DNA of 64,000 bases. It comes from Chitinispirillales bacterium (GTDB taxonomy: Bacteria; Fibrobacterota; Chitinivibrionia; Chitinivibrionales; Chitinispirillaceae). Of this stretch, positions 1 to 64,000 are shown piece by piece (the first letter of the stretch is position 1; each line of letters opens with the position of its first letter). The notes under the pieces were generated by a model that did no database searches, had not been told where the DNA came from, and saw nothing but the letters and a program-made list of their open reading frames with translations. The stretch spans positions 1 through 64,000 of the forward strand of contig JAIRVB010000011.1 in NCBI GenBank assembly GCA_031254105.1, read 5' to 3'. A program made the translations under genes and the position numbers.

Positions 1-74
1 AAGGGTAACTTCGCCTTGCCGTTCCACGGTTTGGTAGTTACGTTGATTCCAAGTGCATCTGCAATAAATACCAT
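1..74 (-). CDS. Partial hypothetical protein (5' end only)
   Basis: Only the first 24 codons lie in the window. The ATG at 72-74 is preceded by the good ribosome-binding site AAGGTG, and the reading frame (MVFIADALGINVTT...) stays open to the window edge. A well-spaced promoter lies just upstream at 106-133. It follows the nucleotidyltransferase pair on the same strand after 106 bases. I do not recognise the family from so short a piece. That it is a real gene rests on the start context. Confidence 0.5.
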   Translation of the reverse strand, partial: MVFIADALGINVTTKPWNGKAKLP

Positions 75-87
75 GTTTTCACCTTGT

Positions 88-148
88 ATTTAACTTTATT
101 TATAAATTATATCCTGCACAAAGTTAAAAGCAAATAATAAAGTTAAAT
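88..148 (-). promoter_or_regulatory. Promoter flanked by a 12-bp inverted repeat
   Basis: On the minus strand, TTGCTT (128-133), a 16-base spacer and a perfect TATAAT (106-111) form a sigma70-type promoter for the partial gene at 1-74. Perfect 12-bp inverted copies, ATTTAACTTTAT at 88-99 and ATAAAGTTAAAT at 137-148, bracket it. Such paired sites are typical operators, but the binding protein is unknown. Confidence 0.55.
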
Positions 149-180
149 AATATGTTATACAGCACTTTGTATAGCAATAA

Positions 181-831
181 CTATTTATATTCTATAAAAT
201 TTCCCTCACAAACCGCATCAACAATTTTTTGACTCTTTGTTGACATTCTGTCAAAAATCTGACCTATCCTTTTTTTGTCAACATATTTTAAAAGCTCCCG
301 CACCGCTTGTATATCTTTCTCTTTTTTGCTTGCCGGATTTCGCTTGGGATTCGTTAAAAGCTTTTGAAGTATATAAGCCTCCGGTTCAGGAACAATAACC
401 GTATGCCCATTGTAGTTAAGCGAAAGGGGATAATCAACCAACATATTAACAATCCTCAGCCCCTCAGCTTTAATTCCAATGCTTGGAATTTTATACGTAT
501 CCTGCCCCTCACCCAAAACACGGGTAATAAATTCCAGTTCTAATAAATCTTCCTTAACAAATTTTCCAACGCCGGATAGTAATTCTTCTTTATACAAAAA
601 CCCTTTTTCTTTCATTCCCTCAAAAAGTTTTATACTACTCTTAGGCCGATTGAGATTCATATACAAAAAATCCACATCACGAGTTCTAAGATTGGGTCTG
701 AAATCCGATTTGAAATGAAACTGGTAAAGATACTCTGCCCATGAGCCTATTAACATGACATAGGGAAGTAGTCCCTCACGGTCGAATACTTCTATAATAT
801 CCCCAAACGCTGCCTGCTGTTCACTTTGCAT
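181..831 (-). CDS. Nucleotidyltransferase-fold protein (GSU2403/AbiEii-like)
   Basis: This 216-residue protein has the nucleotidyltransferase-beta signature: Gly29-Ser30 followed by the acidic pair Asp52-x-Asp54 in TRDVDF. The same arrangement is seen in AbiEii/MNT-type toxins and in the GSU2403-like family. The start has an AAAGGA site and lies 3 bases after the stop of the 101-residue gene 835-1140, so the two are co-transcribed. The pairing of a predicted nucleotidyltransferase with a small partner resembles type IV or type VII toxin-antitoxin modules and abortive-infection systems. Transfer of NMP to tRNA or protein would be the expected activity by analogy. The substrate, and whether it is toxic, are not visible. 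Confidence 0.6.
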   Translation of the reverse strand: MQSEQQAAFGDIIEVFDREGLLPYVMLIGSWAEYLYQFHFKSDFRPNLRTRDVDFLYMNLNRPKSSIKLFEGMKEKGFLYKEELLSGVGKFVKEDLLELEFITRVLGEGQDTYKIPSIGIKAEGLRIVNMLVDYPLSLNYNGHTVIVPEPEAYILQKLLTNPKRNPASKKEKDIQAVRELLKYVDKKRIGQIFDRMSTKSQKIVDAVCEGNFIEYK

Positions 832-834
832 AAA

Positions 835-1140
835 TTAATCCTTTACGATCTTACAAATTTGCTTATATTCAACTTTCAGCCGTTTTAAAACCGTTTGTAA
901 ATGCTTCCGTTTTTCAATTCCCCTGCAAACAAGCTCAACTTTTTTCCTGTCTTTACCCAGATAATCAGTTTTTATTTTATTATTCTGCCTGTACTTCAAA
1001 TAGTAATAATCATTACCGGAAATATCTTTTGTAACGATAGTCCCTTTAGGCAGCAGCATAATCTCCCGTAAATGCGCTTCCTGCATTTCAAGGTTGCGCG
1101 CTTTCTCTTCTTTTAGTATACCATATATAACCGTTTCCAT
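835..1140 (-). CDS. Small basic partner protein of the nucleotidyltransferase
   Basis: This 101-residue, lysine-rich protein begins with a near-perfect AGGAGG site six bases before its ATG and is first in a two-gene unit with 181-831. The N-terminal half is probably helical. The middle carries an aromatic stretch, YYYLKYRQNNKIKTDYLGKD, that resembles a small beta-hairpin found in several short DUF proteins. I recognise no catalytic motif. By position it would be the antitoxin or specificity partner of the nucleotidyltransferase; this is inference only. Confidence 0.5.
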   Translation of the reverse strand: METVIYGILKEEKARNLEMQEAHLREIMLLPKGTIVTKDISGNDYYYLKYRQNNKIKTDYLGKDRKKVELVCRGIEKRKHLQTVLKRLKVEYKQICKIVKD

Positions 1141-1300
1141 AGAACCTCCTAATTACATTATACCCTACAAAAACGATGCCGTCAATGTATTTGTGGGGTA
1201 AATAATATATACGTACTATGTCTTTTCCAGCTTAATAAAACATCATTTTATCAACACATTTAATATGGAGACTCATTATTAAAAATTTACTATGAACTCC

Positions 1301-1426
1301 CTGAATAGTACCGCCAAGAAGGTCTTTGAGCGCTTCTTGAATATCGGATACACTCTTAATGTCATACATCTCAATGAAGTTAGCTATCGCGGCCTTCTTC
1401 TCTGGGCTCATTTTGTTTCGGGACAT
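1301..1426 (-). pseudogene. IS256-family transposase remnant (N terminus)
   Basis: The first 42 codons match the N-terminal pattern of IS256-family transposases: MSRNKMSPEKKAAI, then IKSVSDIQEALKDLLGGTIQ. After that the frame runs into unrelated sequence and stops at 1232. An AAGGA ribosome-binding site precedes the ATG. The DDE catalytic region is missing, so this is a dead fragment left by a deletion. It marks the region 1-1430 as accessory. Confidence 0.65.
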
Positions 1427-2043
1427 AAAAAATCCTTCCTAAGGTTAATTATTATTTTAACATGGAAGGATTTAATTTACAGAAAAATTTTTACACGCTC
1501 AAATAAACCAAAATATAAAAAATCAACTAAATACTACCTATAACTCACAAAACCCTTTTATATTAAAAAACAAAATTCAACAAAAACTAAATGAAATCTT
1601 AAAAAACGTTTCGGTTACAGCAATTATTAGAAAACGAATATAAAAAATCAATAACTTAAAGTTACATTTTTATTTGAGCCAACGCGCAGCGTCAAAAAAG
1701 CATCCCCTTTTAGCACTCCTCCTAAAGAGGAGAAGCTTTACTTAGATGAAGCCGCCGTACTTACAAGGCCGGGTCAATTAACGTTAGCATCAATGCCTCT
1801 TTTGATTAGATTCGGATAACTACAAAAATGTTACATGGCGAATTAATTCTATCCAGCTTTTTTGGCTTTGCTTTAGCCCCTTGAGGAGTTGGGGGTGATT
1901 GTGTGGCGTTGCGTTGCGGGATGTTCCCCGCTGGAGGGGGTAGTGGAGAACAAAAAGGATGTGTTTTTGTCCTTTTTGTTCGAAACGAGGGGGAGACTTC
2001 CCCCTTATATTAAGCTTTTGATTTTGGCTTTGACTTTAAGTTT
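1427..2043. other. Intergenic region with a two-hairpin repeat
   Basis: No convincing gene. The first half is very AT-rich. A short open stretch at about 1725-1820 (reading EEKLYLDEAAVLTRPG) looks coding-like but has no start and no recognised relative. The notable structure is the two-hairpin repeat at 1948-2005, annotated separately. Confidence 0.4.
1948..2005. repeat. Two-hairpin intergenic element, copy 1
   Basis: A perfect 12-bp inverted repeat, GAACAAAAAGGA (1948-1959) and TCCTTTTTGTTC (1970-1981), is followed by a second hairpin AGGGGGA-GACT-TCCCCCT (1988-2005) and then TTATATTAAGCTTTTGATTTTGG. The same architecture recurs at 20149-20219, with different bases in the first stem but complementary changes in both arms. 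Confidence 0.7.
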
Positions 2044-2071
2044 TTGACTTTAACGATTTTAATTGTATAAT
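2044..2071 (+). promoter_or_regulatory. Sigma70-type promoter of the ParA gene
   Basis: TTGACT (2044-2049), a 16-base spacer and TATAAT (2066-2071) lie 39 bases before the ATG at 2111. This is one of the best promoter matches in the window. Confidence 0.6.
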
Positions 2072-2110
2072 TAAAAAAACAGGTAATCTCTCGACTATGG
2101 AGCGGTCTCA

Positions 2111-3058
2111 ATGCGCACGATTGCTGTTCTGAATTACAAAGGCGGGGTAGGGAAGACTACATTTACGATAAGTACATCGCAGGCGCTCGCTATGTCGGGA
2201 TTTCGGGTTTTGGCTATAGACAATGACAGCCAGCATCACCTGTCATTGTTGCTTGATGAGGATGGGCAGCGTCCTTTAAGCATCCGCGATATCTACCGCT
2301 CTTCAGTCGGGGTTGCCGGTAAAAAGCTGATGGATTCCATAGTAGAAACGAATCTGCGAAATTTTCATGTTATCCCCTCTCACGCCGAACTTTCGGGACA
2401 TGACATAAGAGATCCATATATTTTACAGAAAGCGATAGGATACTGCAGCCTTAACCGTTTTTATGATTTTATTCTAATCGATAACTCTCCGGGGATCGAT
2501 CTTTTACAGGAAACGGCGCTTCACGCGGCAGATGAGATATTCGTTCCGACTGAACTTTCATATTTCGCGGTAAACGGTATAATTGAGCTGCACCGCATCC
2601 TGGCAAAAAGATTCAGGGATTGCTGCAGTATTACAAAAATCATCGCTAACGGTTACAGGGGTACAAATAAACACGATGAATATCTGGAAGCGCTTAAAAG
2701 CCTCTACCCTGAAAAAATAACCGAAACCTACATCCCCTATGATACTGTGTTTGACACCTGCATGAAGGAGCAAAAGACCCTTTTTATTCATAAACTCTTC
2801 TCAAAAGCCGCCGCGCATTACCTGAAGTTAATCCACGAACTTTTTGATCTTGATGAGAAAAAGGTCTGGGAACAGGTATGCGATGTAAAGCAGAGCCAGC
2901 TGCGTAATGAGGCGCGCCAGAGGATTTTCGATCAGCAGAAAAAAGGTCAGGCGCAAGGCGGCGGTCCGGAAGGTGAAGAGAACTCTAAACTCAAATTGCA
3001 TTTTCAAAGACAGACGGAAAGCGATGATAACCCATTTTTTAAAAACAGCCGTTACTGA
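2111..3058 (+). CDS. ParA/MinD-type P-loop ATPase, orphan
   Basis: This 315-residue protein opens with the deviant Walker A box YKGGVGKTT at residues 9-17, followed by the DNDSQHHLS stretch typical of ParA/Soj proteins and the hydrophobic Walker B run FILIDNSPG near residue 120. These ATPases use an ATP-dependent dimer cycle to move DNA, chemosensory arrays or other cargo over the nucleoid. The last 50 residues are charged and glutamine/glycine-rich, probably disordered. No ParB-like gene or parS-like site is adjacent, so it is likely an orphan ParA positioning some non-chromosomal cargo, or one whose partner is elsewhere. A GGAG site precedes the ATG and a strong promoter lies at 2044-2071. 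Confidence 0.85.
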   Translation: MRTIAVLNYKGGVGKTTFTISTSQALAMSGFRVLAIDNDSQHHLSLLLDEDGQRPLSIRDIYRSSVGVAGKKLMDSIVETNLRNFHVIPSHAELSGHDIRDPYILQKAIGYCSLNRFYDFILIDNSPGIDLLQETALHAADEIFVPTELSYFAVNGIIELHRILAKRFRDCCSITKIIANGYRGTNKHDEYLEALKSLYPEKITETYIPYDTVFDTCMKEQKTLFIHKLFSKAAAHYLKLIHELFDLDEKKVWEQVCDVKQSQLRNEARQRIFDQQKKGQAQGGGPEGEENSKLKLHFQRQTESDDNPFFKNSRY

Positions 3059-3073
3059 AACCGCGAGTTATCT

Positions 3074-3099
3074 GGTTCTTCGCTTTCTGTTGAAGAACC
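3074..3099 (+). terminator. Hairpin after the ParA gene
   Basis: A perfect 8-bp inverted repeat, GGTTCTTC and GAAGAACC with a 10-base loop, begins 15 bases after the ParA stop. No T-run follows, so it may be a weak terminator or an mRNA 3'-end structure. Confidence 0.35.
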
Positions 3100-3197
3100 G
3101 CTTCCCAGCATCAATAACTGTTATTCTGTTGGTAAAGTAACCGGCATTTACTTCAGCGGGTGGGAGGATATGCGTGTTCAAATCCCCATTCTTCCCA

Positions 3198-3240
3198 CCC
3201 CACGTTAAAACGTGGGGTTATATACAACCGAAACGGTTGT
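3198..3240. terminator. Twin hairpins between convergent genes
   Basis: CCCCACGTT/AACGTGGGG (3198-3217) is followed by ACAACCG-AAA-CGGTTGT (3224-3240). Both lie between the plus-strand ParA gene and the minus-strand OmpA-family gene that ends at 3252, where a bidirectional terminator would be expected. Confidence 0.55.
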
Positions 3241-3251
3241 GTGTCCTTCCT

Positions 3252-4958
3252 TTACGGATTGTACTCCTGAAGAACCTCAGGATTAAGAACCTTCAGCTCA
3301 ATTCTGCGGTTTGTCTGACGCCCGTCAGCGCTGTTATTATCAGCTTTGGGCATCGTTGGGCCGTATCCTTTCGCGGAGAGGCTGTTGACTAGCTTAGGCT
3401 CGGTGCTAAGCATAAAGTGGTACACCGATTCCGCTCTTTTCTGGCTTATGGACATATTTGTTTCCATCCTGCCGATATTGTCCGTATGTCCGCCTATCTC
3501 AATCTTGAGTTTCGGATACTTTACAAGCATTTTCGCAATTATAGTCAGATAGGGCTTTGCGTTGTGCGGAATATCGGTTCTGCCTGATTGGAACTGAACC
3601 GCGTTGTCAAGAGTCAGCATTCCTGTTGAAAGGAAACTTTGCTCCGCTTCCGTCCGTCTTGCCCTTTCCTCATCCAACCGCTTTTTGGTTTCGGCCAGAA
3701 CTATCGAATCCGCTTCCCTCTGCTGTCTTGCTGCCTCTTCGCTCACCCGCATCGCTTCAGCCATAGCTACGGAATCATCATGCGCTTTTTGCGCCAGGGA
3801 ACCTGCCAAGTCAGAGAGCGAATCAGCCACTGCTTTTGCACGGATTGAATCGGCATACGCGCGTTCCGCCGCAGCCTGCTCGCGCTGCGCCGAACGTATG
3901 GAGTCTTCTTCCATTTTTTGAGCCATACTTGCCTTTTGATCGGCCAGCTCCTGGGCCTGTCTTTCGAGTTCCGCTCTGGCGGCTAACTCTTCACGTCTTT
4001 TTTCAGCCGCTTCCGCGCGCTTTCCGGCAGAGACATCAAAAGAGATCACTATGTCGCCGAACAAACGGTATGATTCAAGCGGCTTGACTCCATCTGTTTT
4101 TTTCGAAACAGCAATATCTGAGCCAAAGAGAAAACCTGTGTTGTACGGTGTCCTGAACATGATTGACGGCGTAAACCAGAGCGGATCCGAGAGATTAGGT
4201 TTTTTAATGTTTGTGCGTGAGTTAAGTTCAAATCCGATTGTAAGAAAAGAGTTCGGGTCTATCTGAAGTCCCGCGGCTAAAAGCAGCAGGTCGGTCTTGT
4301 CTTTGCCAAAGTTCATGACATACGCTTCATTGAAGTGGAGCTTAAGGGCAATATCATTTTCTCCGGCTACAAGCGACTGTGTCAGCTTGAACGCAAGCCT
4401 TGTCTGCTCCTGAGTATCAAAAAAGTCATAGCCGTTGTAATTCTTCTCATCAATAAAAATAATGTTATCATTGTTGTGCTTAAAGCCCTGAATCGCGTAA
4501 ACCTGCGCTCCCAGCCTGAACGGTATGGTTTGCGGTGTCGGATATATCGCGAGACCGCCGGTAAAACCCCCAAGCGTAGGGCCGTAGTTATTGCCCGAAT
4601 AAGAGTTGCCGTAGAAAGGAGCGAAGAGAAAAGCGTCAACATTGCTCCTTATCCCATAGGAAACGCCAACACGGCTTGTGACAACATTTGTATTGACAAA
4701 GTGCCTGCCGCTGGTAAAGTTTTCACTTGGTTTGGAGTAGGTTCCGCTGATCGATATATTGAGCCTGTCTGCCCCCAATGGTTCAGCGGCGGCTGTCTGG
4801 GAAAGTCCGCGGGTACCCCAGTATGAGGTTGACGGTACGTTACGCAAAGTGCCTTCATCATAAATATCTGTTCCGGTGTTCGAAAAAGACTGATTGGTTA
4901 AAACTGCGCAACTCAACAGAGCGGATAGGCAAAATTTTTTGAGATTCACAGCAAACAC
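3252..4958 (-). CDS. OmpA-family outer-membrane protein with coiled-coil linker
   Basis: The 568-residue protein has three parts. After a signal peptide (about residues 1-26) comes a beta-barrel-like domain to about residue 310, with alternating aromatic/hydrophobic strands. A long helical, alanine/glutamate/arginine-rich coiled coil with repeated DSI and EAARQ patterns spans about 315-440. A C-terminal OmpA-like peptidoglycan-binding domain spans about 445-560; it contains the typical GGHTDNIG and the NRRIELKV end. It should anchor the outer membrane to the cell wall, with the coiled coil as a periplasmic spacer. The linker is unusually long for an OmpA protein. It is monocistronic, with terminator hairpins just downstream. 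Confidence 0.85.
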   Translation of the reverse strand: MFAVNLKKFCLSALLSCAVLTNQSFSNTGTDIYDEGTLRNVPSTSYWGTRGLSQTAAAEPLGADRLNISISGTYSKPSENFTSGRHFVNTNVVTSRVGVSYGIRSNVDAFLFAPFYGNSYSGNNYGPTLGGFTGGLAIYPTPQTIPFRLGAQVYAIQGFKHNNDNIIFIDEKNYNGYDFFDTQEQTRLAFKLTQSLVAGENDIALKLHFNEAYVMNFGKDKTDLLLLAAGLQIDPNSFLTIGFELNSRTNIKKPNLSDPLWFTPSIMFRTPYNTGFLFGSDIAVSKKTDGVKPLESYRLFGDIVISFDVSAGKRAEAAEKRREELAARAELERQAQELADQKASMAQKMEEDSIRSAQREQAAAERAYADSIRAKAVADSLSDLAGSLAQKAHDDSVAMAEAMRVSEEAARQQREADSIVLAETKKRLDEERARRTEAEQSFLSTGMLTLDNAVQFQSGRTDIPHNAKPYLTIIAKMLVKYPKLKIEIGGHTDNIGRMETNMSISQKRAESVYHFMLSTEPKLVNSLSAKGYGPTMPKADNNSADGRQTNRRIELKVLNPEVLQEYNP

Positions 4959-5541
4959 TCCTTGCTATTATCCTGAGTTGTATCGGTCAATATCAGTAGA
5001 TGGTAACTGAATCAACAACATTATAAATATAACTTTATAGAAGGTGCATTGCAAATAAAAAGAGAATAAATACATATCGCTATACGAACTCAATTTCAAA
5101 AATAATATAGTCATTCAACTTGAAAAAGAGCCTTATTAATGCAGAAATAGATGTTCAAATACAGAAATGAGGTGATCTGATCTTTTATTTCTGCATTCGA
5201 ACATCTATTCTGAAGTTGAATTATTATAATACTGCATAATGCGGAATGCAGAAATAAAAACAGTTTGTTCAATTATTTCTGCGTTAATGAAGCCATTTTC
5301 TGAGCCTGTAAAGTTTCTCTATAATTCATCCTTCAGTCAATCAAAAACAAACGCATAAATAAAATGGCTGAACGCAGAAATAGAAAACACTTAATACAAC
5401 AAAAAGAATCGGCCATATCTTCCTTTTTATTTCTGCATTGATCAGCAAAATTACATAGATTCATTTACATGCTCACTATAAATTGTCTCAACATTTGCTA
5501 ATCTATATAAAGTTAGAAACATCTTTGAGAAGTTTAAGAAG
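4959..5541. other. Intergenic region rich in GCAGAAATA motifs
   Basis: No gene is seen. The stretch holds at least seven copies of GCAGAAATA or its complement TATTTCTGC (around 5141, 5161, 5186, 5251, 5274, 5375 and 5428) in both orientations. Two of them form the long inverted repeat at 5112-5222. Confidence 0.5.
5112..5222. repeat. Long imperfect inverted repeat
   Basis: The arms 5146-5168 (AATAGATGTTCAAATACAGAAAT) and 5187-5209 pair with two mismatches in 23 bases around an 18-base loop. The pairing resumes further out, where ATTCAACTT near 5113 faces AAGTTGAAT near 5213, after an unpaired left-hand insert. It could be a small mobile element, a structured RNA or a regulatory site. Confidence 0.6.
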
Positions 5542-5577
5542 TTGCAGCGGTTCGCAAAGAGGGAAGGCAGTGTCCAA

Positions 5578-5994
5578 ATGCAGGGCAAAACTATAGAACA
5601 TGGCATAAGTATGGCCATCAGGCATCCTGAGGCAGGGGTAGAGCTGCTAGCGCGCACCTTCGCCCGGCACTTTCAGGGCGCACCTTGGATAAATGGAGAT
5701 CTTAAAATGAGGTTCTGTATCCTGTTTTTAAGCAACCTCCTTGACGGCGGCGTAGAGAGAGAGGTCTCCGGCCGTACACTTGAGAAATTAGTAAAAAAAA
5801 CAGTAAGCTTCGGGATACGGCTCATGAAAAGATGGCCCGACGAGGGGCTGAAAATGCTTGTCGCAATGATAATGCGGGAACTGAAGTGCAACCAGCACTG
5901 CTCGGAACTTGAACAGCAGTATTTCTGTGAAGAGGTGATCGCGGTTTTCTTTCCGCAGGAGGCGCAGAAGACGATTCTTGCCAAGGTTCTGTGA
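5578..5994 (+). CDS. Hypothetical helical protein
   Basis: The frame is open from 5542 with a TTG, but the ATG at 5578, preceded by GGGAAGG, is the more likely start and gives 138 residues. The protein is predicted all-helical, with many leucine/methionine heptads and several cysteines (CNQH-C-SELEQQYFC). No signal peptide or known motif is seen. A 26-bp perfect palindrome terminator follows 10 bases after the stop, which supports a real transcription unit. I do not recognise the family. Confidence 0.55.
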   Translation: MQGKTIEHGISMAIRHPEAGVELLARTFARHFQGAPWINGDLKMRFCILFLSNLLDGGVEREVSGRTLEKLVKKTVSFGIRLMKRWPDEGLKMLVAMIMRELKCNQHCSELEQQYFCEEVIAVFFPQEAQKTILAKVL

Positions 5995-6004
5995 GTAAAA
6001 TAAA

Positions 6005-6030
6005 AAGGGCGCGGAGATCTCCGCGCCCTT
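6005..6030. terminator. Bidirectional terminator, 26-bp perfect palindrome
   Basis: AAGGGCGCGGAGA faces TCTCCGCGCCCTT with no mismatch, with A-runs on the left and T/A-rich sequence on the right. It lies between the convergent genes 5578-5994 and 6071-7270 and can serve both. Confidence 0.8.
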
Positions 6031-6070
6031 AAATATTATATCTATAAATATATTGGTGATAAATAATATC

Positions 6071-7270
6071 TTAGTACTTGATCGTTGCTGTCACTAACCC
6101 TACAGCCGGACCAACAAAAGCTCCCTGCCAGTTATCCATGCCAAGAGCCATGTCAAGCTGGAGGAAACTTTTGCTCACTCCGAAACCGAAAGTGGGGGTA
6201 ATTGTATGTGTACCGAGGTATTTAATGCTGTTTTCAACTTTATTAATATCTGATTTCTCAACGTCTATTACGAGATTATAACGAGCTCCGGCTCTGAGAC
6301 TGACAGCATCGAATATCCAGGCATTTTCCCAGGTATTTTCTAAACCAACTGGTATTCTGTGGACATGAAATCCCCTCCAATCTTTATCATCTTTGTTGGC
6401 GTTGTTTTTAGTGTGGAAAGCAACTCTGGTAAATGCATATCCCGCAGCCATCTCAGCTGTTTCGAGTATGTTGAACCGGCAATCCAGATACATTTGAAAT
6501 GCTGAAATTGAAGGATACATGCCATCCAGGACTACAGGATCAACACCTGATTTAAATTGATACGTTTCAGTCGTATAAACTAAGCCGGCTGACATATCCA
6601 GGTCGCTGATAGAAAATGCCGCTTCAGCTCCCATTTCAAGATATGAACCTTTTTCCGAAGCTACTTTGGCTGTAGTAGTTCCGTCCACAGTGCGTTCATA
6701 GTTAACAGATGGAAAACCAAGGCCAAATTTTGCAAGAAGCATCACACTTTCCAAATCAAGTCCTGCCGACAATCTGGCTCCGGGATTTAAGAGAGAACCG
6801 TCCCTTTTATCCTCGATGTTGTTATTGTTATCCTTAATATGGGAATTTGCATTGGCATATTCAAAGAACAGATCCGCACCAATCTTAAACGTCCCCAAGT
6901 TAACTCCCAGGAGCAGGTGCGGGATGTTTACATGACTTTCATCAGCAGGCAATGGGAGGAATGGATTGCCATCTACATAATCTAAAAATCCATTGGATAC
7001 AGGACCCTGATTTGCCAAAAAACCAATATGAATCATTTCGCTTAAAGATTTTGTGACAGTTATCGGATAACCGTTTCCATAGGTCGCCTGCATATGGTTT
7101 TCATATCCAAGCATGCATACAGGATACCTGCTTATGTCTGAAATGTCGGCAAATTTGGCGCCTGCCAGCGCAGCTGTGCGCGCGTTAGGATAGAATTCGT
7201 ATGTTTGGGCGGATATGGCTGCCGCAATCGTTAATACAACAGCCAGACATTTGATTTTTGAAAGACTCAT
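6071..7270 (-). CDS. Outer-membrane beta-barrel protein (PorV/FadL-like fold)
   Basis: This 399-residue protein begins with a signal peptide ending ISAQ (about residue 22). The rest consists of alternating amphipathic strands separated by short turns, with a C-terminal tyrosine as expected for BAM-inserted barrels. The N-terminal segment after the signal, FYPNARTAALAGA, resembles the start of PorV/UPF0164-type proteins, which read '...R..aLgGA...', a family common in Fibrobacterota and Bacteroidota. The role could be transport or part of a surface-attachment machine; neither is shown. It is a single gene with its own terminator and lies beside the GH9 endoglucanase on the same strand. Confidence 0.65.
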   Translation of the reverse strand: MSLSKIKCLAVVLTIAAAISAQTYEFYPNARTAALAGAKFADISDISRYPVCMLGYENHMQATYGNGYPITVTKSLSEMIHIGFLANQGPVSNGFLDYVDGNPFLPLPADESHVNIPHLLLGVNLGTFKIGADLFFEYANANSHIKDNNNNIEDKRDGSLLNPGARLSAGLDLESVMLLAKFGLGFPSVNYERTVDGTTTAKVASEKGSYLEMGAEAAFSISDLDMSAGLVYTTETYQFKSGVDPVVLDGMYPSISAFQMYLDCRFNILETAEMAAGYAFTRVAFHTKNNANKDDKDWRGFHVHRIPVGLENTWENAWIFDAVSLRAGARYNLVIDVEKSDINKVENSIKYLGTHTITPTFGFGVSKSFLQLDMALGMDNWQGAFVGPAVGLVTATIKY

Positions 7271-7396
7271 AAAACCTCCGTAATATTATTTGTGAAAACG
7301 TGTTAAGTATCTCGGTTTTTACAGAACAGATAAAATAATTATAAAACTTCATAACCCGCAAATAAAAATTCATATAAAACGTACAAAACCTTTCCG

Positions 7397-9412
7397 CTAT
7401 TTTTTAATATCTGTCTCCGCATTCTGCATAATTATAAAAACGCCGTTTCTGTTTATTTCCGGCCGTCCGCTCTCTCCCGCTTTCCTTTGTCCGATAAGCC
7501 TGCCGTCGAGGCCGTACACTTTTGCTCCCGGCGGTATCTCTATTTTACCGTTTCGCTGCGTTTTTATTACGCGTCTGGGGGCGGCCGCCTGTGCTGAGCG
7601 TGAATTACCTTTTGCGGCAGATTGTCCGGGCTGATACGAAACAGATGTAACCGCGTCAGGCAGAGCCGCGCTGAGAGCGTATATCATTGCGGTGTTCCAG
7701 TTTATGGCAATTTCGTTGCGGGCGTAGTCGTTTTCGTAGTCATACCAGCAGGTTGCGGGCAGAGAGGCGCATTTTTGCCTGTCTAACTGTGGGGAAGCGA
7801 CAGCGCCGCTGTTATCATCCATGGATTGGCTGGTCGGCCCGCCTACAAGATATCCCGGCCACGTTCTGCCGCTTGCTGCTGAACGGCGGCAGTGAGGTTT
7901 TTGGGGGGGATTGTGGCCCAGCTGGGTAACAAAGGAGCGTCCAAAATAGTTTCTTCCAAGCAGGTGGCTGAGGGCATCCGCAATGGCGTGGCGGTATTTT
8001 ACATCTCCGTTTTCTTTATATGCGGAGTGAAGAATGTACGATGTTCTGGCGACCATTCCGTTTGACCCCCAAACATTGCCTGGATATGTGTTTCCATATC
8101 CGTGCGCTTGACTGGTATTTACAATCCCGTCAGCGGTACTGATAAGCTTGGCCCGGATAGCTTCTACGCGCTGCGGATCTCTTCCCGGTCTTTGGGAATT
8201 AAGATACGTAATGGCGGCTATGGGAGCGACGTTACTCCATTCTATCCGGTTGGTAAGGTTGCCGGCGTTTAAGGAGAGACGGTTTTCCAGATCGTCAAGG
8301 TATTTTGATTCCCCTGTCGCTTCCCACATCTCGGCGGCAGCCCAAAGTCTCTGGTCGCTGTCGCCGCCGCCGTATTGACCGGTTGAAAAAGCGGACTGGT
8401 CAGCGGCTGCAAAACTGCTTGACACAAGCAAGTCGTAGCTGCGTCTTGCTTTTGCTAAACATGAATCCGCAAAAACTCTGTCGTATTGTCTGTAAATTCT
8501 TGAGGCCTGAGCGAGCATCCCCACAAAGCTTCCTGTGGCTGCGGTGCTCCAGGGTACAAAAAATCTTCTGCCTGTTTCCCGTTCTGGCAAAATGTTGCCG
8601 CAAAAGTTAATCGCGGAGAGCTTGTGAGATACTTTGGCCTCGTTGGGGTACTGCATCTTCGCTACCCAGTCAAGGTTCCATTTTACTTCTGTGAGAAAAG
8701 CCGGGATCTGGCCGCTTGCGGACACGGCGATAAGGTTTGTATTGCCGAGTACGTGGCTGAAGTGTTCCCACGCCTTAAGCATCATAGCTACGGAAACCCC
8801 GCTGTTTACAATGTATTTATTGTAGTCTCCGGCGTCATGCCACCCGCCTGCCGCGTCTCTGCGCACGTCAAGACCATCAGATCTTATGTATCTCATGGAA
8901 GCGGTAGCGTCGTCTAAATGGCACGCGCCGTGATTGTATGTGACTCCGTTATAAGAAGCGCGGACTCCTGTGGGAGAACCGCATCTCCAAAGGTACATCC
9001 CAAGCATTAATGTCCTGTAGGCTTCGGTGAAAGCGTCTTGCGCTATTCTGAACGCCGCTGAACGGCCAAAATTGGCGGGCGCGGTTACGCTGATGTAGTA
9101 GCTGCCGGGAGTTGTAAGTTCTGAAAAATCAGCTATCCACAAATTTTCTTTTGTGTCGGAGTTGTGTATAAACTCCCTTATTGTGTCTCTGTATACTACC
9201 GTGTTTGTAGAGGCGTTGTTTACAGTATATATTACTCGGCTCAGTGTGCTGTCGGCAAGGATAGACGCTTTTTTGGGAAAGTCGGGAATAAAACCAACTG
9301 AATTCAACCGGATATTGGGGCTTATCGTTTGGGCGGACAAATTTGAAACTGCCGCTAATATGCAGAAAGTCATAACTGCTGCCGCTGTCCGTTTAAATGC
9401 ACTTGTTTTCAT
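7397..9412 (-). CDS. Secreted GH9 endoglucanase with Ig-like N domain and sorting tail
   Basis: This 671-residue protein hydrolyses beta-1,4 bonds in cellulose or related glucans. Residues 1-28 are a signal peptide. About 30-125 form the CelD_N Ig-like domain usual in one GH9 subgroup. The catalytic (alpha/alpha)6 barrel follows. It shows the DAGD motif at 193-196 (nucleophile-activating and base aspartates), the NPPQKPHCRRS histidine motif and the distal YENDYARNEIA segment with the catalytic glutamate. After about residue 600 there is a serine/alanine/glutamine linker and a last 45 residues (KIEIPPGAKVYGLDGRLI...) of the type found at the C termini of secreted Fibrobacter and T9SS-like proteins. 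The catalytic parts look intact. The oligosaccharide-type ABC importer starts 390 bases away on the other strand. Confidence 0.9.
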   Translation of the reverse strand: MKTSAFKRTAAAVMTFCILAAVSNLSAQTISPNIRLNSVGFIPDFPKKASILADSTLSRVIYTVNNASTNTVVYRDTIREFIHNSDTKENLWIADFSELTTPGSYYISVTAPANFGRSAAFRIAQDAFTEAYRTLMLGMYLWRCGSPTGVRASYNGVTYNHGACHLDDATASMRYIRSDGLDVRRDAAGGWHDAGDYNKYIVNSGVSVAMMLKAWEHFSHVLGNTNLIAVSASGQIPAFLTEVKWNLDWVAKMQYPNEAKVSHKLSAINFCGNILPERETGRRFFVPWSTAATGSFVGMLAQASRIYRQYDRVFADSCLAKARRSYDLLVSSSFAAADQSAFSTGQYGGGDSDQRLWAAAEMWEATGESKYLDDLENRLSLNAGNLTNRIEWSNVAPIAAITYLNSQRPGRDPQRVEAIRAKLISTADGIVNTSQAHGYGNTYPGNVWGSNGMVARTSYILHSAYKENGDVKYRHAIADALSHLLGRNYFGRSFVTQLGHNPPQKPHCRRSAASGRTWPGYLVGGPTSQSMDDNSGAVASPQLDRQKCASLPATCWYDYENDYARNEIAINWNTAMIYALSAALPDAVTSVSYQPGQSAAKGNSRSAQAAAPRRVIKTQRNGKIEIPPGAKVYGLDGRLIGQRKAGESGRPEINRNGVFIIMQNAETDIKK

Positions 9413-9798
9413 ACGTTCTCCCTAAAATTATTGAGGATCATGATTGAGATTTTCTTAACCCAGTAATATAATTCCAGCTAATTAGGAGAGCGGATTTTTT
9501 ATTGATCCGGAAATTATGCGGATTATAGAATACGGGAATATATCAAAACATTCAAAGTGCATAGAAAAACTGTCTCAATTCATATCGTTTTATTTTAGTG
9601 TTGAATAGCTGAATTACAAAAACCATTTACAACCTCCTAAAAAAGATTGCCTTTGATCCCTCCCAAACGTATTTTCCTTTTTATATAGGAAATTTTATTT
9701 TTTTGTTGTAACTGAAATTATTTACTGTGCACTTGAAAAACATTAATTTATAATATCTTTAAAGAAACCTTAAGCCGGGAAAAGGAATAGAGAAAGGT
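9413..9798. other. Divergent intergenic region with a possible 24-codon ORF
   Basis: This gap separates the divergent GH9 and ABC-transporter genes and should hold both promoters; I see no clear consensus pair. On the minus strand a 24-codon frame (9552-9626, starting MVFVIQLFNTK) has a perfect AGGAGGT site at 9632-9638. It might be a leader peptide or small protein, or a chance match. Confidence 0.3.
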
Positions 9799-11601
9799 AT
9801 GATGAGGTCATCGTGTTTAAAAGTGTTGGCGGTTGGGGCGCTGCTCCTTGGTTTGGTATCATGTGGCGGCAGTTCGGGCGGGGAGGCGGGATTTCCACGT
9901 TCTAAGACTTTGTATCTGGCGGGATCGCAGTGGGGTGATCCTAACACGTTTAATCCGCTTGTGGAGAACTGGCAGGCAGCGTGGCCGGTAAATGACCGCT
10001 TTAACCTGATGTACGAACCGCTTATTACCTATAATTCACTCAACGGAAAATTTGAGCCGCTTCTCGGTACGCTTGTCTCAAGCGATCCCGATAAAGTAGT
10101 TGTTGATATCAACCCGGCGGCAAAGTGGAGCGACGGGCAGCCTGTTACCTCAGCGGATGTCAAGTTTGTCTTTGAGATCGGCCGCCGTTTCAGAAACGCG
10201 GCTACCGCTTTTGCGATTGATTTTACTAAAGAGATTCTGGCAGAGAAGCTCGAAAACGGCGGCGAGCGTCTTACATTTGTTGTTAATAAAGAGAGCCGCA
10301 ACAATCCGCTTGTTATTCTTGATCATTTACAGGCGATTCGTATTGTTCCCGCCCATGTGTTTGAGAAACTGCTTTCTGATAACGGCAATGATCTGAGCGC
10401 TGTTCAGAAGCTCAAGATCGATAAGGATCCTGTTGTAACGGGTCCTTACAATCTCGAAAATTACACTAACGAAAGAATTGTGCTCAAGCGCCGCGCCGAT
10501 TACTGGGGCAACGATGTCCTTTACGGCGGTAAGGAGCCGGCTCCGGAGTTTATTATTCACCCTATATATAAAAATAACGACCATTTCGCTATCGCTCTTC
10601 AGCAGGGCAAGCTTGACGCTTCGCAGACATTTATGCCCAGAATCTGGCTCAAAAAGAAAGATGGCGTAAAGACCTGGTATGATGACGCGCCTTACTTTGT
10701 TCCCGGTACGATGCCGCTTCTTGTTATCAATACAACTAAGGCTCCTCTTAACGATAAGAACTTCCGCCGCGCTATGGCCGCGGCTATCAACTACAACGAT
10801 ATTAAGGAGCTTGCGGTTTCAAACTACGCTTCGGATTTGGAGCCCGGTCTTATTATGAACCAGGGGCTTGAGAAGAAGTTTTTCAGCGCTGAGGACGCCG
10901 CTGAGTTTGGCGTGAAGCATGATCCTGAACTTGCGAAGAAGATTCTGGCTGACGCAGGGTATAAGTCAGTTTTAAAAGCGGACGGCACTCTTGACCACAT
11001 GCTTGACAAAAATGGAAACCGTCTGCCCACACTCTCTATTATGGTTCCCGCTGGCTGGTCAGACTGGGAAGCTATGGTTAAGCTTGCCGAAAAGAGCCTG
11101 CGCGCAGCGGGTATTGACGTACGCGAGGGGCCTGTTGACGCGGGTATCTACTGGTCTTCGCACGGTCCCGGAAATTTTGACATCGTAATGCGTAAGCTTG
11201 CCGAAAACGTCACTCCGTCTCTTCCCTGGGGTCGTTTTGAGGCTGTTATGTCTACGCGTAACTGGCTGCCTGTGGGCGGAGACAACTGGATGAGTGAGAA
11301 CCAGGGTCGTTACAATCAGCCCGGAACTCCCGAATACAGGCCTGAGGTAGATAGTTTACTTAAAGCAATTCCGACTATTTCCGACGAAGCGCAGCTGGCG
11401 GCGGCCTATCGCGAGCTTAATAAGATTTTCATGCAGGATCAGCCTGTAATTCCGTTGTGTTATCTGCCTGAACAGTTTTACCAGTTCAGCGCGAAGCAGT
11501 GGAAAAACTGGCCTACCTCAGACAATCCTTACGCCCCTCCTCTTCTGCCCTGGGTAGGAGCGAGCACGAAAATTCTGTGGAATCTACAGTTGGCTAAGTA
11601 A
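9799..11601 (+). CDS. ABC transporter substrate-binding lipoprotein, family 5
   Basis: This 600-residue protein carries a lipoprotein signal, with LVSC as the lipobox at about residues 19-22, and is therefore tethered outside the inner membrane. It has the family 5 (SBP_bac_5) layout: FNLMYEPLITYNS near the N terminus, the KWSDGQPVTSADV segment near residue 110, and the FRRAMAAAINY hinge segment near residue 325. The family binds oligopeptides, nickel or, in cellulose users such as Thermotoga, cello- and manno-oligosaccharides. The large size and the neighbouring GH9 gene favour an oligosaccharide ligand, but this is inference. It heads a five-gene operon with two permeases and two ATPases. 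Confidence 0.88.
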   Translation: MMRSSCLKVLAVGALLLGLVSCGGSSGGEAGFPRSKTLYLAGSQWGDPNTFNPLVENWQAAWPVNDRFNLMYEPLITYNSLNGKFEPLLGTLVSSDPDKVVVDINPAAKWSDGQPVTSADVKFVFEIGRRFRNAATAFAIDFTKEILAEKLENGGERLTFVVNKESRNNPLVILDHLQAIRIVPAHVFEKLLSDNGNDLSAVQKLKIDKDPVVTGPYNLENYTNERIVLKRRADYWGNDVLYGGKEPAPEFIIHPIYKNNDHFAIALQQGKLDASQTFMPRIWLKKKDGVKTWYDDAPYFVPGTMPLLVINTTKAPLNDKNFRRAMAAAINYNDIKELAVSNYASDLEPGLIMNQGLEKKFFSAEDAAEFGVKHDPELAKKILADAGYKSVLKADGTLDHMLDKNGNRLPTLSIMVPAGWSDWEAMVKLAEKSLRAAGIDVREGPVDAGIYWSSHGPGNFDIVMRKLAENVTPSLPWGRFEAVMSTRNWLPVGGDNWMSENQGRYNQPGTPEYRPEVDSLLKAIPTISDEAQLAAAYRELNKIFMQDQPVIPLCYLPEQFYQFSAKQWKNWPTSDNPYAPPLLPWVGASTKILWNLQLAK

Positions 11602-11633
11602 AACAGTTAGTAAAGCAGAAAGGCTAACTAAAA

Positions 11634-12719
11634 ATGTTAAAACAGTATCCGACATTAAGGTTTATCCTGATGAGGGGGGGGTGGTATTTTATCACCTTCC
11701 TTGTCGCGGTAACGATTAATTTTTACTTGCCGCGTCTTGGGAAACATAACCCGGTTGACATTATAATGGGTAAGTCGGGCTCCGGTATGAGTACCGAAGA
11801 CGCCCGTATAAAAGAAGAGATGTACCTTCAGGAGTTTGGACTTGTAAAAGTCTCAGGCAGCGGCGCAACGCGCGAAATTGTCCGTGACTCTGAGGGAAAG
11901 CCTGTAAGAACTACAGGTTTTGAGCAGTTTGTCACCTATATCGGGATGTGTCTCAAGGGCGATCTTGGGACTTCGTTCCAGAAGTATCCTAAGAAGGTGG
12001 TAGACGTAATAAAGGAAGCAGTGCCGTGGACGCTTGCGCTTCAGATACCTACGATCATCTGCGGATGGATCGTGGGTAACGTGCTTGGCGCTATGGCGGC
12101 TTACAGGCGGGGGATTTTTGACAAGGTGTTTTTCCCGTTTGCTTTGGGGTTGAGCGCGTTTCCGTTTTTTGTGTTCGGGATGCTTTTGGTTTACTTTTTT
12201 GCGGTTGGATTTCATTGGTTCCCGGCGATGGGGGGGTACGCGAATAATGTTATCCCAAGCTTCTCGTTTGAGTTTTTCTCATCTGCCGCGCACCATTATG
12301 TTCTGCCTTTCTTTTCGATATTTTTGATTTTGGCGGGCGGTCAGGCTATAGGTATGCGTTCGATGGGTATCTATGAGCTTGGCACCGACTATATCAAGTA
12401 CGCGAAGTGGCTTGGGCTCAAGGAGAGCAAGGTGCTTGCTTATCTTTTCAGAAACGCGATGCTGCCGCAGATCACCGGTCTCGCGCTTTCTTTGGGTGTG
12501 ATGATAGGAGGCGCTTTGATCACTGAGATGATATTCTCGTATCCGGGACTTGGAATGGCGATGTTGACCGCTATACAGAACAACGATTATCCGATGATCC
12601 AGGGTGTTACGCTCATAATAACAACATCGGTTCTTATAGCAAACTTTACTGTTGACGTCCTTATAGGATTCCTTGATCCCCGTGTCAAGGCCGGTCTTCA
12701 GATTGGGAAGGGGAACTAA
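11634..12719 (+). CDS. ABC importer permease 1 (DppB/OppB family)
   Basis: This 361-residue inner-membrane permease has one N-terminal transmembrane helix, a roughly 100-residue periplasmic-type segment and five further helices. The EAA-like cytoplasmic loop is at YAKWLGLKESKVLAYLFRNAMLP, with the conserved glycine, and contacts the ATPases. The long insert after the first helix is typical of OppB-like subunits. It follows the binding protein by 32 bases and precedes the second permease by 3 bases, so the genes are co-translated. Confidence 0.88.
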   Translation: MLKQYPTLRFILMRGGWYFITFLVAVTINFYLPRLGKHNPVDIIMGKSGSGMSTEDARIKEEMYLQEFGLVKVSGSGATREIVRDSEGKPVRTTGFEQFVTYIGMCLKGDLGTSFQKYPKKVVDVIKEAVPWTLALQIPTIICGWIVGNVLGAMAAYRRGIFDKVFFPFALGLSAFPFFVFGMLLVYFFAVGFHWFPAMGGYANNVIPSFSFEFFSSAAHHYVLPFFSIFLILAGGQAIGMRSMGIYELGTDYIKYAKWLGLKESKVLAYLFRNAMLPQITGLALSLGVMIGGALITEMIFSYPGLGMAMLTAIQNNDYPMIQGVTLIITTSVLIANFTVDVLIGFLDPRVKAGLQIGKGN

Positions 12720-12722
12720 GGG

Positions 12723-13556
12723 ATGAAAATTCTAAAAAATCTGCTCAAATCGCCTATGTTTATTATTGGGGCGGGATTGTTTTTTGGTACGCTTTTAATT
12801 GCGCTCATCGGGCCCATTGTTTACAATATGACAATGGACAGGGTGGGGGCGCAGTACGCCGCCCCGGGGGGCGGGTACCTGCTTGGACTTGATGACCTGG
12901 GGCGCGATTATGTCTCTCTTCTGCTCTCCGGTCTTCGTTCATCGTTGTATGTGGGATTTTTGGCGGGGATCATCGCTACTACTATCGGGACTCTTATTGG
13001 GATTTACGGAGGGTTCAGAGGCGGTTTGGTTGATGATCTTCTCAACATGATGACTAATCTCTTTGTAGTGATACCGCAGTTGGTCATCCTCATCCTCATC
13101 AGCGCAAGTCTTCAGGAAGGCCGTTCACTCACGCTCATTGGCGTGATCATTGGGCTTACCGGGTGGACATGGAGCGCCCGCGCGGTCCGCGCTCAGGCTA
13201 GCGCTCTAAAGAGCAAGGATCACATCTCTCTTGCGAAACTTAACGGAGACAATACCTTGCGAGTGCTTTTAGTTCATATTCTGCCATATATCTTTTCGTA
13301 TGTGTTTATGGTGTTTATTATACAGGTGGCATCGGGGATTTTGTCGGAGTCGGCGATTTCGATGATCGGTTTGGGGCCGCTTGACACGGTTTCTTTGGGT
13401 ACGATTTTAAATCAGGCCAAAAATACCGGCGCGCTGGGTGATGGTGTGTGGTGGGCGTTTATGCCCGCGACCGCAACGATCACTGTTATCGTGTTTGCGT
13501 TGTATCTTCTTAACACGTCAATGGACGGCGTCTTCAATCCACGCTTACGTAAGTAA
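12723..13556 (+). CDS. ABC importer permease 2 (DppC/OppC family)
   Basis: This 277-residue protein has an N-terminal helix (about 13-33), the LLGLDDLGRDYVSLLLSG segment that is a hallmark of DppC/OppC permeases, and five more helices. The EAA loop reads ALKSKDHISLAKLNGDN. It pairs with the preceding permease to form the membrane channel. It is spaced 3 bases from the gene before and 11 bases from the ATPase after. Confidence 0.88.
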   Translation: MKILKNLLKSPMFIIGAGLFFGTLLIALIGPIVYNMTMDRVGAQYAAPGGGYLLGLDDLGRDYVSLLLSGLRSSLYVGFLAGIIATTIGTLIGIYGGFRGGLVDDLLNMMTNLFVVIPQLVILILISASLQEGRSLTLIGVIIGLTGWTWSARAVRAQASALKSKDHISLAKLNGDNTLRVLLVHILPYIFSYVFMVFIIQVASGILSESAISMIGLGPLDTVSLGTILNQAKNTGALGDGVWWAFMPATATITVIVFALYLLNTSMDGVFNPRLRK

Positions 13557-13567
13557 ATGGGAGCGTT

Positions 13568-14539
13568 ATGGCTATATTTGAAGTAGAAAAACTTGGTCTT
13601 CACTATCTGACCCGCTTCGGTCAGAAAATACACGCGGTCACCGATGTATCCTTTTCTATGGATCAGGGTGAGATTCTTGGGATTGCCGGCGAGTCGGGAT
13701 GCGGCAAATCCACACTGGTAAACGGGCTCATGGGGCTTTTCATCCCGCCGCTCTATCCGACATGCGGAGATGTGCGCGTGGACGGGGAGTCGCTCATGAA
13801 CCGTACACCGGAAGATGTGCGCCAAAATGTTCTATCCCGCAAGGTGTCCATGATACCTCAGGGAGCGTTCAACGCGCTTAATCCTACACGCAAGGTCAAG
13901 GATATCGCGGCAGATGTTATGGCCGCTCACATGAAGGGCATTGATAAAAAGCAGATTTATGAGCGGTTGATTGAGAGATTTAATCTTTTTGGGATGGATA
14001 CCAAGCGCGTACTGAACTCTCACCCCATTCAGCTTACTGCCGGGGAGAGGCAGCGTTCGGTTATCGGTATCTCCACACTGCTCAACCCGCAGATGGTCAT
14101 CGCCGACGAGCCGACCTCAGCTCTTGACGTGACTACACAAAAGGTAGTTATCAAGATGATCTTTGATCTGCTTGAGAAGGGCATTTTTTCGACGATGATC
14201 TTTATCACCCACGAATTGCCGCTTCTGCGTCACGTGGCTGACAACATCGCTATTATGTATGCCGGAGAGATCGTTGAGAAGGGAACAGCGGAGCAGGTCG
14301 TTTTTGATCCGCGCCATCCTTATACGAAAGCTTTGATGGGCGCGATGCTCAGTGCTGAGCCGGGGCAGAAGCAGCGTAAGCCGACGGCTATTGAGGGCGC
14401 GCCGCCCAATTTAGCTAAGCCTATTGAGGGGTGCCGTTTTGCGGAGCGCTGCCCGTCGGCGAAGCCGGAGTGTAAACAGAAAAAACAGGAGATACGAATT
14501 GTCGGCGACAGGCAGGTGAGGTGCGACTATGCAGAGTAA
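13568..14539 (+). CDS. ABC importer ATPase 1 (DppD/OppD family)
   Basis: This 323-residue ATPase has Walker A GESGCGKST at about residues 40-48, a Q-loop at MIPQGAFN, a signature that reads LTAGERQR instead of the usual LSGGERQR, and Walker B VIADEPTSALD. The C-terminal oligopeptide/dipeptide transporter extension holds C-x5-C-x5-C (CRFAERCPSAKPEC), as in DppD-like subunits that bind an Fe-S cluster or stabilise the tail. The LTAG variant suggests that one of the two ATP sites is weakened, a known feature of some heteromeric ABC importers. Its last 11 bases overlap the next gene. Confidence 0.88.
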   Translation: MAIFEVEKLGLHYLTRFGQKIHAVTDVSFSMDQGEILGIAGESGCGKSTLVNGLMGLFIPPLYPTCGDVRVDGESLMNRTPEDVRQNVLSRKVSMIPQGAFNALNPTRKVKDIAADVMAAHMKGIDKKQIYERLIERFNLFGMDTKRVLNSHPIQLTAGERQRSVIGISTLLNPQMVIADEPTSALDVTTQKVVIKMIFDLLEKGIFSTMIFITHELPLLRHVADNIAIMYAGEIVEKGTAEQVVFDPRHPYTKALMGAMLSAEPGQKQRKPTAIEGAPPNLAKPIEGCRFAERCPSAKPECKQKKQEIRIVGDRQVRCDYAE

Positions 14540-15311
14540 CAATATTTTCACCGCTGTAAACAGCGTCTGTTCATTTGGCCACGGCAAAAAGCTTGTAAGA
14601 GCTGTGGATGATGTGACATTCCATATCGCCGATGAGGAGATAGTCTCTATTGTAGGCGGTTCGGGGTGCGGCAAAAGCGTTCTTGCCAAGATGATGCTTG
14701 GACTGCATTATCCGTCAGCGGGGACGTTCCTTTACAAAGACAAGCCTATCACCGATCACTGCGTTCACTGGCGTGAGGTGCAGGCAGTGTTTCAGGATCC
14801 GTTCAGCTGCTTTAACCAGTTTTTTCCTATCCGCAACCAGCTCAAGGCTGCCTTTGGTATTTACAAAGACAAACCATCAAACAAGGAGATGGAAGAACGG
14901 GTAGACCAGGCGCTTCTCGCTGTAAACGTCAAGCCGTCAGAGGTTGAGGGCAAGTACCCCTTCGAGCTCTCAGGCGGTCAGATGCAGCGTATGCTTTTAG
15001 CGCGCATCTTCGTTCTCCGCCCGAAAGTTCTTATAGCCGACGAGCCGACAAGTATGGTTGACGCCTGCGTACGCGCGAATATCCTTGACTATCTGATGAA
15101 ACTCAAGGAAGAGTTGAAAATGACGATCGTGTTTATCACTCACGACATCGGATTAGCCTATTACGTAAGTAACCGCATCTTTATCATGCATAAAGGCAAG
15201 ATCATAGAGCAGGGCACACCCGATGAGGTCACGCAGTCGCCAAAGAGCGAACATACGATACAGTTGTTAGAGGATATTCCGGAAATTAACAGGGAATGGA
15301 TCAAGGCGTAA
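14529..15311 (+). CDS. ABC importer ATPase 2 (DppF/OppF family)
   Basis: This 260-residue ATPase has Walker A GGSGCGKSV at about residues 41-49, a Q-loop at AVFQDPFS, a canonical signature LSGGQMQR and Walker B VLIADEPTSMVD, followed by the ITHD switch histidine. It lacks the long C-terminal cysteine extension of its partner. Together with 13568-14539 it should form the ATP-hydrolysing dimer. The start overlaps the end of the previous gene, as is common in operons. Confidence 0.88.
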   Translation: MQSNNIFTAVNSVCSFGHGKKLVRAVDDVTFHIADEEIVSIVGGSGCGKSVLAKMMLGLHYPSAGTFLYKDKPITDHCVHWREVQAVFQDPFSCFNQFFPIRNQLKAAFGIYKDKPSNKEMEERVDQALLAVNVKPSEVEGKYPFELSGGQMQRMLLARIFVLRPKVLIADEPTSMVDACVRANILDYLMKLKEELKMTIVFITHDIGLAYYVSNRIFIMHKGKIIEQGTPDEVTQSPKSEHTIQLLEDIPEINREWIKA

Positions 15312-15538
15312 ATCCGCAGGGGAGTTGCGTGCAACGCCCCGGTTCTTGCGCAGGTACAATGCCTGATCACAGTATATGGCTGCGCGGGAAGAGATTGGGT
15401 TGGCCGTTGTATGAGTGTCAGGTCATGTGTCCGTGAATTTTAAGGGCGCGAGGATAAGGGCGTTGCACGCAACGCCCGTACAGGGAATTATGGGTAGGGG
15501 TAGGGCTTGTCCCTGCCATTTTTATATCAGGGAAAAAT
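15312..15538. repeat. Intergenic region with two REP-like palindromes
   Basis: Two related palindromes lie here: GGGG-AGTTGC-GT-GCAAC-GCCCC at 15319-15340 and GGGCGTTGC-AC-GCAACGCCC at 15458-15477, the latter followed by GTACAGGG. Matching copies are found at 39748-39769 and 42796-42815. Position and form fit bacterial REP sequences. Confidence 0.6.
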
Positions 15539-16765
15539 ATGGCGCGGATTTCTGCGCCAAAATCAGCAGGCAGCATTATGGTTCGTTACAACATCGATGA
15601 AGTAAATGAAGAGATGATTCTTGGGGAGTCAATATTTTTGCCCTCAGGGGAGATGCTTCTTGCGGCCGGGTATCAGATTAAAGAGAGGTACCGCGAGCGG
15701 CTCAAGCAGATGGGTTACACCTCTGTGCTGGTTCATATTGATGGCACCGAGGATGTAATACCTGATGATACTATAACTCAGGAAACTCAGCGGGAGATGA
15801 CCGTTGCTCTTAACGAGTCGTCAAAGGAGCTTGCAAGCGCCATGGAGCGGTTTCGGGCCCGCAGTAATGAGCATGTCAAGGATGTAATTGCAAAGAACCG
15901 CCAGTATCTCAGTAAATATATCATGACTTCCGGAATGGCCGCGGCGCTGCAAAAATTTATAGATGAAATTGTGAGTCACGGTTCGGTTGTTCTTAATATG
16001 TCGGCAATGCAGCAGGCTCATCCCGCGCTTTTGGGTCATGCCATGAACGTGACGATTACCTCTCTTTGTATCGGCAGGAAGTACAAATTCTCTTATGAAG
16101 AGATGAAGCAGCTTGGAATCGGCGCGCTTCATTACGATATAGGTATGATTGTTACCCCTCCTGAGGTTATCGCAAAGAAACCAAGTCAGCGCAGCGAAGA
16201 GGAGAAGCGGGCTTACGCTCAACATACATCCTTGGGTTATGTTATGCTTACGGAAAACGCGTCGGTTCCCGCTACAAGCGCCGCGGTAGTTTTGCAGCAT
16301 CATGAGCATCAGGACGGAAGCGGTTATCCTTTAAAACTCAAAGGTGACAATGGCCCTCCTCTTAAGGATATCTCGCGGCGCAACATGATTCACCGCTTTG
16401 CCGAAATAGTAATGGTAGCCAATACTTACGATATGCTTACAACTGGCCGGGAAGTAGAAAAGAAGCTTGACATCAGAGACACGATAAGAGAACTTATAAA
16501 AATGAGCGGGACTGCCGCTAACTCTGAAGTCGTTAAAGCCCTTGTGTCAATTGTCCCGCTTTTTCCTGTCGGCGCGCGGGTTCGTATAGTAAACGCGCCT
16601 CGTCCGGAATTTATCGGTTTTATAGCGGTAATCGCAAAAAACAACGCCGAACATTTGGAATCTCCGCAGATTATTCTCTTCCAGTCAAAACACCGTCAGA
16701 AAATCAAACCGATTCTTATTGATCTTGCGAAGCATACGGGATTTGAGCTTGAGCTTTTGGTTTGA
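15539..16765 (+). CDS. HD-GYP-domain protein with altered HD motif
   Basis: The 408-residue protein has an N-terminal region (about 15-90) like that found before many HD-GYP domains, and an HD-GYP domain at about 150-370. HD-GYP proteins usually degrade cyclic di-GMP. The distal motifs are present: QHTSLGY, HHEHQDGSGYP and a later NMIHRFAEIVMVANTYD. However, the core LLHDIGK is LHYDIGM here, so the metal-binding His appears replaced by Tyr, or displaced by one residue. It may be a c-di-GMP receptor or a weakened enzyme. The ATG at 15539 has an AGGGA site; the ATG at 15578 (MVRYNIDEV) fits the family N terminus better. Confidence 0.8.
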   Translation: MARISAPKSAGSIMVRYNIDEVNEEMILGESIFLPSGEMLLAAGYQIKERYRERLKQMGYTSVLVHIDGTEDVIPDDTITQETQREMTVALNESSKELASAMERFRARSNEHVKDVIAKNRQYLSKYIMTSGMAAALQKFIDEIVSHGSVVLNMSAMQQAHPALLGHAMNVTITSLCIGRKYKFSYEEMKQLGIGALHYDIGMIVTPPEVIAKKPSQRSEEEKRAYAQHTSLGYVMLTENASVPATSAAVVLQHHEHQDGSGYPLKLKGDNGPPLKDISRRNMIHRFAEIVMVANTYDMLTTGREVEKKLDIRDTIRELIKMSGTAANSEVVKALVSIVPLFPVGARVRIVNAPRPEFIGFIAVIAKNNAEHLESPQIILFQSKHRQKIKPILIDLAKHTGFELELLV

Positions 16766-16776
16766 GCGGTTTTCTA

Positions 16777-16804
16777 TTGCCATTTTTTTTAATAATGATA
16801 TAAT
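16777..16804 (+). promoter_or_regulatory. Promoter of the SUMF1-type gene
   Basis: TTGCCA (16777-16782), a 16-base spacer and TATAAT (16799-16804) lie 108 bases before the ATG at 16913, leaving a roughly 100-base leader that ends in a strong AAGGAGGT site. Confidence 0.55.
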
Positions 16805-16912
16805 ATAATTAAGAAGCAGTATAGCTTTATTTGCGATTGTGTAAAGAGGCACAAGTAAATTTCCTGCAAGGCATATCTGTGAGTTGGAGTAATCTTCCAG
16901 CAAGGAGGTTGT

Positions 16913-17608
16913 ATGAGCGGATGTTCAGAATTGATCCGTGAATCCGGCAGCGGTCAGCAGATAGATGTAGAGATGGTTTTTGTTGAAGGCGGAACGTTTT
17001 CTACGCATTATGATGAAAATGAGATATTCCCGCCGCCTGTACTCCTCGGCGATTATTACATCGGAAAATATCCCGTAACCCAGAAATTATGGAAGCAGGT
17101 TATGGATGGTTCAAATTTTTCACATTTCAGGGGAGATGATCTGCCTGTTGAAACCGTAAGCTGGGATGATACTCAAAAGTTTATAAAAAAACTAAATATT
17201 ATGACAGGTAAAAAATACCGTTTGCCTGCTGAAGCTGAATGGAGATTTGCTGCCGCCGGAGGAAAAGAGGGTAAAGGGTATAAATATTCAGGAAGTGATG
17301 ATATTGATGATGTGGCCTGGTGCAGTGAAAACAGCGATGCCAAAACTCATCCCGTAGGTACAAAGAAACCGAATGAACTAGGCATATATGATATGAACGG
17401 TAATGTATGGGAATGGTTTGCGGATGAGTTCGGCGTATTTAAAGCTCAGACAGATTCAGAAAGCTTCAGGACGGTTCCTGACCGTATTTTTAGCGGCGGC
17501 AGTTGGGTTTTTCCATCAAGAGATTGCCGTGTGTCTAATCCAAGCATTAGTATAGCGCCAAGCTTTAGGTATTTTGATTTGGGTTTCCGTCTGGCGTTGT
17601 CTGTTTGA
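16913..17608 (+). CDS. SUMF1/formylglycine-generating-type domain protein
   Basis: This 231-residue protein is almost entirely one SUMF1-type domain: the start MVFVEGGTF, YYIGKYPVTQKLW, LPVETVSWDDTQKF, YRLPAEAEWRFAAAGG, GIYDMNGNVWEW, SGGSWVFP and a final GFRLAL. The family includes sulfatase-activating enzymes, but many bacterial members lack that chemistry and serve as binding or structural domains. The cysteines of true formylglycine enzymes are not evident in the usual C-terminal positions, so a non-catalytic or different role is more likely. No signal peptide is visible. The start has a perfect AAGGAGGT site and its own promoter. Confidence 0.85.
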   Translation: MSGCSELIRESGSGQQIDVEMVFVEGGTFSTHYDENEIFPPPVLLGDYYIGKYPVTQKLWKQVMDGSNFSHFRGDDLPVETVSWDDTQKFIKKLNIMTGKKYRLPAEAEWRFAAAGGKEGKGYKYSGSDDIDDVAWCSENSDAKTHPVGTKKPNELGIYDMNGNVWEWFADEFGVFKAQTDSESFRTVPDRIFSGGSWVFPSRDCRVSNPSISIAPSFRYFDLGFRLALSV

Positions 17609-17721
17609 CAACGCAGGATAATGCCCTGTTTTCGGAACTCATAGAGGTCATTTTATATAGTTTTTAATTTTTGTACGTATATCTGGCGAACATAAGCATT
17701 TGTGTGTAAGTTTACTCAATA

Positions 17722-18684
17722 CTATATCACCCCAACAAGCTCCCTTACTTTCTTCATAGTAACAGCCGCCGCTTCACGCGCTTTGGCTGCTCCCTGCCGC
17801 CGTACCTCTTCGACATAATCAAGATTTGCGGCTAACTCTTCCCGTTTTTGACGGAACGGCTGAAAGTAATTCCACAGCGTCTCAAAAAGTTCTTTTTTCG
17901 CATCGCCGTAGCCATAGCCGCCCTCTTGGAAACGCTGTGCCATTTCGAGAGATTTCTCTTTTGCTGCGAAGAGTTTATAAATGGAGTATATAATGCTTTG
18001 ATCCGGATCTTTAGGCGCTTCGACAGGTGTTGCGTCTGTCACGATGCTCATAATTTTTTTGCGCACCGCTTTTTCCGTAGCGAAAATCTCGATTGTGTTG
18101 TCATAAGACTTTGACATTTTTTGTCCGTTTATACCGGGGATAATCGCAATCTCCTCGGTGATTTCCGGTTCCGGTATTGTAAACGCTTCCCCATAAGTTG
18201 AGTTGAATTTTATGGCTACATCCCTCGCTATTTCTATATGCTGCTTCTGGTCTTTACCAACAGGAACAAAGTTCGACTGAAACAGCAGTATGTCGGCTGC
18301 CATGAGCACAGGATATGAGAACAGTCCGTTATTTGCTGGGATACCCTTCGCCTGGCTGTCTTTATAGGCGTGGCTGCGTTCAAGAAGTCCCACTGGGGTC
18401 ACATTGCTCAGGTACCATGTCAGCTCTGTGACTTCCGGCACATCAGACTGCAGCCAGAAAACTGATTTTTTAGGATCTATCCCAAGCGCCATCATATCAA
18501 TGAGCGCGTCTCTTGAATACCGGGCCATTTTTGGCCCGTCAAACAGGGTAGTGAGACTGTGCAGGTTTGCGATAAAGCAAAAAAGCTCTCCGCGCTCCTG
18601 TGACTCAACCATGGGACGAATCATCCCCAGGTAGTTTCCGATATGAAGTGTTCCCGATGGTTTTATTCCTGATAGAATGCGCAT
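17722..18684 (-). CDS. trpS: Tryptophanyl-tRNA synthetase
   Basis: The 320-residue class I synthetase charges tRNA-Trp. It has the HIGH-type motif as LHIGNYLG at about residues 15-22, the GIKPSGTLH start typical of TrpRS, and the KMSKS loop at about 188-193 (GQKMSKSYDN). Length and motifs are normal for the bacterial enzyme and no damage is seen. It stands alone on the minus strand between plus-strand genes. Confidence 0.95.
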   Translation of the reverse strand: MRILSGIKPSGTLHIGNYLGMIRPMVESQERGELFCFIANLHSLTTLFDGPKMARYSRDALIDMMALGIDPKKSVFWLQSDVPEVTELTWYLSNVTPVGLLERSHAYKDSQAKGIPANNGLFSYPVLMAADILLFQSNFVPVGKDQKQHIEIARDVAIKFNSTYGEAFTIPEPEITEEIAIIPGINGQKMSKSYDNTIEIFATEKAVRKKIMSIVTDATPVEAPKDPDQSIIYSIYKLFAAKEKSLEMAQRFQEGGYGYGDAKKELFETLWNYFQPFRQKREELAANLDYVEEVRRQGAAKAREAAAVTMKKVRELVGVI

Positions 18685-18817
18685 TTTTTATCGGCTCCGG
18701 ATTTTGATTATGTTTCTATGTGAGAGGCAGCTTCTAAAAATAATATAATGTAGGGATTTTTAATGCAAAAATAGATGTCCAAATGCAAAAGCCGGAAATT
18801 GCAAATGTTATTACATA

Positions 18818-18846
18818 TTGACATGGCAATGATTTATGTTTATGTT
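18818..18846 (+). promoter_or_regulatory. Promoter of the 18946 gene
   Basis: A perfect TTGACA (18818-18823), a 17-base spacer and TATGTT (18841-18846) lie 100 bases before the ATG. A single GCAAAAATAGATGTCCAAATGC motif just upstream resembles the repeated sequence found at 5140-5210. Confidence 0.5.
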
Positions 18847-18945
18847 AATTTATCTTATAAGAAAGCAGGGTTTATAAAAATAAAATAGGCTCAAGTAACA
18901 AAATCACCCTTTTCAGGTGTTTAAATATATAGAGGAGAAGGTAAT

Positions 18946-19941
18946 ATGAATAGAACAGGCGGTGTGGTTCTGGCAATTTTTCTTTGTATCGGGGCGGCGT
19001 TTGCTCAGAATGAGGGTTCCAGGCCAAAAATAGCGGTTTGTGTGACTGGTGAAATCGGTGAGAATGAGAAAAAAATTTTGAGTGTAAAAATACTCACCGG
19101 ACTTGTGCAAAGCGGACGCTACAGAGCTGTTGAACAGGGAGAGGCTTTTTTCAGAGAGTTTCAAAACGAACAGGACAACCCCATAGACGATAATCTGATT
19201 AGCAGACTGGGAAAACAGTACGGTGTTCAGGTTATTTGTATCGCGGATGTTACCCCTGCTTTTGGCTCTAACCATATCTCCGCCCGTATTGTTGATGTTG
19301 AAACTGCTGAAGTAGTGGCAATGAGTAGTGCTTCCAGTGATCTAAAATCCATGAACGATGTAGATAACGCTTCTAAGAAAATTATTGCGTCTATACTTGA
19401 TAAGACGAGATCGGAACCGGTAAGAGTTAAGGCTTCCGCTCCTCAAAGCGCTCATGCCGGTTATAGTGAATCAGAGCCTTCAAGCGCCAAAGCCCGCGCG
19501 AGTTATGAATCCGCTGCAAGATCTCAGCCACAGTATTATTATGAGAATTTTACAGGCATCCAGAGATTGGGAACATGGGTTGTAAACACGATGGTTCCTG
19601 GTGTGGGGTCTTTTGCCATAATGAATGATAACGTTGGCGGATGGACTCAGGCCGGGCTTTTTTTTGGCGGATTGACACTTTTTATTTACGGAGCCGGAGA
19701 ATTATCAGAAGGTTCGCATTTCAGTGAAGATTACTCTGGACACGGCGAACTCGCAATCTGGCTCGGATTTGGCTGTTGGGCATTCAACTCTATCTATAAC
19801 ATTGTCCGTTCCTGCACCTACAATAAACCAGATCCTAATAGAAGAGCTTACAGCAATGCCTTTGAGGGTTTTAACTTAGCGGTTATGCCTGACAAACAGG
19901 GGGAATTTAAAACGATGTTGCTTTATAATAAGACGTTTTAG
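18946..19941 (+). CDS. Secreted CsgG/LpoB-like protein with C-terminal membrane segments
   Basis: The 331-residue protein has a signal peptide (about 1-21, ending AFAQ) and a domain at about 25-145. That domain reads like the nucleotide-free Rossmann-type fold of CsgG/TolB-N/LpoB proteins: KIAVCVTGEIGENEKKIL, then LTGLVQSGRYRAVEQ and ISRLGKQYGVQVICIADV. A serine/alanine-rich linker follows (about 150-195), then a C-terminal region with two probable membrane helices (GLFFGGLTLFIYGAG and the later IWLGFGCWAFNSIYNIV). The function is unknown. It has a good promoter, an AGGAGAAGG site and a strong terminator, so it is monocistronic. Confidence 0.6.
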   Translation: MNRTGGVVLAIFLCIGAAFAQNEGSRPKIAVCVTGEIGENEKKILSVKILTGLVQSGRYRAVEQGEAFFREFQNEQDNPIDDNLISRLGKQYGVQVICIADVTPAFGSNHISARIVDVETAEVVAMSSASSDLKSMNDVDNASKKIIASILDKTRSEPVRVKASAPQSAHAGYSESEPSSAKARASYESAARSQPQYYYENFTGIQRLGTWVVNTMVPGVGSFAIMNDNVGGWTQAGLFFGGLTLFIYGAGELSEGSHFSEDYSGHGELAIWLGFGCWAFNSIYNIVRSCTYNKPDPNRRAYSNAFEGFNLAVMPDKQGEFKTMLLYNKTF

Positions 19942-19972
19942 CAGATCAACAATCAATTAATAAATTGGCGTG

Positions 19973-20002
19973 AAAAGGGCGGACGTAGTGTGCCGCCCTT
20001 TT
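19973..20002 (+). terminator. Rho-independent terminator
   Basis: A perfect 10-bp stem, AAAAGGGCGG and CCGCCCTTTT with a 10-base loop, lies 31 bases after the stop of 18946-19941. A short T-tract follows. Confidence 0.8.
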
Positions 20003-20148
20003 GCTTTATAATGGATAGTTGCGGGGGTGAACTTGAGCGTCTCTTTGGTTGTTAATGGAATTTTGAGGGGGTAACTTTAAGTTTTCTCACATCAAAAAAT
20101 TTAAGTGGAGAAAGTTTAAGGTTTTGACACAGTCTGGTGGGTAACGTA

Positions 20149-20219
20149 GAACAAAAATGACCAATGGCGTCTTTTTACCATTGGTCATTTTTGTTCGAAG
20201 CGAAGGGGAGATTTCCCCT
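20149..20219. repeat. Two-hairpin intergenic element, copy 2
   Basis: A perfect 19-bp inverted repeat (20149-20167 with 20178-20196, starting GAACAAAAATGACC) is followed by AGGGGA-GATT-TCCCCT (20204-20219) and CTTATATT. The outer bases, the TTGTTCGAA junction and the second hairpin match copy 1 at 1948-2005, while the inner part of the first stem differs. Confidence 0.7.
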
Positions 20220-20234
20220 CTTATATTTTTTTTA

Positions 20235-20660
20235 TCAGTTCTGAACTTTTTTAACCTTAGTTCCCAGATACTCAGGGTCAAAGCTGAAGCTGTAGTACAG
20301 AAAATCGCCTCTGCTCTGCCTGTATTCCGTGAATCTGTCGGGAACTACCATACTGCGCAGCTCTTTATCATCGGTGACATCGCCGATTTTTACAGGTATA
20401 ACTTCGATTCTTGATTTATTATCCTTTGGAGTGACAAGCACTTTTACTATAGTGCCGACCTGGAGCTCCACATGCGCTCCGTCTACATTCAGAGGAACTG
20501 GGTTTGTGAGGTCGCCATAAGCCGCCTCGAAACGTTCTCTGTCGAGATTTTGGATAATTTCCAGATGGTCGCCCTCTTTTACCAAAGGTGCGTCGCCGCC
20601 GCATCCGATTGCAAAAATTGCCGCCAGAGCTGTCAGAACTGTAACTTTGAAACGAACCAC
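20235..20660 (-). CDS. Small lipoprotein, hypothetical
   Basis: This 141-residue protein has a lipoprotein signal ending in the lipobox AIGC at about residues 17-20. The mature part is a compact beta-rich domain, with LQVGTIVKVLVTPKDNKSRIEVIPVKIG reading like successive strands. No known motif is recognised. An AAGGAGGA site lies before the ATG. It is probably exposed in the periplasm or on the outer membrane. Confidence 0.65.
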   Translation of the reverse strand: MVRFKVTVLTALAAIFAIGCGGDAPLVKEGDHLEIIQNLDRERFEAAYGDLTNPVPLNVDGAHVELQVGTIVKVLVTPKDNKSRIEVIPVKIGDVTDDKELRSMVVPDRFTEYRQSRGDFLYYSFSFDPEYLGTKVKKVQN

Positions 20661-20845
20661 AGAATCCTCCTTGTATAAAGTTTTTTTGTAAGGGCGTTAC
20701 TTTCGTACGCTCTGTTTGAACCATATTTTGATATAAAAATAGCTTAAGGAAGTAGCTGCGTACAATATGGTTTATCCGTGCCGCTTTTGCTGCTGCCCAC
20801 TCTATAATAATACAATTAAAAAAATGTAATGTGCAATATTTTTCG

Positions 20846-22243
20846 CTAATTTTTTAGAAGATAGTCAAGTATCAGCTGCACTCCGTATCCTGTGGCAAAC
20901 TGCGGAATCTCTCCCTTTGGGGAGCTGTCGTTCCACGCGGTTCCCGCGATATCGATGTGAGCCCACGGAATATCCCCGGTGAACTCCTTGATGAACGCTG
21001 CGGCGGTGCTTGATCCTGCGTACCCTTTTTTAAGTTTCGAGAGGTTGCGGAGATCGGCGATTTCACTTTTGACAGAGTCGCTGTACTCCTGGTAAAGCGG
21101 CATCCTCCAGAGCCTTTCGCCTGTTTTTTCTCCTGAGTCAATGAGCTTTGCCGCTAATTCGTCATCATTTGAAAAGAGTCCAGCAGCAGTATCAGCAAGT
21201 GAGATTAAAATAGCGCCTGTAAGAGTAGCAAGATCTATTATAGAGGCGGGTTTAAATCTCTTTTTACAGTAGGAGATAGCGTCTGCCAGTATAAGCCTCC
21301 CTTCCGCATCGGTGCTGCAAATTTCAACAGTCAGCCCTTCATAAGATTTGTAAATATCACCCGTAAAGAAAGCTTTTGAGCCGATGGCGTTATGGCAGGC
21401 CGGTATTGCGCAGGTTACGTTGATTTTTGGTTTAAGAGCTCCCAGGCTTTTCATAACTCCAAGTACTGCGGCCGCCCCGGCCATATCTGAACGCATAGTT
21501 TCCATGCTGCCGCTGGGTTTGAGATTGAGTCCGCCGGAGTCAAAGGTAACGCCTTTGCCAACAAGCAGAACATTCTCTTTACTGCGGAGATTACCTGTAT
21601 ACTCGATTATTATAAGCCGCGGAGGATAGGGAGAGCTTTCCCCGACAGCTTTGATTAGATTGAGTTTCAGGCGGTTTATATCATGCTCGTCCAGTACCGT
21701 TACTTTCATACCGCTTGATTTTGAGAGGTTTTTAGCCTCTTTCGCTAAACGCGCAGGGGTCATCTCATGCGCGTTCTCGTTTACAAGATCCCGTGCGTAA
21801 TTTACAGACTCAGCGATGATTTCGGTTCTGCTTATCTCCTGTACAGTGATGGAGCGGGAGCTGACTACGTCAATAGTATCAATAGAAACAGGTTTTTCGC
21901 TTTTGTACTTAACAAATTTATAGCTGCCGAGAATCGCCCCCTTAAGCGCGCTCAGAAGTTCCATACTGCTGAAACGTTTTATCTCAGGCAGTATAACAGA
22001 GACGCGCTCCTTTTTAAGTTCCAAAACTTTCTGAATCCCCTTGGCGCAGGCGGTTTTAAGGGTACGCTCCGTACACAGTTCCTCTTTGCCAAGACCGCAG
22101 TAGATGTTTACCGCGTCAGTCCCATGCCTCACAGATACTTCGCCGCTTGTGCCCTTAAAGTCGGGGGGCAGTTTTTTTGAGTCTTCAAATATAAAGAGAA
22201 TTCTTATGGAAGACTTGGCGGTTTTCGTGATTCGTATTTTCAT
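20846..22243 (-). CDS. pepA: Leucyl aminopeptidase, M17 family
   Basis: This 465-residue cytosolic dimetal enzyme removes N-terminal residues from peptides. The M17 catalytic half is clear: VGKGVTFDSGGLNLKPSG with the metal-binding Lys and Asp, RSDMAGAAAV, and the family signature NTDAEGRLILADA, here STDAEGRLILADA with Ser for Asn. The N-terminal macro-like half is present, so the protein is full length. The first signature residue change is minor and seen in some members. It lies alone on the minus strand with no visible operon partner. Confidence 0.92.
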   Translation of the reverse strand: MKIRITKTAKSSIRILFIFEDSKKLPPDFKGTSGEVSVRHGTDAVNIYCGLGKEELCTERTLKTACAKGIQKVLELKKERVSVILPEIKRFSSMELLSALKGAILGSYKFVKYKSEKPVSIDTIDVVSSRSITVQEISRTEIIAESVNYARDLVNENAHEMTPARLAKEAKNLSKSSGMKVTVLDEHDINRLKLNLIKAVGESSPYPPRLIIIEYTGNLRSKENVLLVGKGVTFDSGGLNLKPSGSMETMRSDMAGAAAVLGVMKSLGALKPKINVTCAIPACHNAIGSKAFFTGDIYKSYEGLTVEICSTDAEGRLILADAISYCKKRFKPASIIDLATLTGAILISLADTAAGLFSNDDELAAKLIDSGEKTGERLWRMPLYQEYSDSVKSEIADLRNLSKLKKGYAGSSTAAAFIKEFTGDIPWAHIDIAGTAWNDSSPKGEIPQFATGYGVQLILDYLLKN

Positions 22244-22668
22244 AACAGGCAGGACTCGTTTCTATAAAGTTTTTTATCAGATATTTTTCTGACTTTCCGG
22301 TCTCGAGATATTTAAAAATAATTTAAATCATACGTTTTATGGTGATTTTTAGTAATATATGATTTTTAGCATGCAAAAAAAGAACCGGAAGGCTATAACG
22401 ATAATCAAGAAATCAAAAATTAAAAAACAATGTCTTTAAATTTGCGTAAATAATTGATCGAGGGTATGATTTTGCTGAAAGTGGGGAATATCCCAGTCAA
22501 AGGCCGGGCAAAGCCCCGGCCCTCATATTAAAATTTTGATTTTTGCGTTGCCTTTTTACGGGAGCGGATTTTGCTCTCATGTTTTATCAAGCTTATTATT
22601 GAGAGACAGATACGAAAAGCCGCTTCCTGTTTGGTTACTTCACCTTTTAAAGGGATGGATTTAGATTA
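22244..22668. other. Intergenic region with a GC-rich hairpin
   Basis: No gene is seen between the divergent pepA and ftsH. A hairpin GGCCGGG-N6-CCCGGCC (22502-22521) is followed by CTCATATTAAAATTTTGATTTTTG, which matches the tail of the two-hairpin repeat at 1948-2030. It may be a third, shortened copy. The ftsH promoter should be here but I cannot name it with confidence. Confidence 0.4.
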
Positions 22669-24591
22669 ATGGCCGCTAATATCGAACAACAAGAGAAAGA
22701 GAAAAAGCCGGATGAAACACCGGCTCCTGCAGGCAAGTCGGGCATGCTTCGAATATTTCTATGGGCTTTTATTCTCACAGCTCTTTTTGCGTATATATTT
22801 GGTTCTTTCGGAACCCCGCCGGTCGTTACAATTCCATACTCTGAATTCAAGAAGCAGGTCAGAGAGGGCAATATTTCAGAGGTTTTGGTTAAGGGCAATG
22901 TGTTAGAGGGAACGTTCGTGTCGGACTATGAGTCTCATGTCAGAGGTGACAGTCTGCGCTACTCCAAATTCACTACCACAAAGCCGGATTTTGACGACAG
23001 CGACCTCATGGGGCTTCTTGAAGCTCATGGGGTGAGTGTGACAGCTAAGGCCGGCAACAACTGGTTTTTGAGTTCACTTATTCTTCTTATCCCCTGGCTT
23101 CTTATTATCGGGTACTTTATATATGCTGGTTCCCGTTTTCAAAAGCAGATGCGGGGAGGTACGGGGTTCCCCGGGAGCAGCATTTTCTCTGTGGGAAAAT
23201 CTAAAGCCAAACGGTTCCGCAGAGAGATGGCTAATATCAGTTACGCTGATGTCGCAGGTTTGTCAAACGCAAAAAAAGACTTGCAGGAGATTGTTGACTA
23301 TCTGAAAGACCCAGGTAAATTTGCGGCTCTTGGCGCCACGATTCCCAAAGGCGTACTCCTTATGGGCCCTCCGGGAACAGGAAAGACTCTCCTTGCCCGC
23401 TCAACCGCCGGTGAGGCGGGAGTGCCGTTTTTCAGCACCTCAGGTTCTGAGTTTGTAGAAATGTTCGTAGGAGTCGGAGCTTCACGGGTAAGAGATATGT
23501 TTGAGACCGCTAAAAGGGAGGCCCCTTCACTGATATTTATTGACGAACTTGATTCTATCGGACGTGTACGGGGCAGCGGTCTTGGAGGCAGTCATGATGA
23601 GCGTGAACAGACGTTAAACCAGATTCTCACAGAAATGGATGGTTTTGAGTCGCATGAGTCGGTAGTAATAATTGCCGCTACAAACCGCCCGGATGTGCTT
23701 GATCCGGCGCTTACCCGTCCGGGCCGTTTTGACCGCCAGATCACTCTTGATCTGCCGCAAAAAGCCGCAAGGCTTGACATCTTAAAAATACACAGCGCAA
23801 ATGTACCTGTCTCTCCAGATATAGATATGGAGCGTATCGCTGCCCGCACTGTAGGTTTTTCAGGCGCTGAGCTTAGAAACCTCGTAAATGAAGCCGCGCT
23901 TTTAGCGGGAAGAAAAGGTAAAACAATTGTTGACGCAAAAGATTTTGATGACGCGCAGGATAAAATTTTGCTTGGCGCGGAACGGGAAGATAAGCTTAAC
24001 GAACGCGAGAAAAAAATAGTCGCCTATCATGAAGCCGGGCATGCGCTTGTAGCGAAACTCATCCCCCATACCGACCCGCTCCAGAAAGTTACTATAATAG
24101 CCCGCGGCAGAACCCTCGGGGCAACTGAGCAAATCCCTGACAACGACCGTCACAACTTTAACCGCAACTATCTGCTCGCGCGCATCTCAGTTGCTCTTGG
24201 CGGGCGTGTTTCGGAGATGCTCGTTTTTGAGGAACTTACAAGCGGAGCCGCTCAGGATCTGAAACAGGTTACATCTATCGCGCGTAAAATGGTTTGTCAA
24301 TGGGGTATGAGCGACAAAATAGGTCCCGCAACCTTTAGCCAGGGCGAAGAACATCCGTTCCTAGGAAAAGAGATCTCTCAGCCAAAAGATTTCAGTGAAC
24401 ACACCGCGCGCCTTATTGATGAAGAAGTTCAGAGAATTATCCTCGAACAGCAGGAACGGGCGATGTCCGTTCTATCCGCTAACAGAGATAAACTTGACAG
24501 TCTGGCGGCCGCTCTTATGGAGTATGAGACTCTTGAGAACGGGGAAGTGGACAGGATTCTTGGGGTGGCGGGTATGCCGAGTTTGAATTAG
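22669..24591 (+). CDS. ftsH: ATP-dependent zinc metalloprotease FtsH
   Basis: This 640-residue membrane protease degrades damaged membrane proteins and some cytosolic regulators. It has two transmembrane helices (about 26-46 and 124-146) around a periplasmic domain. The AAA+ module has Walker A GPPGTGKT near residue 232, Walker [12 protein letters not shown] and the second-region-of-homology arginines. The M41 protease domain has HEAGH at about 454-458 and the third zinc ligand in [11 protein letters not shown]. All catalytic residues are present. The C-terminal extension is short. The N terminus is charged and proline-rich, as in other FtsH proteins. Confidence 0.96.
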
Positions 24592-25108
24592 GGGGTATAT
24601 TCCTCAGTCCCCATGTATTCTCGCAATCATATCCGCCAAAAGTTTCATAAGAAACTGGGCGGCATTCTCAAAAGCCTCGCCCGCTATCTCATAATTAACG
24701 ATAATAGTGATACTTGCATAGGTCAAATTACTGAAAAGTTAATGTAATAAATGTAGCTGAAGATTACAAACGGTTGAAATGTAATAAAATTATTTTTATA
24801 ACGCGCATATTATGGAATTAATTATATTCGTATAGGTTTGAGATATGAGATGAAATAATAACCAGTAACATTATTCGGTAATAAACTTTGGTATTGCTAT
24901 GACAAAATCAAATATCCTCAAAATATTCCCCGAACCTCATATTGGCAGATGTAATAGAAATACAGCAGATATTGTGCCATTTTTGGATTACTCGCATCCA
25001 TCTAAAATACTTCTGGCGCTGTGAGCCTGTGAAGAAACTGCCATCCATCAGTTTTAATCAATTCTTAAAAAACTTGCTTTCATCAAATTCCTTAAAAGGG
25101 GGTTGTGC
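24592..25108. other. Intergenic region with a short coding relic
   Basis: On the minus strand, 24604-24726 reads TYASITIIVNYEIAGEAF and on to LLADMIARIHGD before a stop. This looks coding, but it has no start codon other than a possible TTG and I do not recognise it; it may be the end of a lost gene. The rest is AT-rich with nothing else identifiable. Confidence 0.3.
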
Positions 25109-25777
25109 ATGTCTAAGTTGTTTGTTAGTATTATGCACTTGTTTTTTACTACGGTGATGTTTTTGGCTTTTATGTTGGCAGGATGCGGAGATAATGGTGA
25201 CGGTGGTAATCCGGCAGGTGAAGGAGGAGGTGGTGGCGATCCCAACATAACATACGGATCATTTACAGATTCGCGCGATGGTAAGTCATATAAGACAGTA
25301 ACAATCGGTGGTAAGATCTGGATGGCAGAAAATCTAAATTATCAGACTGATAGTAGCTGGTGTTATGCTAATGCTGATTCCAATTGTACCAAATACGGCA
25401 GATTGTATACTTGGTCAGCAGCGCTGACGGCTTGTCCTTCCGGTTGGCATTTGCCTGCAGATGCAGAGTGGACGGCTTTGACAGATGCGGTTGGCGGTTC
25501 CCCTATAGCGGGTATAAAGCTCAAGTCCGTATCTGGTTGGCGGTATTATAGTGGTATTATTAGTACGGATGAATATGGATTTTCGGCGTTGCCTGGGGGC
25601 TACCGCTTCAACGGTGGCGATTTCTTTTATATTGGCAGATACGGCGGCTGGTGGACGGCCACGGTGGATGATGCTTCCTATGCGTACTATCGGGGCGTAT
25701 TCTACTACTTCGAAGGTGTGGGCCGTAACAGCTACTACAGGAGTGGCGGGTTTAGCGCGCGTTGTCTTAGGGACTGA
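25109..25777 (+). CDS. FISUMP-domain lipoprotein
   Basis: This 222-residue lipoprotein has a signal with lipobox MLAGC (about residues 22-26), a short glycine-rich linker, and one Fibrobacter succinogenes major paralogous domain. The hallmarks are GKSYKTVTIGGKIWMAENLNY, the YGRLYTWSAALTACPSGWHLPADAEW run, GFSALPGGYR, GGWWTAT and the closing GFSARCLRD. The domain is expanded in Fibrobacter and found in other gut bacteria; its role is unsettled, probably surface binding. ATG 25109 is chosen over the upstream TTG because AGGGGG lies seven bases before it. The nearby SUMF1-type gene is a different but structurally related lectin-like fold. Confidence 0.88.
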   Translation: MSKLFVSIMHLFFTTVMFLAFMLAGCGDNGDGGNPAGEGGGGGDPNITYGSFTDSRDGKSYKTVTIGGKIWMAENLNYQTDSSWCYANADSNCTKYGRLYTWSAALTACPSGWHLPADAEWTALTDAVGGSPIAGIKLKSVSGWRYYSGIISTDEYGFSALPGGYRFNGGDFFYIGRYGGWWTATVDDASYAYYRGVFYYFEGVGRNSYYRSGGFSARCLRD

Positions 25778-26126
25778 GCGTCAGTTCGGTGTATGGTATA
25801 CAGTTTGGTGTAATTCCCTACACTGCAAAGTTTAGCGAACAGCGGGTATCCAGACCCTGGAGCCGAATCCGCGAGGTTAGGTTTAATACCAAGTTGCACT
25901 CTGAATTTCTGTTTGATATAGCCGGATCATTCAATATTCTGCAGAATTTTGTAGGATTGTTTGTATGATTTAGATCGCAGCTTGGATTAGTCCTCACAGC
26001 AGGCGGCAATGTTTTCCCCGCCGCCTAAAGCGCCATCGGCGGCATGAGGCGTTCTTGTGCAGGTATAAAGTGTCAATTGGTATATTTTTTACTAACCCGC
26101 CGTTAGGCGGCTGAGAATTGGAAATT
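25778..26126. other. Intergenic region with GC-rich hairpins
   Basis: No gene is seen. AGGCGGC-N12-GCCGCCT (26001-26026) and CCGCC-GTTA-GGCGG (26097-26110) lie between the convergent genes 25109-25777 and 26127-27110 and probably terminate transcription of one or both. Confidence 0.5.
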
Positions 26127-27110
26127 TTAACTTTCTTCAACCTGTTCGATAGTAATATTCAGTATCGCGGCAATTTCTTTTGACGAGAAACCTTTATTAC
26201 GAAGATTTTTTACCGTTTCTTTTTCGCGTTGTTTCGCTTCGTCAATTTTCCGTTTCGCTTCTTTTGCTTCTTGTCTTGCTTCCTCTGTTTCCCGTTTCGC
26301 TTCCTCTGCTTCCTGTTTTGATTCCTCTGCTTCCTGTTTTGATTTGTTAATTACAAAAGCCTGCTCCGCAATTTCAATGGCTTGCTGCTCTAGTTTTCTG
26401 TTCTGTTTCCCGAACATCCCTTCCATAGCTTTACGATAATATTCTTCCTTGTCTAACTCTTCACGAGCCTGCGCGTCGGCAGCTGCATAATGAAGGATTT
26501 CCAGTACCGCTTTGATTTCAGGATCATCAACTTCAAGGGGATAACTTTTTGTAGTTTCGCTGCCGCCTATAAAGTTAGCCTGTTCAAATACCGAAAGCAA
26601 TCTGTCAAGCTTTGTGCTCAGACTTGGTTTGATTCTTTGTGTCTGAACAAAGTACGCGCTGTGAGTCAGCTGTTCAACAAAATCATCATGTGGATGAAGC
26701 TGTTCATTAGTCCGTAAATCCCGGTAAACTGGAACATTGCCAAATGCGGGTGAATCTACCGACAGGTTAAAGCCTAATATATATATTGATATTATAGGAA
26801 GTTCCGATTTTATGTATTCCGTACCCAGATACTCTCTGAAACGGGTAACATCGGCAAGGTGCATAGCTTTCTGCATCTCAATAATTACCCGTTTTTCGCC
26901 CTCTTCTTTGGTTTTTATAGTAGCGGCGAAATCCATGCGAAAGAGCGTAAGTTTTCCGGTGTCTTTATCGAATTTTGTGTGTTCACGGACAGTCGGCTCA
27001 AGAGAAAGTACTTTGCAATTAAGAATAGTTCCAATGAAAAATTTAGCTGTGCGGTCGTTTTCTAAAAGCCGCTTGAATGTCACATCGTAAATCGGGTTGG
27101 CTATTATCAT
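26127..27110 (-). CDS. Rpn/PD-(D/E)XK nuclease-family protein with coiled-coil repeat
   Basis: This 327-residue protein begins with the family start NPIYDVTFKRLLEN and has the nuclease core FRMDFAATIKTKEEGEKRVIIEMQKA, where the Asp and the E-x-Q pair supply the catalytic residues. The family (Rpn, PDDEXK_2) is linked to recombination promotion and, more recently, to phage defence. Residues about 255-305 are a seven-residue repeat (EAEESKQ and variants), encoded by a 21-bp tandem DNA repeat at about 26232-26345. The end, GFSSKEIAAILNITIEQVEE, looks like a small helix-turn-helix. The gene is intact. Repeat-number variation is likely between strains. Confidence 0.8.
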   Translation of the reverse strand: MIIANPIYDVTFKRLLENDRTAKFFIGTILNCKVLSLEPTVREHTKFDKDTGKLTLFRMDFAATIKTKEEGEKRVIIEMQKAMHLADVTRFREYLGTEYIKSELPIISIYILGFNLSVDSPAFGNVPVYRDLRTNEQLHPHDDFVEQLTHSAYFVQTQRIKPSLSTKLDRLLSVFEQANFIGGSETTKSYPLEVDDPEIKAVLEILHYAAADAQAREELDKEEYYRKAMEGMFGKQNRKLEQQAIEIAEQAFVINKSKQEAEESKQEAEEAKRETEEARQEAKEAKRKIDEAKQREKETVKNLRNKGFSSKEIAAILNITIEQVEES

Positions 27111-27295
27111 CTGTGTCCTTTTGATCCAGGCTTTATGAAATGATAGTGATACGAAACACTGAGATTATCTAAGAATATTATATTTCGGTCAAAAGAGGTA
27201 TCTTTACAGAAATGGCGGAATCAGACAAAAACCACATCATCAATATAATAAAAATATTTAAAAGTAACAAGAGCTTTTGGGGAAGATGAAAAGTT

Positions 27296-27970
27296 TTAAA
27301 ACTCAAACCCATCCAGTATCACATTCGAAATCGCGTAAACCGGATAAATTTCAACCTTCCCCAACACTCCAAAATTCTCAAACGAACACCTGACTCCTAC
27401 TTTGCTGTTCTTTTCCTGCATAAACAGATGTAAACTCGGCGTAGCCCCTTTCACCCCGGATTTTACCTCAATCGGGGGGACTATCATATTATTTTTTTGT
27501 ATGACATAATCAACTTGCGCGTTACTCTGCTTTTTTTCCCTATGCCAGCAGTACAGCTGATACGGCATATAACATGAAGAGGCTTTTAGTATCTCAAGCC
27601 CTGTGAACATTTCTACAAGAGAGCCCATATTTATTGTTTTAAAGTCTTCGGCTGTTATTATTTGCGAAGCGTTAAAATTGAGCGTTCGTAAGAATATCCC
27701 AGTGTCTAAGAGCAGCATTCTTCGCCGTTTAAAATTGGCGCCTGCCCCAAGCGGGATGTTCTTTTGGCCCTGCCTGTAGGCTTGCAGCAGCATCTCTTTT
27801 TCTAACGCAAGTAAAAACTCTTCAAATGAGAAAGGGTGCAAGTATGAGGAACGTATTCTGCAAAAAGTCAGGGCAAAATCTATATCATATTTGCCCCAAT
27901 TTCTGCATTCTGCATTATTATTTTTGCATTTACCTGAAAGCCTGCTCCAAATCCCCAATGATATCATCAA
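27296..27970 (-). pseudogene. DUF4143-type AAA ATPase relic
   Basis: The C-terminal part reads like the DUF4143 domain of the widespread AAA+DUF4143 ATPases: RMLLLDTGIFLRTL, then MGSLVEMFTGLEIL, QVDYVIQ and PIEVKSGVKG. The N-terminal P-loop ATPase part is missing. A piece of the middle domain (SYLHPFSFEEFLLAL) is fused to the late part by an internal deletion. The first 20 codons are unrelated sequence overlapping the end of metY. It is therefore probably non-functional. It is unclear whether any product is made. Confidence 0.6.
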
Positions 27971-29210
27971 TATGTTCCGTACCTATCGACAACCGTATGG
28001 TGTTAGGCATTATTTTCTGCTCCGCCATTTCGGTTTCGGTTAGCTGGGAGTGGGTCATGCTTGCCGGGTGGGTGACGAGAGATTTTGAGTCCGCGATATT
28101 GGCTACAAGTGAAAATAATTTTAGTTTTTCAACAAAGTTTCTAACATCATCCTTGCTGCCTTTTATTTCAAATGTAAAGATAGAACTCGCCCCGTTTGGA
28201 AAATACTTTTGGTATAGACCGTGGTCGGGGTGCGATTTTAAAGAGGGATGGTTTACATTTTGTACTTTCGGATGTTTTAACAAATATTCAACCACACGTA
28301 AAGCGTTTTGCACATGGCGTTCTATCCGTAAAGACAATGTTTCAAGCCCCTGCAAAAACAGAAATGAGTTAAACGGACTTAGCGTAGCGCCCATATCTCT
28401 CATTAGTGTAGCTCTTATTTTTAGTACATAGGCGATCTCTTTTGCGGATTCTGTAAATACAATGCCGTGGTAGCTTGGGTTGGGCTTTGAGAGTCCGGGG
28501 AATTTATTGTTTTGAGTCCAGTCGAATTTGCCTGAATCTATTATACATCCGCCCAAAACAGTTCCGTGTCCGCCAATGAACTTTGTAGCTGAGTGTATAA
28601 CAATATCAGCACCGTGTTCCATGGGACGAAAAAGAAAAGGCGTGGCAAGAGTGTTGTCTACAATAAGAGGAATGCCAAACTCGTGCGCTATGTTAGCTAT
28701 AGCGCTAATATCGCTAATGGTAGAGTTTGGGTTAGACAAGGTCTCTGTAAACAGCGCCCTTGTATTTTCGTTGATAGCTTTTCGGAAATTTTCTGGGTCG
28801 CTTCCGTCAACAAAGGCGGTTGTGATCCCAAAATCCGGCAGAGCGTTTGCGAACAGGTTGTATGAACCGCCGTAGATGCGTTTGTCAGATACGATGTTGT
28901 GTCCGGCAAGCGCTATATTTTGTACCGCGTAAGTGAGAGCTGCTGCGCCTGAAGCTGTAGCAAGCGCTGCGGCTCCGCCTTCAAGCGCCGCTATACGGCG
29001 CTCAAACACATCTGAGGTAGGATTTGAAAGTCTTATATACATATTTCCGCCTTCTGACAATTCAAATCTTTTGGCCGCCTGTTCGCAATTATCAAAGACA
29101 TAAGCGGTTGTCGCGTAAATAGGAACCGCTCTTGAGCCTGTAACAGGATCGGGCGTTTCCTGTCCGACGTGAAGCTGCATGGTTTCGAATTTATAATTTT
29201 TTTGGGTCAT
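27930..29210 (-). CDS. metY: O-acetylhomoserine sulfhydrylase (Cys/Met PLP family)
   Basis: This 426-residue PLP enzyme makes homocysteine from O-acetylhomoserine and sulfide. It has the family start ETMQLHVGQ.PDPVTGSRAVPIYATTAYVF, the YIRLSNPT motif, the cofactor aspartate in LIVDNTLATPF and the PLP lysine in HSATKFIGGHG. The long C-terminal form and these motifs favour MetY over cystathionine gamma-synthase. It is full length. It lies directly behind remnants of cysK and an Rrf2 regulator on the same strand, so it seems to be the survivor of a sulfur-assimilation operon. The stop region overlaps the DUF4143 relic. Confidence 0.88.
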   Translation of the reverse strand: MTQKNYKFETMQLHVGQETPDPVTGSRAVPIYATTAYVFDNCEQAAKRFELSEGGNMYIRLSNPTSDVFERRIAALEGGAAALATASGAAALTYAVQNIALAGHNIVSDKRIYGGSYNLFANALPDFGITTAFVDGSDPENFRKAINENTRALFTETLSNPNSTISDISAIANIAHEFGIPLIVDNTLATPFLFRPMEHGADIVIHSATKFIGGHGTVLGGCIIDSGKFDWTQNNKFPGLSKPNPSYHGIVFTESAKEIAYVLKIRATLMRDMGATLSPFNSFLFLQGLETLSLRIERHVQNALRVVEYLLKHPKVQNVNHPSLKSHPDHGLYQKYFPNGASSIFTFEIKGSKDDVRNFVEKLKLFSLVANIADSKSLVTHPASMTHSQLTETEMAEQKIMPNTIRLSIGTEHIDDIIGDLEQAFR

Positions 29211-29216
29211 TTTTAG

Positions 29217-29702
29217 TTAGTTATCCTTTCTGTTTTTAAGTATCACGTTATATAATACGCGTTGCTCTGAGCCACATAATATAATAAATAGCGGTTGTGA
29301 GATTTGGGAGAAAAGGGCAGCCGCGAATTGTCCGGGGATAAAACTGCTTGGTGTAGCCTGAGCGATACTTTCCGCTTTTGCGATAGCGCCTTTCATCCCA
29401 AGAGCGCCTTCGGTCAACACAACTTTCGCGCCGTATGCGGCTAAAAGTTTTCGCCTCTCAACGCTCATGGTGTCAGGCATTGTAAGGATAACACCGTACC
29501 CCTTTGCCGCGCCGACTGCAGCAAGTCCGATTCCGGTGTTACCGCTTGTCGGTTCGATAATTACGGAATCCGGTCTTAAAAAACCTTTTGCTTCAGCGTC
29601 TTCTATCATCGCTCTGGCGACCCTGTCTTTTACGCTTCCAGCGGGGTTAAAATATTCTAATTTTGCGGTTAACTTTACAGTTTTTAATGATGAAGAGCGG
29701 TC
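29217..29702 (-). pseudogene. cysK: Cysteine synthase remnant
   Basis: The readable frame covers the PLP-lysine region [12 protein letters not shown], then [11 protein letters not shown] and on to SFIPGQF, about residues 20-150 of a normal 310-residue cysteine synthase. The N terminus is missing: the frame has a stop just upstream at about 29707 and joins Rrf2 sequence. After GQF the sequence is unrelated and stops. Both ends have been lost, so the enzyme cannot be active. It sits 7 bases before metY. Confidence 0.8.
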
Positions 29703-29833
29703 TGCTCAAGGTATTTTATCGAAATGTTCTAGCGCATGGAGACATCTTTCATAGCTATCAATTCGCCATTACTGTTCTCGGCAATGTCAATCATAAACCT
29801 CAATGCGTATCTTCCTCTTGAAGATATTTTCAT
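29684..29833 (-). pseudogene. Rrf2/CymR-type regulator remnant
   Basis: From the ATG at 29833 the frame reads MKISSRGRYALRFMIDIAE, the standard start of Rrf2-family regulators (IscR, CymR), then a stop codon TAG at 29729-29731, then NISIKYLEQ, which is also Rrf2 sequence. After about 45 codons it runs into the cysK remnant in another frame. So this is a regulator killed by a nonsense mutation and a deletion. CymR-like members control cysteine biosynthesis, which fits the neighbours. Confidence 0.7.
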
Positions 29834-30252
29834 AGTTTTACTCTATTTTTAAGAGAGATGTCCATTTTTTGATATTTCACAATATACTTAATGTTAGCTA
29901 AACAAATAAAAAGTAGATAACTCACTAATAAACATTGTAGTATTTGACTTTAGTATGTTATAATTAGTGCAAGGTAAAACTTCTAAACCCTTTAAAAAGC
30001 TTGCACATGTATGTACAAATACGAAGATAATCAGATTTGTTTTAGTGATTTCGGTCAGCCTTATGGTATGGAGATGTATCTTAACAATCGTTGACAATCG
30101 TTGGATTAAGAAAGCTTATGCCATTCTCTGGTGAAAGATTGATGTTTGAACGGTGTTTTAGTATGGTTGAACGCAAATGTGGATTGAGATTGATTACAAC
30201 TAAGCTATATTAAACTAAAGAAAGAGGCAATCCTTCATTGTGTTGCAATGGC
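29834..30252. other. AT-rich region with a transposase fragment
   Basis: Mostly AT-rich sequence without intact genes. The recognisable part is the transposase relic at 30011-30150, described separately. Confidence 0.4.
30011..30150 (+). pseudogene. IS1182/IS4-like transposase N-terminal relic
   Basis: From the ATG at 30011 the frame reads MYKYEDNQICFSDFGQPYGM, then LNNR and a stop. A 10-bp tandem duplication of ACAATCGTTG at 30085-30104 causes the break; skipping one unit gives NNRWIKKAYAI-W, the expected continuation of this transposase type. More stops follow, and the DDE domain is absent. The family name is given from memory of the N-terminal pattern and is moderately certain. Confidence 0.5.
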
Positions 30253-30381
30253 ATTGATACGTTTGAGGAAGAAGAGGAAGTGCATATTAAAGCGGTGAAA
30301 AGAGAGATTGTGGGGATTGAGAGGGAATTTGTAAGTGTACAGGGGCAAATGATTAAGTATTTAAAGGAACTTGGAATATAA
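30253..30381 (+). pseudogene. Type I restriction HsdM C-terminal relic
   Basis: The frame reads IDTFEEEEEVHIKAVKREI, then a coiled coil and the end YLKELGI followed by TAA. This matches the usual C terminus of HsdM-type methyltransferase subunits, where a short coiled coil ends in KELG. No methyltransferase core is left. It ends 20 bases before the intact gene 30402-31511. An hsdS start overlaps that gene's end, so the three probably formed one operon. Confidence 0.5.
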
Positions 30382-30401
30382 AGAAAGTGAGATAATTAAA
30401 T

Positions 30402-31511
30402 ATGGAAAAGAAAAAAATATTTGTAATTATGCCATTCAGCGATGTTTTTTTTGAAGTGTATGAAATGATAAAAATGCAGTTTGAAGATGATTTCATTTTT
30501 AGCAATGCCGGAGAAGAAAGCAACCAACAAAATATTCTTAAAGATATTATCCAACCTATATTTGAAGCTGATATTATTATTGCAGACCTAACAGAACTCA
30601 ACCCGAATGTCTTATATGAGTTAGGAATTGCCCATACATTTAATAAAAAAACAATTATTATTACACAGGATGAAATAGCAAAATTACCCTTTGATTTAAA
30701 ATCATACAGAGTTCAAAACTACTCTATTCATTTTAAAAAATTTACTGAACTTATTACCAGTCTTAAAACTAATTTAAATGGAGCAGTTGACGGAAGTATT
30801 TCATTTGGTAATCCGGTAAAAGATTTTTTATCTCTTGAAAAAATTGAAAAAACGAATTGGTTTGAAGAATCGATAGCGGTAGACCTGCATGATGATTCGG
30901 AAAAAGGTTATATTGATTTTTTAGCTGATATTGAAGAAGATGTAGAGAAAATTACTGATGAAACAAAAACTATGAATGAAGAAATGAATCAAATGACTAA
31001 TGATATAAATAAAATTATCGCAGAAATCGAACAAGTAAGTAAAAACGGTGGAGACGGAACAGCATCATCTATAAGAAAAAAAACAAAAAAAATTGCAAGT
31101 TATATTGATACTTTCGGTAAAAAACTACGCAACCATAATACGAATTTTAATAATTTATGGGATAAAATAGAAAATAGCACTTTAGGATTGATTGAAAATA
31201 AATTTACTTCTGAAGACGAAAACAAAGAGCATTTGATTACATTCTTATATTCATTAAAAGGTGTACAAATTGAAGCTATTAAAAATCAAGAACCTATGAA
31301 TAATCTAAAAAATGTAATACGGAAGAATAAAGGTATTGAACGTTCAATGAATCAAGCGATTAAATTTATTGAAGAAGACTTAACGAGCTATTTAAATTTT
31401 ATAGATCGAATGTGTACATCAATTGATAAGATTATTAATAAGAGTAAATTTGTGGTAAGCGAAATTGATTTTTCAAACATATCAGCCTTGAAGGCGATAA
31501 GCAATGTCTAA
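30402..31511 (+). CDS. TIR/nucleoside-deoxyribosyltransferase-like protein with coiled-coil domain
   Basis: This is the only intact gene in a decayed type I restriction locus. Residues 1-115 form a Rossmann-like domain of the TIR/nucleoside 2-deoxyribosyltransferase superfamily: KKIFVIMPFSDVFFEVYE, then ADIIIADLTELNPNVLYELGIAH and TIIITQDEIAKLPFDLKSYR. The second acidic motif and the NPNVLYELG loop are typical of nucleotide-cleaving or nucleotide-binding members used in defence. Residues about 150-369 are helical, lysine/glutamate-rich and probably form coiled coils. The gene follows an hsdM relic by 20 bases and its stop overlaps an hsdS start by 8 bases. It may be a guard or effector tied to the restriction system; this is inference. 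Confidence 0.65.
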   Translation: MEKKKIFVIMPFSDVFFEVYEMIKMQFEDDFIFSNAGEESNQQNILKDIIQPIFEADIIIADLTELNPNVLYELGIAHTFNKKTIIITQDEIAKLPFDLKSYRVQNYSIHFKKFTELITSLKTNLNGAVDGSISFGNPVKDFLSLEKIEKTNWFEESIAVDLHDDSEKGYIDFLADIEEDVEKITDETKTMNEEMNQMTNDINKIIAEIEQVSKNGGDGTASSIRKKTKKIASYIDTFGKKLRNHNTNFNNLWDKIENSTLGLIENKFTSEDENKEHLITFLYSLKGVQIEAIKNQEPMNNLKNVIRKNKGIERSMNQAIKFIEEDLTSYLNFIDRMCTSIDKIINKSKFVVSEIDFSNISALKAISNV

Positions 31512-31659
31512 AACTGCATTGCCAAGAGGATGGAAAAACGTTACGTTGGGAGAACTGGTAGACAAATGCACTGTCAAGAATCACAATTTTGCTTATTCAC
31601 TTGTCTTAACAAACTCAGCACAACGTGATATTAGAATTTCTTGGGTTAAAACAAAATAG
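31504..31659 (+). pseudogene. Type I restriction HsdS N-terminal relic
   Basis: The first 40 codons match the start of HsdS specificity subunits: LPRGWKNVTLGELVDKCTVKN, then YSLVLTNSAQ. The frame then ends at 31657. No target-recognition domains follow. The ATG lies inside the last codons of 30402-31511, which shows former translational coupling. Confidence 0.7.
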
Positions 31660-31709
31660 CGATTTGTATGAAACAGATCTAAAAAGCTTCCCATATCCAG
31701 AAATTTCTA

Positions 31710-31910
31710 CTTGAACCTGGACGCGGCTTTACATTTGAGTCGAGACAGAAAAGAATTTCATTTGACGGCGAGGACTACCGTATTGATATGATTTTTTACA
31801 ACTACATTACGAAATGTTTTGTGTTGATAGATTTAAAAACAGGCAAGTTAACGCATCAGGATTTTGGGCAGATGTTTTTGTTTATTTTATTACTTAAACG
31901 ACTAAAATGA
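31710..31910 (+). pseudogene. YhcG/DUF1016 nuclease-domain relic
   Basis: The frame reads LEPGRGFTFESRQKRISFDG, then the nuclease core YRIDMIFYN and CFVLIDLKTGKLTHQDFGQM, the C-terminal PD-(D/E)XK domain of YhcG/DUF1016 proteins. There is no start, the N-terminal domain is lost, and the end is frameshifted. YhcG-type genes often lie in type I restriction loci, which fits the neighbouring hsdM and hsdS relics. Confidence 0.7.
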
Positions 31911-31928
31911 GGATAACAGAAAATTTCA

Positions 31929-33095
31929 ATGCAAAATTTGCCCTACTGTATTCATTTTCCTAAATGCGGCGGATGCACCACTCTTGATCTGCCTTACGGT
32001 GAGCAGCTTGTACGCAAGAGAACATATCTTTCGGGGCTGTTTTCGCGGCTTAATGTAGAGATACCGCCAATCGCCGCCAGTCCATACCCTTTGCACTACC
32101 GCCACAAAGTACAGCTTCCATTTGGCATGTCGGGTAAGGGACGGGAGAGGAAACTTATCCTTGGATGTTATGGTCAGGATTCGCACACCGTTGTTGATCA
32201 AAAACAATGTTTGGTTCAGGATCGTGACCTGACCGCCGCCGCTCACGCCATACGGCGATGGGCGCAGAAGTCCGGTCTTGACGCGTACAATGAACGGACA
32301 GGAAGCGGATTTTTGCGGCATGTTATCTTGCGTAAAGGCTGTGCGACAGGTGAGATTCTTATCGGTCTTGTTACTAACGGCGGGCGTCCGGCAGGTTCCC
32401 GCAATTTCGCGAAATCGCTTATGGAAGAGGCGCAAAAAGGGATCAGCGCAAACTCCCGCATTGTTGGTGTGATACAAAATATCAACACACGTAGCACAAA
32501 CGTAGTGCTCGGTCAGCAGGAGGAGGTGTGGCGGGGAAGCTCATTTCTAAAAGAGAAGCTTGGAGAATACCGTTTTAATGTTGGAATATCCACTTTTTTT
32601 CAGGTCAATCCATTTGCTGCGCCTCTGCTTTACAATTTGGTATTGGAACAGGTGCCGGAAGGCTCTGCGGTTTTAGATGTTTACTGCGGTGTGGGAACGA
32701 TTTCGCTTTGGGTTTCTCAGAAAGCATCGCGCGTTCTTGGCATAGAAGAGAATCCACACTCTATCAGGGAAGCGGTTGCCGCTGCGCGCAATAACGCGGT
32801 AAACAATGTTAAATTTCTAACGGGTGATGCGGCAATACTGCTTGCTGACCGCGCTTCGGGTTTTGACGTCGCGATTGTAGATCCTCCACGAAAAGGGTTG
32901 GAAGAGAAAGCGCTTGAATCACTTAAAAATTCTCCGGTATCAAAAATAATCTATGTTTCCTGCAATCCGGAAAGTTTACTTAGGGATATAAAAATGCTTT
33001 CCCCGCACTTTCATCCCGATAGTCTTACAGGTGTGGATATGTTTCCGCATACGAGGCATGTTGAGTGTGTGGCGGGGTTAATAAAGAATAAGTAG
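31929..33095 (+). CDS. 23S rRNA (uracil-5-)-methyltransferase, RlmCD/RlmD type
   Basis: This 388-residue SAM enzyme methylates U747 and/or U1939 of 23S rRNA. It starts with the Fe-S motif C7-x5-C13-x2-C16 (CIHFPKCGGC). The SAM-binding motif is at VLDVYCGVGTISLW and the catalytic cysteine is in YVSCNPESLLRDI (about residue 345). The late histidine/glutamate motif reads FPHTRHVECV. The N-terminal TRAM domain of longer members is absent, so the protein is a short form. RlmC and RlmD cannot be told apart by eye. It is intact and lies just behind the decayed restriction locus. Confidence 0.88.
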   Translation: MQNLPYCIHFPKCGGCTTLDLPYGEQLVRKRTYLSGLFSRLNVEIPPIAASPYPLHYRHKVQLPFGMSGKGRERKLILGCYGQDSHTVVDQKQCLVQDRDLTAAAHAIRRWAQKSGLDAYNERTGSGFLRHVILRKGCATGEILIGLVTNGGRPAGSRNFAKSLMEEAQKGISANSRIVGVIQNINTRSTNVVLGQQEEVWRGSSFLKEKLGEYRFNVGISTFFQVNPFAAPLLYNLVLEQVPEGSAVLDVYCGVGTISLWVSQKASRVLGIEENPHSIREAVAAARNNAVNNVKFLTGDAAILLADRASGFDVAIVDPPRKGLEEKALESLKNSPVSKIIYVSCNPESLLRDIKMLSPHFHPDSLTGVDMFPHTRHVECVAGLIKNK

Positions 33096-33131
33096 GATTG
33101 TTGACATTTATGAATAAGTTGACAAAAGTAT

Positions 33132-33601
33132 TTAATATTGCCTTTTTTCTCCGCGCCAAAGAAGGTTTTTACAGGGAGTTAAAGCGATAAGTTCATCTAA
33201 CTCTTTTGCGTTGACGTATTGTACATATATTTTTTCGGTTTTATTAAAATTAATTCGATATTTTCTTAGATATGGTTTCTTATATTCGTATTTTTTTTCA
33301 AAAATACTGGTATCTTCACCGTATACTTCATGTCGTGTTCACTATAGTATTTATATGCTTTTATTTTGCCTTCTAAAGTTTTAATATCACCGTTATAGTT
33401 TAAGTATCCTTTTTCCATAAGTATTCCAGTACCCGATTGATAAAGACGGTATTTCCCATTAGAGTTTACCTCAAGCCAATTTGATAAACATCTTTTTATT
33501 ACATCAGATATAGTCACTGTTTAAATCCCTTTTTCAGCATAACCGGATGAAGCTGAAAGCAGGATAAAAATAGTCATCAAAAATTTTAAATGATTTTTCA
33601 T
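33132..33601 (-). pseudogene. Secreted-protein gene broken by a nonsense codon and a frameshift
   Basis: From the ATG at 33601 a clear signal peptide, MKNHLKFLMTIFILLSASSG, ends at an in-frame TAA (33521-33523). The same frame continues as TISDVIKRCLSNWLEVNSNG to 33266. There an A8 run (complement of the T8 at about 33291) is one base short; adding one base lets the frame continue as KYEYKKPYLRKYRINF and on to 33132. The original product was about 155 residues and of unknown family. A sequencing error in the homopolymer is possible, but not for the stop codon. Confidence 0.6.
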
Positions 33602-33977
33602 AAAGCGTCTTTCATATTTTTGAGTGCAATAATTATCTTTTGCCCAAAATTTTAAGATAATACATTTATTTTTTATGACTCAATATTTTTTATTATCCGT
33701 ATAATAATAAGCGGCATTCCTCAAACAAACGTTACGAAAAGTGGTGGGCGGGGATTATCATCCTGTTTGAGCATTTTATGTATATTATTGTTTCATATCT
33801 GAATTTTTCTCAAATTTTCCGTTTGTAAATTCTAATTTCAAATTCTGGCTTTATGCGATTTAACATCGCTGGTTATTTTTTGCGCGTTTCATTGTCATTT
33901 ATTACATAATTTCTCTTCCCAAATATTTAAAAAAACAGAAAATTGCTATAAATATTATCATGGGAGATATCCATACC
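33602..33977. other. AT-rich intergenic region
   Basis: I see no gene or clear element here. It separates a broken gene from the REP-associated transposase. Confidence 0.5.
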
Positions 33978-34634
33978 ATGTGTGAATTACCCGTTCGCAA
34001 ACCCAATCGTTTAAATGGTTATGATTACAGTCAAATGGGCGCATATTTCATAACCGTTTGCACGAAAAACCGCCAAAAATTGTTTGGCCACATCATTCAC
34101 CCCATGGTAGGGGCGACCTGTGGTTGCCCGTTGTATCCACCACCACCGAATCCGTTGTTACCATCGAATCCATTGATTGCATCACCGTTTTGGGGGAACG
34201 GCGGGAATGGGGACAGGCGACCACAGGTCGCCCCTACGATGACGGTGGGGATGGGGAATGGGGTGATGGCTGCATATACAAAATTATCAAATATCGGGCA
34301 AATCGTAAAAAATGAAATCGCGATATTACCAACAAAATACCCAAATGTAAAAATTGATAAATATGTAATTATGCCCAATCATGTTCATCTGATAATTAAA
34401 ATCACAAATATCGGATGGTTCACAGATGTGACGGTTTCACGGATTATTAAACAATGGAAAGGCGTTATTACTAAAAAAACAGGTTTTTCCATCTGGCAAA
34501 AATCATTTCACGACCACATTATCCGCAATCATGTGGAATATTGCCGGATTGCGAAATATATTGATGAGAACCCGGTTAAATGGATTGATGATTGTTTCTA
34601 TATATCAATTAATAAAAATAATCAAAAACTTTAA
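33978..34634 (+). CDS. REP-associated tyrosine transposase (RAYT, IS200/IS605-like)
   Basis: This 218-residue Y1-type HUH transposase begins with the family signature RKPNRLNGYDYSQMGAYFIT. It has the histidine pair in MPNHVHLII and the tyrosine region EYCRIAKYIDENPVKW near the C terminus. Between NRQKLFGH and LSNIGQIVKNEI lies an in-frame, proline/glycine/asparagine-rich insert of about 60 residues. That insert is encoded by a REP-like palindrome and its spacer (34107-34237), so the gene carries a copy of the kind of element it is thought to move. ATG 33978 with GGGAG upstream is preferred over 33960. The catalytic motifs look intact. Confidence 0.85.
   Translation: MCELPVRKPNRLNGYDYSQMGAYFITVCTKNRQKLFGHIIHPMVGATCGCPLYPPPPNPLLPSNPLIASPFWGNGGNGDRRPQVAPTMTVGMGNGVMAAYTKLSNIGQIVKNEIAILPTKYPNVKIDKYVIMPNHVHLIIKITNIGWFTDVTVSRIIKQWKGVITKKTGFSIWQKSFHDHIIRNHVEYCRIAKYIDENPVKWIDDCFYISINKNNQKL
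34107..34237. repeat. REP-like inverted repeat inside the transposase gene
   Basis: GTAGGGGCGACCTGTGG (34107-34123) and CCACAGGTCGCCCCTAC (34221-34237) are perfect 17-bp inverted copies 97 bases apart. They are translated in frame as part of the transposase. A related sequence, GGGTCGCCCCCACATG, occurs at 53079-53094 in an intergenic region. Confidence 0.75.
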
Positions 34635-34853
34635 AGCCTGTGTTCTAAATCCTGAATTGGATTTGGAAAAACAGAATTGCAGGATTGCGAGTTATTTGGG
34701 TCAGCTTTCGCATTTTATATGATCGCGGCGCATCGATTATAATAATTAACCTTGTCCAATCCCCCGTTCAAAACGTATATTTGATGGTCAGCTAAGAAAC
34801 AATAGCTTCACATTTGATCACTAATCTTGCTTTTTCAGGTCATAGTAGCTTTT
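34635..34853. other. Intergenic region before the tRNA
   Basis: No gene or strong signal is visible apart from the likely, but not identifiable, tRNA promoter. Confidence 0.4.
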
Positions 34854-34927
34854 CGGAGTGTAGCGCAGTCTGGTAGCGCACCACGTTCGGGACGTGGGGG
34901 CCGGAGGTTCAAATCCTCTCACTCCGA
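34854..34927 (+). tRNA. tRNA-Pro (anticodon CGG)
   Basis: The 74-base sequence folds as a cloverleaf: acceptor stem CGGAGTG with CACTCCG, D-loop AGCGCAGTCTGGTAGCGC, anticodon stem CCACG/CGTGG with loop TTCGGGA (anticodon CGG, reading CCG), and the T-arm with GGTTCAAATCC. The discriminator base is A and CCA is not encoded. Confidence 0.95.
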
Positions 34928-35008
34928 TCTTTCTAAATTAGATTTTTTAGTCAGCTATTTAACCGTTACTTCTCTCCATCTCTCATCTCAGGGATTTTTA
35001 GGGTAAAC

Positions 35009-35839
35009 ATGACAGGTATGAATAACGAGCCGCAGACTGAAACCAGCGTTTTCAATATAGAACAGCTCCGCACTTCGCAGGTACGGGAGCGTATTGCGCA
35101 ATGTCCGGCTCTGATTTTGCCTCTTTCCGGATGCGAGCCCTTTGGCAGTGTGGGAGCGCTTGGGGCGGAGTCCATTTGTGTCAAAAGTGTGGCGGATGCG
35201 CTTTCAGCCCGTTTTAGCGTTTTGACGGCGCCGCTTATCCCTTACGGTTGTTCAACGCCATTTATCTCGTTTGCCGGGGCAGCAGGGGTAAAGCCCCGGA
35301 CTTTCATCAATATGTTGTGTGAAATATTGCATGGGTATGTTTTTCAGGGTATCAACAGGATATTTGTGTTAAATGCGGTTCCATTCAATACAGAACCGGT
35401 GCTTGAGGCTTTATCCAGACTGAAAGTTAAGTATCCTGAGATAAAAACCGCGCTTTTTAGTATTGGTGTCGGTGATATGAGTATGGAGGCCAATAAACAA
35501 AATGACGGTATTGACCGCAATGACGCACTGATATTGTCGCTGCTTGCGTATTTATCATCAGATATGATTTCTGAGGATGAGGCGCCGAAGGCCCTGATCA
35601 AAAAAAAATTGGAGCATAGAAGCCATAGGGAACGACCAGTGGTCGTTCCGCATCCGCATTACAAAAATTGGAAAAAGCGAGGGAGGGATCCTCAGAAATT
35701 AGCGGCGCTTTTTCCACAAGGAACATTTCTTGCGGCAGATGCGGATATAAGCGGCCAGCAGGGCAAAGTTTTTTTTGAGCGTATAATTGAAGACGCAACG
35801 GCAGAGCTTGAAAAACTCTTATGCCAGGACAGCAAGTAA
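35009..35839 (+). CDS. Creatininase-family protein with degraded metal site
   Basis: The 276-residue protein keeps the outline of the creatininase (creatinine amidohydrolase) family: LILPLSGCEPFGS for the usual lPvGs-EqHG, LIPYGCSTPF for the usual yG-S-eH, and IFVLNAVPFN for the usual vNgHGgN. The histidines and the aspartate that bind metal in active members are changed to Phe, Ser and Val/Pro. It is therefore probably not a hydrolase, although it may bind a ligand or partner. A palindrome GGAACGACCA-G-TGGTCGTTCC at about 35629-35649 lies in frame near the C terminus, again REP-like. It is a single gene after tRNA-Pro. Confidence 0.6.
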   Translation: MTGMNNEPQTETSVFNIEQLRTSQVRERIAQCPALILPLSGCEPFGSVGALGAESICVKSVADALSARFSVLTAPLIPYGCSTPFISFAGAAGVKPRTFINMLCEILHGYVFQGINRIFVLNAVPFNTEPVLEALSRLKVKYPEIKTALFSIGVGDMSMEANKQNDGIDRNDALILSLLAYLSSDMISEDEAPKALIKKKLEHRSHRERPVVVPHPHYKNWKKRGRDPQKLAALFPQGTFLAADADISGQQGKVFFERIIEDATAELEKLLCQDSK

Positions 35840-35880
35840 GGGGCAATGTACAGATTAAAAAATAAAACAAAAGGCGATGT

Positions 35881-36066
35881 CTGTTGTAAGGGCGGCAATC
35901 TGCCGTCCGCATATCTCACACACGTATTATGTGTGAATACGTGATGATGATCTGTTGTAAGGATGATAACAGACCCATCCGCAATCTTGCATACGTACCA
36001 TGGTGTGTAGATATGTGAGGATGATCCTGTGTAAGGACGGTAACAGAGCCGCCCGCAAATGCTGGA
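35881..36066. repeat. Degenerate tandem repeat, about 72 bp unit
   Basis: Units start at 35881 (CTGTTGTAAGGGCGGCAAT), 35952 (CTGTTGTAAGGATGATAAC) and 36026 (CCTGTGTAAGGACGGTAAC), each followed by a CC(A/G)(T/C)CCGCA-type segment and, in the first two, an ACGTA...GTGTG segment ending in GTGATGATGAT or GTGAGGATGAT. The third is partial. They lie in the leader of the M16 peptidase gene 36113-37417. Confidence 0.65.
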
Positions 36067-36112
36067 AATGAAAAAATTATTTATGGATGAAAGGCGAAGC
36101 TCCTAACTAAAA

Positions 36113-37417
36113 ATGCTTGACAACATAGCACAAAAGACTCTCCCTAACGGGTTGAAGGTGATCTGTCTTAAAAAAAGCGATACACCTATCGTTTCTGTTC
36201 AGCTGTGGTATAAGACCGGCAGTTTTTATGAGCGTGACGGCATAAGGGGTATAAGTCATTTTCTTGAACACATGATGTTTCGCGGTACATCGTGGATTAA
36301 AAGCGAGGAGCACTCTGGGCGCATAAGCGAACTTGGCGGGCACTGCAATGCTTTTACTGCTGAGGATGTAACCGCTTTTTTTAACAGTGTTCCTAAAGAT
36401 GGGCTTGACATGGTGCTGCGGCTTGAGGCTGACCGTATGGATGGACTTCTGCTTGATCCTGATATTTTTGAGGCGGAGCGGGGTGTGCTGACTGAAGAGT
36501 ACCATACTTATATGAATAACCCTGTTACAAAAGCTTTTCTTGAGTTTCGCCGGGAATTTTTTGGTACTTATCCCTATGCTGACAGCCCTTTAGGGCGTAT
36601 TGAGGATACGAAGAGCGTTACTGTTGACGATTGCAGAGAGTATTACCATTCCTTTTATGTCCCGCAAAACGCGAATCTTGTGGTTGTGGGTGATTTTGAA
36701 AGTGAAGAGCGGATATTTGAAAAGGCCCAAAAATGGTTTGGGAGCAAATCGGGCAGTGTGATTAAACAGAGCGCTGACGCCGCTAAGTTTAAGCACACGC
36801 AAAAAGCTCATGAGATGGAGCGCCGCGTTGATTTTGATGTGCCCGTATTAGTGTGCGGTTTTCCCGCTCCGCACTCCTCGCACAAGGATGCGTTGCCGCT
36901 TGAGATTTTGCAGATTGTGCTTAGCGGCGGGGAATCGGGCCGGTTATACCGTGAGATGGTGAGAAAAAAGTCTATTGTGATAATGGTCGGCGGTATGAAC
37001 CAGATGTTTCGGTATGCGGGTATGTCGATGTTTTTTGCGATATTTACGCCTGATATACCGGTGTCAAAGGTTCGCGCTGAGCTTGGGCGCCAGATTGACA
37101 TTGTGAAAAAAGATGGAATCACGGCTCAGGAGTTCCAGAAGGTAAAAAACGCTACTTTAACAAACCGTACCTTTGAACTACACTCTGCTGAGCACATAGC
37201 GCAAAGAATCGGTTACGGCGAGGCGCTTGAGGGTGATTACAGGCTATGGGTAAGCCGTCTTGATAAACTTAAGCATCTTAACAGGGATGAACTTGTAGAA
37301 GCGGCGGTTCGGTACTGGGACAGTTCAAAGATGCATTCGCTCTACTTAAAGCCTCAAAAAGTGAGCCCTGGGCTTTTTGTGGCAGGATTTTTTAGGAGGA
37401 TATTTGGGCGGAAATGA
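36113..37417 (+). CDS. M16 zinc peptidase (catalytic, insulinase family)
   Basis: This 434-residue protein carries the inverted zinc motif HFLEH at residues 49-53, with a third ligand in ERGVLTEEYH about 75 residues on. The two M16 halves are present. Such soluble peptidases degrade peptides, often in pairs where only one subunit binds zinc. The second gene, 37790-39118, lacks the motif and is the probable partner, although a 370-base gap separates the two. No signal peptide is visible, so it is probably cytosolic or non-classical. The start lacks a strong ribosome-binding site. Confidence 0.9.
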   Translation: MLDNIAQKTLPNGLKVICLKKSDTPIVSVQLWYKTGSFYERDGIRGISHFLEHMMFRGTSWIKSEEHSGRISELGGHCNAFTAEDVTAFFNSVPKDGLDMVLRLEADRMDGLLLDPDIFEAERGVLTEEYHTYMNNPVTKAFLEFRREFFGTYPYADSPLGRIEDTKSVTVDDCREYYHSFYVPQNANLVVVGDFESEERIFEKAQKWFGSKSGSVIKQSADAAKFKHTQKAHEMERRVDFDVPVLVCGFPAPHSSHKDALPLEILQIVLSGGESGRLYREMVRKKSIVIMVGGMNQMFRYAGMSMFFAIFTPDIPVSKVRAELGRQIDIVKKDGITAQEFQKVKNATLTNRTFELHSAEHIAQRIGYGEALEGDYRLWVSRLDKLKHLNRDELVEAAVRYWDSSKMHSLYLKPQKVSPGLFVAGFFRRIFGRK

Positions 37418-37536
37418 GATCACACGTGAGGGATGTCCATACGGTTAAGCTTGGTTGGGGCGAGTAAATATTCGCTGTACACGGAGGAATTGTAATCGCA
37501 AGATAGTTTTACCGGGTTCGGCTGCCCGGCAGACTG

Positions 37537-37684
37537 TGTCAAAACTCAAAACGAGCGGCATTGACAAAAAAAATGTTGTTTTTGAGCTAAATTCTCAGCC
37601 CATTTGTCAATTGGTCTTGACAAATCGACATTTTTGACAAAGATTTGATACTTTTGACACCGTTTGTCGGGGGGAGTCCCCCAT
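37537..37684. repeat. Array of TTGACAAA-type motifs in the gap between the M16 genes
   Basis: Seven related octamers occur in about 130 bases: TGTCAAAA (37538), TTGACAAA (37561, 37617, 37634), TTTGTCAA (37603), TTGACACC (37654) and TTTGTCGG (37663). The array ends in GGGGGG-AGT-CCCCC (37669-37682). No gene is present. It may be a cluster of binding sites or degenerate repeats. Confidence 0.45.
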
Positions 37685-37789
37685 AAACTTGTTTATTGAA
37701 CCAAAGGCAGCGGGCGGTGAAGCTCAGCCTCCGTATATAAAATTTTTATTTTTAATTTTGAAATTATAGTTATAGAAAGATAACCAAAA

Positions 37790-39118
37790 ATGTCATTCAG
37801 ATATCAATTTCCTCCGAAAGAGGAGAGTGTTTTACCCAACGGACTGCGACTGATCCTTCTGCCTGACCATACTCAGGAGGGGGTGGTTGCGGCTTTGCAG
37901 ATGCCATTTGGGCGTTTCAGTGATCCTGTAGGGCTTGAGGGGATAGCTGAGTTGACTATGGGTGTAGCGCAAAAAGGCACTCAGTCTTTGTCATCTGAGT
38001 TGTTTACTGAAAAGATAGAGTTTCTTGGGGCTTCGGTCAGCGCAAATACGGGAGAGGAGCATACTGTTTTTGAGTTGAGGGCTATGTCCGTTTTTTTTCA
38101 TGAACTTATGCCGCTGTTTTGGGAGATGATTTTTAAGCCGGCCCTTGATAAACGTGAATTTGACATATATAAAAAAGAGACTATCACCGCGCTTACTGTC
38201 GACGCGTCAAATCCGGTCATGCTTGCTAACAGGCATTTTTACAGAGAACTCGCCGGAAGCGCGCATCCGGTGGGCCGTTTTCAAACGGCTAAATCACTTA
38301 AGAGCATAAGTATTGATAATTTACTTGATTTTCACCGTCAGTTTTTTTCAGTTGCTGACGCGCTGCTTATTGTTGCCGGTAATTTTGACACAGCGGAGTT
38401 TAAAGAGCGTTATATGCAGCTTCTGTTCAGCGCGCCTTCCGCAAAAAGCGCTTCTGTGGTGCAGGCGCAGCCCATAGAACAGTTTGAATCCGGTTTCAGA
38501 ATTGTTGATAAACCGGATTCAACTCAGGCCACAATATTTTTGGGCCATCCCCTGCCTGGGGAGGATTGCGGGGAGCATGACGCTATAACGCTTGCAAATT
38601 ATATTTTAGGCGGCGGCAATTTCTCATCAAGACTCATGAAAAGTGTGCGTTCGCGTCATGGCCAGACATACGATATATCATCCTACCTTGTAGCGGAGCG
38701 CCGTTTCGGAGCGTTTCGTATAGCGACAAGCACACAGAACCGCAGTGCAGCGGAGGTTTATACCTCTATTTTAGATGAGTATAAACGATTTTGCGAAGAT
38801 GGTGTGACTAATGAAGAACTTGAGAAAGCGAAAAAATTTGTAATAGGCAATATCGCTTTTCAATTGGAAGGGATAAACAGCGTAGTGGAGAAACTTTTGT
38901 GGCTGAGGTTTTTTGGCTATGAAGATTCTTACATCGAACAGTTTGACAAAAGAATGGAACTGCTTACTCCGGACGTTGTCAATGACGCAATAAGACGCTA
39001 TTTTTCCTCCTCAAAACTTGTGACAGTAATAGTAGGCCGCAAGCTTGACATTTTTGATCAGTTTAAAGACAGGGCCGCTGGTATAAAGTTGTTTAATTAC
39101 CGCGATCCTGTCAAGTGA
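37790..39118 (+). CDS. M16 peptidase-like protein without zinc motif
   Basis: This 442-residue protein aligns in outline with the M16 family: VLPNGLRLILLPDHTQEG, then a helix where HxxEH should be but which reads LEGIAELTMGVAQKG, so no zinc site exists. The later halves are normal, with HPVGRFQTAKSLKSIS and the R/Y motif near SRLMKSVRSRHGQTYDI. The Arg-Tyr pair that binds the substrate carbonyl in partner subunits is consistent with a regulatory subunit of a heterodimeric peptidase. The likely active partner is 36113-37417. Confidence 0.85.
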   Translation: MSFRYQFPPKEESVLPNGLRLILLPDHTQEGVVAALQMPFGRFSDPVGLEGIAELTMGVAQKGTQSLSSELFTEKIEFLGASVSANTGEEHTVFELRAMSVFFHELMPLFWEMIFKPALDKREFDIYKKETITALTVDASNPVMLANRHFYRELAGSAHPVGRFQTAKSLKSISIDNLLDFHRQFFSVADALLIVAGNFDTAEFKERYMQLLFSAPSAKSASVVQAQPIEQFESGFRIVDKPDSTQATIFLGHPLPGEDCGEHDAITLANYILGGGNFSSRLMKSVRSRHGQTYDISSYLVAERRFGAFRIATSTQNRSAAEVYTSILDEYKRFCEDGVTNEELEKAKKFVIGNIAFQLEGINSVVEKLLWLRFFGYEDSYIEQFDKRMELLTPDVVNDAIRRYFSSSKLVTVIVGRKLDIFDQFKDRAAGIKLFNYRDPVK

Positions 39119-39127
39119 TGCGCAAAA

Positions 39128-39228
39128 TTTTTGTAATTTGTAATCTGTAATTTATAATTTGCATTTATGACACTGTTAGGTAAAACACAAAAAAATTTGT
39201 AATTTGCAATCTGTAATTTGTAATTTGT
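39128..39228. repeat. Direct repeats of an AATTTGTAATCTGTAATTT sequence
   Basis: Two copies of about 35 bases (39128-39162 and 39192-39228) are built from TAATTTG and TAATCTG heptamers. They lie just before folK. Low-complexity repeats of this form are frequent in intergenic DNA; no function is implied. Confidence 0.5.
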
Positions 39229-39236
39229 GTATATCT

Positions 39237-39743
39237 ATGGAATTCGTAGTCCTTAGCATAGGCAGCAATCTCGGAGAGCGCGAAAAGTTCATTTCAGCGA
39301 TGGAACTTGAACTGAGTTCGCTTTTGATAGAAGTAAAAAAGTCCAGCCTTATGGAAACAGAGCCGGTTGGGATGAGCGGATCTCAGCTGGCCTTTCTTAA
39401 TAGATTAATAGCAGGTTATTATAATGGAAATCCGCATCAATTGTTAGAGTCTTGTCTTGCTATAGAATCACGGCTTGGACGAAAACGCCTGGTAAGCGGG
39501 TCAGGAAAAACAAAGAATTCACGCACCGCGGATGTGGATATTCTTATTTTTGGAAATCTTGAGATAAATTGCGCTGATATTACTGTTCCTCATCCGCAGA
39601 TTGTAAACAGACGCTTTTGTTTGGAGGGGCTTTGTCAAATAGATTCAGGGTTGGTTGTGTCCGGAACAGGCAAGAGTGCGCGGCAATTATGCGAAGAGAT
39701 GAATGCGAAGATAAAGGCGCAGAAAATAATATTTATGTCATGA
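39237..39743 (+). CDS. folK: 2-amino-4-hydroxy-6-hydroxymethyldihydropteridine pyrophosphokinase
   Basis: This 168-residue enzyme adds pyrophosphate to the pterin in folate synthesis. The start SIGSNLGEREKFI, the LMETEPVG loop, FLNRLIAGYY and the RTADVDILIFG motif with the Mg-binding aspartates are all typical. The open frame begins at 39204, but the ATG at 39237 (MEFVVLSIGSN) matches the family start. The deoxynucleoside kinase, panC and the GH13 gene follow on the same strand. Confidence 0.92.
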   Translation: MEFVVLSIGSNLGEREKFISAMELELSSLLIEVKKSSLMETEPVGMSGSQLAFLNRLIAGYYNGNPHQLLESCLAIESRLGRKRLVSGSGKTKNSRTADVDILIFGNLEINCADITVPHPQIVNRRFCLEGLCQIDSGLVVSGTGKSARQLCEEMNAKIKAQKIIFMS

Positions 39744-39747
39744 CGCA

Positions 39748-39769
39748 GGGGCGCTGCGCGCAATGTCCC
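39748..39769. repeat. Degenerate REP-like palindrome
   Basis: GGGGCGCTGCGCGCAATGTCCC, followed by TGTATAGAT, is a diverged copy of the GGGCGTTGC-GCAACGCCC-GTACA family seen at 15458 and 42796. Confidence 0.45.
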
Positions 39770-39843
39770 TGTATAGATAGCGTATAGGGCAACCTCGAGG
39801 GCTGCCCGTACATGAGATAGTATAGATCGAGGTCTGTAAAGAA

Positions 39844-40512
39844 ATGGATCAGGAATTAAAGTTTCCCTCACATGTAAATTATTTATGTGTAGAGGGGGTT
39901 ATAGGGGCGGGCAAGACGTCGCTTTGCAATTTTATGGGAGAGCGGTTTGGGGCGCGGCTTGTTATGGAAGAGGTGGATGAAAATCCGTTTTTACCAAAAT
40001 TCTATTCTGACAAGCGTTCGTACGCGTTTCAGACGCAACTGTGGTTTCTGCTTTCACGTTATAAGCAGATTTCGGTTATGGTTGCTCAGCAGGATCTTTT
40101 CCACAGTATGACCATAAGTGATTACATGTTTGCAAGAGACCGCATATTCGCTTCGATGAACTTGCAGGATGATGAACTCAGCCTGTATAACAATATCGCC
40201 CGTTTGCTTGAATCCGCCATTCCGCGGCCCGATCTTGTTGTGTATCTGCAGGCCTCAACAGATACGCTTCTTAAACGTATAGAGAAGCGCGGTCGCTCGT
40301 TTGAGTTTAATATTGAAGCAAAATATATTGAGGAGCTTAACGATGCGTACAATTATTTTTTCTTTCACTATACGGCAAGCCCGCTTTTGATCATTGACGC
40401 CAATGACATTGATTTTGTCAACAATACGGCTGATCTTGAGGAGATTGTGGAGCAGATTGTAAACGCTAAGGCAGGTACTAATTTTTATCATCCCATTGGA
40501 TCTCAAAAATGA
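39844..40512 (+). CDS. Deoxynucleoside kinase
   Basis: This 222-residue kinase phosphorylates deoxynucleosides for salvage. It has the P-loop EGVIGAGKTS at about residues 17-26, the substrate-binding MEEVDENPFLPKFY, and the FARDRIFA stretch corresponding to the DRS/DRH-type motif (here ARDR). The lid helix with arginines reads TLLKRIEKRGRSFE. Preference for dA, dG or dC cannot be told by eye. Its stop overlaps the panC start by 4 bases (ATGA). Confidence 0.88.
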   Translation: MDQELKFPSHVNYLCVEGVIGAGKTSLCNFMGERFGARLVMEEVDENPFLPKFYSDKRSYAFQTQLWFLLSRYKQISVMVAQQDLFHSMTISDYMFARDRIFASMNLQDDELSLYNNIARLLESAIPRPDLVVYLQASTDTLLKRIEKRGRSFEFNIEAKYIEELNDAYNYFFFHYTASPLLIIDANDIDFVNNTADLEEIVEQIVNAKAGTNFYHPIGSQK

Positions 40513-41366
40513 AGATAGTAAATTCTCCTCCGGAGATGAAAAATTTGTCGCTTACCGCTCAGAGCGGCGGCAGCACCGTTGGTTTGGTGCCTACAATGGG
40601 CGCGCTTCATGAGGGGCATCTCTCACTTTTGAAGCTTGCTTGCCAGTATTGCGATTTTTTGGTTATGAGTATATTTGTCAACCCCGCACAGTTTGGGCCT
40701 GCGGAGGATTTGGCAAAATATCCCCGCCCGTTTGAGAGGGATTGTGAGCTCGCGGCTGCGGCTGGCTGCGACTGTTTGTTTGTCCCTCAACCTCAAGATA
40801 TGTATCCGGAGAATTATAGTACATATGTAAATGTTGAGAATATTTCGGACACTCTCTGCGGAGCAAGCAGGCCTGCGCATTTCAGAGGTGTAACAACGGT
40901 AGTTCTGAAACTATTTAATATCGTATCGCCGCAGATAGCTGTTTTTGGACAAAAGGATGTTCAGCAGCTTGTTGTTATTAAACGGATGTGTCAGGATCTC
41001 AATTTATCTGTAAAGATTTTAACAGCTCCGATAATCAGAGAAGAGAGCGGGCTTGCGATGAGTTCACGCAATGTGTATCTGTCAGAAAAAGAGCGCCGTG
41101 AGTCTTCAGTGATTTACAAAAGTTTAATGGCCGCTCAGGAACTTTATGAAAGCGGAGAGCGCAGCGGTGAGGCGATACGGCGGAGAGTGCGTTCTATTAT
41201 TGATAAGAGTGATACTGTAAGGCCTGAATATGTTGAAGTTGTTGACACCGCGCGGCTAAAGTCTGTTGATAAGATAGACAGGAAAGTTATTGCGGCGCTT
41301 GCCTGCCGTACAAGTGAAAGTGGAACAAGGTTGATAGATAACATTATCCTCGGAGGTGATTTATGA
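40509..41366 (+). CDS. panC: Pantothenate synthetase
   Basis: This 285-residue enzyme joins pantoate and beta-alanine with ATP to give pantothenate. It has the HIGH-like motif VPTMGALHEGHLSL at about residues 27-40, VNPAQFGPAEDLAKYPR, VFGQKDVQQL and the KMSKS-like ESGLAMSSRNVYLS. The length is normal. The overlap with the kinase before it and the GH13 gene after it (4 bases each) points to one operon. Pantothenate is the precursor of the 4'-phosphopantetheine arm needed by the carrier protein at 60065-60349, though the genes are far apart. Confidence 0.95.
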   Translation: MKIVNSPPEMKNLSLTAQSGGSTVGLVPTMGALHEGHLSLLKLACQYCDFLVMSIFVNPAQFGPAEDLAKYPRPFERDCELAAAAGCDCLFVPQPQDMYPENYSTYVNVENISDTLCGASRPAHFRGVTTVVLKLFNIVSPQIAVFGQKDVQQLVVIKRMCQDLNLSVKILTAPIIREESGLAMSSRNVYLSEKERRESSVIYKSLMAAQELYESGERSGEAIRRRVRSIIDKSDTVRPEYVEVVDTARLKSVDKIDRKVIAALACRTSESGTRLIDNIILGGDL

Positions 41367-42652
41367 GCGGTATTTCAGATGTGCCGGTAATATACAATCT
41401 CTTTCCGCGACACTTTAAGAATATTGACCAGTGGTGTGATGAGATCCCTCATGTTAAAAAGATGGGGTTTAATGCGCTGTTTGTCAATCCATTTCATGAG
41501 ACCGGGTTCTCAGGCAGTTTGTACGCTGTAAAGAATTATTATAAGTTAAATCCGCTTTTTCTGAAAGAGGGGCAGGAACCTTCCGACTTTGCGCCGCTTA
41601 AGCGTTTTGTTGATGTGTGTCAAAAAGCCGGGTTACAGCTTATTATGGATCTTGTAATCAATCATACAGCTTTTGACGCTGATCTTACAAAAACGAATCC
41701 TCAGTGGTATAAGCATGAAAAGGATGGCAAGCTTTCAAGTCCATTTGCCGTTGATCCGGACAATCCATCAAATATTACAGTATGGGGAGACTTGGCCACG
41801 ATTGATAATAAATTCAGTACCGATAAGAAAAACTTGTGGGCGTACTGGGACTCGCTTGTCGCGTATTTTCAGCAGATGGATATTTCGGGATACCGCTGCG
41901 ACGCGGCTTATCAGGTACCTGCGCAGTTATGGGCATTTCTTATAAGCGCGGCAAAAAAACGCAATAATAATACAAGGTTTTACGCGGAGACTTTAGGCTG
42001 TCAGGTGTGCGAAATTGAGGCTTTAGGCGTTGCTGGATTTGACTATCTGTTCAATTCGTCAAAGTGGTGGCAATTTGATAAACCCTGGGCTCTTGAGCAG
42101 CATGAGCTCGGCAAAAAAATCGCGCCGTCGGTCTCCTTCCCTGAATCTCATGATACGGAACGTTTCGCAAGCGTCCCGCCCGGTTCATCACAGGCGCAGA
42201 AGTTTCGTTACGCTGTCGCCGCTATATTTTCAAAAGGGCTTTTGATGCCTCAGGGCTATGAGTTTGGCGCGACAACCCGTATGGATGTGGTCAGGGGTAC
42301 CCCTAATGACGTTGACGTACACAAATGGGATTTAAGCGCGTGGATCGCAAAAATCAACCATCTTAAGACTACAATAAAAATATTGGAAGAAGAGGGCAGC
42401 TGGAGGGCGCTGAGTGATTTCCGTCATCCTTTTATCTTCCTCGAAAAGAAAAGTGATCTGGGTAATGAAAGTGTATTTGTGTGTATAAACAAGAATATGA
42501 CATCCGAAACGCGTGTAGAGTCATGGGCGCTTCCTTCTGAGATTAAGCAGTGCGGCAAAGCTCTGCAGCTTATTCCTGAAGAGATGCCTGAAGGGAAGAT
42601 ACCCGATGGATTTATGCTTGAACCGGCTGATATTATTCTGTTTTTCAAGTAA
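41363..42652 (+). CDS. GH13 alpha-amylase-family glycoside hydrolase
   Basis: The 429-residue protein is a short GH13 enzyme without signal peptide, so it acts inside the cell. It keeps the four conserved regions: MDLVINHTA (I), GYRCDAAYQ with the nucleophile Asp (II), FYAETLG with the acid Glu (III) and FPESHDTERF with the third Asp (IV). A short C-terminal beta domain follows. It could trim or transfer alpha-1,4-glucans, for example in glycogen or maltodextrin turnover. The operon with panC is unusual and may simply reflect genome layout. Confidence 0.85.
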   Translation: MSGISDVPVIYNLFPRHFKNIDQWCDEIPHVKKMGFNALFVNPFHETGFSGSLYAVKNYYKLNPLFLKEGQEPSDFAPLKRFVDVCQKAGLQLIMDLVINHTAFDADLTKTNPQWYKHEKDGKLSSPFAVDPDNPSNITVWGDLATIDNKFSTDKKNLWAYWDSLVAYFQQMDISGYRCDAAYQVPAQLWAFLISAAKKRNNNTRFYAETLGCQVCEIEALGVAGFDYLFNSSKWWQFDKPWALEQHELGKKIAPSVSFPESHDTERFASVPPGSSQAQKFRYAVAAIFSKGLLMPQGYEFGATTRMDVVRGTPNDVDVHKWDLSAWIAKINHLKTTIKILEEEGSWRALSDFRHPFIFLEKKSDLGNESVFVCINKNMTSETRVESWALPSEIKQCGKALQLIPEEMPEGKIPDGFMLEPADIILFFK

Positions 42653-42959
42653 TAAGCCCAGATTGTTCATTAGAATTTTATAATATTTGGACAACAGCTA
42701 TTCTCTCCCTCACCGCGCGCTGGAGGTGCGCACAGCCGCTTCGGTTGTCGTTAAAGTCCTGTGTTTCAACACGGGGGCTGGCGGGAAGCGCGCAGGGGCG
42801 TTGCTCGCAACGCCCGTACAGTTTGCCGGCAGAGGCAAGCGCCGGGTTTTTGCGTGTGGCTCTTCAGGGCACGTAGAAAGTCATAATGGGAAATTGGGAA
42901 TAAATTATTTTAAATATCTCAGTCAACCGAAGCGTTAATACGGATTACGGAATTTGTTT
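42653..42959. other. Intergenic region with a REP-like palindrome
   Basis: No gene is seen. GGGCGTTGC-TC-GCAACGCCC (42796-42815) followed by GTACAG is a clear copy of the REP-like family found at 15458. Confidence 0.6.
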
Positions 42960-43487
42960 ATGAATTGTGCAGAAAAAAAAGCTTTGTTTCTGGATCGTGA
43001 CGGCATTATTAATGAAGATTGCCGTTATCCTCACAAGCCTGAGCAGATTGTTTTTAAAGAGGGGATATTTGAACTTTGCCGTTATGCTGCCGCAAAGGGA
43101 TATATTATTGTGGTTGTCACAAATCAGGCAGGGGTGGCAAAAGGGTATTTTACTGAAGATGATGTTAAAACTCTTCATATATGGATGAGTGAGCGGTTTA
43201 AAGAGAATGGCGTTGAGATAACTGCCTTTTACTACTGCCCGTTTCATCCAAAAGGGGTTATTGAAAGTTACCGGTTCGACAGTGACTGCCGCAAGCCTGA
43301 ACCGGGAATGCTATTGCGGGCGAGCATAGATCATGGAATTGATATTGGAAGGTCACTTATGGTTGGGGATAAGGAATCGGATAGAATCGCGCTGAGTGAG
43401 CTTAAGAGTATTGTGCTTAAGAGTGATTACGTTAAGAGCGGTTATGATATCGAATCTCTGAAAGACGTTTACGAATATTTGAGTTAG
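42960..43487 (+). CDS. gmhB: D-glycero-D-manno-heptose-1,7-bisphosphate 7-phosphatase (HAD)
   Basis: This 175-residue HAD phosphatase starts with the nucleophile motif FLDRDGIINED, with the GmhB/HisB-N DxDGxxN form. It has the VVVTNQAGVAKGYF motif II and the three-cysteine zinc loop YYCPFHPKGVIE..FDSDCRKPEPG. The end carries MVGDKESDR. It removes the 7-phosphate in ADP-heptose synthesis, needed for LPS core, or acts on a related substrate. The frame is open from a TTG at 42954; ATG 42960 is preferred. It precedes the 43503 membrane-protein gene by 15 bases. Confidence 0.85.
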   Translation: MNCAEKKALFLDRDGIINEDCRYPHKPEQIVFKEGIFELCRYAAAKGYIIVVVTNQAGVAKGYFTEDDVKTLHIWMSERFKENGVEITAFYYCPFHPKGVIESYRFDSDCRKPEPGMLLRASIDHGIDIGRSLMVGDKESDRIALSELKSIVLKSDYVKSGYDIESLKDVYEYLS

Positions 43488-43502
43488 GAGAGCGGCTCTG
43501 TT

Positions 43503-45959
43503 ATGGCGAATAGCAGTCTTAGTGTAAAAAAAGAGGAAAAAAGGACAACATCGGCGCCGCAAGATACTAGCGGGTTTAAGCACTGGAGTCTGCTTTGTAT
43601 AGGGATTCTATTTATTGTCACAACGGTTGTATTTTCCTCATTTGTATTTTCTGACAAAATGCTTGTTGCTTCAGACCAGATGCAAAGCGTTGATATGAAG
43701 CAGCATCTGGCAAACAGCTTTGTGGAGCATAAACAGTTTCCTGCCTGGCTAAGCACACGCCTTGCGGGTATGCCTTCCGTTGACGCGCTTTTTGGCGACG
43801 CGCTCTATCCTCCTACTACGGTTATGCGGCCGTTTGTTCCGGCGTACCGCATTTTTGGCATTCAGATGGTACTGCACATTTTTATAGCCGGCGCGTTTTT
43901 CTTTTTTATGATGCGTAAATCATTTGGAACGGGACGCCTTACTGCGTTCACCGGCGCGATGTTTTATATGTTAAGCCCGCAGTTTGTAAGCCATGTACAG
44001 CCCGGCCATGACGGAAAGATGTTTGTTATTGCGTGGCTGCCATTTGTAATTTGGCGGCTGCGTTCGCTTTTGAGTCTGCCTACCTTGCGCAACGCGGCCC
44101 TTATGGGTCTTGGCATCGCCATGATGATACTTACATCTCATATTCAGATGACTTACTTTGTGCTATGGGGTGTTTTTCTCTACTGGGTGACTGATACCGT
44201 TTTAACTATTGTCAACAAAGAAAAAATAAACGCGATTCTCACCAAAGGCGCGTTTTTCTGGACAGCGGTAATATTTGGCCTTGGAATTTCATTTGTCCAG
44301 TTTTTCCCATCGTTCATGTATGTCAGGGAGGCGTTTTCTGTAAGAGGAATTGACCGCGGGTTTGAACATGCCGCTTCCTGGTCTATGCACTGGGCGGAAT
44401 TTTTCTCGTTGTGGGTGCATGAGTTTGGTAACGCTCTGCAATATTATTGGGGGCAGAACTATTTCAAGCTCAATACCGAGTATGCCGGAGCGATACCGCT
44501 GCTGCTTTCTGTACTGGCGGTTGTGAGCAAGCCTAAAAGTGTGTGGCGTATATTTTGGGCGGCTATATCGATTTTGGCTGCAGGTTACGCTCTTGGGGCA
44601 AATACACCGCTTTTTAACGTACTGTATCATATTATCCCCGGAGTAAAAAGCTTCCGCGCGCCGAGTATGATAATGTTCTGGTTTACGTTTGGAACAATAC
44701 TTCTTTCACTCTACTTTGTTAAGGATCTGCTTGGCGGCAGGTTTAATTTAGACGGGGAGAAAAAGCGAAAGTGGACGCTTGGCCTTTGGGGCGCAGTAGG
44801 AGCTGTTACTCTTATTGCCATATTGTTTTCGATTGAATCGTTTGTAAGCGGTTTCAGCCGGTCGATGATAGGCGGAGGAGACGCGCATAGGGTTTTTAAA
44901 ATTAATTTCGCTGAAAAATTTGTTCCTGCCCTGTGGCTTTGGTGGTTCTTCTGCGCTTTGTCACTGGGAATGCTTTTGGCTGTTGTTAATGGAAAACTAA
45001 AACCTGCGGTACTCGTTTTTACGCTGCTTGGCTTAAGTGTGGTAGATATGATAAAGGTGAACAGCCAGTTTATAGAAGTTGATAATCCGCGTAAATATTT
45101 TTACACCAATGACGCTACGCTCAATGAACTAAAAAGTGAGTTTCAAAAAGCGCCATTCAGAGTTTTTTCAGTTCCGCGGACATTCCCGACACAGAATCAG
45201 GAGGGGGTATATGGGCTTGAGGGTGTGGGAGGATTTCACGACAATGAGCTGAATTCCTACCGTGCGTTCAGAGGAGATCAGGGCGATTCACACTATTTGG
45301 AAAATATCACAGAGGTTTCTGCGGATGGCCGTCAGATGAGCCTGAGTATGGCAAAGATGATTGGCAATACTCCGTTTCTTGACCTGGCTGATGTTGGTTA
45401 CGTGCTTCTGCGCGCAGGGTCGGGTGGGATTACCAAAGTGAAAAATCATACCTCTCTGGGACGCTTGTCTTATGCGAGTGATTATGTAGTGATGCCAGAG
45501 GAACAGGTGACTGGCGCGCTCAGGTCAGGTTCTTATAATTACAGAACCACAGTGGCTCTTCTTGAGGAACCGCAGCTTCCATTCTCATCAGTAAAAGAGA
45601 CAGATTCTGATGGACATTCCGCAAAACAGTTGAAAGTTGATTGGAAAAAATATTCACCAAATGTAAGAATCGCTTCTGTCACAATGCCCGCGGATGGATT
45701 CCTCAGAATTTCAGAGGTTTACTATCCGGGGTGGCGCATCAGCGTAAATGGATCTCCTGTCAAATACTATCGCAGCGACATGACATGGATCGCGGTTGCG
45801 CTTAAGGCCGGAAGCTACGAGGTGCTCATGGAACCAAAGTCACTTTATATGGACAATGCCCTTAAGGTATCGCTTGCGTTTACAGCCATAGCGGCTGTGG
45901 TTTTGATTTTACCTTTTGTCAGGAAAAATAGAAACCGTATTATGAAGGCCAAGATATAG
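43503..45959 (+). CDS. YfhO-family multi-pass membrane protein
   Basis: This 818-residue protein has about twelve transmembrane helices. The first is at about 30-50, and the last, near residue 795, is followed by a positively charged tail. Between the last two groups of helices is a long external domain (about 535-780). The helix loop with the YILSPQF/HDGKMF-like segment (YMLSPQFVSHVQPGHDGK) is typical of bacterial YfhO-like and GT39/GT-C-related proteins, which transfer sugars from lipid carriers to cell-surface polymers. Position after gmhB fits a cell-envelope sugar role, by inference. The C-terminal sequence YYPGWRISVNGSP is a common motif of the family. Confidence 0.75.
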   Translation: MANSSLSVKKEEKRTTSAPQDTSGFKHWSLLCIGILFIVTTVVFSSFVFSDKMLVASDQMQSVDMKQHLANSFVEHKQFPAWLSTRLAGMPSVDALFGDALYPPTTVMRPFVPAYRIFGIQMVLHIFIAGAFFFFMMRKSFGTGRLTAFTGAMFYMLSPQFVSHVQPGHDGKMFVIAWLPFVIWRLRSLLSLPTLRNAALMGLGIAMMILTSHIQMTYFVLWGVFLYWVTDTVLTIVNKEKINAILTKGAFFWTAVIFGLGISFVQFFPSFMYVREAFSVRGIDRGFEHAASWSMHWAEFFSLWVHEFGNALQYYWGQNYFKLNTEYAGAIPLLLSVLAVVSKPKSVWRIFWAAISILAAGYALGANTPLFNVLYHIIPGVKSFRAPSMIMFWFTFGTILLSLYFVKDLLGGRFNLDGEKKRKWTLGLWGAVGAVTLIAILFSIESFVSGFSRSMIGGGDAHRVFKINFAEKFVPALWLWWFFCALSLGMLLAVVNGKLKPAVLVFTLLGLSVVDMIKVNSQFIEVDNPRKYFYTNDATLNELKSEFQKAPFRVFSVPRTFPTQNQEGVYGLEGVGGFHDNELNSYRAFRGDQGDSHYLENITEVSADGRQMSLSMAKMIGNTPFLDLADVGYVLLRAGSGGITKVKNHTSLGRLSYASDYVVMPEEQVTGALRSGSYNYRTTVALLEEPQLPFSSVKETDSDGHSAKQLKVDWKKYSPNVRIASVTMPADGFLRISEVYYPGWRISVNGSPVKYYRSDMTWIAVALKAGSYEVLMEPKSLYMDNALKVSLAFTAIAAVVLILPFVRKNRNRIMKAKI

Positions 45960-46099
45960 TTATTCTATTAAAAATAATTTGATTGCACTTGAGTATATCT
46001 TCCGGCATCGTTCTCTCGCGAAGGCGGTATCGGGGTTATCGGGCTGTAAGACAACCTATTGTTCCGATTTTTTGTTCTGAATTCACAGAGAAGAACAGT

Positions 46100-46140
46100 A
46101 GGCCCCGCTTTCGCGGGGCGGCGTGAGGGCGGCCTTTTTT
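46100..46140 (+). terminator. Rho-independent terminator
   Basis: AGGCC (46100-46104) and GGCCT (46131-46135) enclose a strong CCCCGC-TTTC-GCGGGG hairpin, and six Ts follow. It ends the gmhB-YfhO unit, 140 bases beyond its last stop. Confidence 0.7.
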
Positions 46141-46199
46141 ACTGATGGATCGACTATATCTCAAATTTCTCAAAGCTAACCAAAAAACTGACTTAAAAA

Positions 46200-47870
46200 A
46201 TGAATTTACAAAATCCGTTAATTGTACAGAGTAACAGCGCCATTCTTCTTGAGGTAAATAACCCGCTGTTTGTTGAGGCGCGTAACGCTGTAAGCCAGTT
46301 CGCTCATCTTGACAAAAGTCCTGAATATATTCACAGTTACTCCATAACGCCTCTCTCTTTATGGAATGCCGCCTCTATGGGACTAAGCGCGCTTGATGTT
46401 GAGGCGCGGCTTGAAAAATTTTCCAAGTATCCGCTTCCGCGCAATGTTGTTGATGATATAAAAGAGTTAATGGGGCGTTACGGCAAGTTGATACTTGAAA
46501 GTGCAGGCAATACAGGGTTAGTGCTTCGCAGTGGGGATGAGAAGACGCTTGCGCATCTTTGTAAACACCCTGATTTAAAGCCGCTTGTCGGACAGTGGGT
46601 TGATAAAAACAGTGTTGAGGTTCCTGCTCGGTATCGCGGGCTTATAAAGCAGGTGCTTATCAATCTTGGGTATCCGGCGCATGACAAAGCTGGATATGTG
46701 GACGGTGACCCTTTTTCTATAGGCTTAAGAGAAACTACCGGCGCAGGGTCTGATTTTGTTATCAGAGAGTATCAGCGTCAGGCGGCTGACAGCTTTATTG
46801 GCAACGCGGCCTCTCCCGGCGGGAGCGGCGTGGTTGTGCTGCCTTGCGGCGCGGGTAAGACCATAGTGGGAATTTACGCTATGAGTTTATTAAAACGACG
46901 CACGCTTATTTTAGTTACAAACGTCACAGCCGCGCGTCAATGGAAAAGAGAGATTCTCGACAAAACATCTTTATCGGAAGATGACATAGGTGAATACAGC
47001 GGTGAAGTTAAGGAGATAAAACCTGTAACGCTTGCCACTTACCAGATTCTTACCTACCGTAAATCAAGGCAGGGAGCTTTCCTGCACTATGATATTTTTA
47101 ATTGTCAAAACTGGGGTTTGATTATTTATGATGAGGTGCATCTGCTTCCGGCTCCTGTTTTTAAATTTACAGCGGATATTCAGGCGCGCCGCCGCCTTGG
47201 GCTGACTGCTACGCTTGTGAGGGAAGATGGATACGAGAACGATGTGTTCACACTCATCGGCCCTAAAAAATTTGATGTACCCTGGAAAGATCTTGAGCGT
47301 CAGGGGTGGATTGCTACCGCAAAGTGCGTAGAGGTGCGTGTTGACCTGCCGCAGGCTGAAAAGCTTCAGTATCTCTCCCTTACCCCAAGGCAGCAGATCC
47401 GTCTTGCTTACGAAAACCCAAGCAAACTTGCCGTAGCTAAGCAGATTGTTGATGACCACAAAGGCGATAATATTTTGATAATAGGTCAATACATCTCGCA
47501 GCTTGAATCTTTTGCAAAGGAGTTTGAAGCGCCGATTATCACAGGCGCTACGCCCAATAAACGCCGTGAAGAACTTTACAGAGGGTTCAGGGAGGGCGAA
47601 ATAAAGGTACTGATACTTTCTAAGGTGGGCAATTTCGCGATCGATCTTCCGGACGCCAATGTGGCGATTCAGATCTCCGGCTCCTTTGGATCACGCCAGG
47701 AGGAGGCGCAGAGGCTTGGTAGAATACTGCGTCCCAAAAAACGGGGCGGGCAGGCAGTGTTCTATTCTATCGTTACAAGAGAATCAAAAGAGCTGGATTT
47801 TGCCATGAACCGTCAGATGTTTTTGACGGAGCAGGGGTATTGTTATGATATACAATATGTGGAGGATTAG
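46200..47870 (+). CDS. XPB/Rad25-type superfamily II DNA helicase
   Basis: This 556-residue helicase resembles bacterial XPB proteins. The N-terminal 190 residues form the helicase-associated (damage-recognition-like) domain. Then come motif I LPCGAGKT at about 214-221, motif II YDEVH near 308-312 (DEVH box), the TATLVRED segment, and in domain 2 FGSRQEEAQRLGRILRPK, the motif VI arginine fingers. Such enzymes unwind DNA in repair or transcription, usually with a nuclease partner (Bax1 in archaea). No such partner is adjacent here. The start lacks a clear ribosome-binding site. Confidence 0.88.
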   Translation: MNLQNPLIVQSNSAILLEVNNPLFVEARNAVSQFAHLDKSPEYIHSYSITPLSLWNAASMGLSALDVEARLEKFSKYPLPRNVVDDIKELMGRYGKLILESAGNTGLVLRSGDEKTLAHLCKHPDLKPLVGQWVDKNSVEVPARYRGLIKQVLINLGYPAHDKAGYVDGDPFSIGLRETTGAGSDFVIREYQRQAADSFIGNAASPGGSGVVVLPCGAGKTIVGIYAMSLLKRRTLILVTNVTAARQWKREILDKTSLSEDDIGEYSGEVKEIKPVTLATYQILTYRKSRQGAFLHYDIFNCQNWGLIIYDEVHLLPAPVFKFTADIQARRRLGLTATLVREDGYENDVFTLIGPKKFDVPWKDLERQGWIATAKCVEVRVDLPQAEKLQYLSLTPRQQIRLAYENPSKLAVAKQIVDDHKGDNILIIGQYISQLESFAKEFEAPIITGATPNKRREELYRGFREGEIKVLILSKVGNFAIDLPDANVAIQISGSFGSRQEEAQRLGRILRPKKRGGQAVFYSIVTRESKELDFAMNRQMFLTEQGYCYDIQYVED

Positions 47871-47931
47871 AAGTAGGCGTCAAACCATAATCCTCCTTTT
47901 TCCACATACCGCAATTAACTCCCACTCCAGT

Positions 47932-48177
47932 CTAAAAAAGAGTAAGCCGTCTAAACCGCAAAAGGTTTGAAAAATACCTCAAAATGAACTGTAATAAAAT
48001 GGCTCTACTGATGAGACGATGACTATGGGACTGTTTTTTGGGCATAACATAAATACGGTATAATGGAAAATTTGGGCTTAACTCCCATTCAATTTTATTC
48101 GACAATGCGCAGTCAACAGAGACAATTTCCCTGTAGTCCAATAAATTTTTGATTTTAGTGGTATCTAAAATAAGGTG
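47932..48177 (-). pseudogene. NAD-dependent epimerase/dehydratase C-terminal relic
   Basis: The frame reads HLILDTTKIKNLLDYREIVS, then VDCALSNKIEWELS. This is the pattern at the end of many NAD-dependent sugar epimerases (DTSKI-ELGYRD-...-EAL-RTI-W). It has no start codon and the downstream part is unrelated. It is a small leftover, and the match is short, so confidence is modest. Confidence 0.4.
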
Positions 48178-48619
48178 TTATTCGGTATTCATTCCCAATT
48201 GTCCGTTAGAATATTTTTTGAAAAATGAAAAGTATTATTCCTAATGGACACCATTAGAATAATGCATTGGCAGTTAATGAGTTATAAAAAATATCCGTTT
48301 ACATAGCGTAGTTCAAATTCGGTTTATTGATTATTTATCCAAATCAAGTTATCAATTGCGAATACAAAGATTATGGGGCATTTGTTGTTTAATGGACAAT
48401 TTGGAATAAAATTTACGGAGAAATTTTACATGCTCTCATAAATATATATCTTAAATGACAAGAAATACGGCATTGCTCAAAAAATATTTTTTAAAGAAAT
48501 CTTGTTTTTCATTCTTGCCTGATGTATTTGTATATGATATACTAAATAAAAAGCAGGTTGTGCTTATCGTATATATCATACCATATATATAATGTAATAG
48601 TTAAGAGAGGGGAGTAGGG
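48178..48619. other. AT-rich leader region with hairpin
   Basis: No gene is seen. An imperfect hairpin ATTATTC-CTAATGG-ACA-CCATTAG-AATAAT lies at 48234-48263. A motif like CCAATTGTCCGTTAGAAT at 48195-48212 appears again inverted at about 48390-48410. The promoter of the TPR gene is at 48515-48543. Confidence 0.4.
48515..48543 (+). promoter_or_regulatory. Promoter of the large TPR gene
   Basis: TTGCCT (48515-48520), a 17-base spacer and TATACT (48538-48543) with a TGAT before the -10 box lie 77 bases before the ATG at 48620. A GAGGGGAG site precedes the start. Confidence 0.55.
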
Positions 48620-51600
48620 ATGATGATGTTGAAGAAGAGAAATGTGGCTGTTATGACGCTTTTGGTTGTGGCGTTAACCGCTTTTGGCAATGACGCGATG
48701 CAGAAAGCTCTTGATGGGAAGAAGTTTGATGAAGCTGTCAAACTGGGAGAGGCTATTTCTGCCGATTCGCGTACTGTTGAGCAGTGGATTAGCTTAGGGC
48801 TTGCCTATGAGGGTTTAAAGAACGCTGTTGAGGCTAAGAAAAGCTTTGAAGGCGCTATGCGGGCGAATCCAAGCCACCCCGGAGTGTATTTGGCTTATGG
48901 AAATTATGAACTGAGAACCGGACAGAATCAGGATGCTATAAAGCATTTTCGGAGAAGCCATCTTCTTGAGTCCAGCGCTGCGGCGGCTGAGGGTATGGCT
49001 ATAGCGGCAAGCCGCCTCAAAGATTGGGAAAGCGCCCGCGATGCCGCGGAATCGGCGATCTCTCTTAATCCTGACGCGCTTGAGTCCCGCAATATTTTGG
49101 CGACAATTCTTTTTGACGCCAAAAATTACGCGGCCGCCGCGCCTCATCTGGAGTATATAGCTTCCAAAAAGCCCAAAGAACTTGAAACATGGAGAAAACT
49201 TGTCGTCTGCTATGAAAGTACGAAAAACCGCGAGAAGCTTGCGTCTGTAGATCCGCAGATTATCGCACTTGACGCAAAGGATATCAAGTCCCGCCAGAGG
49301 CACGCTGAGTACTCTTTAGAAAAAAATGATACAAAAACAGCGCTCAATCTTTTTAAAGATCTGGCCCTGCTCACCCCTAACGATCCGAAGCCGTTTAAAA
49401 ATCTCTATGAGGCTTCTCTTAAAGATGGTAACAAAAAGGATGGAATCCTCTATCTAAAAAATTATGTAGTTCTTGATTCAAGCGACGCTTCTGCGATACG
49501 TCAACTTGCGGATCTGCTCTTTGAGGCAAAGGATATGGACGGCGCTCTTGACGCGTACCGTAAAACTGTCAGACGTAACGCGAATGTCAAAGGCGTTTCC
49601 AAGAATTACGCAACTATAGTTCTTGATAAGAAACTTGATGATGAAGCTTTAAGAGTGATACTAAGAGCTGTTACTCACAAGGAAGCCGATGCTATTATGT
49701 ACGCCGCCGCCGGTGATATTTACACAAAGCGCAAAGATCATGCAAACGCTATAAAGATGTACGCCGCCGCTCTTGATCTCGACAAGCAGAATCTCGCTCT
49801 TCTTGTTAAGCTTGCCGAAGCGCAGGCAGCTTCGGGCGATATCAGAAACGCTATAATCTCCTATGAACAGATCGTTCTGCTTAATGATAAGGCTGTTAAT
49901 GAGTATAAGATACTTGCAGACCTCACCACCAGATCCGGCAAGGAGAAGGAGGGGATGGATATCTACAAAAAGTATTTAGTTAAAGCTCCAAACGATCAGG
50001 AGACCGCTTCAAGAATCGGTTTGTATGAATATAAGAATAAACAGCATAAGGAAGCGGTCAGTTTCCTTACAAAAGTGCGCGACGCCAAGCTCCTTACCAC
50101 CGAAGTTCTGTTTGCGCTTGGGGATTCATATCACAAACTTGAGGATTGTAAAAACGCGATAGCCAGTTTCGAGAGGGTCAGAGCCGCGAAACCCTCTAAT
50201 CAGGTGCTTGCTAATACTTTGAAGCCGCTGGCTGAATGTTATGAGAAAAACGGAGACAAGGCTAAGGCCGCCGAAGCGTACACCGCTTATACCGCGCTTC
50301 CAAATGTTAAGGACGCCGAAGCTTCCTATCTTAAAGCCTATCTTCGCGAAGATACGGATAAAGCCGGAGCGATCAGGATGTATGAGGCCAATACAAAGGA
50401 GTATCCCAGAGATTACCGCAGCTTTATGAGACTTGGACTTATTTATTCACAGGAAGCCGCTACTCTGCCGCAGGCTGTAACGAACCTTCGCACAGCTTCG
50501 ATTCTGGCAGATACTGTCTCACTGATCTGGAAGACTCTGGGTGAGGTTCAGGGCAAGCTTAAGAACGCCGACGGAGAGCTGGCCGCTTATTCAAAGCTTC
50601 TTACTTTGCAGCCTAATGATGTTACCGCTAACAAGCGGGTCGGTACTATACAGATCAACCGTAAGCAGTTTGCTCCTGGTGTTGCAAGTCTCGAAAAAGT
50701 TGTAGCCGCTGATCCTAATGATTTTGAGGCGCGCATGCTGCTTGCGACAGGTTACGCAAGTACGAACCGTCCTAAGGAAGCGGCTGACCATTTCAGGAAA
50801 GCCAAAGAGCTTAAGGCTGATGATGTGTCTATCAGGCTCAGTCTTATTGACGCTCTTGGAAAGGCTGGAGATACTGCAGGGGTAAGGGAGGAGAGAAAAT
50901 CGCTTTCTGAACTTGACCGCAGGATCGCTGCAACCGACAAAAAGAATATTGAGGCGCGTCAGCGTCTTATTGTTTACAGCATGGCTCAGAAGGACAACGG
51001 AACCGCCTATGTTTTCCTTAATGAACTTGCGGAGCTTACTCCCAAAGATCAAAAGGTGTTCAAAAACCTCTATGATATTGCAATTGCCGGAGGTAAGAAA
51101 AAAGATGCTGTTAACTATCTCAGAAAGTATATCGCTTTAAAACCGGAAACAGCCGAGCCGCATAAAAATCTTGGACTTCTGCTTTTTGAAGAGAAGGATT
51201 TTGACGGCGCTCTTGTTGCTTTCAGAGAAGCCCGTAAACTCGACCCTCAGGTAAATGGTATCTATAAAGAGTTTATGACCATTCTCATACAGAAAAAACT
51301 TAATGATGAGATTCTTGTTGTCGGAAACGCAGCTATCGCCGCAAAAGAAATTGACGCGGCAGGCTATACTGCTATGGGCGATATCTACAGGGCGCAGAAC
51401 AAGCATGCGGACGCGGTCAGAATGTATAAGGCAGCGCTTGACATAGATACTAAAAACGTGGCGCTTCTGGCGCTGTTTGCCGAAAGTCAGGCAAAGAGCG
51501 GCGATTTGAGAAACGCGGTTATCTCCTATGAGCAGGTTATCGCCATGAACCCTTCTGCTGTCAAGGAGTTCAAGGATCTTGGAGATATTCAGATGAGGCT

Positions 51601-53041
51601 TGGAAGTCAGGATCAGGCGATGGCTACTTACAAAAAGTATCTTGAGAAAAATCCTGCGGATGAGCAGATCGCTCTTGTTGTCGGAAACTTTGATCATGGG
51701 AAGAAGCAGTATCAGAGCGCAGTCAGATATCTTGAAATGGTTAAGAAGAACGAACTGCAGACTATCACATATTTGTCTAACCTGGCGGACAGCTACTTCC
51801 AGCTTAAAAACTTCAAGAAAGCCGCTGAGCTTTACGACAGAGTGTGGAAGTCAAAACCCACACCGGCTCCCGCTGTTTTGAGAAATATTTTGAAGCCCCT
51901 TGGAGAAGCTTATGAGGCCGACAAACAGCCCGTTCAAGCAGCTGCCGCGTATGGCGCTTATGTGGCGATACAGGGTGTGGTTGACCCGGAAGCCTCTTTT
52001 AAAAGAGCGGCTCTAATAGAGAAGACAAATGAGGCGCAGGCTGTAAGAGATTACACTGCCAATACAAGGCTCTTTCCCAGAGACGCCAGAAGCTTTGTTC
52101 GTCTTGGAATGATTCAGGCGCAGAAAAAGGAGACCTGGGAGCAGGCTGCCGTCAATCTCAACGCAGCTGTAAAACTTGTAGACAACGATGCTGATGTCTG
52201 GCTGGAGCTTGCAAGGGTCAACGGTAATCTTAAGAGAACCAACGAAGAGTTGGCCGCATACAGAAAGTACGCCGCGCTTAAGCCGCAGGATTTCTCCGCA
52301 AGCCGCCGTATCGGTCAGATTTTGTATGAAAGGAAACAGTTCCAGGAAGCTATAACACATTTAGAAATGTTTCTTACTACAAATGACAAAGATGTAGAAG
52401 TTCTCCTGATGCTTGTTGACGCTTATGAGGGAACGAACAGGCAGCCTAAAGCCACCGAGCTTCTTGCGCGGGCAAAAACTCTTAAACCCAATGATCCCGG
52501 TGTGCGCGAGCGCCTCTACCTCATGTACAAAAAGGATGGTCAGAAAGCCAAGGCTGAAGTTGAGATCAGAGACCTTGTCGGTATCTCAAAAGACAACAAA
52601 CACCGTCTTATGTATATAGGCGATCTGATTGAAGCTAAGAAACTGGCCGAAGCCGCCGCTGTAGCCGCGGAAGTCCGCAAGAGCGATCCTCTCAATTTTG
52701 ACGGTCTTATGGCGGCAGCTGATATTCAGAGATTACAGAGAAGGTTCCCTGAAGCTATTGAGACCTATAAGTCTGTTCTCTTTATCAATGAGAATCACGC
52801 TCCGGCCTTTTTCGGAAGAGCGGAAGCGCATCTTGGCATGTCTGAGTTTGACCGTGCGGAATCTTTCTATAAGAGAGCCATTGCCGTAGATCCAAAAATG
52901 GCCCGCGCCGAGCTTGGACTTGCTAAAGTGTATAATGCTCAAAAGAAAAGAGACCTGCGGAACGCTCACTTAGCCAAAGCGAGAGCGCTTGATCCTAACA
53001 ATAAGGAATTTATTGAGGAACTTAATCAGCTTGCTAAGTAG
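48620..53041 (+). CDS. Large secreted tetratricopeptide-repeat protein with internal duplication
   Basis: This 1473-residue protein has a signal peptide (about 1-23) and then only helical TPR-type repeats, with the usual W/L-G-Y-A-F-A-P pattern (for example ALDAYRKTV, NAISYEQIVLL). Residues about 210-760 are repeated as about 765-1320: DAKDIKSRQRH matches DKKNIEARQRL, and ALDLDKQNLALLVKLAEAQ matches ALDIDTKNVALLALFAESQ. The repeat length is near 555 residues. The last 150 residues are further TPRs. Such scaffolds bind partner proteins in the periplasm or at the outer membrane, and TPR proteins of this size occur in gliding and secretion systems. It has a promoter, a strong terminator and no clear partner beyond the M48 protease after it. 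Confidence 0.85.
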   Translation: MMMLKKRNVAVMTLLVVALTAFGNDAMQKALDGKKFDEAVKLGEAISADSRTVEQWISLGLAYEGLKNAVEAKKSFEGAMRANPSHPGVYLAYGNYELRTGQNQDAIKHFRRSHLLESSAAAAEGMAIAASRLKDWESARDAAESAISLNPDALESRNILATILFDAKNYAAAAPHLEYIASKKPKELETWRKLVVCYESTKNREKLASVDPQIIALDAKDIKSRQRHAEYSLEKNDTKTALNLFKDLALLTPNDPKPFKNLYEASLKDGNKKDGILYLKNYVVLDSSDASAIRQLADLLFEAKDMDGALDAYRKTVRRNANVKGVSKNYATIVLDKKLDDEALRVILRAVTHKEADAIMYAAAGDIYTKRKDHANAIKMYAAALDLDKQNLALLVKLAEAQAASGDIRNAIISYEQIVLLNDKAVNEYKILADLTTRSGKEKEGMDIYKKYLVKAPNDQETASRIGLYEYKNKQHKEAVSFLTKVRDAKLLTTEVLFALGDSYHKLEDCKNAIASFERVRAAKPSNQVLANTLKPLAECYEKNGDKAKAAEAYTAYTALPNVKDAEASYLKAYLREDTDKAGAIRMYEANTKEYPRDYRSFMRLGLIYSQEAATLPQAVTNLRTASILADTVSLIWKTLGEVQGKLKNADGELAAYSKLLTLQPNDVTANKRVGTIQINRKQFAPGVASLEKVVAADPNDFEARMLLATGYASTNRPKEAADHFRKAKELKADDVSIRLSLIDALGKAGDTAGVREERKSLSELDRRIAATDKKNIEARQRLIVYSMAQKDNGTAYVFLNELAELTPKDQKVFKNLYDIAIAGGKKKDAVNYLRKYIALKPETAEPHKNLGLLLFEEKDFDGALVAFREARKLDPQVNGIYKEFMTILIQKKLNDEILVVGNAAIAAKEIDAAGYTAMGDIYRAQNKHADAVRMYKAALDIDTKNVALLALFAESQAKSGDLRNAVISYEQVIAMNPSAVKEFKDLGDIQMRLGSQDQAMATYKKYLEKNPADEQIALVVGNFDHGKKQYQSAVRYLEMVKKNELQTITYLSNLADSYFQLKNFKKAAELYDRVWKSKPTPAPAVLRNILKPLGEAYEADKQPVQAAAAYGAYVAIQGVVDPEASFKRAALIEKTNEAQAVRDYTANTRLFPRDARSFVRLGMIQAQKKETWEQAAVNLNAAVKLVDNDADVWLELARVNGNLKRTNEELAAYRKYAALKPQDFSASRRIGQILYERKQFQEAITHLEMFLTTNDKDVEVLLMLVDAYEGTNRQPKATELLARAKTLKPNDPGVRERLYLMYKKDGQKAKAEVEIRDLVGISKDNKHRLMYIGDLIEAKKLAEAAAVAAEVRKSDPLNFDGLMAAADIQRLQRRFPEAIETYKSVLFINENHAPAFFGRAEAHLGMSEFDRAESFYKRAIAVDPKMARAELGLAKVYNAQKKRDLRNAHLAKARALDPNNKEFIEELNQLAK

Positions 53042-53104
53042 GAACCAGATTTAGAAGGATGGAAGGGTGAACGCGAGGGTCGCCCCCACATGATAGAAGA
53101 AGAT

Positions 53105-53132
53105 GGCACAGCTTAAAATCTGTGCCTTTTTT
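53105..53132 (+). terminator. Rho-independent terminator
   Basis: GGCACAG and CTGTGCC (53105-53126) form a 7-bp stem with an 8-base loop, followed by six Ts. It ends the TPR gene, 64 bases after its stop. Confidence 0.85.
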
Positions 53133-53149
53133 ATTAAGTTGAGAATTTT

Positions 53150-54316
53150 ATGAACCCTTTTTTTATTTGCCTGTTTTTGATTGTACCGCTGCTTTTAGCC
53201 GGATGCGCTTCCGCTATTCGTAATAGTGGAGAAGATTCGGCATGGATAAAACTTGAGGAGATTGATAATGACAGTCTCTTAGTACTGTCAAGGAGCGTAG
53301 AGCAGAGGCTTGAGAATCATAATCTGCTTTTTGTTGATGATGAACTTGAACAATATCTTGATGAAATACTTTCCCGTCTCGCATCTCCTCATGAAAAGCA
53401 ACGTCACAATCTAAAAATAAAAGTTTTGCGCAGCCGCCGGATAAACGCGTTTGCCTATCCTCACGGAACAATTTTTGTAAGCGTTCCTTTGCTTGCAAGA
53501 ATTACTAATGAGGGGCAGCTTGCCGCGGTTCTGAGTCATGAGCTTATACATATTGTCAACAATCACGCCGAAAAAAATCTGATAAAATTAAAGGAACGTT
53601 CCGGAGCGCAAATTCAGCCTCATCCTGATCTGGTATTTTTGTTCGGAGAGGGGAGGCATGCGGGCAGCGCAGCCGCGGTTTTAAGCGCATCACTCAGAGG
53701 CTACTCCCGTGAACTTGAGAGAGAGGCGGACAGCCTCGGAGTGTTCAAAATGGCGGCAGCCGGATATCCGCACGATGAGTTTTTAGGATTATTTTTACTT
53801 TTGCGGGATTACGTTGTTACCGAAAATGTTGCTGAAATCCCTTTCTTCAATTCACATCCGCGAATTACCGAGAGGATCAGAAATTATCACAATATTATTA
53901 ATAACAGTAAACTTGAGAAATCTGATGGCGATAAGAACGAAGAGGTATTTAAAACCAGAGTAAAAAACGCGGTATTATATGACGCGCGGATAAACACTGC
54001 CGCAGGCAGAGCGGATCTGGCGGAAGCGCAGCTTGATAGAGTTTTGTCAATTGAAGTTTGCAATGCCGAAGCTCTCATCATGCGCGGAGATTTAGAGCGT
54101 CACCTTTCTCCCAGAAGCACTGCCTTTTTCTTATGGTATGAGAGCGCTCTTCAATGCGATTCTGATAATACTGGAGCTTTACGTGCTTTGGGATATGGAT
54201 ATCACTCTATCGGCAATTTTGAGAAAGCGCGTGAGTATCTGTCAAAATACAGTGAGCTCGCGCCGGATGCCGCTGATATCAAAATGGCCGAGGAGACGCT
54301 TCGCAGATGTTTTTAG
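53150..54316 (+). CDS. M48-family metalloprotease lipoprotein with TPR tail
   Basis: This 388-residue protein has a lipoprotein signal (lipobox LAGC at about residues 16-19). It carries an M48 domain with the zinc motif HELIH (about 130-134) and the third ligand region ELEREADSLG near residue 190. After about residue 270 two TPR-like units follow (AEAQLDRVLSIEVCNAEALI and later YHSIGNFEKAREYL). The layout is that of BepA/YfgC, an outer-membrane-assembly protease and chaperone. The motif spacing is complete, so it is probably active. A following lipoprotein gene overlaps its end by 10 bases. Confidence 0.88.
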   Translation: MNPFFICLFLIVPLLLAGCASAIRNSGEDSAWIKLEEIDNDSLLVLSRSVEQRLENHNLLFVDDELEQYLDEILSRLASPHEKQRHNLKIKVLRSRRINAFAYPHGTIFVSVPLLARITNEGQLAAVLSHELIHIVNNHAEKNLIKLKERSGAQIQPHPDLVFLFGEGRHAGSAAAVLSASLRGYSRELEREADSLGVFKMAAAGYPHDEFLGLFLLLRDYVVTENVAEIPFFNSHPRITERIRNYHNIINNSKLEKSDGDKNEEVFKTRVKNAVLYDARINTAAGRADLAEAQLDRVLSIEVCNAEALIMRGDLERHLSPRSTAFFLWYESALQCDSDNTGALRALGYGYHSIGNFEKAREYLSKYSELAPDAADIKMAEETLRRCF

Positions 54317-55026
54317 CAAAGATTGATGCTGTGTGCGGTTTCACCATCAACAGGAAGGGCTTTCTTATTCCAAAGAAGGGCGGACACGCAGGTTCGCTCG
54401 TACAATGCGGGAGGCTTAGATCCGTCATTCGCTCGTCGTCGGGAGCGTGTTTATCGAGCCGTAAGGCAATCCATTATTCTTTCTTTTTAGTATTAATCAT
54501 CATGTTTCTGTTCACAGGCTGCGCAGACAGAATGTCTGTGAAACGGACATCATTACCGCGCGCCTATACAAACGAGGCTGGATTTACATTTGAATTGTCC
54601 GCAAACTGGACAGGCCGCTCAGGTGAGTTAATGACGGTTCTCACCTTAAATGGTCTGGACAAGGAATTTATTCAATTAAAAAAGCATCCTTTGTCAACTT
54701 CATTGCCGCATACTGAATTGTCAATCCATGAAGATATGCAACCATATGAAACCGCCGAAATAGTAATGAATAACCTTCGCGCGTCTCCTGGTATTTTCAG
54801 TTTAACCACAGAAAAGCTTACCCCCGCTGTAGTTGACGGTAAAGAGGGCTTTGGGGTCAGAATCTCATATTTCACGGAAAACGGTTTGGCCCGCCGTTGT
54901 TTTATTTACGGATTTATTAGCGGTGAGCGGTATGTGGAGATAGGATTTTATGCGTTGGCTGAACATTATTTTGATGCAGGACTGGAGGATTTTTTTGCGG
55001 TAGTTCATAGTTTTATTGTAAATTAA
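54307..55026 (+). CDS. Hypothetical lipoprotein; start uncertain
   Basis: The frame is open from the ATG at 54307, overlapping the M48 stop. The lipoprotein signal (lipobox LFTGC) lies inside at about residues 67-71, after a hydrophobic run SFFLVLIIMF. The first 50 codons look unlike a protein and include a copy of a sequence also seen near 46035 (TTATCGAGCCGTAAGGCAATCC against TTATCGGGCTGTAAGACAACCT). No ATG, GTG or TTG lies between that part and the signal. The true start may be a rare codon, or the 5' end may have been replaced by a repeat. The mature domain (about 165 residues) is a beta-rich fold of unknown family, perhaps like PsbP/DUF1795. Confidence 0.55.
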   Translation: MFLAKIDAVCGFTINRKGFLIPKKGGHAGSLVQCGRLRSVIRSSSGACLSSRKAIHYSFFLVLIIMFLFTGCADRMSVKRTSLPRAYTNEAGFTFELSANWTGRSGELMTVLTLNGLDKEFIQLKKHPLSTSLPHTELSIHEDMQPYETAEIVMNNLRASPGIFSLTTEKLTPAVVDGKEGFGVRISYFTENGLARRCFIYGFISGERYVEIGFYALAEHYFDAGLEDFFAVVHSFIVN

Positions 55027-55212
55027 TTCCCCTGCATCTTCAACAGTAGTTACAAAACCTGATGTTGCGCAGCTAATTAAAAATCAAGAGCTTAGCGAAA
55101 TCATGGTTTTACAGGTTTCTGGCAAACTGTTTTGTTAGGAGCTATTTCCGTTCGCTTCCATCAGCGCAATGGAAAACAACAGATATATTTTTAATGTTAC
55201 AGGTAAAAATAA
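55027..55212. other. Convergent intergenic region
   Basis: Between the lipoprotein gene and the end of the biosynthetic operon. A plus-strand frame at 55031-55138 (PASSTVVTKPDVAQLIKNQE...) looks coding but has no start and is not recognised, perhaps the tail of a lost secreted protein. I see no strong terminator. Confidence 0.35.
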
Positions 55213-55917
55213 TTATGAGAAAAGTACGGAATTAATAACTTTTACTACATCCTCAGGATTTTTAAACGGAAAAAAATGATCTCCATCAAATTCATGAATA
55301 TTGCATCCAATATTTGAATAATCTTCCCAGGATGACAACTCTTCCGCTGATACATTATCTCCTCTTCCGCTGAAAACATGAATAGGACAATCAATTTTTT
55401 CTTTTTTACTTTTATATGTACTTTTTTCTGTTATCTTAAAGTCAGATATAATAACAGGGAGAAATAAATTCATCATCTTCGGATCTGATAATAACTCTGG
55501 CGGCATACCGCCTAACTCAACAACTTTCTCTTTAAATTCTTCTAACGGCAGATTATGAAATATCACTTCGTCCTTTACAACATGGTGAGGCGCTCTTCTT
55601 CCTGAGAGAAATATATGGGACGGCGTTTTTTTATTATCTTCTAAAATCCTGTAGTATAGCTCGTACACAAGCCAGCAGCCCATACTGTGTCCAAACAACG
55701 CGTACCGGTTATCAGAAATTTTATCCTTTATCTGGCGGTATATATCTTCTGTCGCTGACGCAAAGTCATCATATAACCGCGATTTACGTCTTGTGCCCCG
55801 CCCTGACAGTTCTACAGGGTGTAATTTTATTTTATTGTTTAAAAATGGCTTCCATTTGTAATATACAAAAGCGCTTGCGCCCGCGTACGGCACACAAAAT
55901 AACGTTATACTTTTCAT
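55213..55917 (-). CDS. Type II thioesterase (NRPS/PKS editing type)
   Basis: This 234-residue alpha/beta hydrolase resembles type II thioesterases: LFCVPYAGASAFVYYKW at the start, catalytic serine in FGHSMG at residue 78, and later the Asp (SGRGDN, near 191) and His (DGDHFF, near 220). These enzymes hydrolyse acyl groups from carrier-protein phosphopantetheine arms, either to remove wrong loads or to release products. It ends the nine-gene operon, 15 bases after the transporter. The carrier protein in the same operon is its expected partner. The gene looks AT-richer than those upstream of 55000. Confidence 0.85.
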   Translation of the reverse strand: MKSITLFCVPYAGASAFVYYKWKPFLNNKIKLHPVELSGRGTRRKSRLYDDFASATEDIYRQIKDKISDNRYALFGHSMGCWLVYELYYRILEDNKKTPSHIFLSGRRAPHHVVKDEVIFHNLPLEEFKEKVVELGGMPPELLSDPKMMNLFLPVIISDFKITEKSTYKSKKEKIDCPIHVFSGRGDNVSAEELSSWEDYSNIGCNIHEFDGDHFFPFKNPEDVVKVINSVLFS

Positions 55918-55932
55918 GATACCTGAGCTCCG

Positions 55933-57321
55933 TTAAATAATCCCAAACACCGAACTGGCAATAAACAATACTGAAGTAACTACAATAATAACATATATTT
56001 GAAGTAAAAATGTACTCTTAGGCATATCCAGCATAGAGTAATAACCGGAGCTGTACGTAATAAGCGGAATTGTATCAAGAGGTAAGAGATAGCAATTTCC
56101 GGAAGCTATTGCCAATGTTATGATTATGAGTTCCGGGCTGTAACCCATAGATTGCGCAAGATTAATAAGCGGCAGCGCCAAAAGCATGACGACAGAAGGG
56201 GCGACGGGCATAATTATCAGTATGGTAAAAACAAGCGCAACAGTAAACGCGATAAGTCCGGGAAGCGGCATTTGACTTTCCGGAAAAAAAGTTATTATCC
56301 ATTTAGATACCCCATTTATATCCATTATCTTGCCTAACGACAAAACGGTTCCTACGAGAAAGAATGAATTAAAGTTTATGCTTTTAGCGAAAGAGTTCCA
56401 TTCCAAGACTCTTATACCGGGGAAAAACATTATACACGCGCCTAAAATGGCTACCACTACAATATTGATTTGGCTGAACCAGGATGACATAATCCATAAA
56501 ACAAGCATAAGCGATGTAATAACAAGCACTTTCTTTTCTTTTGAACTCATTTTTGGAGGAACGTCTAATTTTTCTATAAAAGTTTCAATCATTTGCGAGT
56601 TTATTTCCGCGGGTTTATATATTTTACAAATCAGTATCCAGGCAACAGGCAGCATAAGCAGCACAATGGGAACGCCGACAGACGTCCATTGAATAAATGA
56701 AATTGTTTTATTGGTATATGTTTCCAAAAGGTCAATGGCAAGCAGATTCATTGTACTCCCGACAGGAGTAGCGACTCCGCCAAAAAGACAGGTGACAGGA
56801 ATAGCGATCATAAGCGCTCTTCCGGTTTTTTTCCTTGCCGCGTCATCCTCAAACAATTCTAAAAAACGCAATCCAATGCCCATAAAAAGCGCGCATATAG
56901 GTACGCTTGAAACAAAAGCCGTAAGCGGCAGTATGCACAACATGATTGCTAAAAGCATACTCTTAATATTTTTACCGAATTTTCTAAGCAATAAAACCAG
57001 GATTCTTTTTGAAAGCGGCAATTCTGTAAAAGCCGCCGCGATTCCAAATGAAGCAAGGATGAAAAAAACAACTGGATTTGAAAATCCCGACAATGCCGCG
57101 CCAAGTCCGGGCGCTATGTTGATAAGCGGCATAATGCCAAGCACAGACCAGCATATAATAGTTAATGGCAACGCTTCGGTAATCAAAAGAATCAAAAATA
57201 CTACAGCCAGCGCAATAGTGCGAATCGCGCCGGACGAAAGGGTTTCTGTTCCCTGAATAAAAAATGAACCGATAATAATAAGAACCGAAAACAATATAAA
57301 AAAATTCTTTTTAATATTCAT
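55933..57321 (-). CDS. DASS/SLC13-type anion symporter
   Basis: The 462-residue inner-membrane protein has about twelve helices and the divalent-anion:sodium symporter (SLC13/CitT-like) outline. Two half-repeats each contain a hairpin loop: GGVATPVGSTMNLLAID in the first half, and ASGNCYLLPLDTIPLITYS in the second, where related carriers have SNT or TPxN motifs. It could take up the acid that feeds the pathway or export its product or an exchanged acid. The frame is open from 57375 inside ubiX; ATG 57321 is chosen because it begins just before the first helix, while GTG 57342 is an alternative with AAAGGAAG before it. Confidence 0.8.
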   Translation of the reverse strand: MNIKKNFFILFSVLIIIGSFFIQGTETLSSGAIRTIALAVVFLILLITEALPLTIICWSVLGIMPLINIAPGLGAALSGFSNPVVFFILASFGIAAAFTELPLSKRILVLLLRKFGKNIKSMLLAIMLCILPLTAFVSSVPICALFMGIGLRFLELFEDDAARKKTGRALMIAIPVTCLFGGVATPVGSTMNLLAIDLLETYTNKTISFIQWTSVGVPIVLLMLPVAWILICKIYKPAEINSQMIETFIEKLDVPPKMSSKEKKVLVITSLMLVLWIMSSWFSQINIVVVAILGACIMFFPGIRVLEWNSFAKSINFNSFFLVGTVLSLGKIMDINGVSKWIITFFPESQMPLPGLIAFTVALVFTILIIMPVAPSVVMLLALPLINLAQSMGYSPELIIITLAIASGNCYLLPLDTIPLITYSSGYYSMLDMPKSTFLLQIYVIIVVTSVLFIASSVFGII

Positions 57322-57328
57322 GCCGTTA

Positions 57329-57895
57329 TTAATTTCCACCGCGCCATCTTCCTTTGTATTCTGTAAAAATTTCAAGATGATCTAAAAGTTTTACTACAAA
57401 ATGTTCAATCATATCATCTAAAGTTTTCGGATTATTGTAAAACGCGGGCATTGGAGGAATTATATGTACCCCCATATTAGATAATTTAAGCATATTTTCT
57501 ATATGTATAGAGTTAAGCGGAGTTTCTCGCGGACACACTATAAGTTTTCTGCGTTCCTTTAGACAAACGTCTGCAGCTCTGACAATAAGCGTATCTGAAT
57601 AACCGTGTGCAATCGCACTCATGGTCTTCATACTGCATGGCAAAATAAGCATTGCATCGGTTCTAAAAGAACCACTGGATATTTGTGCGCTTAAATCATT
57701 ATTTTCATATTTGCGATAACATAATTCAAATAAATATTCCAATGAGTATTGGGTTTCTATTTGCAATGTTCTTATTCCCCAGTCGCTTATAATAAGATGT
57801 ATTTTTGATTTGGGTGATACATCTTTAATTTTTTCAAGAAACCTCACGGCGAATATTGTTCCTGTCGAGCCTGTTATACCTAAAATTATTTCCAA
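57329..57895 (-). CDS. ubiX: UbiX-family flavin prenyltransferase
   Basis: This 188-residue enzyme makes the prenylated FMN cofactor used by UbiD-type decarboxylases. It has the FMN-binding GITGSTGTIFAV at the N terminus, ISSGSF, the PCSMKTMSAIAHG phosphate loop, RAADVCLKERRKLIV, PRETPLNSIHIENM and the closing PPMPAFYNNP. These match the subfamily called BsdB/VdcB in hydroxyarylic acid decarboxylase operons. The start is a TTG at 57895 preceded by GAGGTGAT. The dimethylallyl-phosphate substrate would come from the cell's own pathway. Confidence 0.92.
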   Translation of the reverse strand: MEIILGITGSTGTIFAVRFLEKIKDVSPKSKIHLIISDWGIRTLQIETQYSLEYLFELCYRKYENNDLSAQISSGSFRTDAMLILPCSMKTMSAIAHGYSDTLIVRAADVCLKERRKLIVCPRETPLNSIHIENMLKLSNMGVHIIPPMPAFYNNPKTLDDMIEHFVVKLLDHLEIFTEYKGRWRGGN

Positions 57896-57995
57896 TTTAT
57901 CACCTCATAATTTTATTCGAGAAATAAAATTTTACTTTCAATCTTCTGTGATGATAATCCGGTTAAATATTCAACTACAACGGGTATGAAACTCA

Positions 57996-58379
57996 TCATA
58001 GCGTAATGTCAGTTCCGCTTTTATCATTTGTTAATATCATCTCTGAAATCAAGACCTGTTCAATCAAACTCACCGCCATTTTCCGTACAAGGTCAATTTC
58101 TTCTTTCGTTATTTCATCAAAATGAATTCCGCTGACAATAACGTAGTTGGCATTCCATTTTTTACGGAGAATTTCAGACAGGTCATGGTTTAAATAATTT
58201 TCCCTATGATACGGAAAAGCAACGTTTGCCATACACTCACTGCCAACACAAACAGCTCCGATATGGCTTGCACCGCCTGTTAATAAAAGACATAAATCAT
58301 TTCCCATCATGACTGCCTTTAATATTAGTTCAATATGTCCTTCTTTTGCTGAAAACTCTACCATTCTCATCAGCTTCAT
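57996..58379 (-). CDS. LpdD-like prenylated-flavin chaperone/decarboxylase accessory protein
   Basis: This 127-residue protein starts with an ATG that overlaps the stop of the VdcD-like gene as ATGA, so it is translationally coupled. The conserved core is MGNDLCLLLTGGASHIGAVCV (about residues 25-46), with the HIGAV motif at 39-43, followed by FPYHRENYLNHDLSEILR. This is the pattern of the LpdD-like family found beside gallate and other aryl decarboxylases and proposed to shuttle or shield prenylated FMN. The family call is from memory of the motif. The presence of UbiX, UbiD and VdcD-like genes around it supports it well. Confidence 0.7.
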   Translation of the reverse strand: MKLMRMVEFSAKEGHIELILKAVMMGNDLCLLLTGGASHIGAVCVGSECMANVAFPYHRENYLNHDLSEILRKKWNANYVIVSGIHFDEITKEEIDLVRKMAVSLIEQVLISEMILTNDKSGTDITL

Positions 58380-58597
58380 ATAAGTTTTGGTATCGGCGGA
58401 ATTATAGGGCACGAATCTATTTTATCAGGGTCAATTCTAAAACGTTCGTCGTAAAGTTCCCGCTCCTTATTCTCTGCTGGTTCTGTATCACGGTATGAGT
58501 AGCAACAAGTATTGCATATATATGCGCTCCAAACATCACCTTTCGGTGATTTTACCATAAATACAATATCATCTTTTCCGCAACGAGGACAAATCAT
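58376..58597 (-). CDS. VdcD/BsdD-like small zinc-ribbon subunit
   Basis: This 73-residue protein has two Cys-x2-Cys knuckles, C3/C6 and C28/C31, with the spacing of a zinc ribbon, and the family landmarks KSPKGDVWSAYICNTC and FRIDPDKIDSCP, which line up closely with VdcD/BsdD. In Bacillus and Streptomyces the D subunit is needed with B (UbiX-like) and C (UbiD-like) for full non-oxidative decarboxylation of vanillate or 4-hydroxybenzoate. AGGAGG precedes the ATG, and the UbiD gene ends 14 bases upstream. Confidence 0.85.
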   Translation of the reverse strand: MICPRCGKDDIVFMVKSPKGDVWSAYICNTCCYSYRDTEPAENKERELYDERFRIDPDKIDSCPIIPPIPKLI

Positions 58598-58611
58598 TAT
58601 AATTCCTCCTG

Positions 58612-60021
58612 TTATTTTAAATTTTTATTTATATACTCAATCCATTTATCTGTATCTGGCGGTCTTTCTAATAACTCTGTTTCCCTTGCAATATCCGGTG
58701 CAACAGGTGTAGTCGCATCAATAATGATTTTAGTATTCATTCCTGCCGGTTCGCTTGTCGGGTCTAACGGTACACCCGGACAATTTGGTATTATCACTAC
58801 ATCTTTATCTCCGCGAACTCTTGTTGTGATTGCCCACATTACTTGCGGTAAATTAAACGGGTCAACAAATTCGTCAACTATTATAATAAATTTGGAATAA
58901 GGTATTCCGTGAGGCGTAGACAACAAACGCATAGCTACAGACTTTCCAAATCCTCCAAAACGTTTTTTTGTTGAAATTATAACGCCGATTCCATGCGTGT
59001 ACATAGCATTAACAGCTTGTATTTCAGGAAAATCACGTTTGATTTGTTTATAAATCGGTATACTTGTATTAAGCGCAAGCAAAAAATCAATTTCCGTCCA
59101 CGGAATTCCAAGATATAAGTTCTCAAATATTGGGGATTTACGATGTGTTATTTTAGTTATAACAACTTCGGCTTGATTACGTACTCCCGAATAGCTGCCC
59201 GTGAATTCTCCGAAAGGACCCTCTACGCGACGTACTCTTGGGATTATATAACCTTCAAGTGCAACTTCACTTCTTGCAGGAATATCCAAATCCCCGCTTT
59301 CTGATTTTGTAAGCTCCACCGGTTGACCTTTTAATGCTCCCGCGAAGTCATACTCTGACTGCGCATATTCAATAGGAGTACCGGACATAAAATTCATAAG
59401 AGGGTCGTTTCCGATACATATTACAACAGGAAGCGGCTTGTTTCTTTCTTCTGCTTTCCGTAAATTAACACCAATATCATGGAAAGGCATAGCTTGAATA
59501 CCTAATCTGTTTTTACCTTTCACCTGCAGCCGATAAGTCCCGACATTTTGCTTGTCAAAATTATCGGGGTCTTCAGGGTCTTTTGTAATAATCAATGGTT
59601 TTGAAATGTAGAAACCGGCATCAAACTTATTTATACGGTATAAACTCAAAACATCAAATAAATTTATATTCTCGGTTATCTTTACTTCTTTAATCGGAGC
59701 ATCCTTTGAATTTACCCATACGGGCTTAACAGGATAGTCATCCCAACGGCTGTTCAATTCAAAAAACTGTTCTTTTATTGTACTGTTTTTGGGCATACCG
59801 AGCATTAAGGCATGATTTTTCCACGAGCCGTGCACATTTAAAACAACAGGATTATTATACCCCTTTATACGCTCGACAAATACCGCGGGACCCGCCTCAG
59901 TATCCGGCGCCGCCCGACCTATGGCGGATAAGTCGGGTTCAGGCGCCAGTTCCTCCTTTATCCTTACCAATTGGTTTTCTTTTTCCAATATAAGTAAAAA
60001 TTCTCTTAAATCTCTGTACAA
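58612..60021 (-). CDS. UbiD-family prenyl-FMN-dependent decarboxylase
   Basis: The 469-residue protein belongs to the UbiD family that reversibly decarboxylates aromatic and alpha,beta-unsaturated acids. It has the N-terminal DLREFLLILEKENQLVRI, the cofactor/metal-binding stretch NVGTYRLQVKGKNRLGIQ, the ALEGYIIPRVRRVEGPFGEFTG segment with the conserved glutamates and arginine near residue 260, and the later VDEFVDPFNLPQVMWA. The VdcD-like and LpdD-like genes downstream point to the hydroxyarylic-acid (VdcC/BsdC, gallate) subgroup rather than to ubiquinone synthesis. The start is TTG 60021 with AAGGGGA upstream. The true substrate is unknown. Confidence 0.9.
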   Translation of the reverse strand: MYRDLREFLLILEKENQLVRIKEELAPEPDLSAIGRAAPDTEAGPAVFVERIKGYNNPVVLNVHGSWKNHALMLGMPKNSTIKEQFFELNSRWDDYPVKPVWVNSKDAPIKEVKITENINLFDVLSLYRINKFDAGFYISKPLIITKDPEDPDNFDKQNVGTYRLQVKGKNRLGIQAMPFHDIGVNLRKAEERNKPLPVVICIGNDPLMNFMSGTPIEYAQSEYDFAGALKGQPVELTKSESGDLDIPARSEVALEGYIIPRVRRVEGPFGEFTGSYSGVRNQAEVVITKITHRKSPIFENLYLGIPWTEIDFLLALNTSIPIYKQIKRDFPEIQAVNAMYTHGIGVIISTKKRFGGFGKSVAMRLLSTPHGIPYSKFIIIVDEFVDPFNLPQVMWAITTRVRGDKDVVIIPNCPGVPLDPTSEPAGMNTKIIIDATTPVAPDIARETELLERPPDTDKWIEYINKNLK

Positions 60022-60064
60022 AAGCTATTCCCCTTCGTTAAATCAGCGCGGGCAGTCCCCGGTT

Positions 60065-60349
60065 TTAATTCACTAAGTCCCCCTGTTTGGCAGACAGCTT
60101 ATTTTGTATAAAATCAATAAGCATGGATACGTTCTCAAACATATCCAAATTCATCTCGTCGGCTTCACAGGCAAACTCAAACCTTTTCTCGATCTGAACG
60201 ATTAAATTCATAATTTGCAGCGAATCAAACGCTAAATCATTAATTAACGATGTTTGTTCGGTTAATTCCGGAATCATCTCTTTCAGAACGACATATTCAT
60301 CGTCCATTAAAATGTCTTTAAGCTTTTGCAAAATTATTTCCCTTTTCAT
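60065..60349 (-). CDS. Acyl carrier protein
   Basis: The 94-residue acidic protein is a dedicated carrier protein: LAFDSLQIMNLIVQIEKRF holds the phosphopantetheine serine at residue 43 in an FDSLQ motif, a normal variant of DSL. The four-helix pattern is complete, with a slightly long C-terminal tail (SAKQGDLVN). It is not the housekeeping AcpP: the sequence is less acidic in helix II, and the gene sits in a biosynthetic operon with a ligase, thioesterase and radical SAM enzyme. GGGAGG precedes its start. It is the likely platform for the activated acid. Confidence 0.92.
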   Translation of the reverse strand: MKREIILQKLKDILMDDEYVVLKEMIPELTEQTSLINDLAFDSLQIMNLIVQIEKRFEFACEADEMNLDMFENVSMLIDFIQNKLSAKQGDLVN

Positions 60350-60402
60350 AATAACCTCCCTCCGAGTTTATAAATAAGCCTGTACTTAGTACTGTAATCA
60401 GA

Positions 60403-61686
60403 TCAGCCGCGGAAAACATGTGACATATGAGATTTCTGCTGATGCGGCAAATAAAATAACCGGACAATGTCATCCGCGTAAACCATCCCCTCAAATGTCA
60501 ACATTATATGCGTATCCGTAATCTGAACGAATCTCATTTCCTGCAGACGGCGCAGTTCATTTCCGAATATGGTCATTACATCAACGCCGAATTCATCATA
60601 AAAGGGCTGCGTCTCATAATTCATAGATTTAAGACCGAATACAATACGTTGGATCATCGCCTCGCGCGGACTGAAATCATACGCTCTCATAATAGGCAAT
60701 TCGCCGTCTTTCAAAATGCGCTTTGTGTAATGTTCAATATTTATTTCATTTTGAAATAAAACGTCGTTAATACATGAACGCGCGGAAGCTCCGATGCCAA
60801 GCAGATCCTCGCCCGCCCAGACCATTTTACGATGAACATGGTTATGGGCTTCATTTATTGAAAAACTAAAATTTGTGACTGCCAAATATCCGCTGTGTAA
60901 TATTGTTTTAAACCCTTGTTTTACATAATCGGCTTCTTCTTCATTGCTTATTAATTTTATGTCCTTACTCCGCAGCTTTTTAAACATTATAATGTTTAAA
61001 TACGCTTCAAGTTTATATATGGTAATATTTTCAGGATGAAGCTCGATTACCTTCTCAACCGTATCCATCCAGCTGTCAAGTGACTGCCCCGCCATTCCGG
61101 ACATAATATCAATATTTATGGAGGGAATTTTCACTTTTTTTGCCAGTTCAAACGCTTTAGTAAAGTCAGAAACGCTGTGGTTTCTGCCGTTGACGCTCAA
61201 AACTTCATCATCCATACTTTGTAATCCCAGACTCAGTCTCCTGAGATTATGTTCTCTTAACAGCCGCAGTTTTTCCTCGTCAGTTTCAAGCCCAGGCCGC
61301 GCTTCAAAACATAGTTCATAATCGGAAGCCAGATTAAAGCACTCCTTTACTTTTGCCATAAGCTTATTAATTTGAGACCCTGTCAGCTTTGTCGGAGTGC
61401 CGCCGCCGAAATAAACGGCGCTTGTTTTTTTGGAGCGGATAAAAGGGTTGCCGCTGTACAGTTCCATTTCACGCAATAATGCCTGTACATATTCATCCGG
61501 AACCGGTTCGTCTCCTATTTCTACGGCTTTGTAATAACAAAATTCACATTTTTTATGACAATAAGGAATGTGAACATATAAATTAAAACCTTCCGGACTC
61601 CATAAAGATTGTAAATCTTTTTTGCTCAGGAAATTAGAAGGCGGGTACTGATTGATAAAATCTTCTCTTGCTAATGTTAATTCCAT
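60403..61686 (-). CDS. HemN-like radical SAM enzyme
   Basis: The 427-residue protein is related to HemN/HemW. It has the Fe4S4-binding C43-x3-C47-x2-C50 in HIPYCHKKCEFCYYK, the SAM-binding GGGTPT (94-99), a second motif LSLGLQSMDDEVL, and a C-terminal HemN_C-like winged region. Housekeeping HemN has a further cysteine (CxxxCxxCxC), not seen here, so it is not the oxygen-independent coproporphyrinogen oxidase. HemN-like enzymes in secondary metabolism (class C) do methyl transfer or cyclopropanation. Co-location with a ligase and carrier protein suggests work on a carrier-bound acyl group. Its start overlaps the ligase stop by 10 bases. Confidence 0.85.
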   Translation of the reverse strand: MELTLAREDFINQYPPSNFLSKKDLQSLWSPEGFNLYVHIPYCHKKCEFCYYKAVEIGDEPVPDEYVQALLREMELYSGNPFIRSKKTSAVYFGGGTPTKLTGSQINKLMAKVKECFNLASDYELCFEARPGLETDEEKLRLLREHNLRRLSLGLQSMDDEVLSVNGRNHSVSDFTKAFELAKKVKIPSINIDIMSGMAGQSLDSWMDTVEKVIELHPENITIYKLEAYLNIIMFKKLRSKDIKLISNEEEADYVKQGFKTILHSGYLAVTNFSFSINEAHNHVHRKMVWAGEDLLGIGASARSCINDVLFQNEINIEHYTKRILKDGELPIMRAYDFSPREAMIQRIVFGLKSMNYETQPFYDEFGVDVMTIFGNELRRLQEMRFVQITDTHIMLTFEGMVYADDIVRLFYLPHQQKSHMSHVFRG

Positions 61687-63110
61687 TGCTGCTCTCCTCT
61701 TAGATATCTGTATAATATTTTACCGGTTTCGCTTTTAGGAATTTCATTAATAAACTCAATTTTTTTAGGTACTTTATAGTCCGCTATGCGTTCTCTGCAA
61801 TGGTTGATAATTAACTTTTTGTCAAGATTTTCCTTAGTAACTATAAAAGCCTTTACAGTCTCGCCGTATAGTTCCGACGGTTCGCCGATCACAACGGTTT
61901 CTTTGACCCCGTCCAGTTCCATCAGCGCTTTTTCAACTTCGACAGGGTCAACTTTCATGCCGGCTACGTTAATAAAATTGCTCTGCCTTCCGTGTACATA
62001 TACATATCCTTCATCGTCTATAGACGCTATGTCGCCGAGACTGAGCCATCCCTCTTTGAATTGAGAATTAAGAACTTGAGGATACAAATACCTGGACGCG
62101 TCATTTTTACTTTTAGTAGCTAATACTCCTTTCTGATTTTCGATTTGCGATATCTTAAACTGCCTGTCGCCCAAAGGCTTTCCTACAGAAAGTATATGTT
62201 CACCTGGATTATTATTGAGGCACATTGCGCCTGTTTCCGTTGTGCCGTAAATCTGCGTAATATACGCGCCGCAGAAATCTTTAAATTTTTGAATGGTATT
62301 GGCGGGGGTAGGCGCGCCGGCGGTCAAACATAATCTCAAAGAATGCGAACTGTCAATTTTCACTTTAGAGTCAAGGATGATCTGATATAAAAACGGCACT
62401 GCGACTAATGCCGTAACATTATGCTTTACAATATTTTTTATAATATTCGCCGGTATATAATCCGTATAGAAAAACACGGTGGCGCCTGTATATAACGGCG
62501 CAAGAGTACCCGGAACTAAACCGAATGAATGACAAACCGGAGATGTGACAAGGAATACGTCTTCATTAGTGATACCGGCGGAATTTAAAACATCTTCAAT
62601 TTCGCCTTTTACCGCGTCTACAGTTCGGATTGCGCCTTTAGCGTTGCCGATTGTTCCGCTTGTAATTTGACATATATAATCCCCCGGATAATATTCCGCG
62701 GCAGCGGATATATTTGCTTTTTCCCAAATAGCGATATTAGCAGCCTGTTTTATTACAGTAAATCCGTAACTTGTAAAATCAATCTCTGAGCCGGCTAAAG
62801 CAAATAAATAACCTGTATTCGCTGAATTAATATGATAAGTCAATTCATTGTTTCGGAATTTACTGTTCAGAAGAAGCGCGCAATGACCGGTAATCTCAGA
62901 AGCGCATAAACAAAAAACGAACTCTGCGCAATTTGGCATACAGATGGCAATAGGAGCCTCGGGAGTCAGCTCTAATTTTTCAATTTCCGAAGCGATAAGA
63001 TGAATGTTTCTTTTTAAATCATCGTAAGAATATGATTCAGCCCCGGATAAAATAGCGGGCTTATCCGGAGTAGTTTGCGCATTACGAATGATTTGACTGG
63101 TTATTTTCAT
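61677..63110 (-). CDS. AMP-dependent acyl ligase (ANL superfamily)
   Basis: The 477-residue enzyme activates a carboxylic acid as an acyl-adenylate and probably loads it on the nearby carrier protein. The core motifs are TSGTIGNAKG (about 150-159), YGTTETG (288-294), SLGDI, the hinge YVHGRQSNFINVAG and the C-terminal lysine in PKSETGKILYR (464). All catalytic residues are present, and the end is the normal length. The pocket motif VCHSFGLVPG is of the acyl/aryl-CoA-synthetase type, so the acid could be aryl or fatty. ATG 63110 is chosen over 63128 because AAAGGA lies eight bases before it. It is first in the operon; a condensation domain is absent. Confidence 0.88.
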   Translation of the reverse strand: MKITSQIIRNAQTTPDKPAILSGAESYSYDDLKRNIHLIASEIEKLELTPEAPIAICMPNCAEFVFCLCASEITGHCALLLNSKFRNNELTYHINSANTGYLFALAGSEIDFTSYGFTVIKQAANIAIWEKANISAAAEYYPGDYICQITSGTIGNAKGAIRTVDAVKGEIEDVLNSAGITNEDVFLVTSPVCHSFGLVPGTLAPLYTGATVFFYTDYIPANIIKNIVKHNVTALVAVPFLYQIILDSKVKIDSSHSLRLCLTAGAPTPANTIQKFKDFCGAYITQIYGTTETGAMCLNNNPGEHILSVGKPLGDRQFKISQIENQKGVLATKSKNDASRYLYPQVLNSQFKEGWLSLGDIASIDDEGYVYVHGRQSNFINVAGMKVDPVEVEKALMELDGVKETVVIGEPSELYGETVKAFIVTKENLDKKLIINHCRERIADYKVPKKIEFINEIPKSETGKILYRYLRGEQQWN

Positions 63111-63325
63111 AAGCATATTCCTTTTCATAATGATGATTATTGACTTTATGAATAAAACCGATGTTATTGAAGTGTTATTTTATAACTAATTAAACTTTAA
63201 TGGGTTACCTCCATTCACTTTTGATTATTAATAACAGTTGTTCAAAAATCTACGAGGTTACAGTTACGGTGGATTTGCAATAGTCGAGCTTCTTACACTA
63301 TCCGTTCATACCTGCGGAAGCGAAG

Positions 63326-63442
63326 ATGGAAGAAAAAGTCAGAACTTATTTCAAAAATACCGTAACTGACATCAAAACATTCATTTGGTACAGCTTAAGG
63401 AACATCACATACTATAAGAAAAACTTTCCTCACTGTAGATAA
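63326..63442 (+). CDS. Possible small ORF or gene relic upstream of the operon
   Basis: The frame reads MEEKVRTYFKNTVTDIKTFI and on to KKNFPHC before TAA, 38 residues. The amino acid make-up is protein-like, with GGAAG before the ATG, and the open frame extends 14 codons further up without a start. It overlaps the right arm of an inverted repeat (63359-63368). I do not recognise it; it may be a relic of a lost gene. Confidence 0.25.
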   Translation: MEEKVRTYFKNTVTDIKTFIWYSLRNITYYKKNFPHCR

Positions 63443-63690
63443 TTAAAGTATAACATATTCTAAATGGTTTTGCAACATATATATCGTTTTTTGCGCAAGG
63501 AAAAATACTGTTAGTTTCACAAAACTTTAACAAAGACTTAACCGTACCTATTCAGGTAATTTGTCATATGTATCTGTTGCGCGATATTGTGAAAATTATA
63601 TGTTATTAGTAAATTAATGACACCATAGCGGCTCCATTTTATAACTTGTTGGTTTTTAATAGGTTGCTGCCATAAAGAATTAATTATTAA

Positions 63691-63915
63691 CTGATGTTAC
63701 GCACTGGATGGTATCTCCAGCCCCGATGAGGCATCATATATTTAACGATGGGTATGGGAGTAAGATGACCCATGACGCAGACGCAGGAAGTCATCTGCAT
63801 TCACATTCACATCTCCTAAGAATATGGGACATGCGCTCGCTCGTAAGCATAGGGCTGCACCCTATGTTCGCATATTACGCCCCTTCGGGGCTTAGAGTAT
63901 TCTGCGTAACATCAG
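63691..63915. mobile_element. MITE-like element, 225 bp, with 13-bp TIRs and 7-bp TSD
   Basis: CTGATGTTACGCA (63691-63703) and TGCGTAACATCAG (63903-63915) are perfect terminal inverted repeats. The 7-bp sequence TTATTAA flanks both sides directly (63684-63690 and 63916-63922), as a target-site duplication would. The inside has no transposase and holds short palindromes (AGCATAGGGCTGCACCCTATG and CGCCCCTTCGGGGC). It is a non-autonomous element that would need a transposase from elsewhere. Confidence 0.75.
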
Positions 63916-64000
63916 TTATTAAGTAATTCGTCACGTCTCAATCGGTTTTTACAACTATATCTATTCCCTGATATATATTATTGTTGAGGATGTATACTAT

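Follow-up and report, generated by a model that had tools for sequence, protein, structure and literature searches.

The locus described here resembles two groups of known systems. The first comprises enzymes that work on aryl acids bound to a stand-alone carrier protein. In the nosiheptide module NosI/NosJ/NosN/NosK, which has a nocathiacin relative in NocN, an AMP ligase, a stand-alone carrier, a class C HemN-like enzyme and an alpha/beta hydrolase are clustered. The loading of indolic acid onto the carrier and the methylation of the carrier-bound ring by NosI/NosJ/NosN were reported in vitro (PMC5585349). However, a recent structural paper places the physiological substrate of NosN on a peptide rather than on the carrier (PMC12871812), which weakens this closest precedent. 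Even for NosN, it is a matter of dispute whether a class C enzyme works on an aromatic acid held by a carrier. A small operon that brings its own ligase, carrier and thioesterase would open this question to a direct test without a peptide scaffold. In the mitomycin cluster, the MitE ligase charges the stand-alone carrier MmcB with a hydroxybenzoic-type acid for tailoring, and the same cluster contains a radical SAM gene, MitD (PMC8621148). HemN-like enzymes catalyse varied reactions (PMC6050322, PMC9714029), and one of them, CoeI, methylates a free anthraquinone (PMC9714029). These enzymes are often labelled as heme enzymes, and other chemistry is thereby hidden. A literature search found no paper joining the terms "aryl carrier protein" and radical SAM.

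The second group comprises the prFMN-dependent decarboxylases of the VdcBCD/ShdBCD kind. Sedimentibacter VdcC acts on hydroxybenzoic acids and requires VdcD (PMC8379154), LpdD is a chaperone of prFMNH2 (PMC10865409), and the characterised members of the VdcC/VdcD/LpdD/UbiX set act on hydroxybenzoic acids (PMC8379154, PMC10865409).

Gene content and layout of the operon

The window, i.e., the whole stretch of 64,000 nucleotides that was analysed, carries nine consecutive minus-strand genes that run from 63128 to 55213, and every junction between them is either an overlap or a gap of no more than 100 nt:

61677-63128, minus strand: AMP-forming acyl/aryl ligase (ANL superfamily), gene 1 of the operon; 483 aa; AMP-binding 1.1e-46, AMP-binding_C 9.5e-19
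60403-61686, minus strand: HemN-like radical SAM protein with a C-x3-C-x2-C motif; 427 aa; Radical_SAM 4.4e-24, HemN_C 3.5e-5 (Pfam)
60065-60349, minus strand: stand-alone acyl/aryl carrier protein; 94 aa; PF00550 (PP-binding) 3.3e-7; DSL phosphopantetheine motif
58612-60021, minus strand: VdcC/UbiD prFMN-dependent hydroxyaryl-acid decarboxylase, catalytic subunit; NF041204, 739 bits (cut-off 650)
58376-58597, minus strand: VdcD zinc-ribbon activating subunit; NF041205, 86.9 bits (cut-off 30)
57996-58412, minus strand: LpdD-like prFMNH2-binding chaperone, start uncertain; PF21758 1.1e-22; structures 8po5/8pzh 1.5e-6
57329-57895, minus strand: UbiX/VdcB flavin prenyltransferase; TIGR00421, 237 bits (cut-off 108.9)
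55933-57375, minus strand: DASS/SLC13-type sodium:anion symporter; PF00939 2e-37; the start may be the GTG at 57339
55213-55917, minus strand: PKS/NRPS-like type II thioesterase, final gene of the operon; PF00975 9.2e-36; Ser-Asp-His intact

The first-pass annotation had pointed to the adjacency of the ligase, the radical SAM protein and the carrier, and this order was recovered at the first three positions of the list. The operon extends well past these genes, with the decarboxylase set, the DASS symporter and the thioesterase, down to 55213. The ligase gene overlaps the radical SAM gene by 10 nt, and 53 nt separate the latter from the carrier gene. Both the radical SAM and the carrier genes are preceded by good ribosome-binding sites, which together with the DSL motif of the carrier places the trio well beyond chance. 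The genes that flank the operon on either side lie on the opposite strand, and hence the operon is bounded. The gene set, this layout and the intact catalytic motifs can be read off the DNA itself. The G+C content of the operon genes is 34-40%, compared with 44% for positions 1-55000 of the window. No Rfam match was found in the operon region, and promoter and terminator scans returned about as many sites as in shuffled sequences.

A 225-bp element resembling a MITE precedes the operon, at positions 63691-63915 of the window. Its terminal inverted repeats of 13 bp (CTGATGTTACGCA) match perfectly, and it has a target duplication similar to TTAATAA. At L093 (18596-18686), close to the end of a contig, there is a related copy, and the 13-mer recurs with one mismatch shortly after the downstream end of the operon, at 55059. 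In addition, positions 48620-53041 of the window encode a repeat-rich protein of 1473 aa with the appearance of an extended TPR array.

The HemN-like radical SAM protein

The cysteine motif of the protein reads C43-HKK-C47-EF-C50-Y-Y, where E. coli HemN has C-HKL-C-YF-C-G-C. The first-pass annotation had stressed a C-x3-C-x2-C motif without the extra cysteine of HemN, and the motif is as it described. The fourth cysteine is, however, likewise absent from HemW, HutW/ChuW and NocN, so that its absence means "not HemN" and no more; it was rejected as evidence for class C. We also applied the published motifs of HemN, HemW and the menaquinone methylases, those of HemN and the menaquinone methylases as given in PMC10320005. 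The HemN motifs GPRYTSYPTA and RNFQGYTT and the C-x3-C-x2-C-x-C pattern were absent from the protein, as was HNxxYW, the heme-binding motif of HemW, and none of the six MenK/MqnK menaquinone methyltransferase signatures was present. The family models gave the same picture, with 178 bits for HemN (cut-off 325), 183 bits for HutW/ChuW (cut-off 400; no hut or chu gene occurs in the operon), and a score that was also below the curated HemW cut-off. The best NCBIfam model by E-value, the STM4012 family of radical SAM proteins, reached 189 bits, yet this is far under its cut-off of 380. The failure of the HemN and HemW tests is as directly legible as the gene order. The protein also has an N-terminal YPP extension, which is found in several HemN-like proteins annotated without a function, whereas HemW lacks it.

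In a 36-row full-length tree the protein fell outside both the HemW clade (100/98) and the HemN clade (100/100), and was placed as the sister of the former (96/90), a position that could reflect a HemW-like ancestor. A 56-row tree gave it no resolved place because of long branches. In a 27-row core tree that included a 228-residue part of NocN, the grouping of the protein with NocN was neither found nor rejected (p-AU 0.333), its exclusion from HemW was not significant, and its deep position was not resolved.

The genomic setting bears on a role in heme metabolism. No heme genes are located near the operon, no ferrochelatase was detected by Pfam in the genome, although HemB is present, and the only other HemN_C protein found in the genome is an ordinary HemW encoded elsewhere, with no further HemN-type protein; the earlier view that the gene lies outside a heme context was thus correct. 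A role as coproporphyrinogen oxidase or as heme chaperone is unlikely. That the protein might be the oxygen-independent coproporphyrinogen oxidase that this genome otherwise lacks is suggested by the family resemblance, by HemN being its best solved structure, and by HemW being the sole other HemN_C protein, but a HemN score little more than half of the cut-off, the lost fourth cysteine, the lack of both HemN substrate motifs, and the missing ferrochelatase and heme neighbours make this idea hardly credible. A divergent HemW-type protein, i.e., a heme chaperone or a relic with no catalytic part in the pathway, would fit the observation that, its own genome apart, HemW-type proteins of Bacillota gave the highest bit scores, and that HemW is the nearest clade in the 36-row tree. 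The absence of HNxxYW, the YPP extension, the position outside the HemW clade (with the qualification that the core tree does not support this exclusion significantly), the ordinary HemW elsewhere in a genome without a detected ferrochelatase, and the clustering with a ligase and a carrier speak against it, and we consider it very improbable.

We then analysed whether the residues that bind the two SAM molecules in NocN are kept, taking Y34, Y96, R153, R171, D196 and S225 of NocN (SAM-I and SAM-II) as the reference. The protein retains SAM-I/SAM-II residues as Y37, Y92, G96, T97, R150, G154, R168 and D193, and NocN S225 corresponds to T222, which is a conservative change. All the mappable SAM residues were kept or conservatively changed except C133 (Ala here) and R230 (Glu here), but this conservation is not specific, since HemW, which is no methylase, keeps most of them. 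Of those compared sequences that allowed the strand motif DIMSG to be read, NocN alone shared it with the protein. Together, the kept residues and DIMSG hint at a NocN-like two-SAM enzyme. The two proteins are only distantly similar (phmmer 2.6e-26). An AlphaFold2 model obtained from a shallow alignment (pLDDT 75, pTM 0.77) matched HemN far ahead of the other PDB entries listed (E 3.1e-31, TM 0.77), and NocN was not among the matches listed. The class C proposal of the first-pass annotation finds some support in the HemN-like fold with C-x3-C-x2-C and in the two-SAM residues, and the trees neither recovered nor rejected a grouping with NocN.

The carrier and decarboxylase modules and a proposed pathway

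In the ligase, the core motifs TSGTIGNAKG and PKSETGK could be read directly, and translation may in fact begin at one of two in-frame ATG codons, 63116 or 63110. Its nearest solved relatives are the MenE o-succinylbenzoate-CoA ligases (1.3e-45), from which the substrate specificity cannot be read. The best NCBIfam match of the carrier was AsbD-like (1.1e-8, under the cut-off), its phosphopantetheine motif is FDSLQ, and a phosphopantetheinyl transferase is encoded in the genome. The nearest structures to the thioesterase were 5ugz (9.4e-49), RifR (2.9e-30) and the surfactin thioesterase (1.2e-29). By gene content, a ligase, a carrier, a HemN-like enzyme and an alpha/beta hydrolase occur together, which is the NosI/J/N/K arrangement of nosiheptide. 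The likeness extends to the putative aryl acid on a carrier and to the conserved SAM-binding residues (PMC5585349, PMC12871812). In contrast, neither a RiPP precursor nor a NosL-type indolic acid synthase was recognised in the operon, which has a prFMN decarboxylase set and a transporter instead. With mitomycin the operon shares the stand-alone carrier and a ligase that would load it with an aryl acid, but there the carrier-dependent tailoring is a glycosylation and a reduction, and no decarboxylase set is described (PMC8621148).

All the subunits of the VdcBCD/ShdBCD decarboxylases are present, together with an LpdD-like chaperone. VdcC and VdcD exceeded the cut-offs of their own models, and the third subunit exceeded that of the UbiX family, while the VdcB model gave it 256 bits, below the 290 cut-off. 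VdcC was closest to the phenolic acid decarboxylase structure 7ae4 (682 bits), which we take to be that of Sedimentibacter VdcC, the enzyme of PMC8379154. The LpdD-like protein aligned with 8po5 with both conserved histidines in place, and the third metal ligand, D63, is replaced by Glu. In a Bacillota locus VdcC and VdcD are likewise followed by a DASS protein, 30% identical to that of the operon, and the carrier trio is absent; more broadly, five VdcC loci of Bacillota were examined, and the ligase/radical SAM/carrier trio was found in none of them. The occurrence of the VdcC-VdcD-DASS order in Bacillota without the trio suggests that a carrier module and a decarboxylation module came together here. 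The operon appears to combine known parts in an unusual and new way.

In the Bacillota locus with VdcC-VdcD-DASS (L058, 5730-11978), the decarboxylase module has other neighbours, namely one gene resembling an ADP-forming acyl-CoA synthetase and one resembling a thiamine-diphosphate 2-oxoacid oxidoreductase. When the Bacillota genomes were searched, the nearest gene to the UbiD of the window (71%; L055, 8979-10463) proved to be interrupted by an in-frame TAA.

From this gene content we infer an aromatic substrate, its loading onto the carrier, C-methylation and the order of the steps. The ligase would activate an aryl acid as the AMP ester and load it onto the phosphopantetheine arm of the 94-aa carrier. 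The radical SAM enzyme would bind two SAM molecules, one of which would give a 5'-deoxyadenosyl radical that turns the second into a methylene radical, which in turn would add to the carrier-bound ring, so that ring C-methylation, as proposed for NosN, would be the likeliest product. The type II thioesterase would then free the product from the carrier. UbiX and the LpdD-like chaperone would equip VdcCD with prFMN. Because VdcCD requires a free carboxylate, it would act on the free acid only, i.e., before loading or after release, and would either turn the released product into a (methyl)phenol by decarboxylation or, working in the opposite direction, provide the starting acid. Transport of the acid across the membrane would fall to the DASS protein.

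Three readings of the radical step have to be weighed here. That the operon serves to process an aromatic (hydroxybenzoic-type) acid bound to a carrier of its own, most probably with a two-SAM radical C-methylation followed by release and the VdcCD step, is the reading that we tentatively favour, with a confidence somewhat short of even. The first-pass annotation had the enzyme act on a carrier-bound acyl chain; a carrier-linked two-SAM enzyme is still the best reading, with the ligase/carrier precedent of NosI/NosJ/NosN (PMC5585349), but the acyl chain is not supported, and an aromatic acid is more likely because the downstream genes encode a hydroxyaryl-acid decarboxylase. Nevertheless, the substrate could be carrier-bound and undergo another two-SAM chemistry, such as cyclopropanation, desaturation or, as in HemN, oxidative decarboxylation of a side chain, and an aliphatic or cinnamic-type acyl group might then be used. 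The fold alone cannot separate the varied reactions of HemN-like enzymes (PMC6050322, PMC9714029), and an ACP with a type II thioesterase is also typical of aliphatic carrier pathways; since the characterised VdcCD substrates are hydroxybenzoic acids and the operon has no ketosynthase or fatty-acid gene, we judge this somewhat unlikely. It is unlikely, too, that the radical SAM enzyme acts on a free small molecule (a free phenol or acid), with the ligase, carrier and thioesterase serving a separate step. Co-location in an operon is no proof of a carrier-bound substrate, CoeI offers a precedent (PMC9714029), and the true substrate of NosN is disputed (PMC12871812), but here the ligase, radical SAM and carrier genes are consecutive and the first two overlap.

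Within the favoured aromatic, carrier-bound reading, the complete sequence of events, with C-methylation (or another addition of carbon) of a hydroxybenzoic acid on the carrier by a HemN-like enzyme of its own lineage, followed by release and prFMN-dependent decarboxylation to a methylated phenol, is possible but doubtful. If true, it would link radical C-methylation to prFMN decarboxylation, and it would be, to our knowledge, the first carrier-bound aryl radical C-methylation by this enzyme class outside thiopeptide biosynthesis.

Distribution and origin

No orthologue of the radical SAM protein was found in the other genomes of the phylum (168 genomes, E up to 1e-36), and UbiD was absent from the same genomes (E up to 1e-100). 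Being unique among them in both proteins, the operon probably arrived by horizontal transfer. The identity of UbiD to Bacillota proteins is 65-71%, and to those of Priestia plasmids 73%, and for the UbiD part horizontal acquisition appears likely from these comparisons. In a limited Bacillota sample, the radical SAM matches peaked at 212 bits in 398 genomes and were HemW-type proteins, and a search of 83 genomes from the class to which the best UbiD match belongs gave no orthologue (E 1e-66). A pattern search of genome contigs retrieved only a Clostridiaceae HemW. No relative sharing the gene context of the operon was found in any of these sets, i.e., the genome contigs and the 168 phylum, 398 Bacillota and 83 class genomes.

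The matches on plasmids, phages and viral contigs were set aside, being HemN, HemW, HutW or STM4012-like proteins, or further HemN-like ones, whose gene contexts are unrelated to the operon. The Rhizobium and Bradyrhizobium homologues adjoin genes for B12-type radical SAM proteins, for glycosyltransferases or for other proteins, and the other proteins of the operon had no match at these loci. One of these HemN-like proteins, on a Rhizobium plasmid (L024, 8159-11308), carries the YPP extension and a C-x3-C-x2-C-Y-F motif. Its gene comes immediately after one that resembles a B12-type radical SAM gene, within what seems to be a biosynthetic cluster. In a viral contig of 302 kb from IMG/VR (L071, 2800-5359), a HemN-like radical SAM gene is followed by an asparagine-synthase-like gene.
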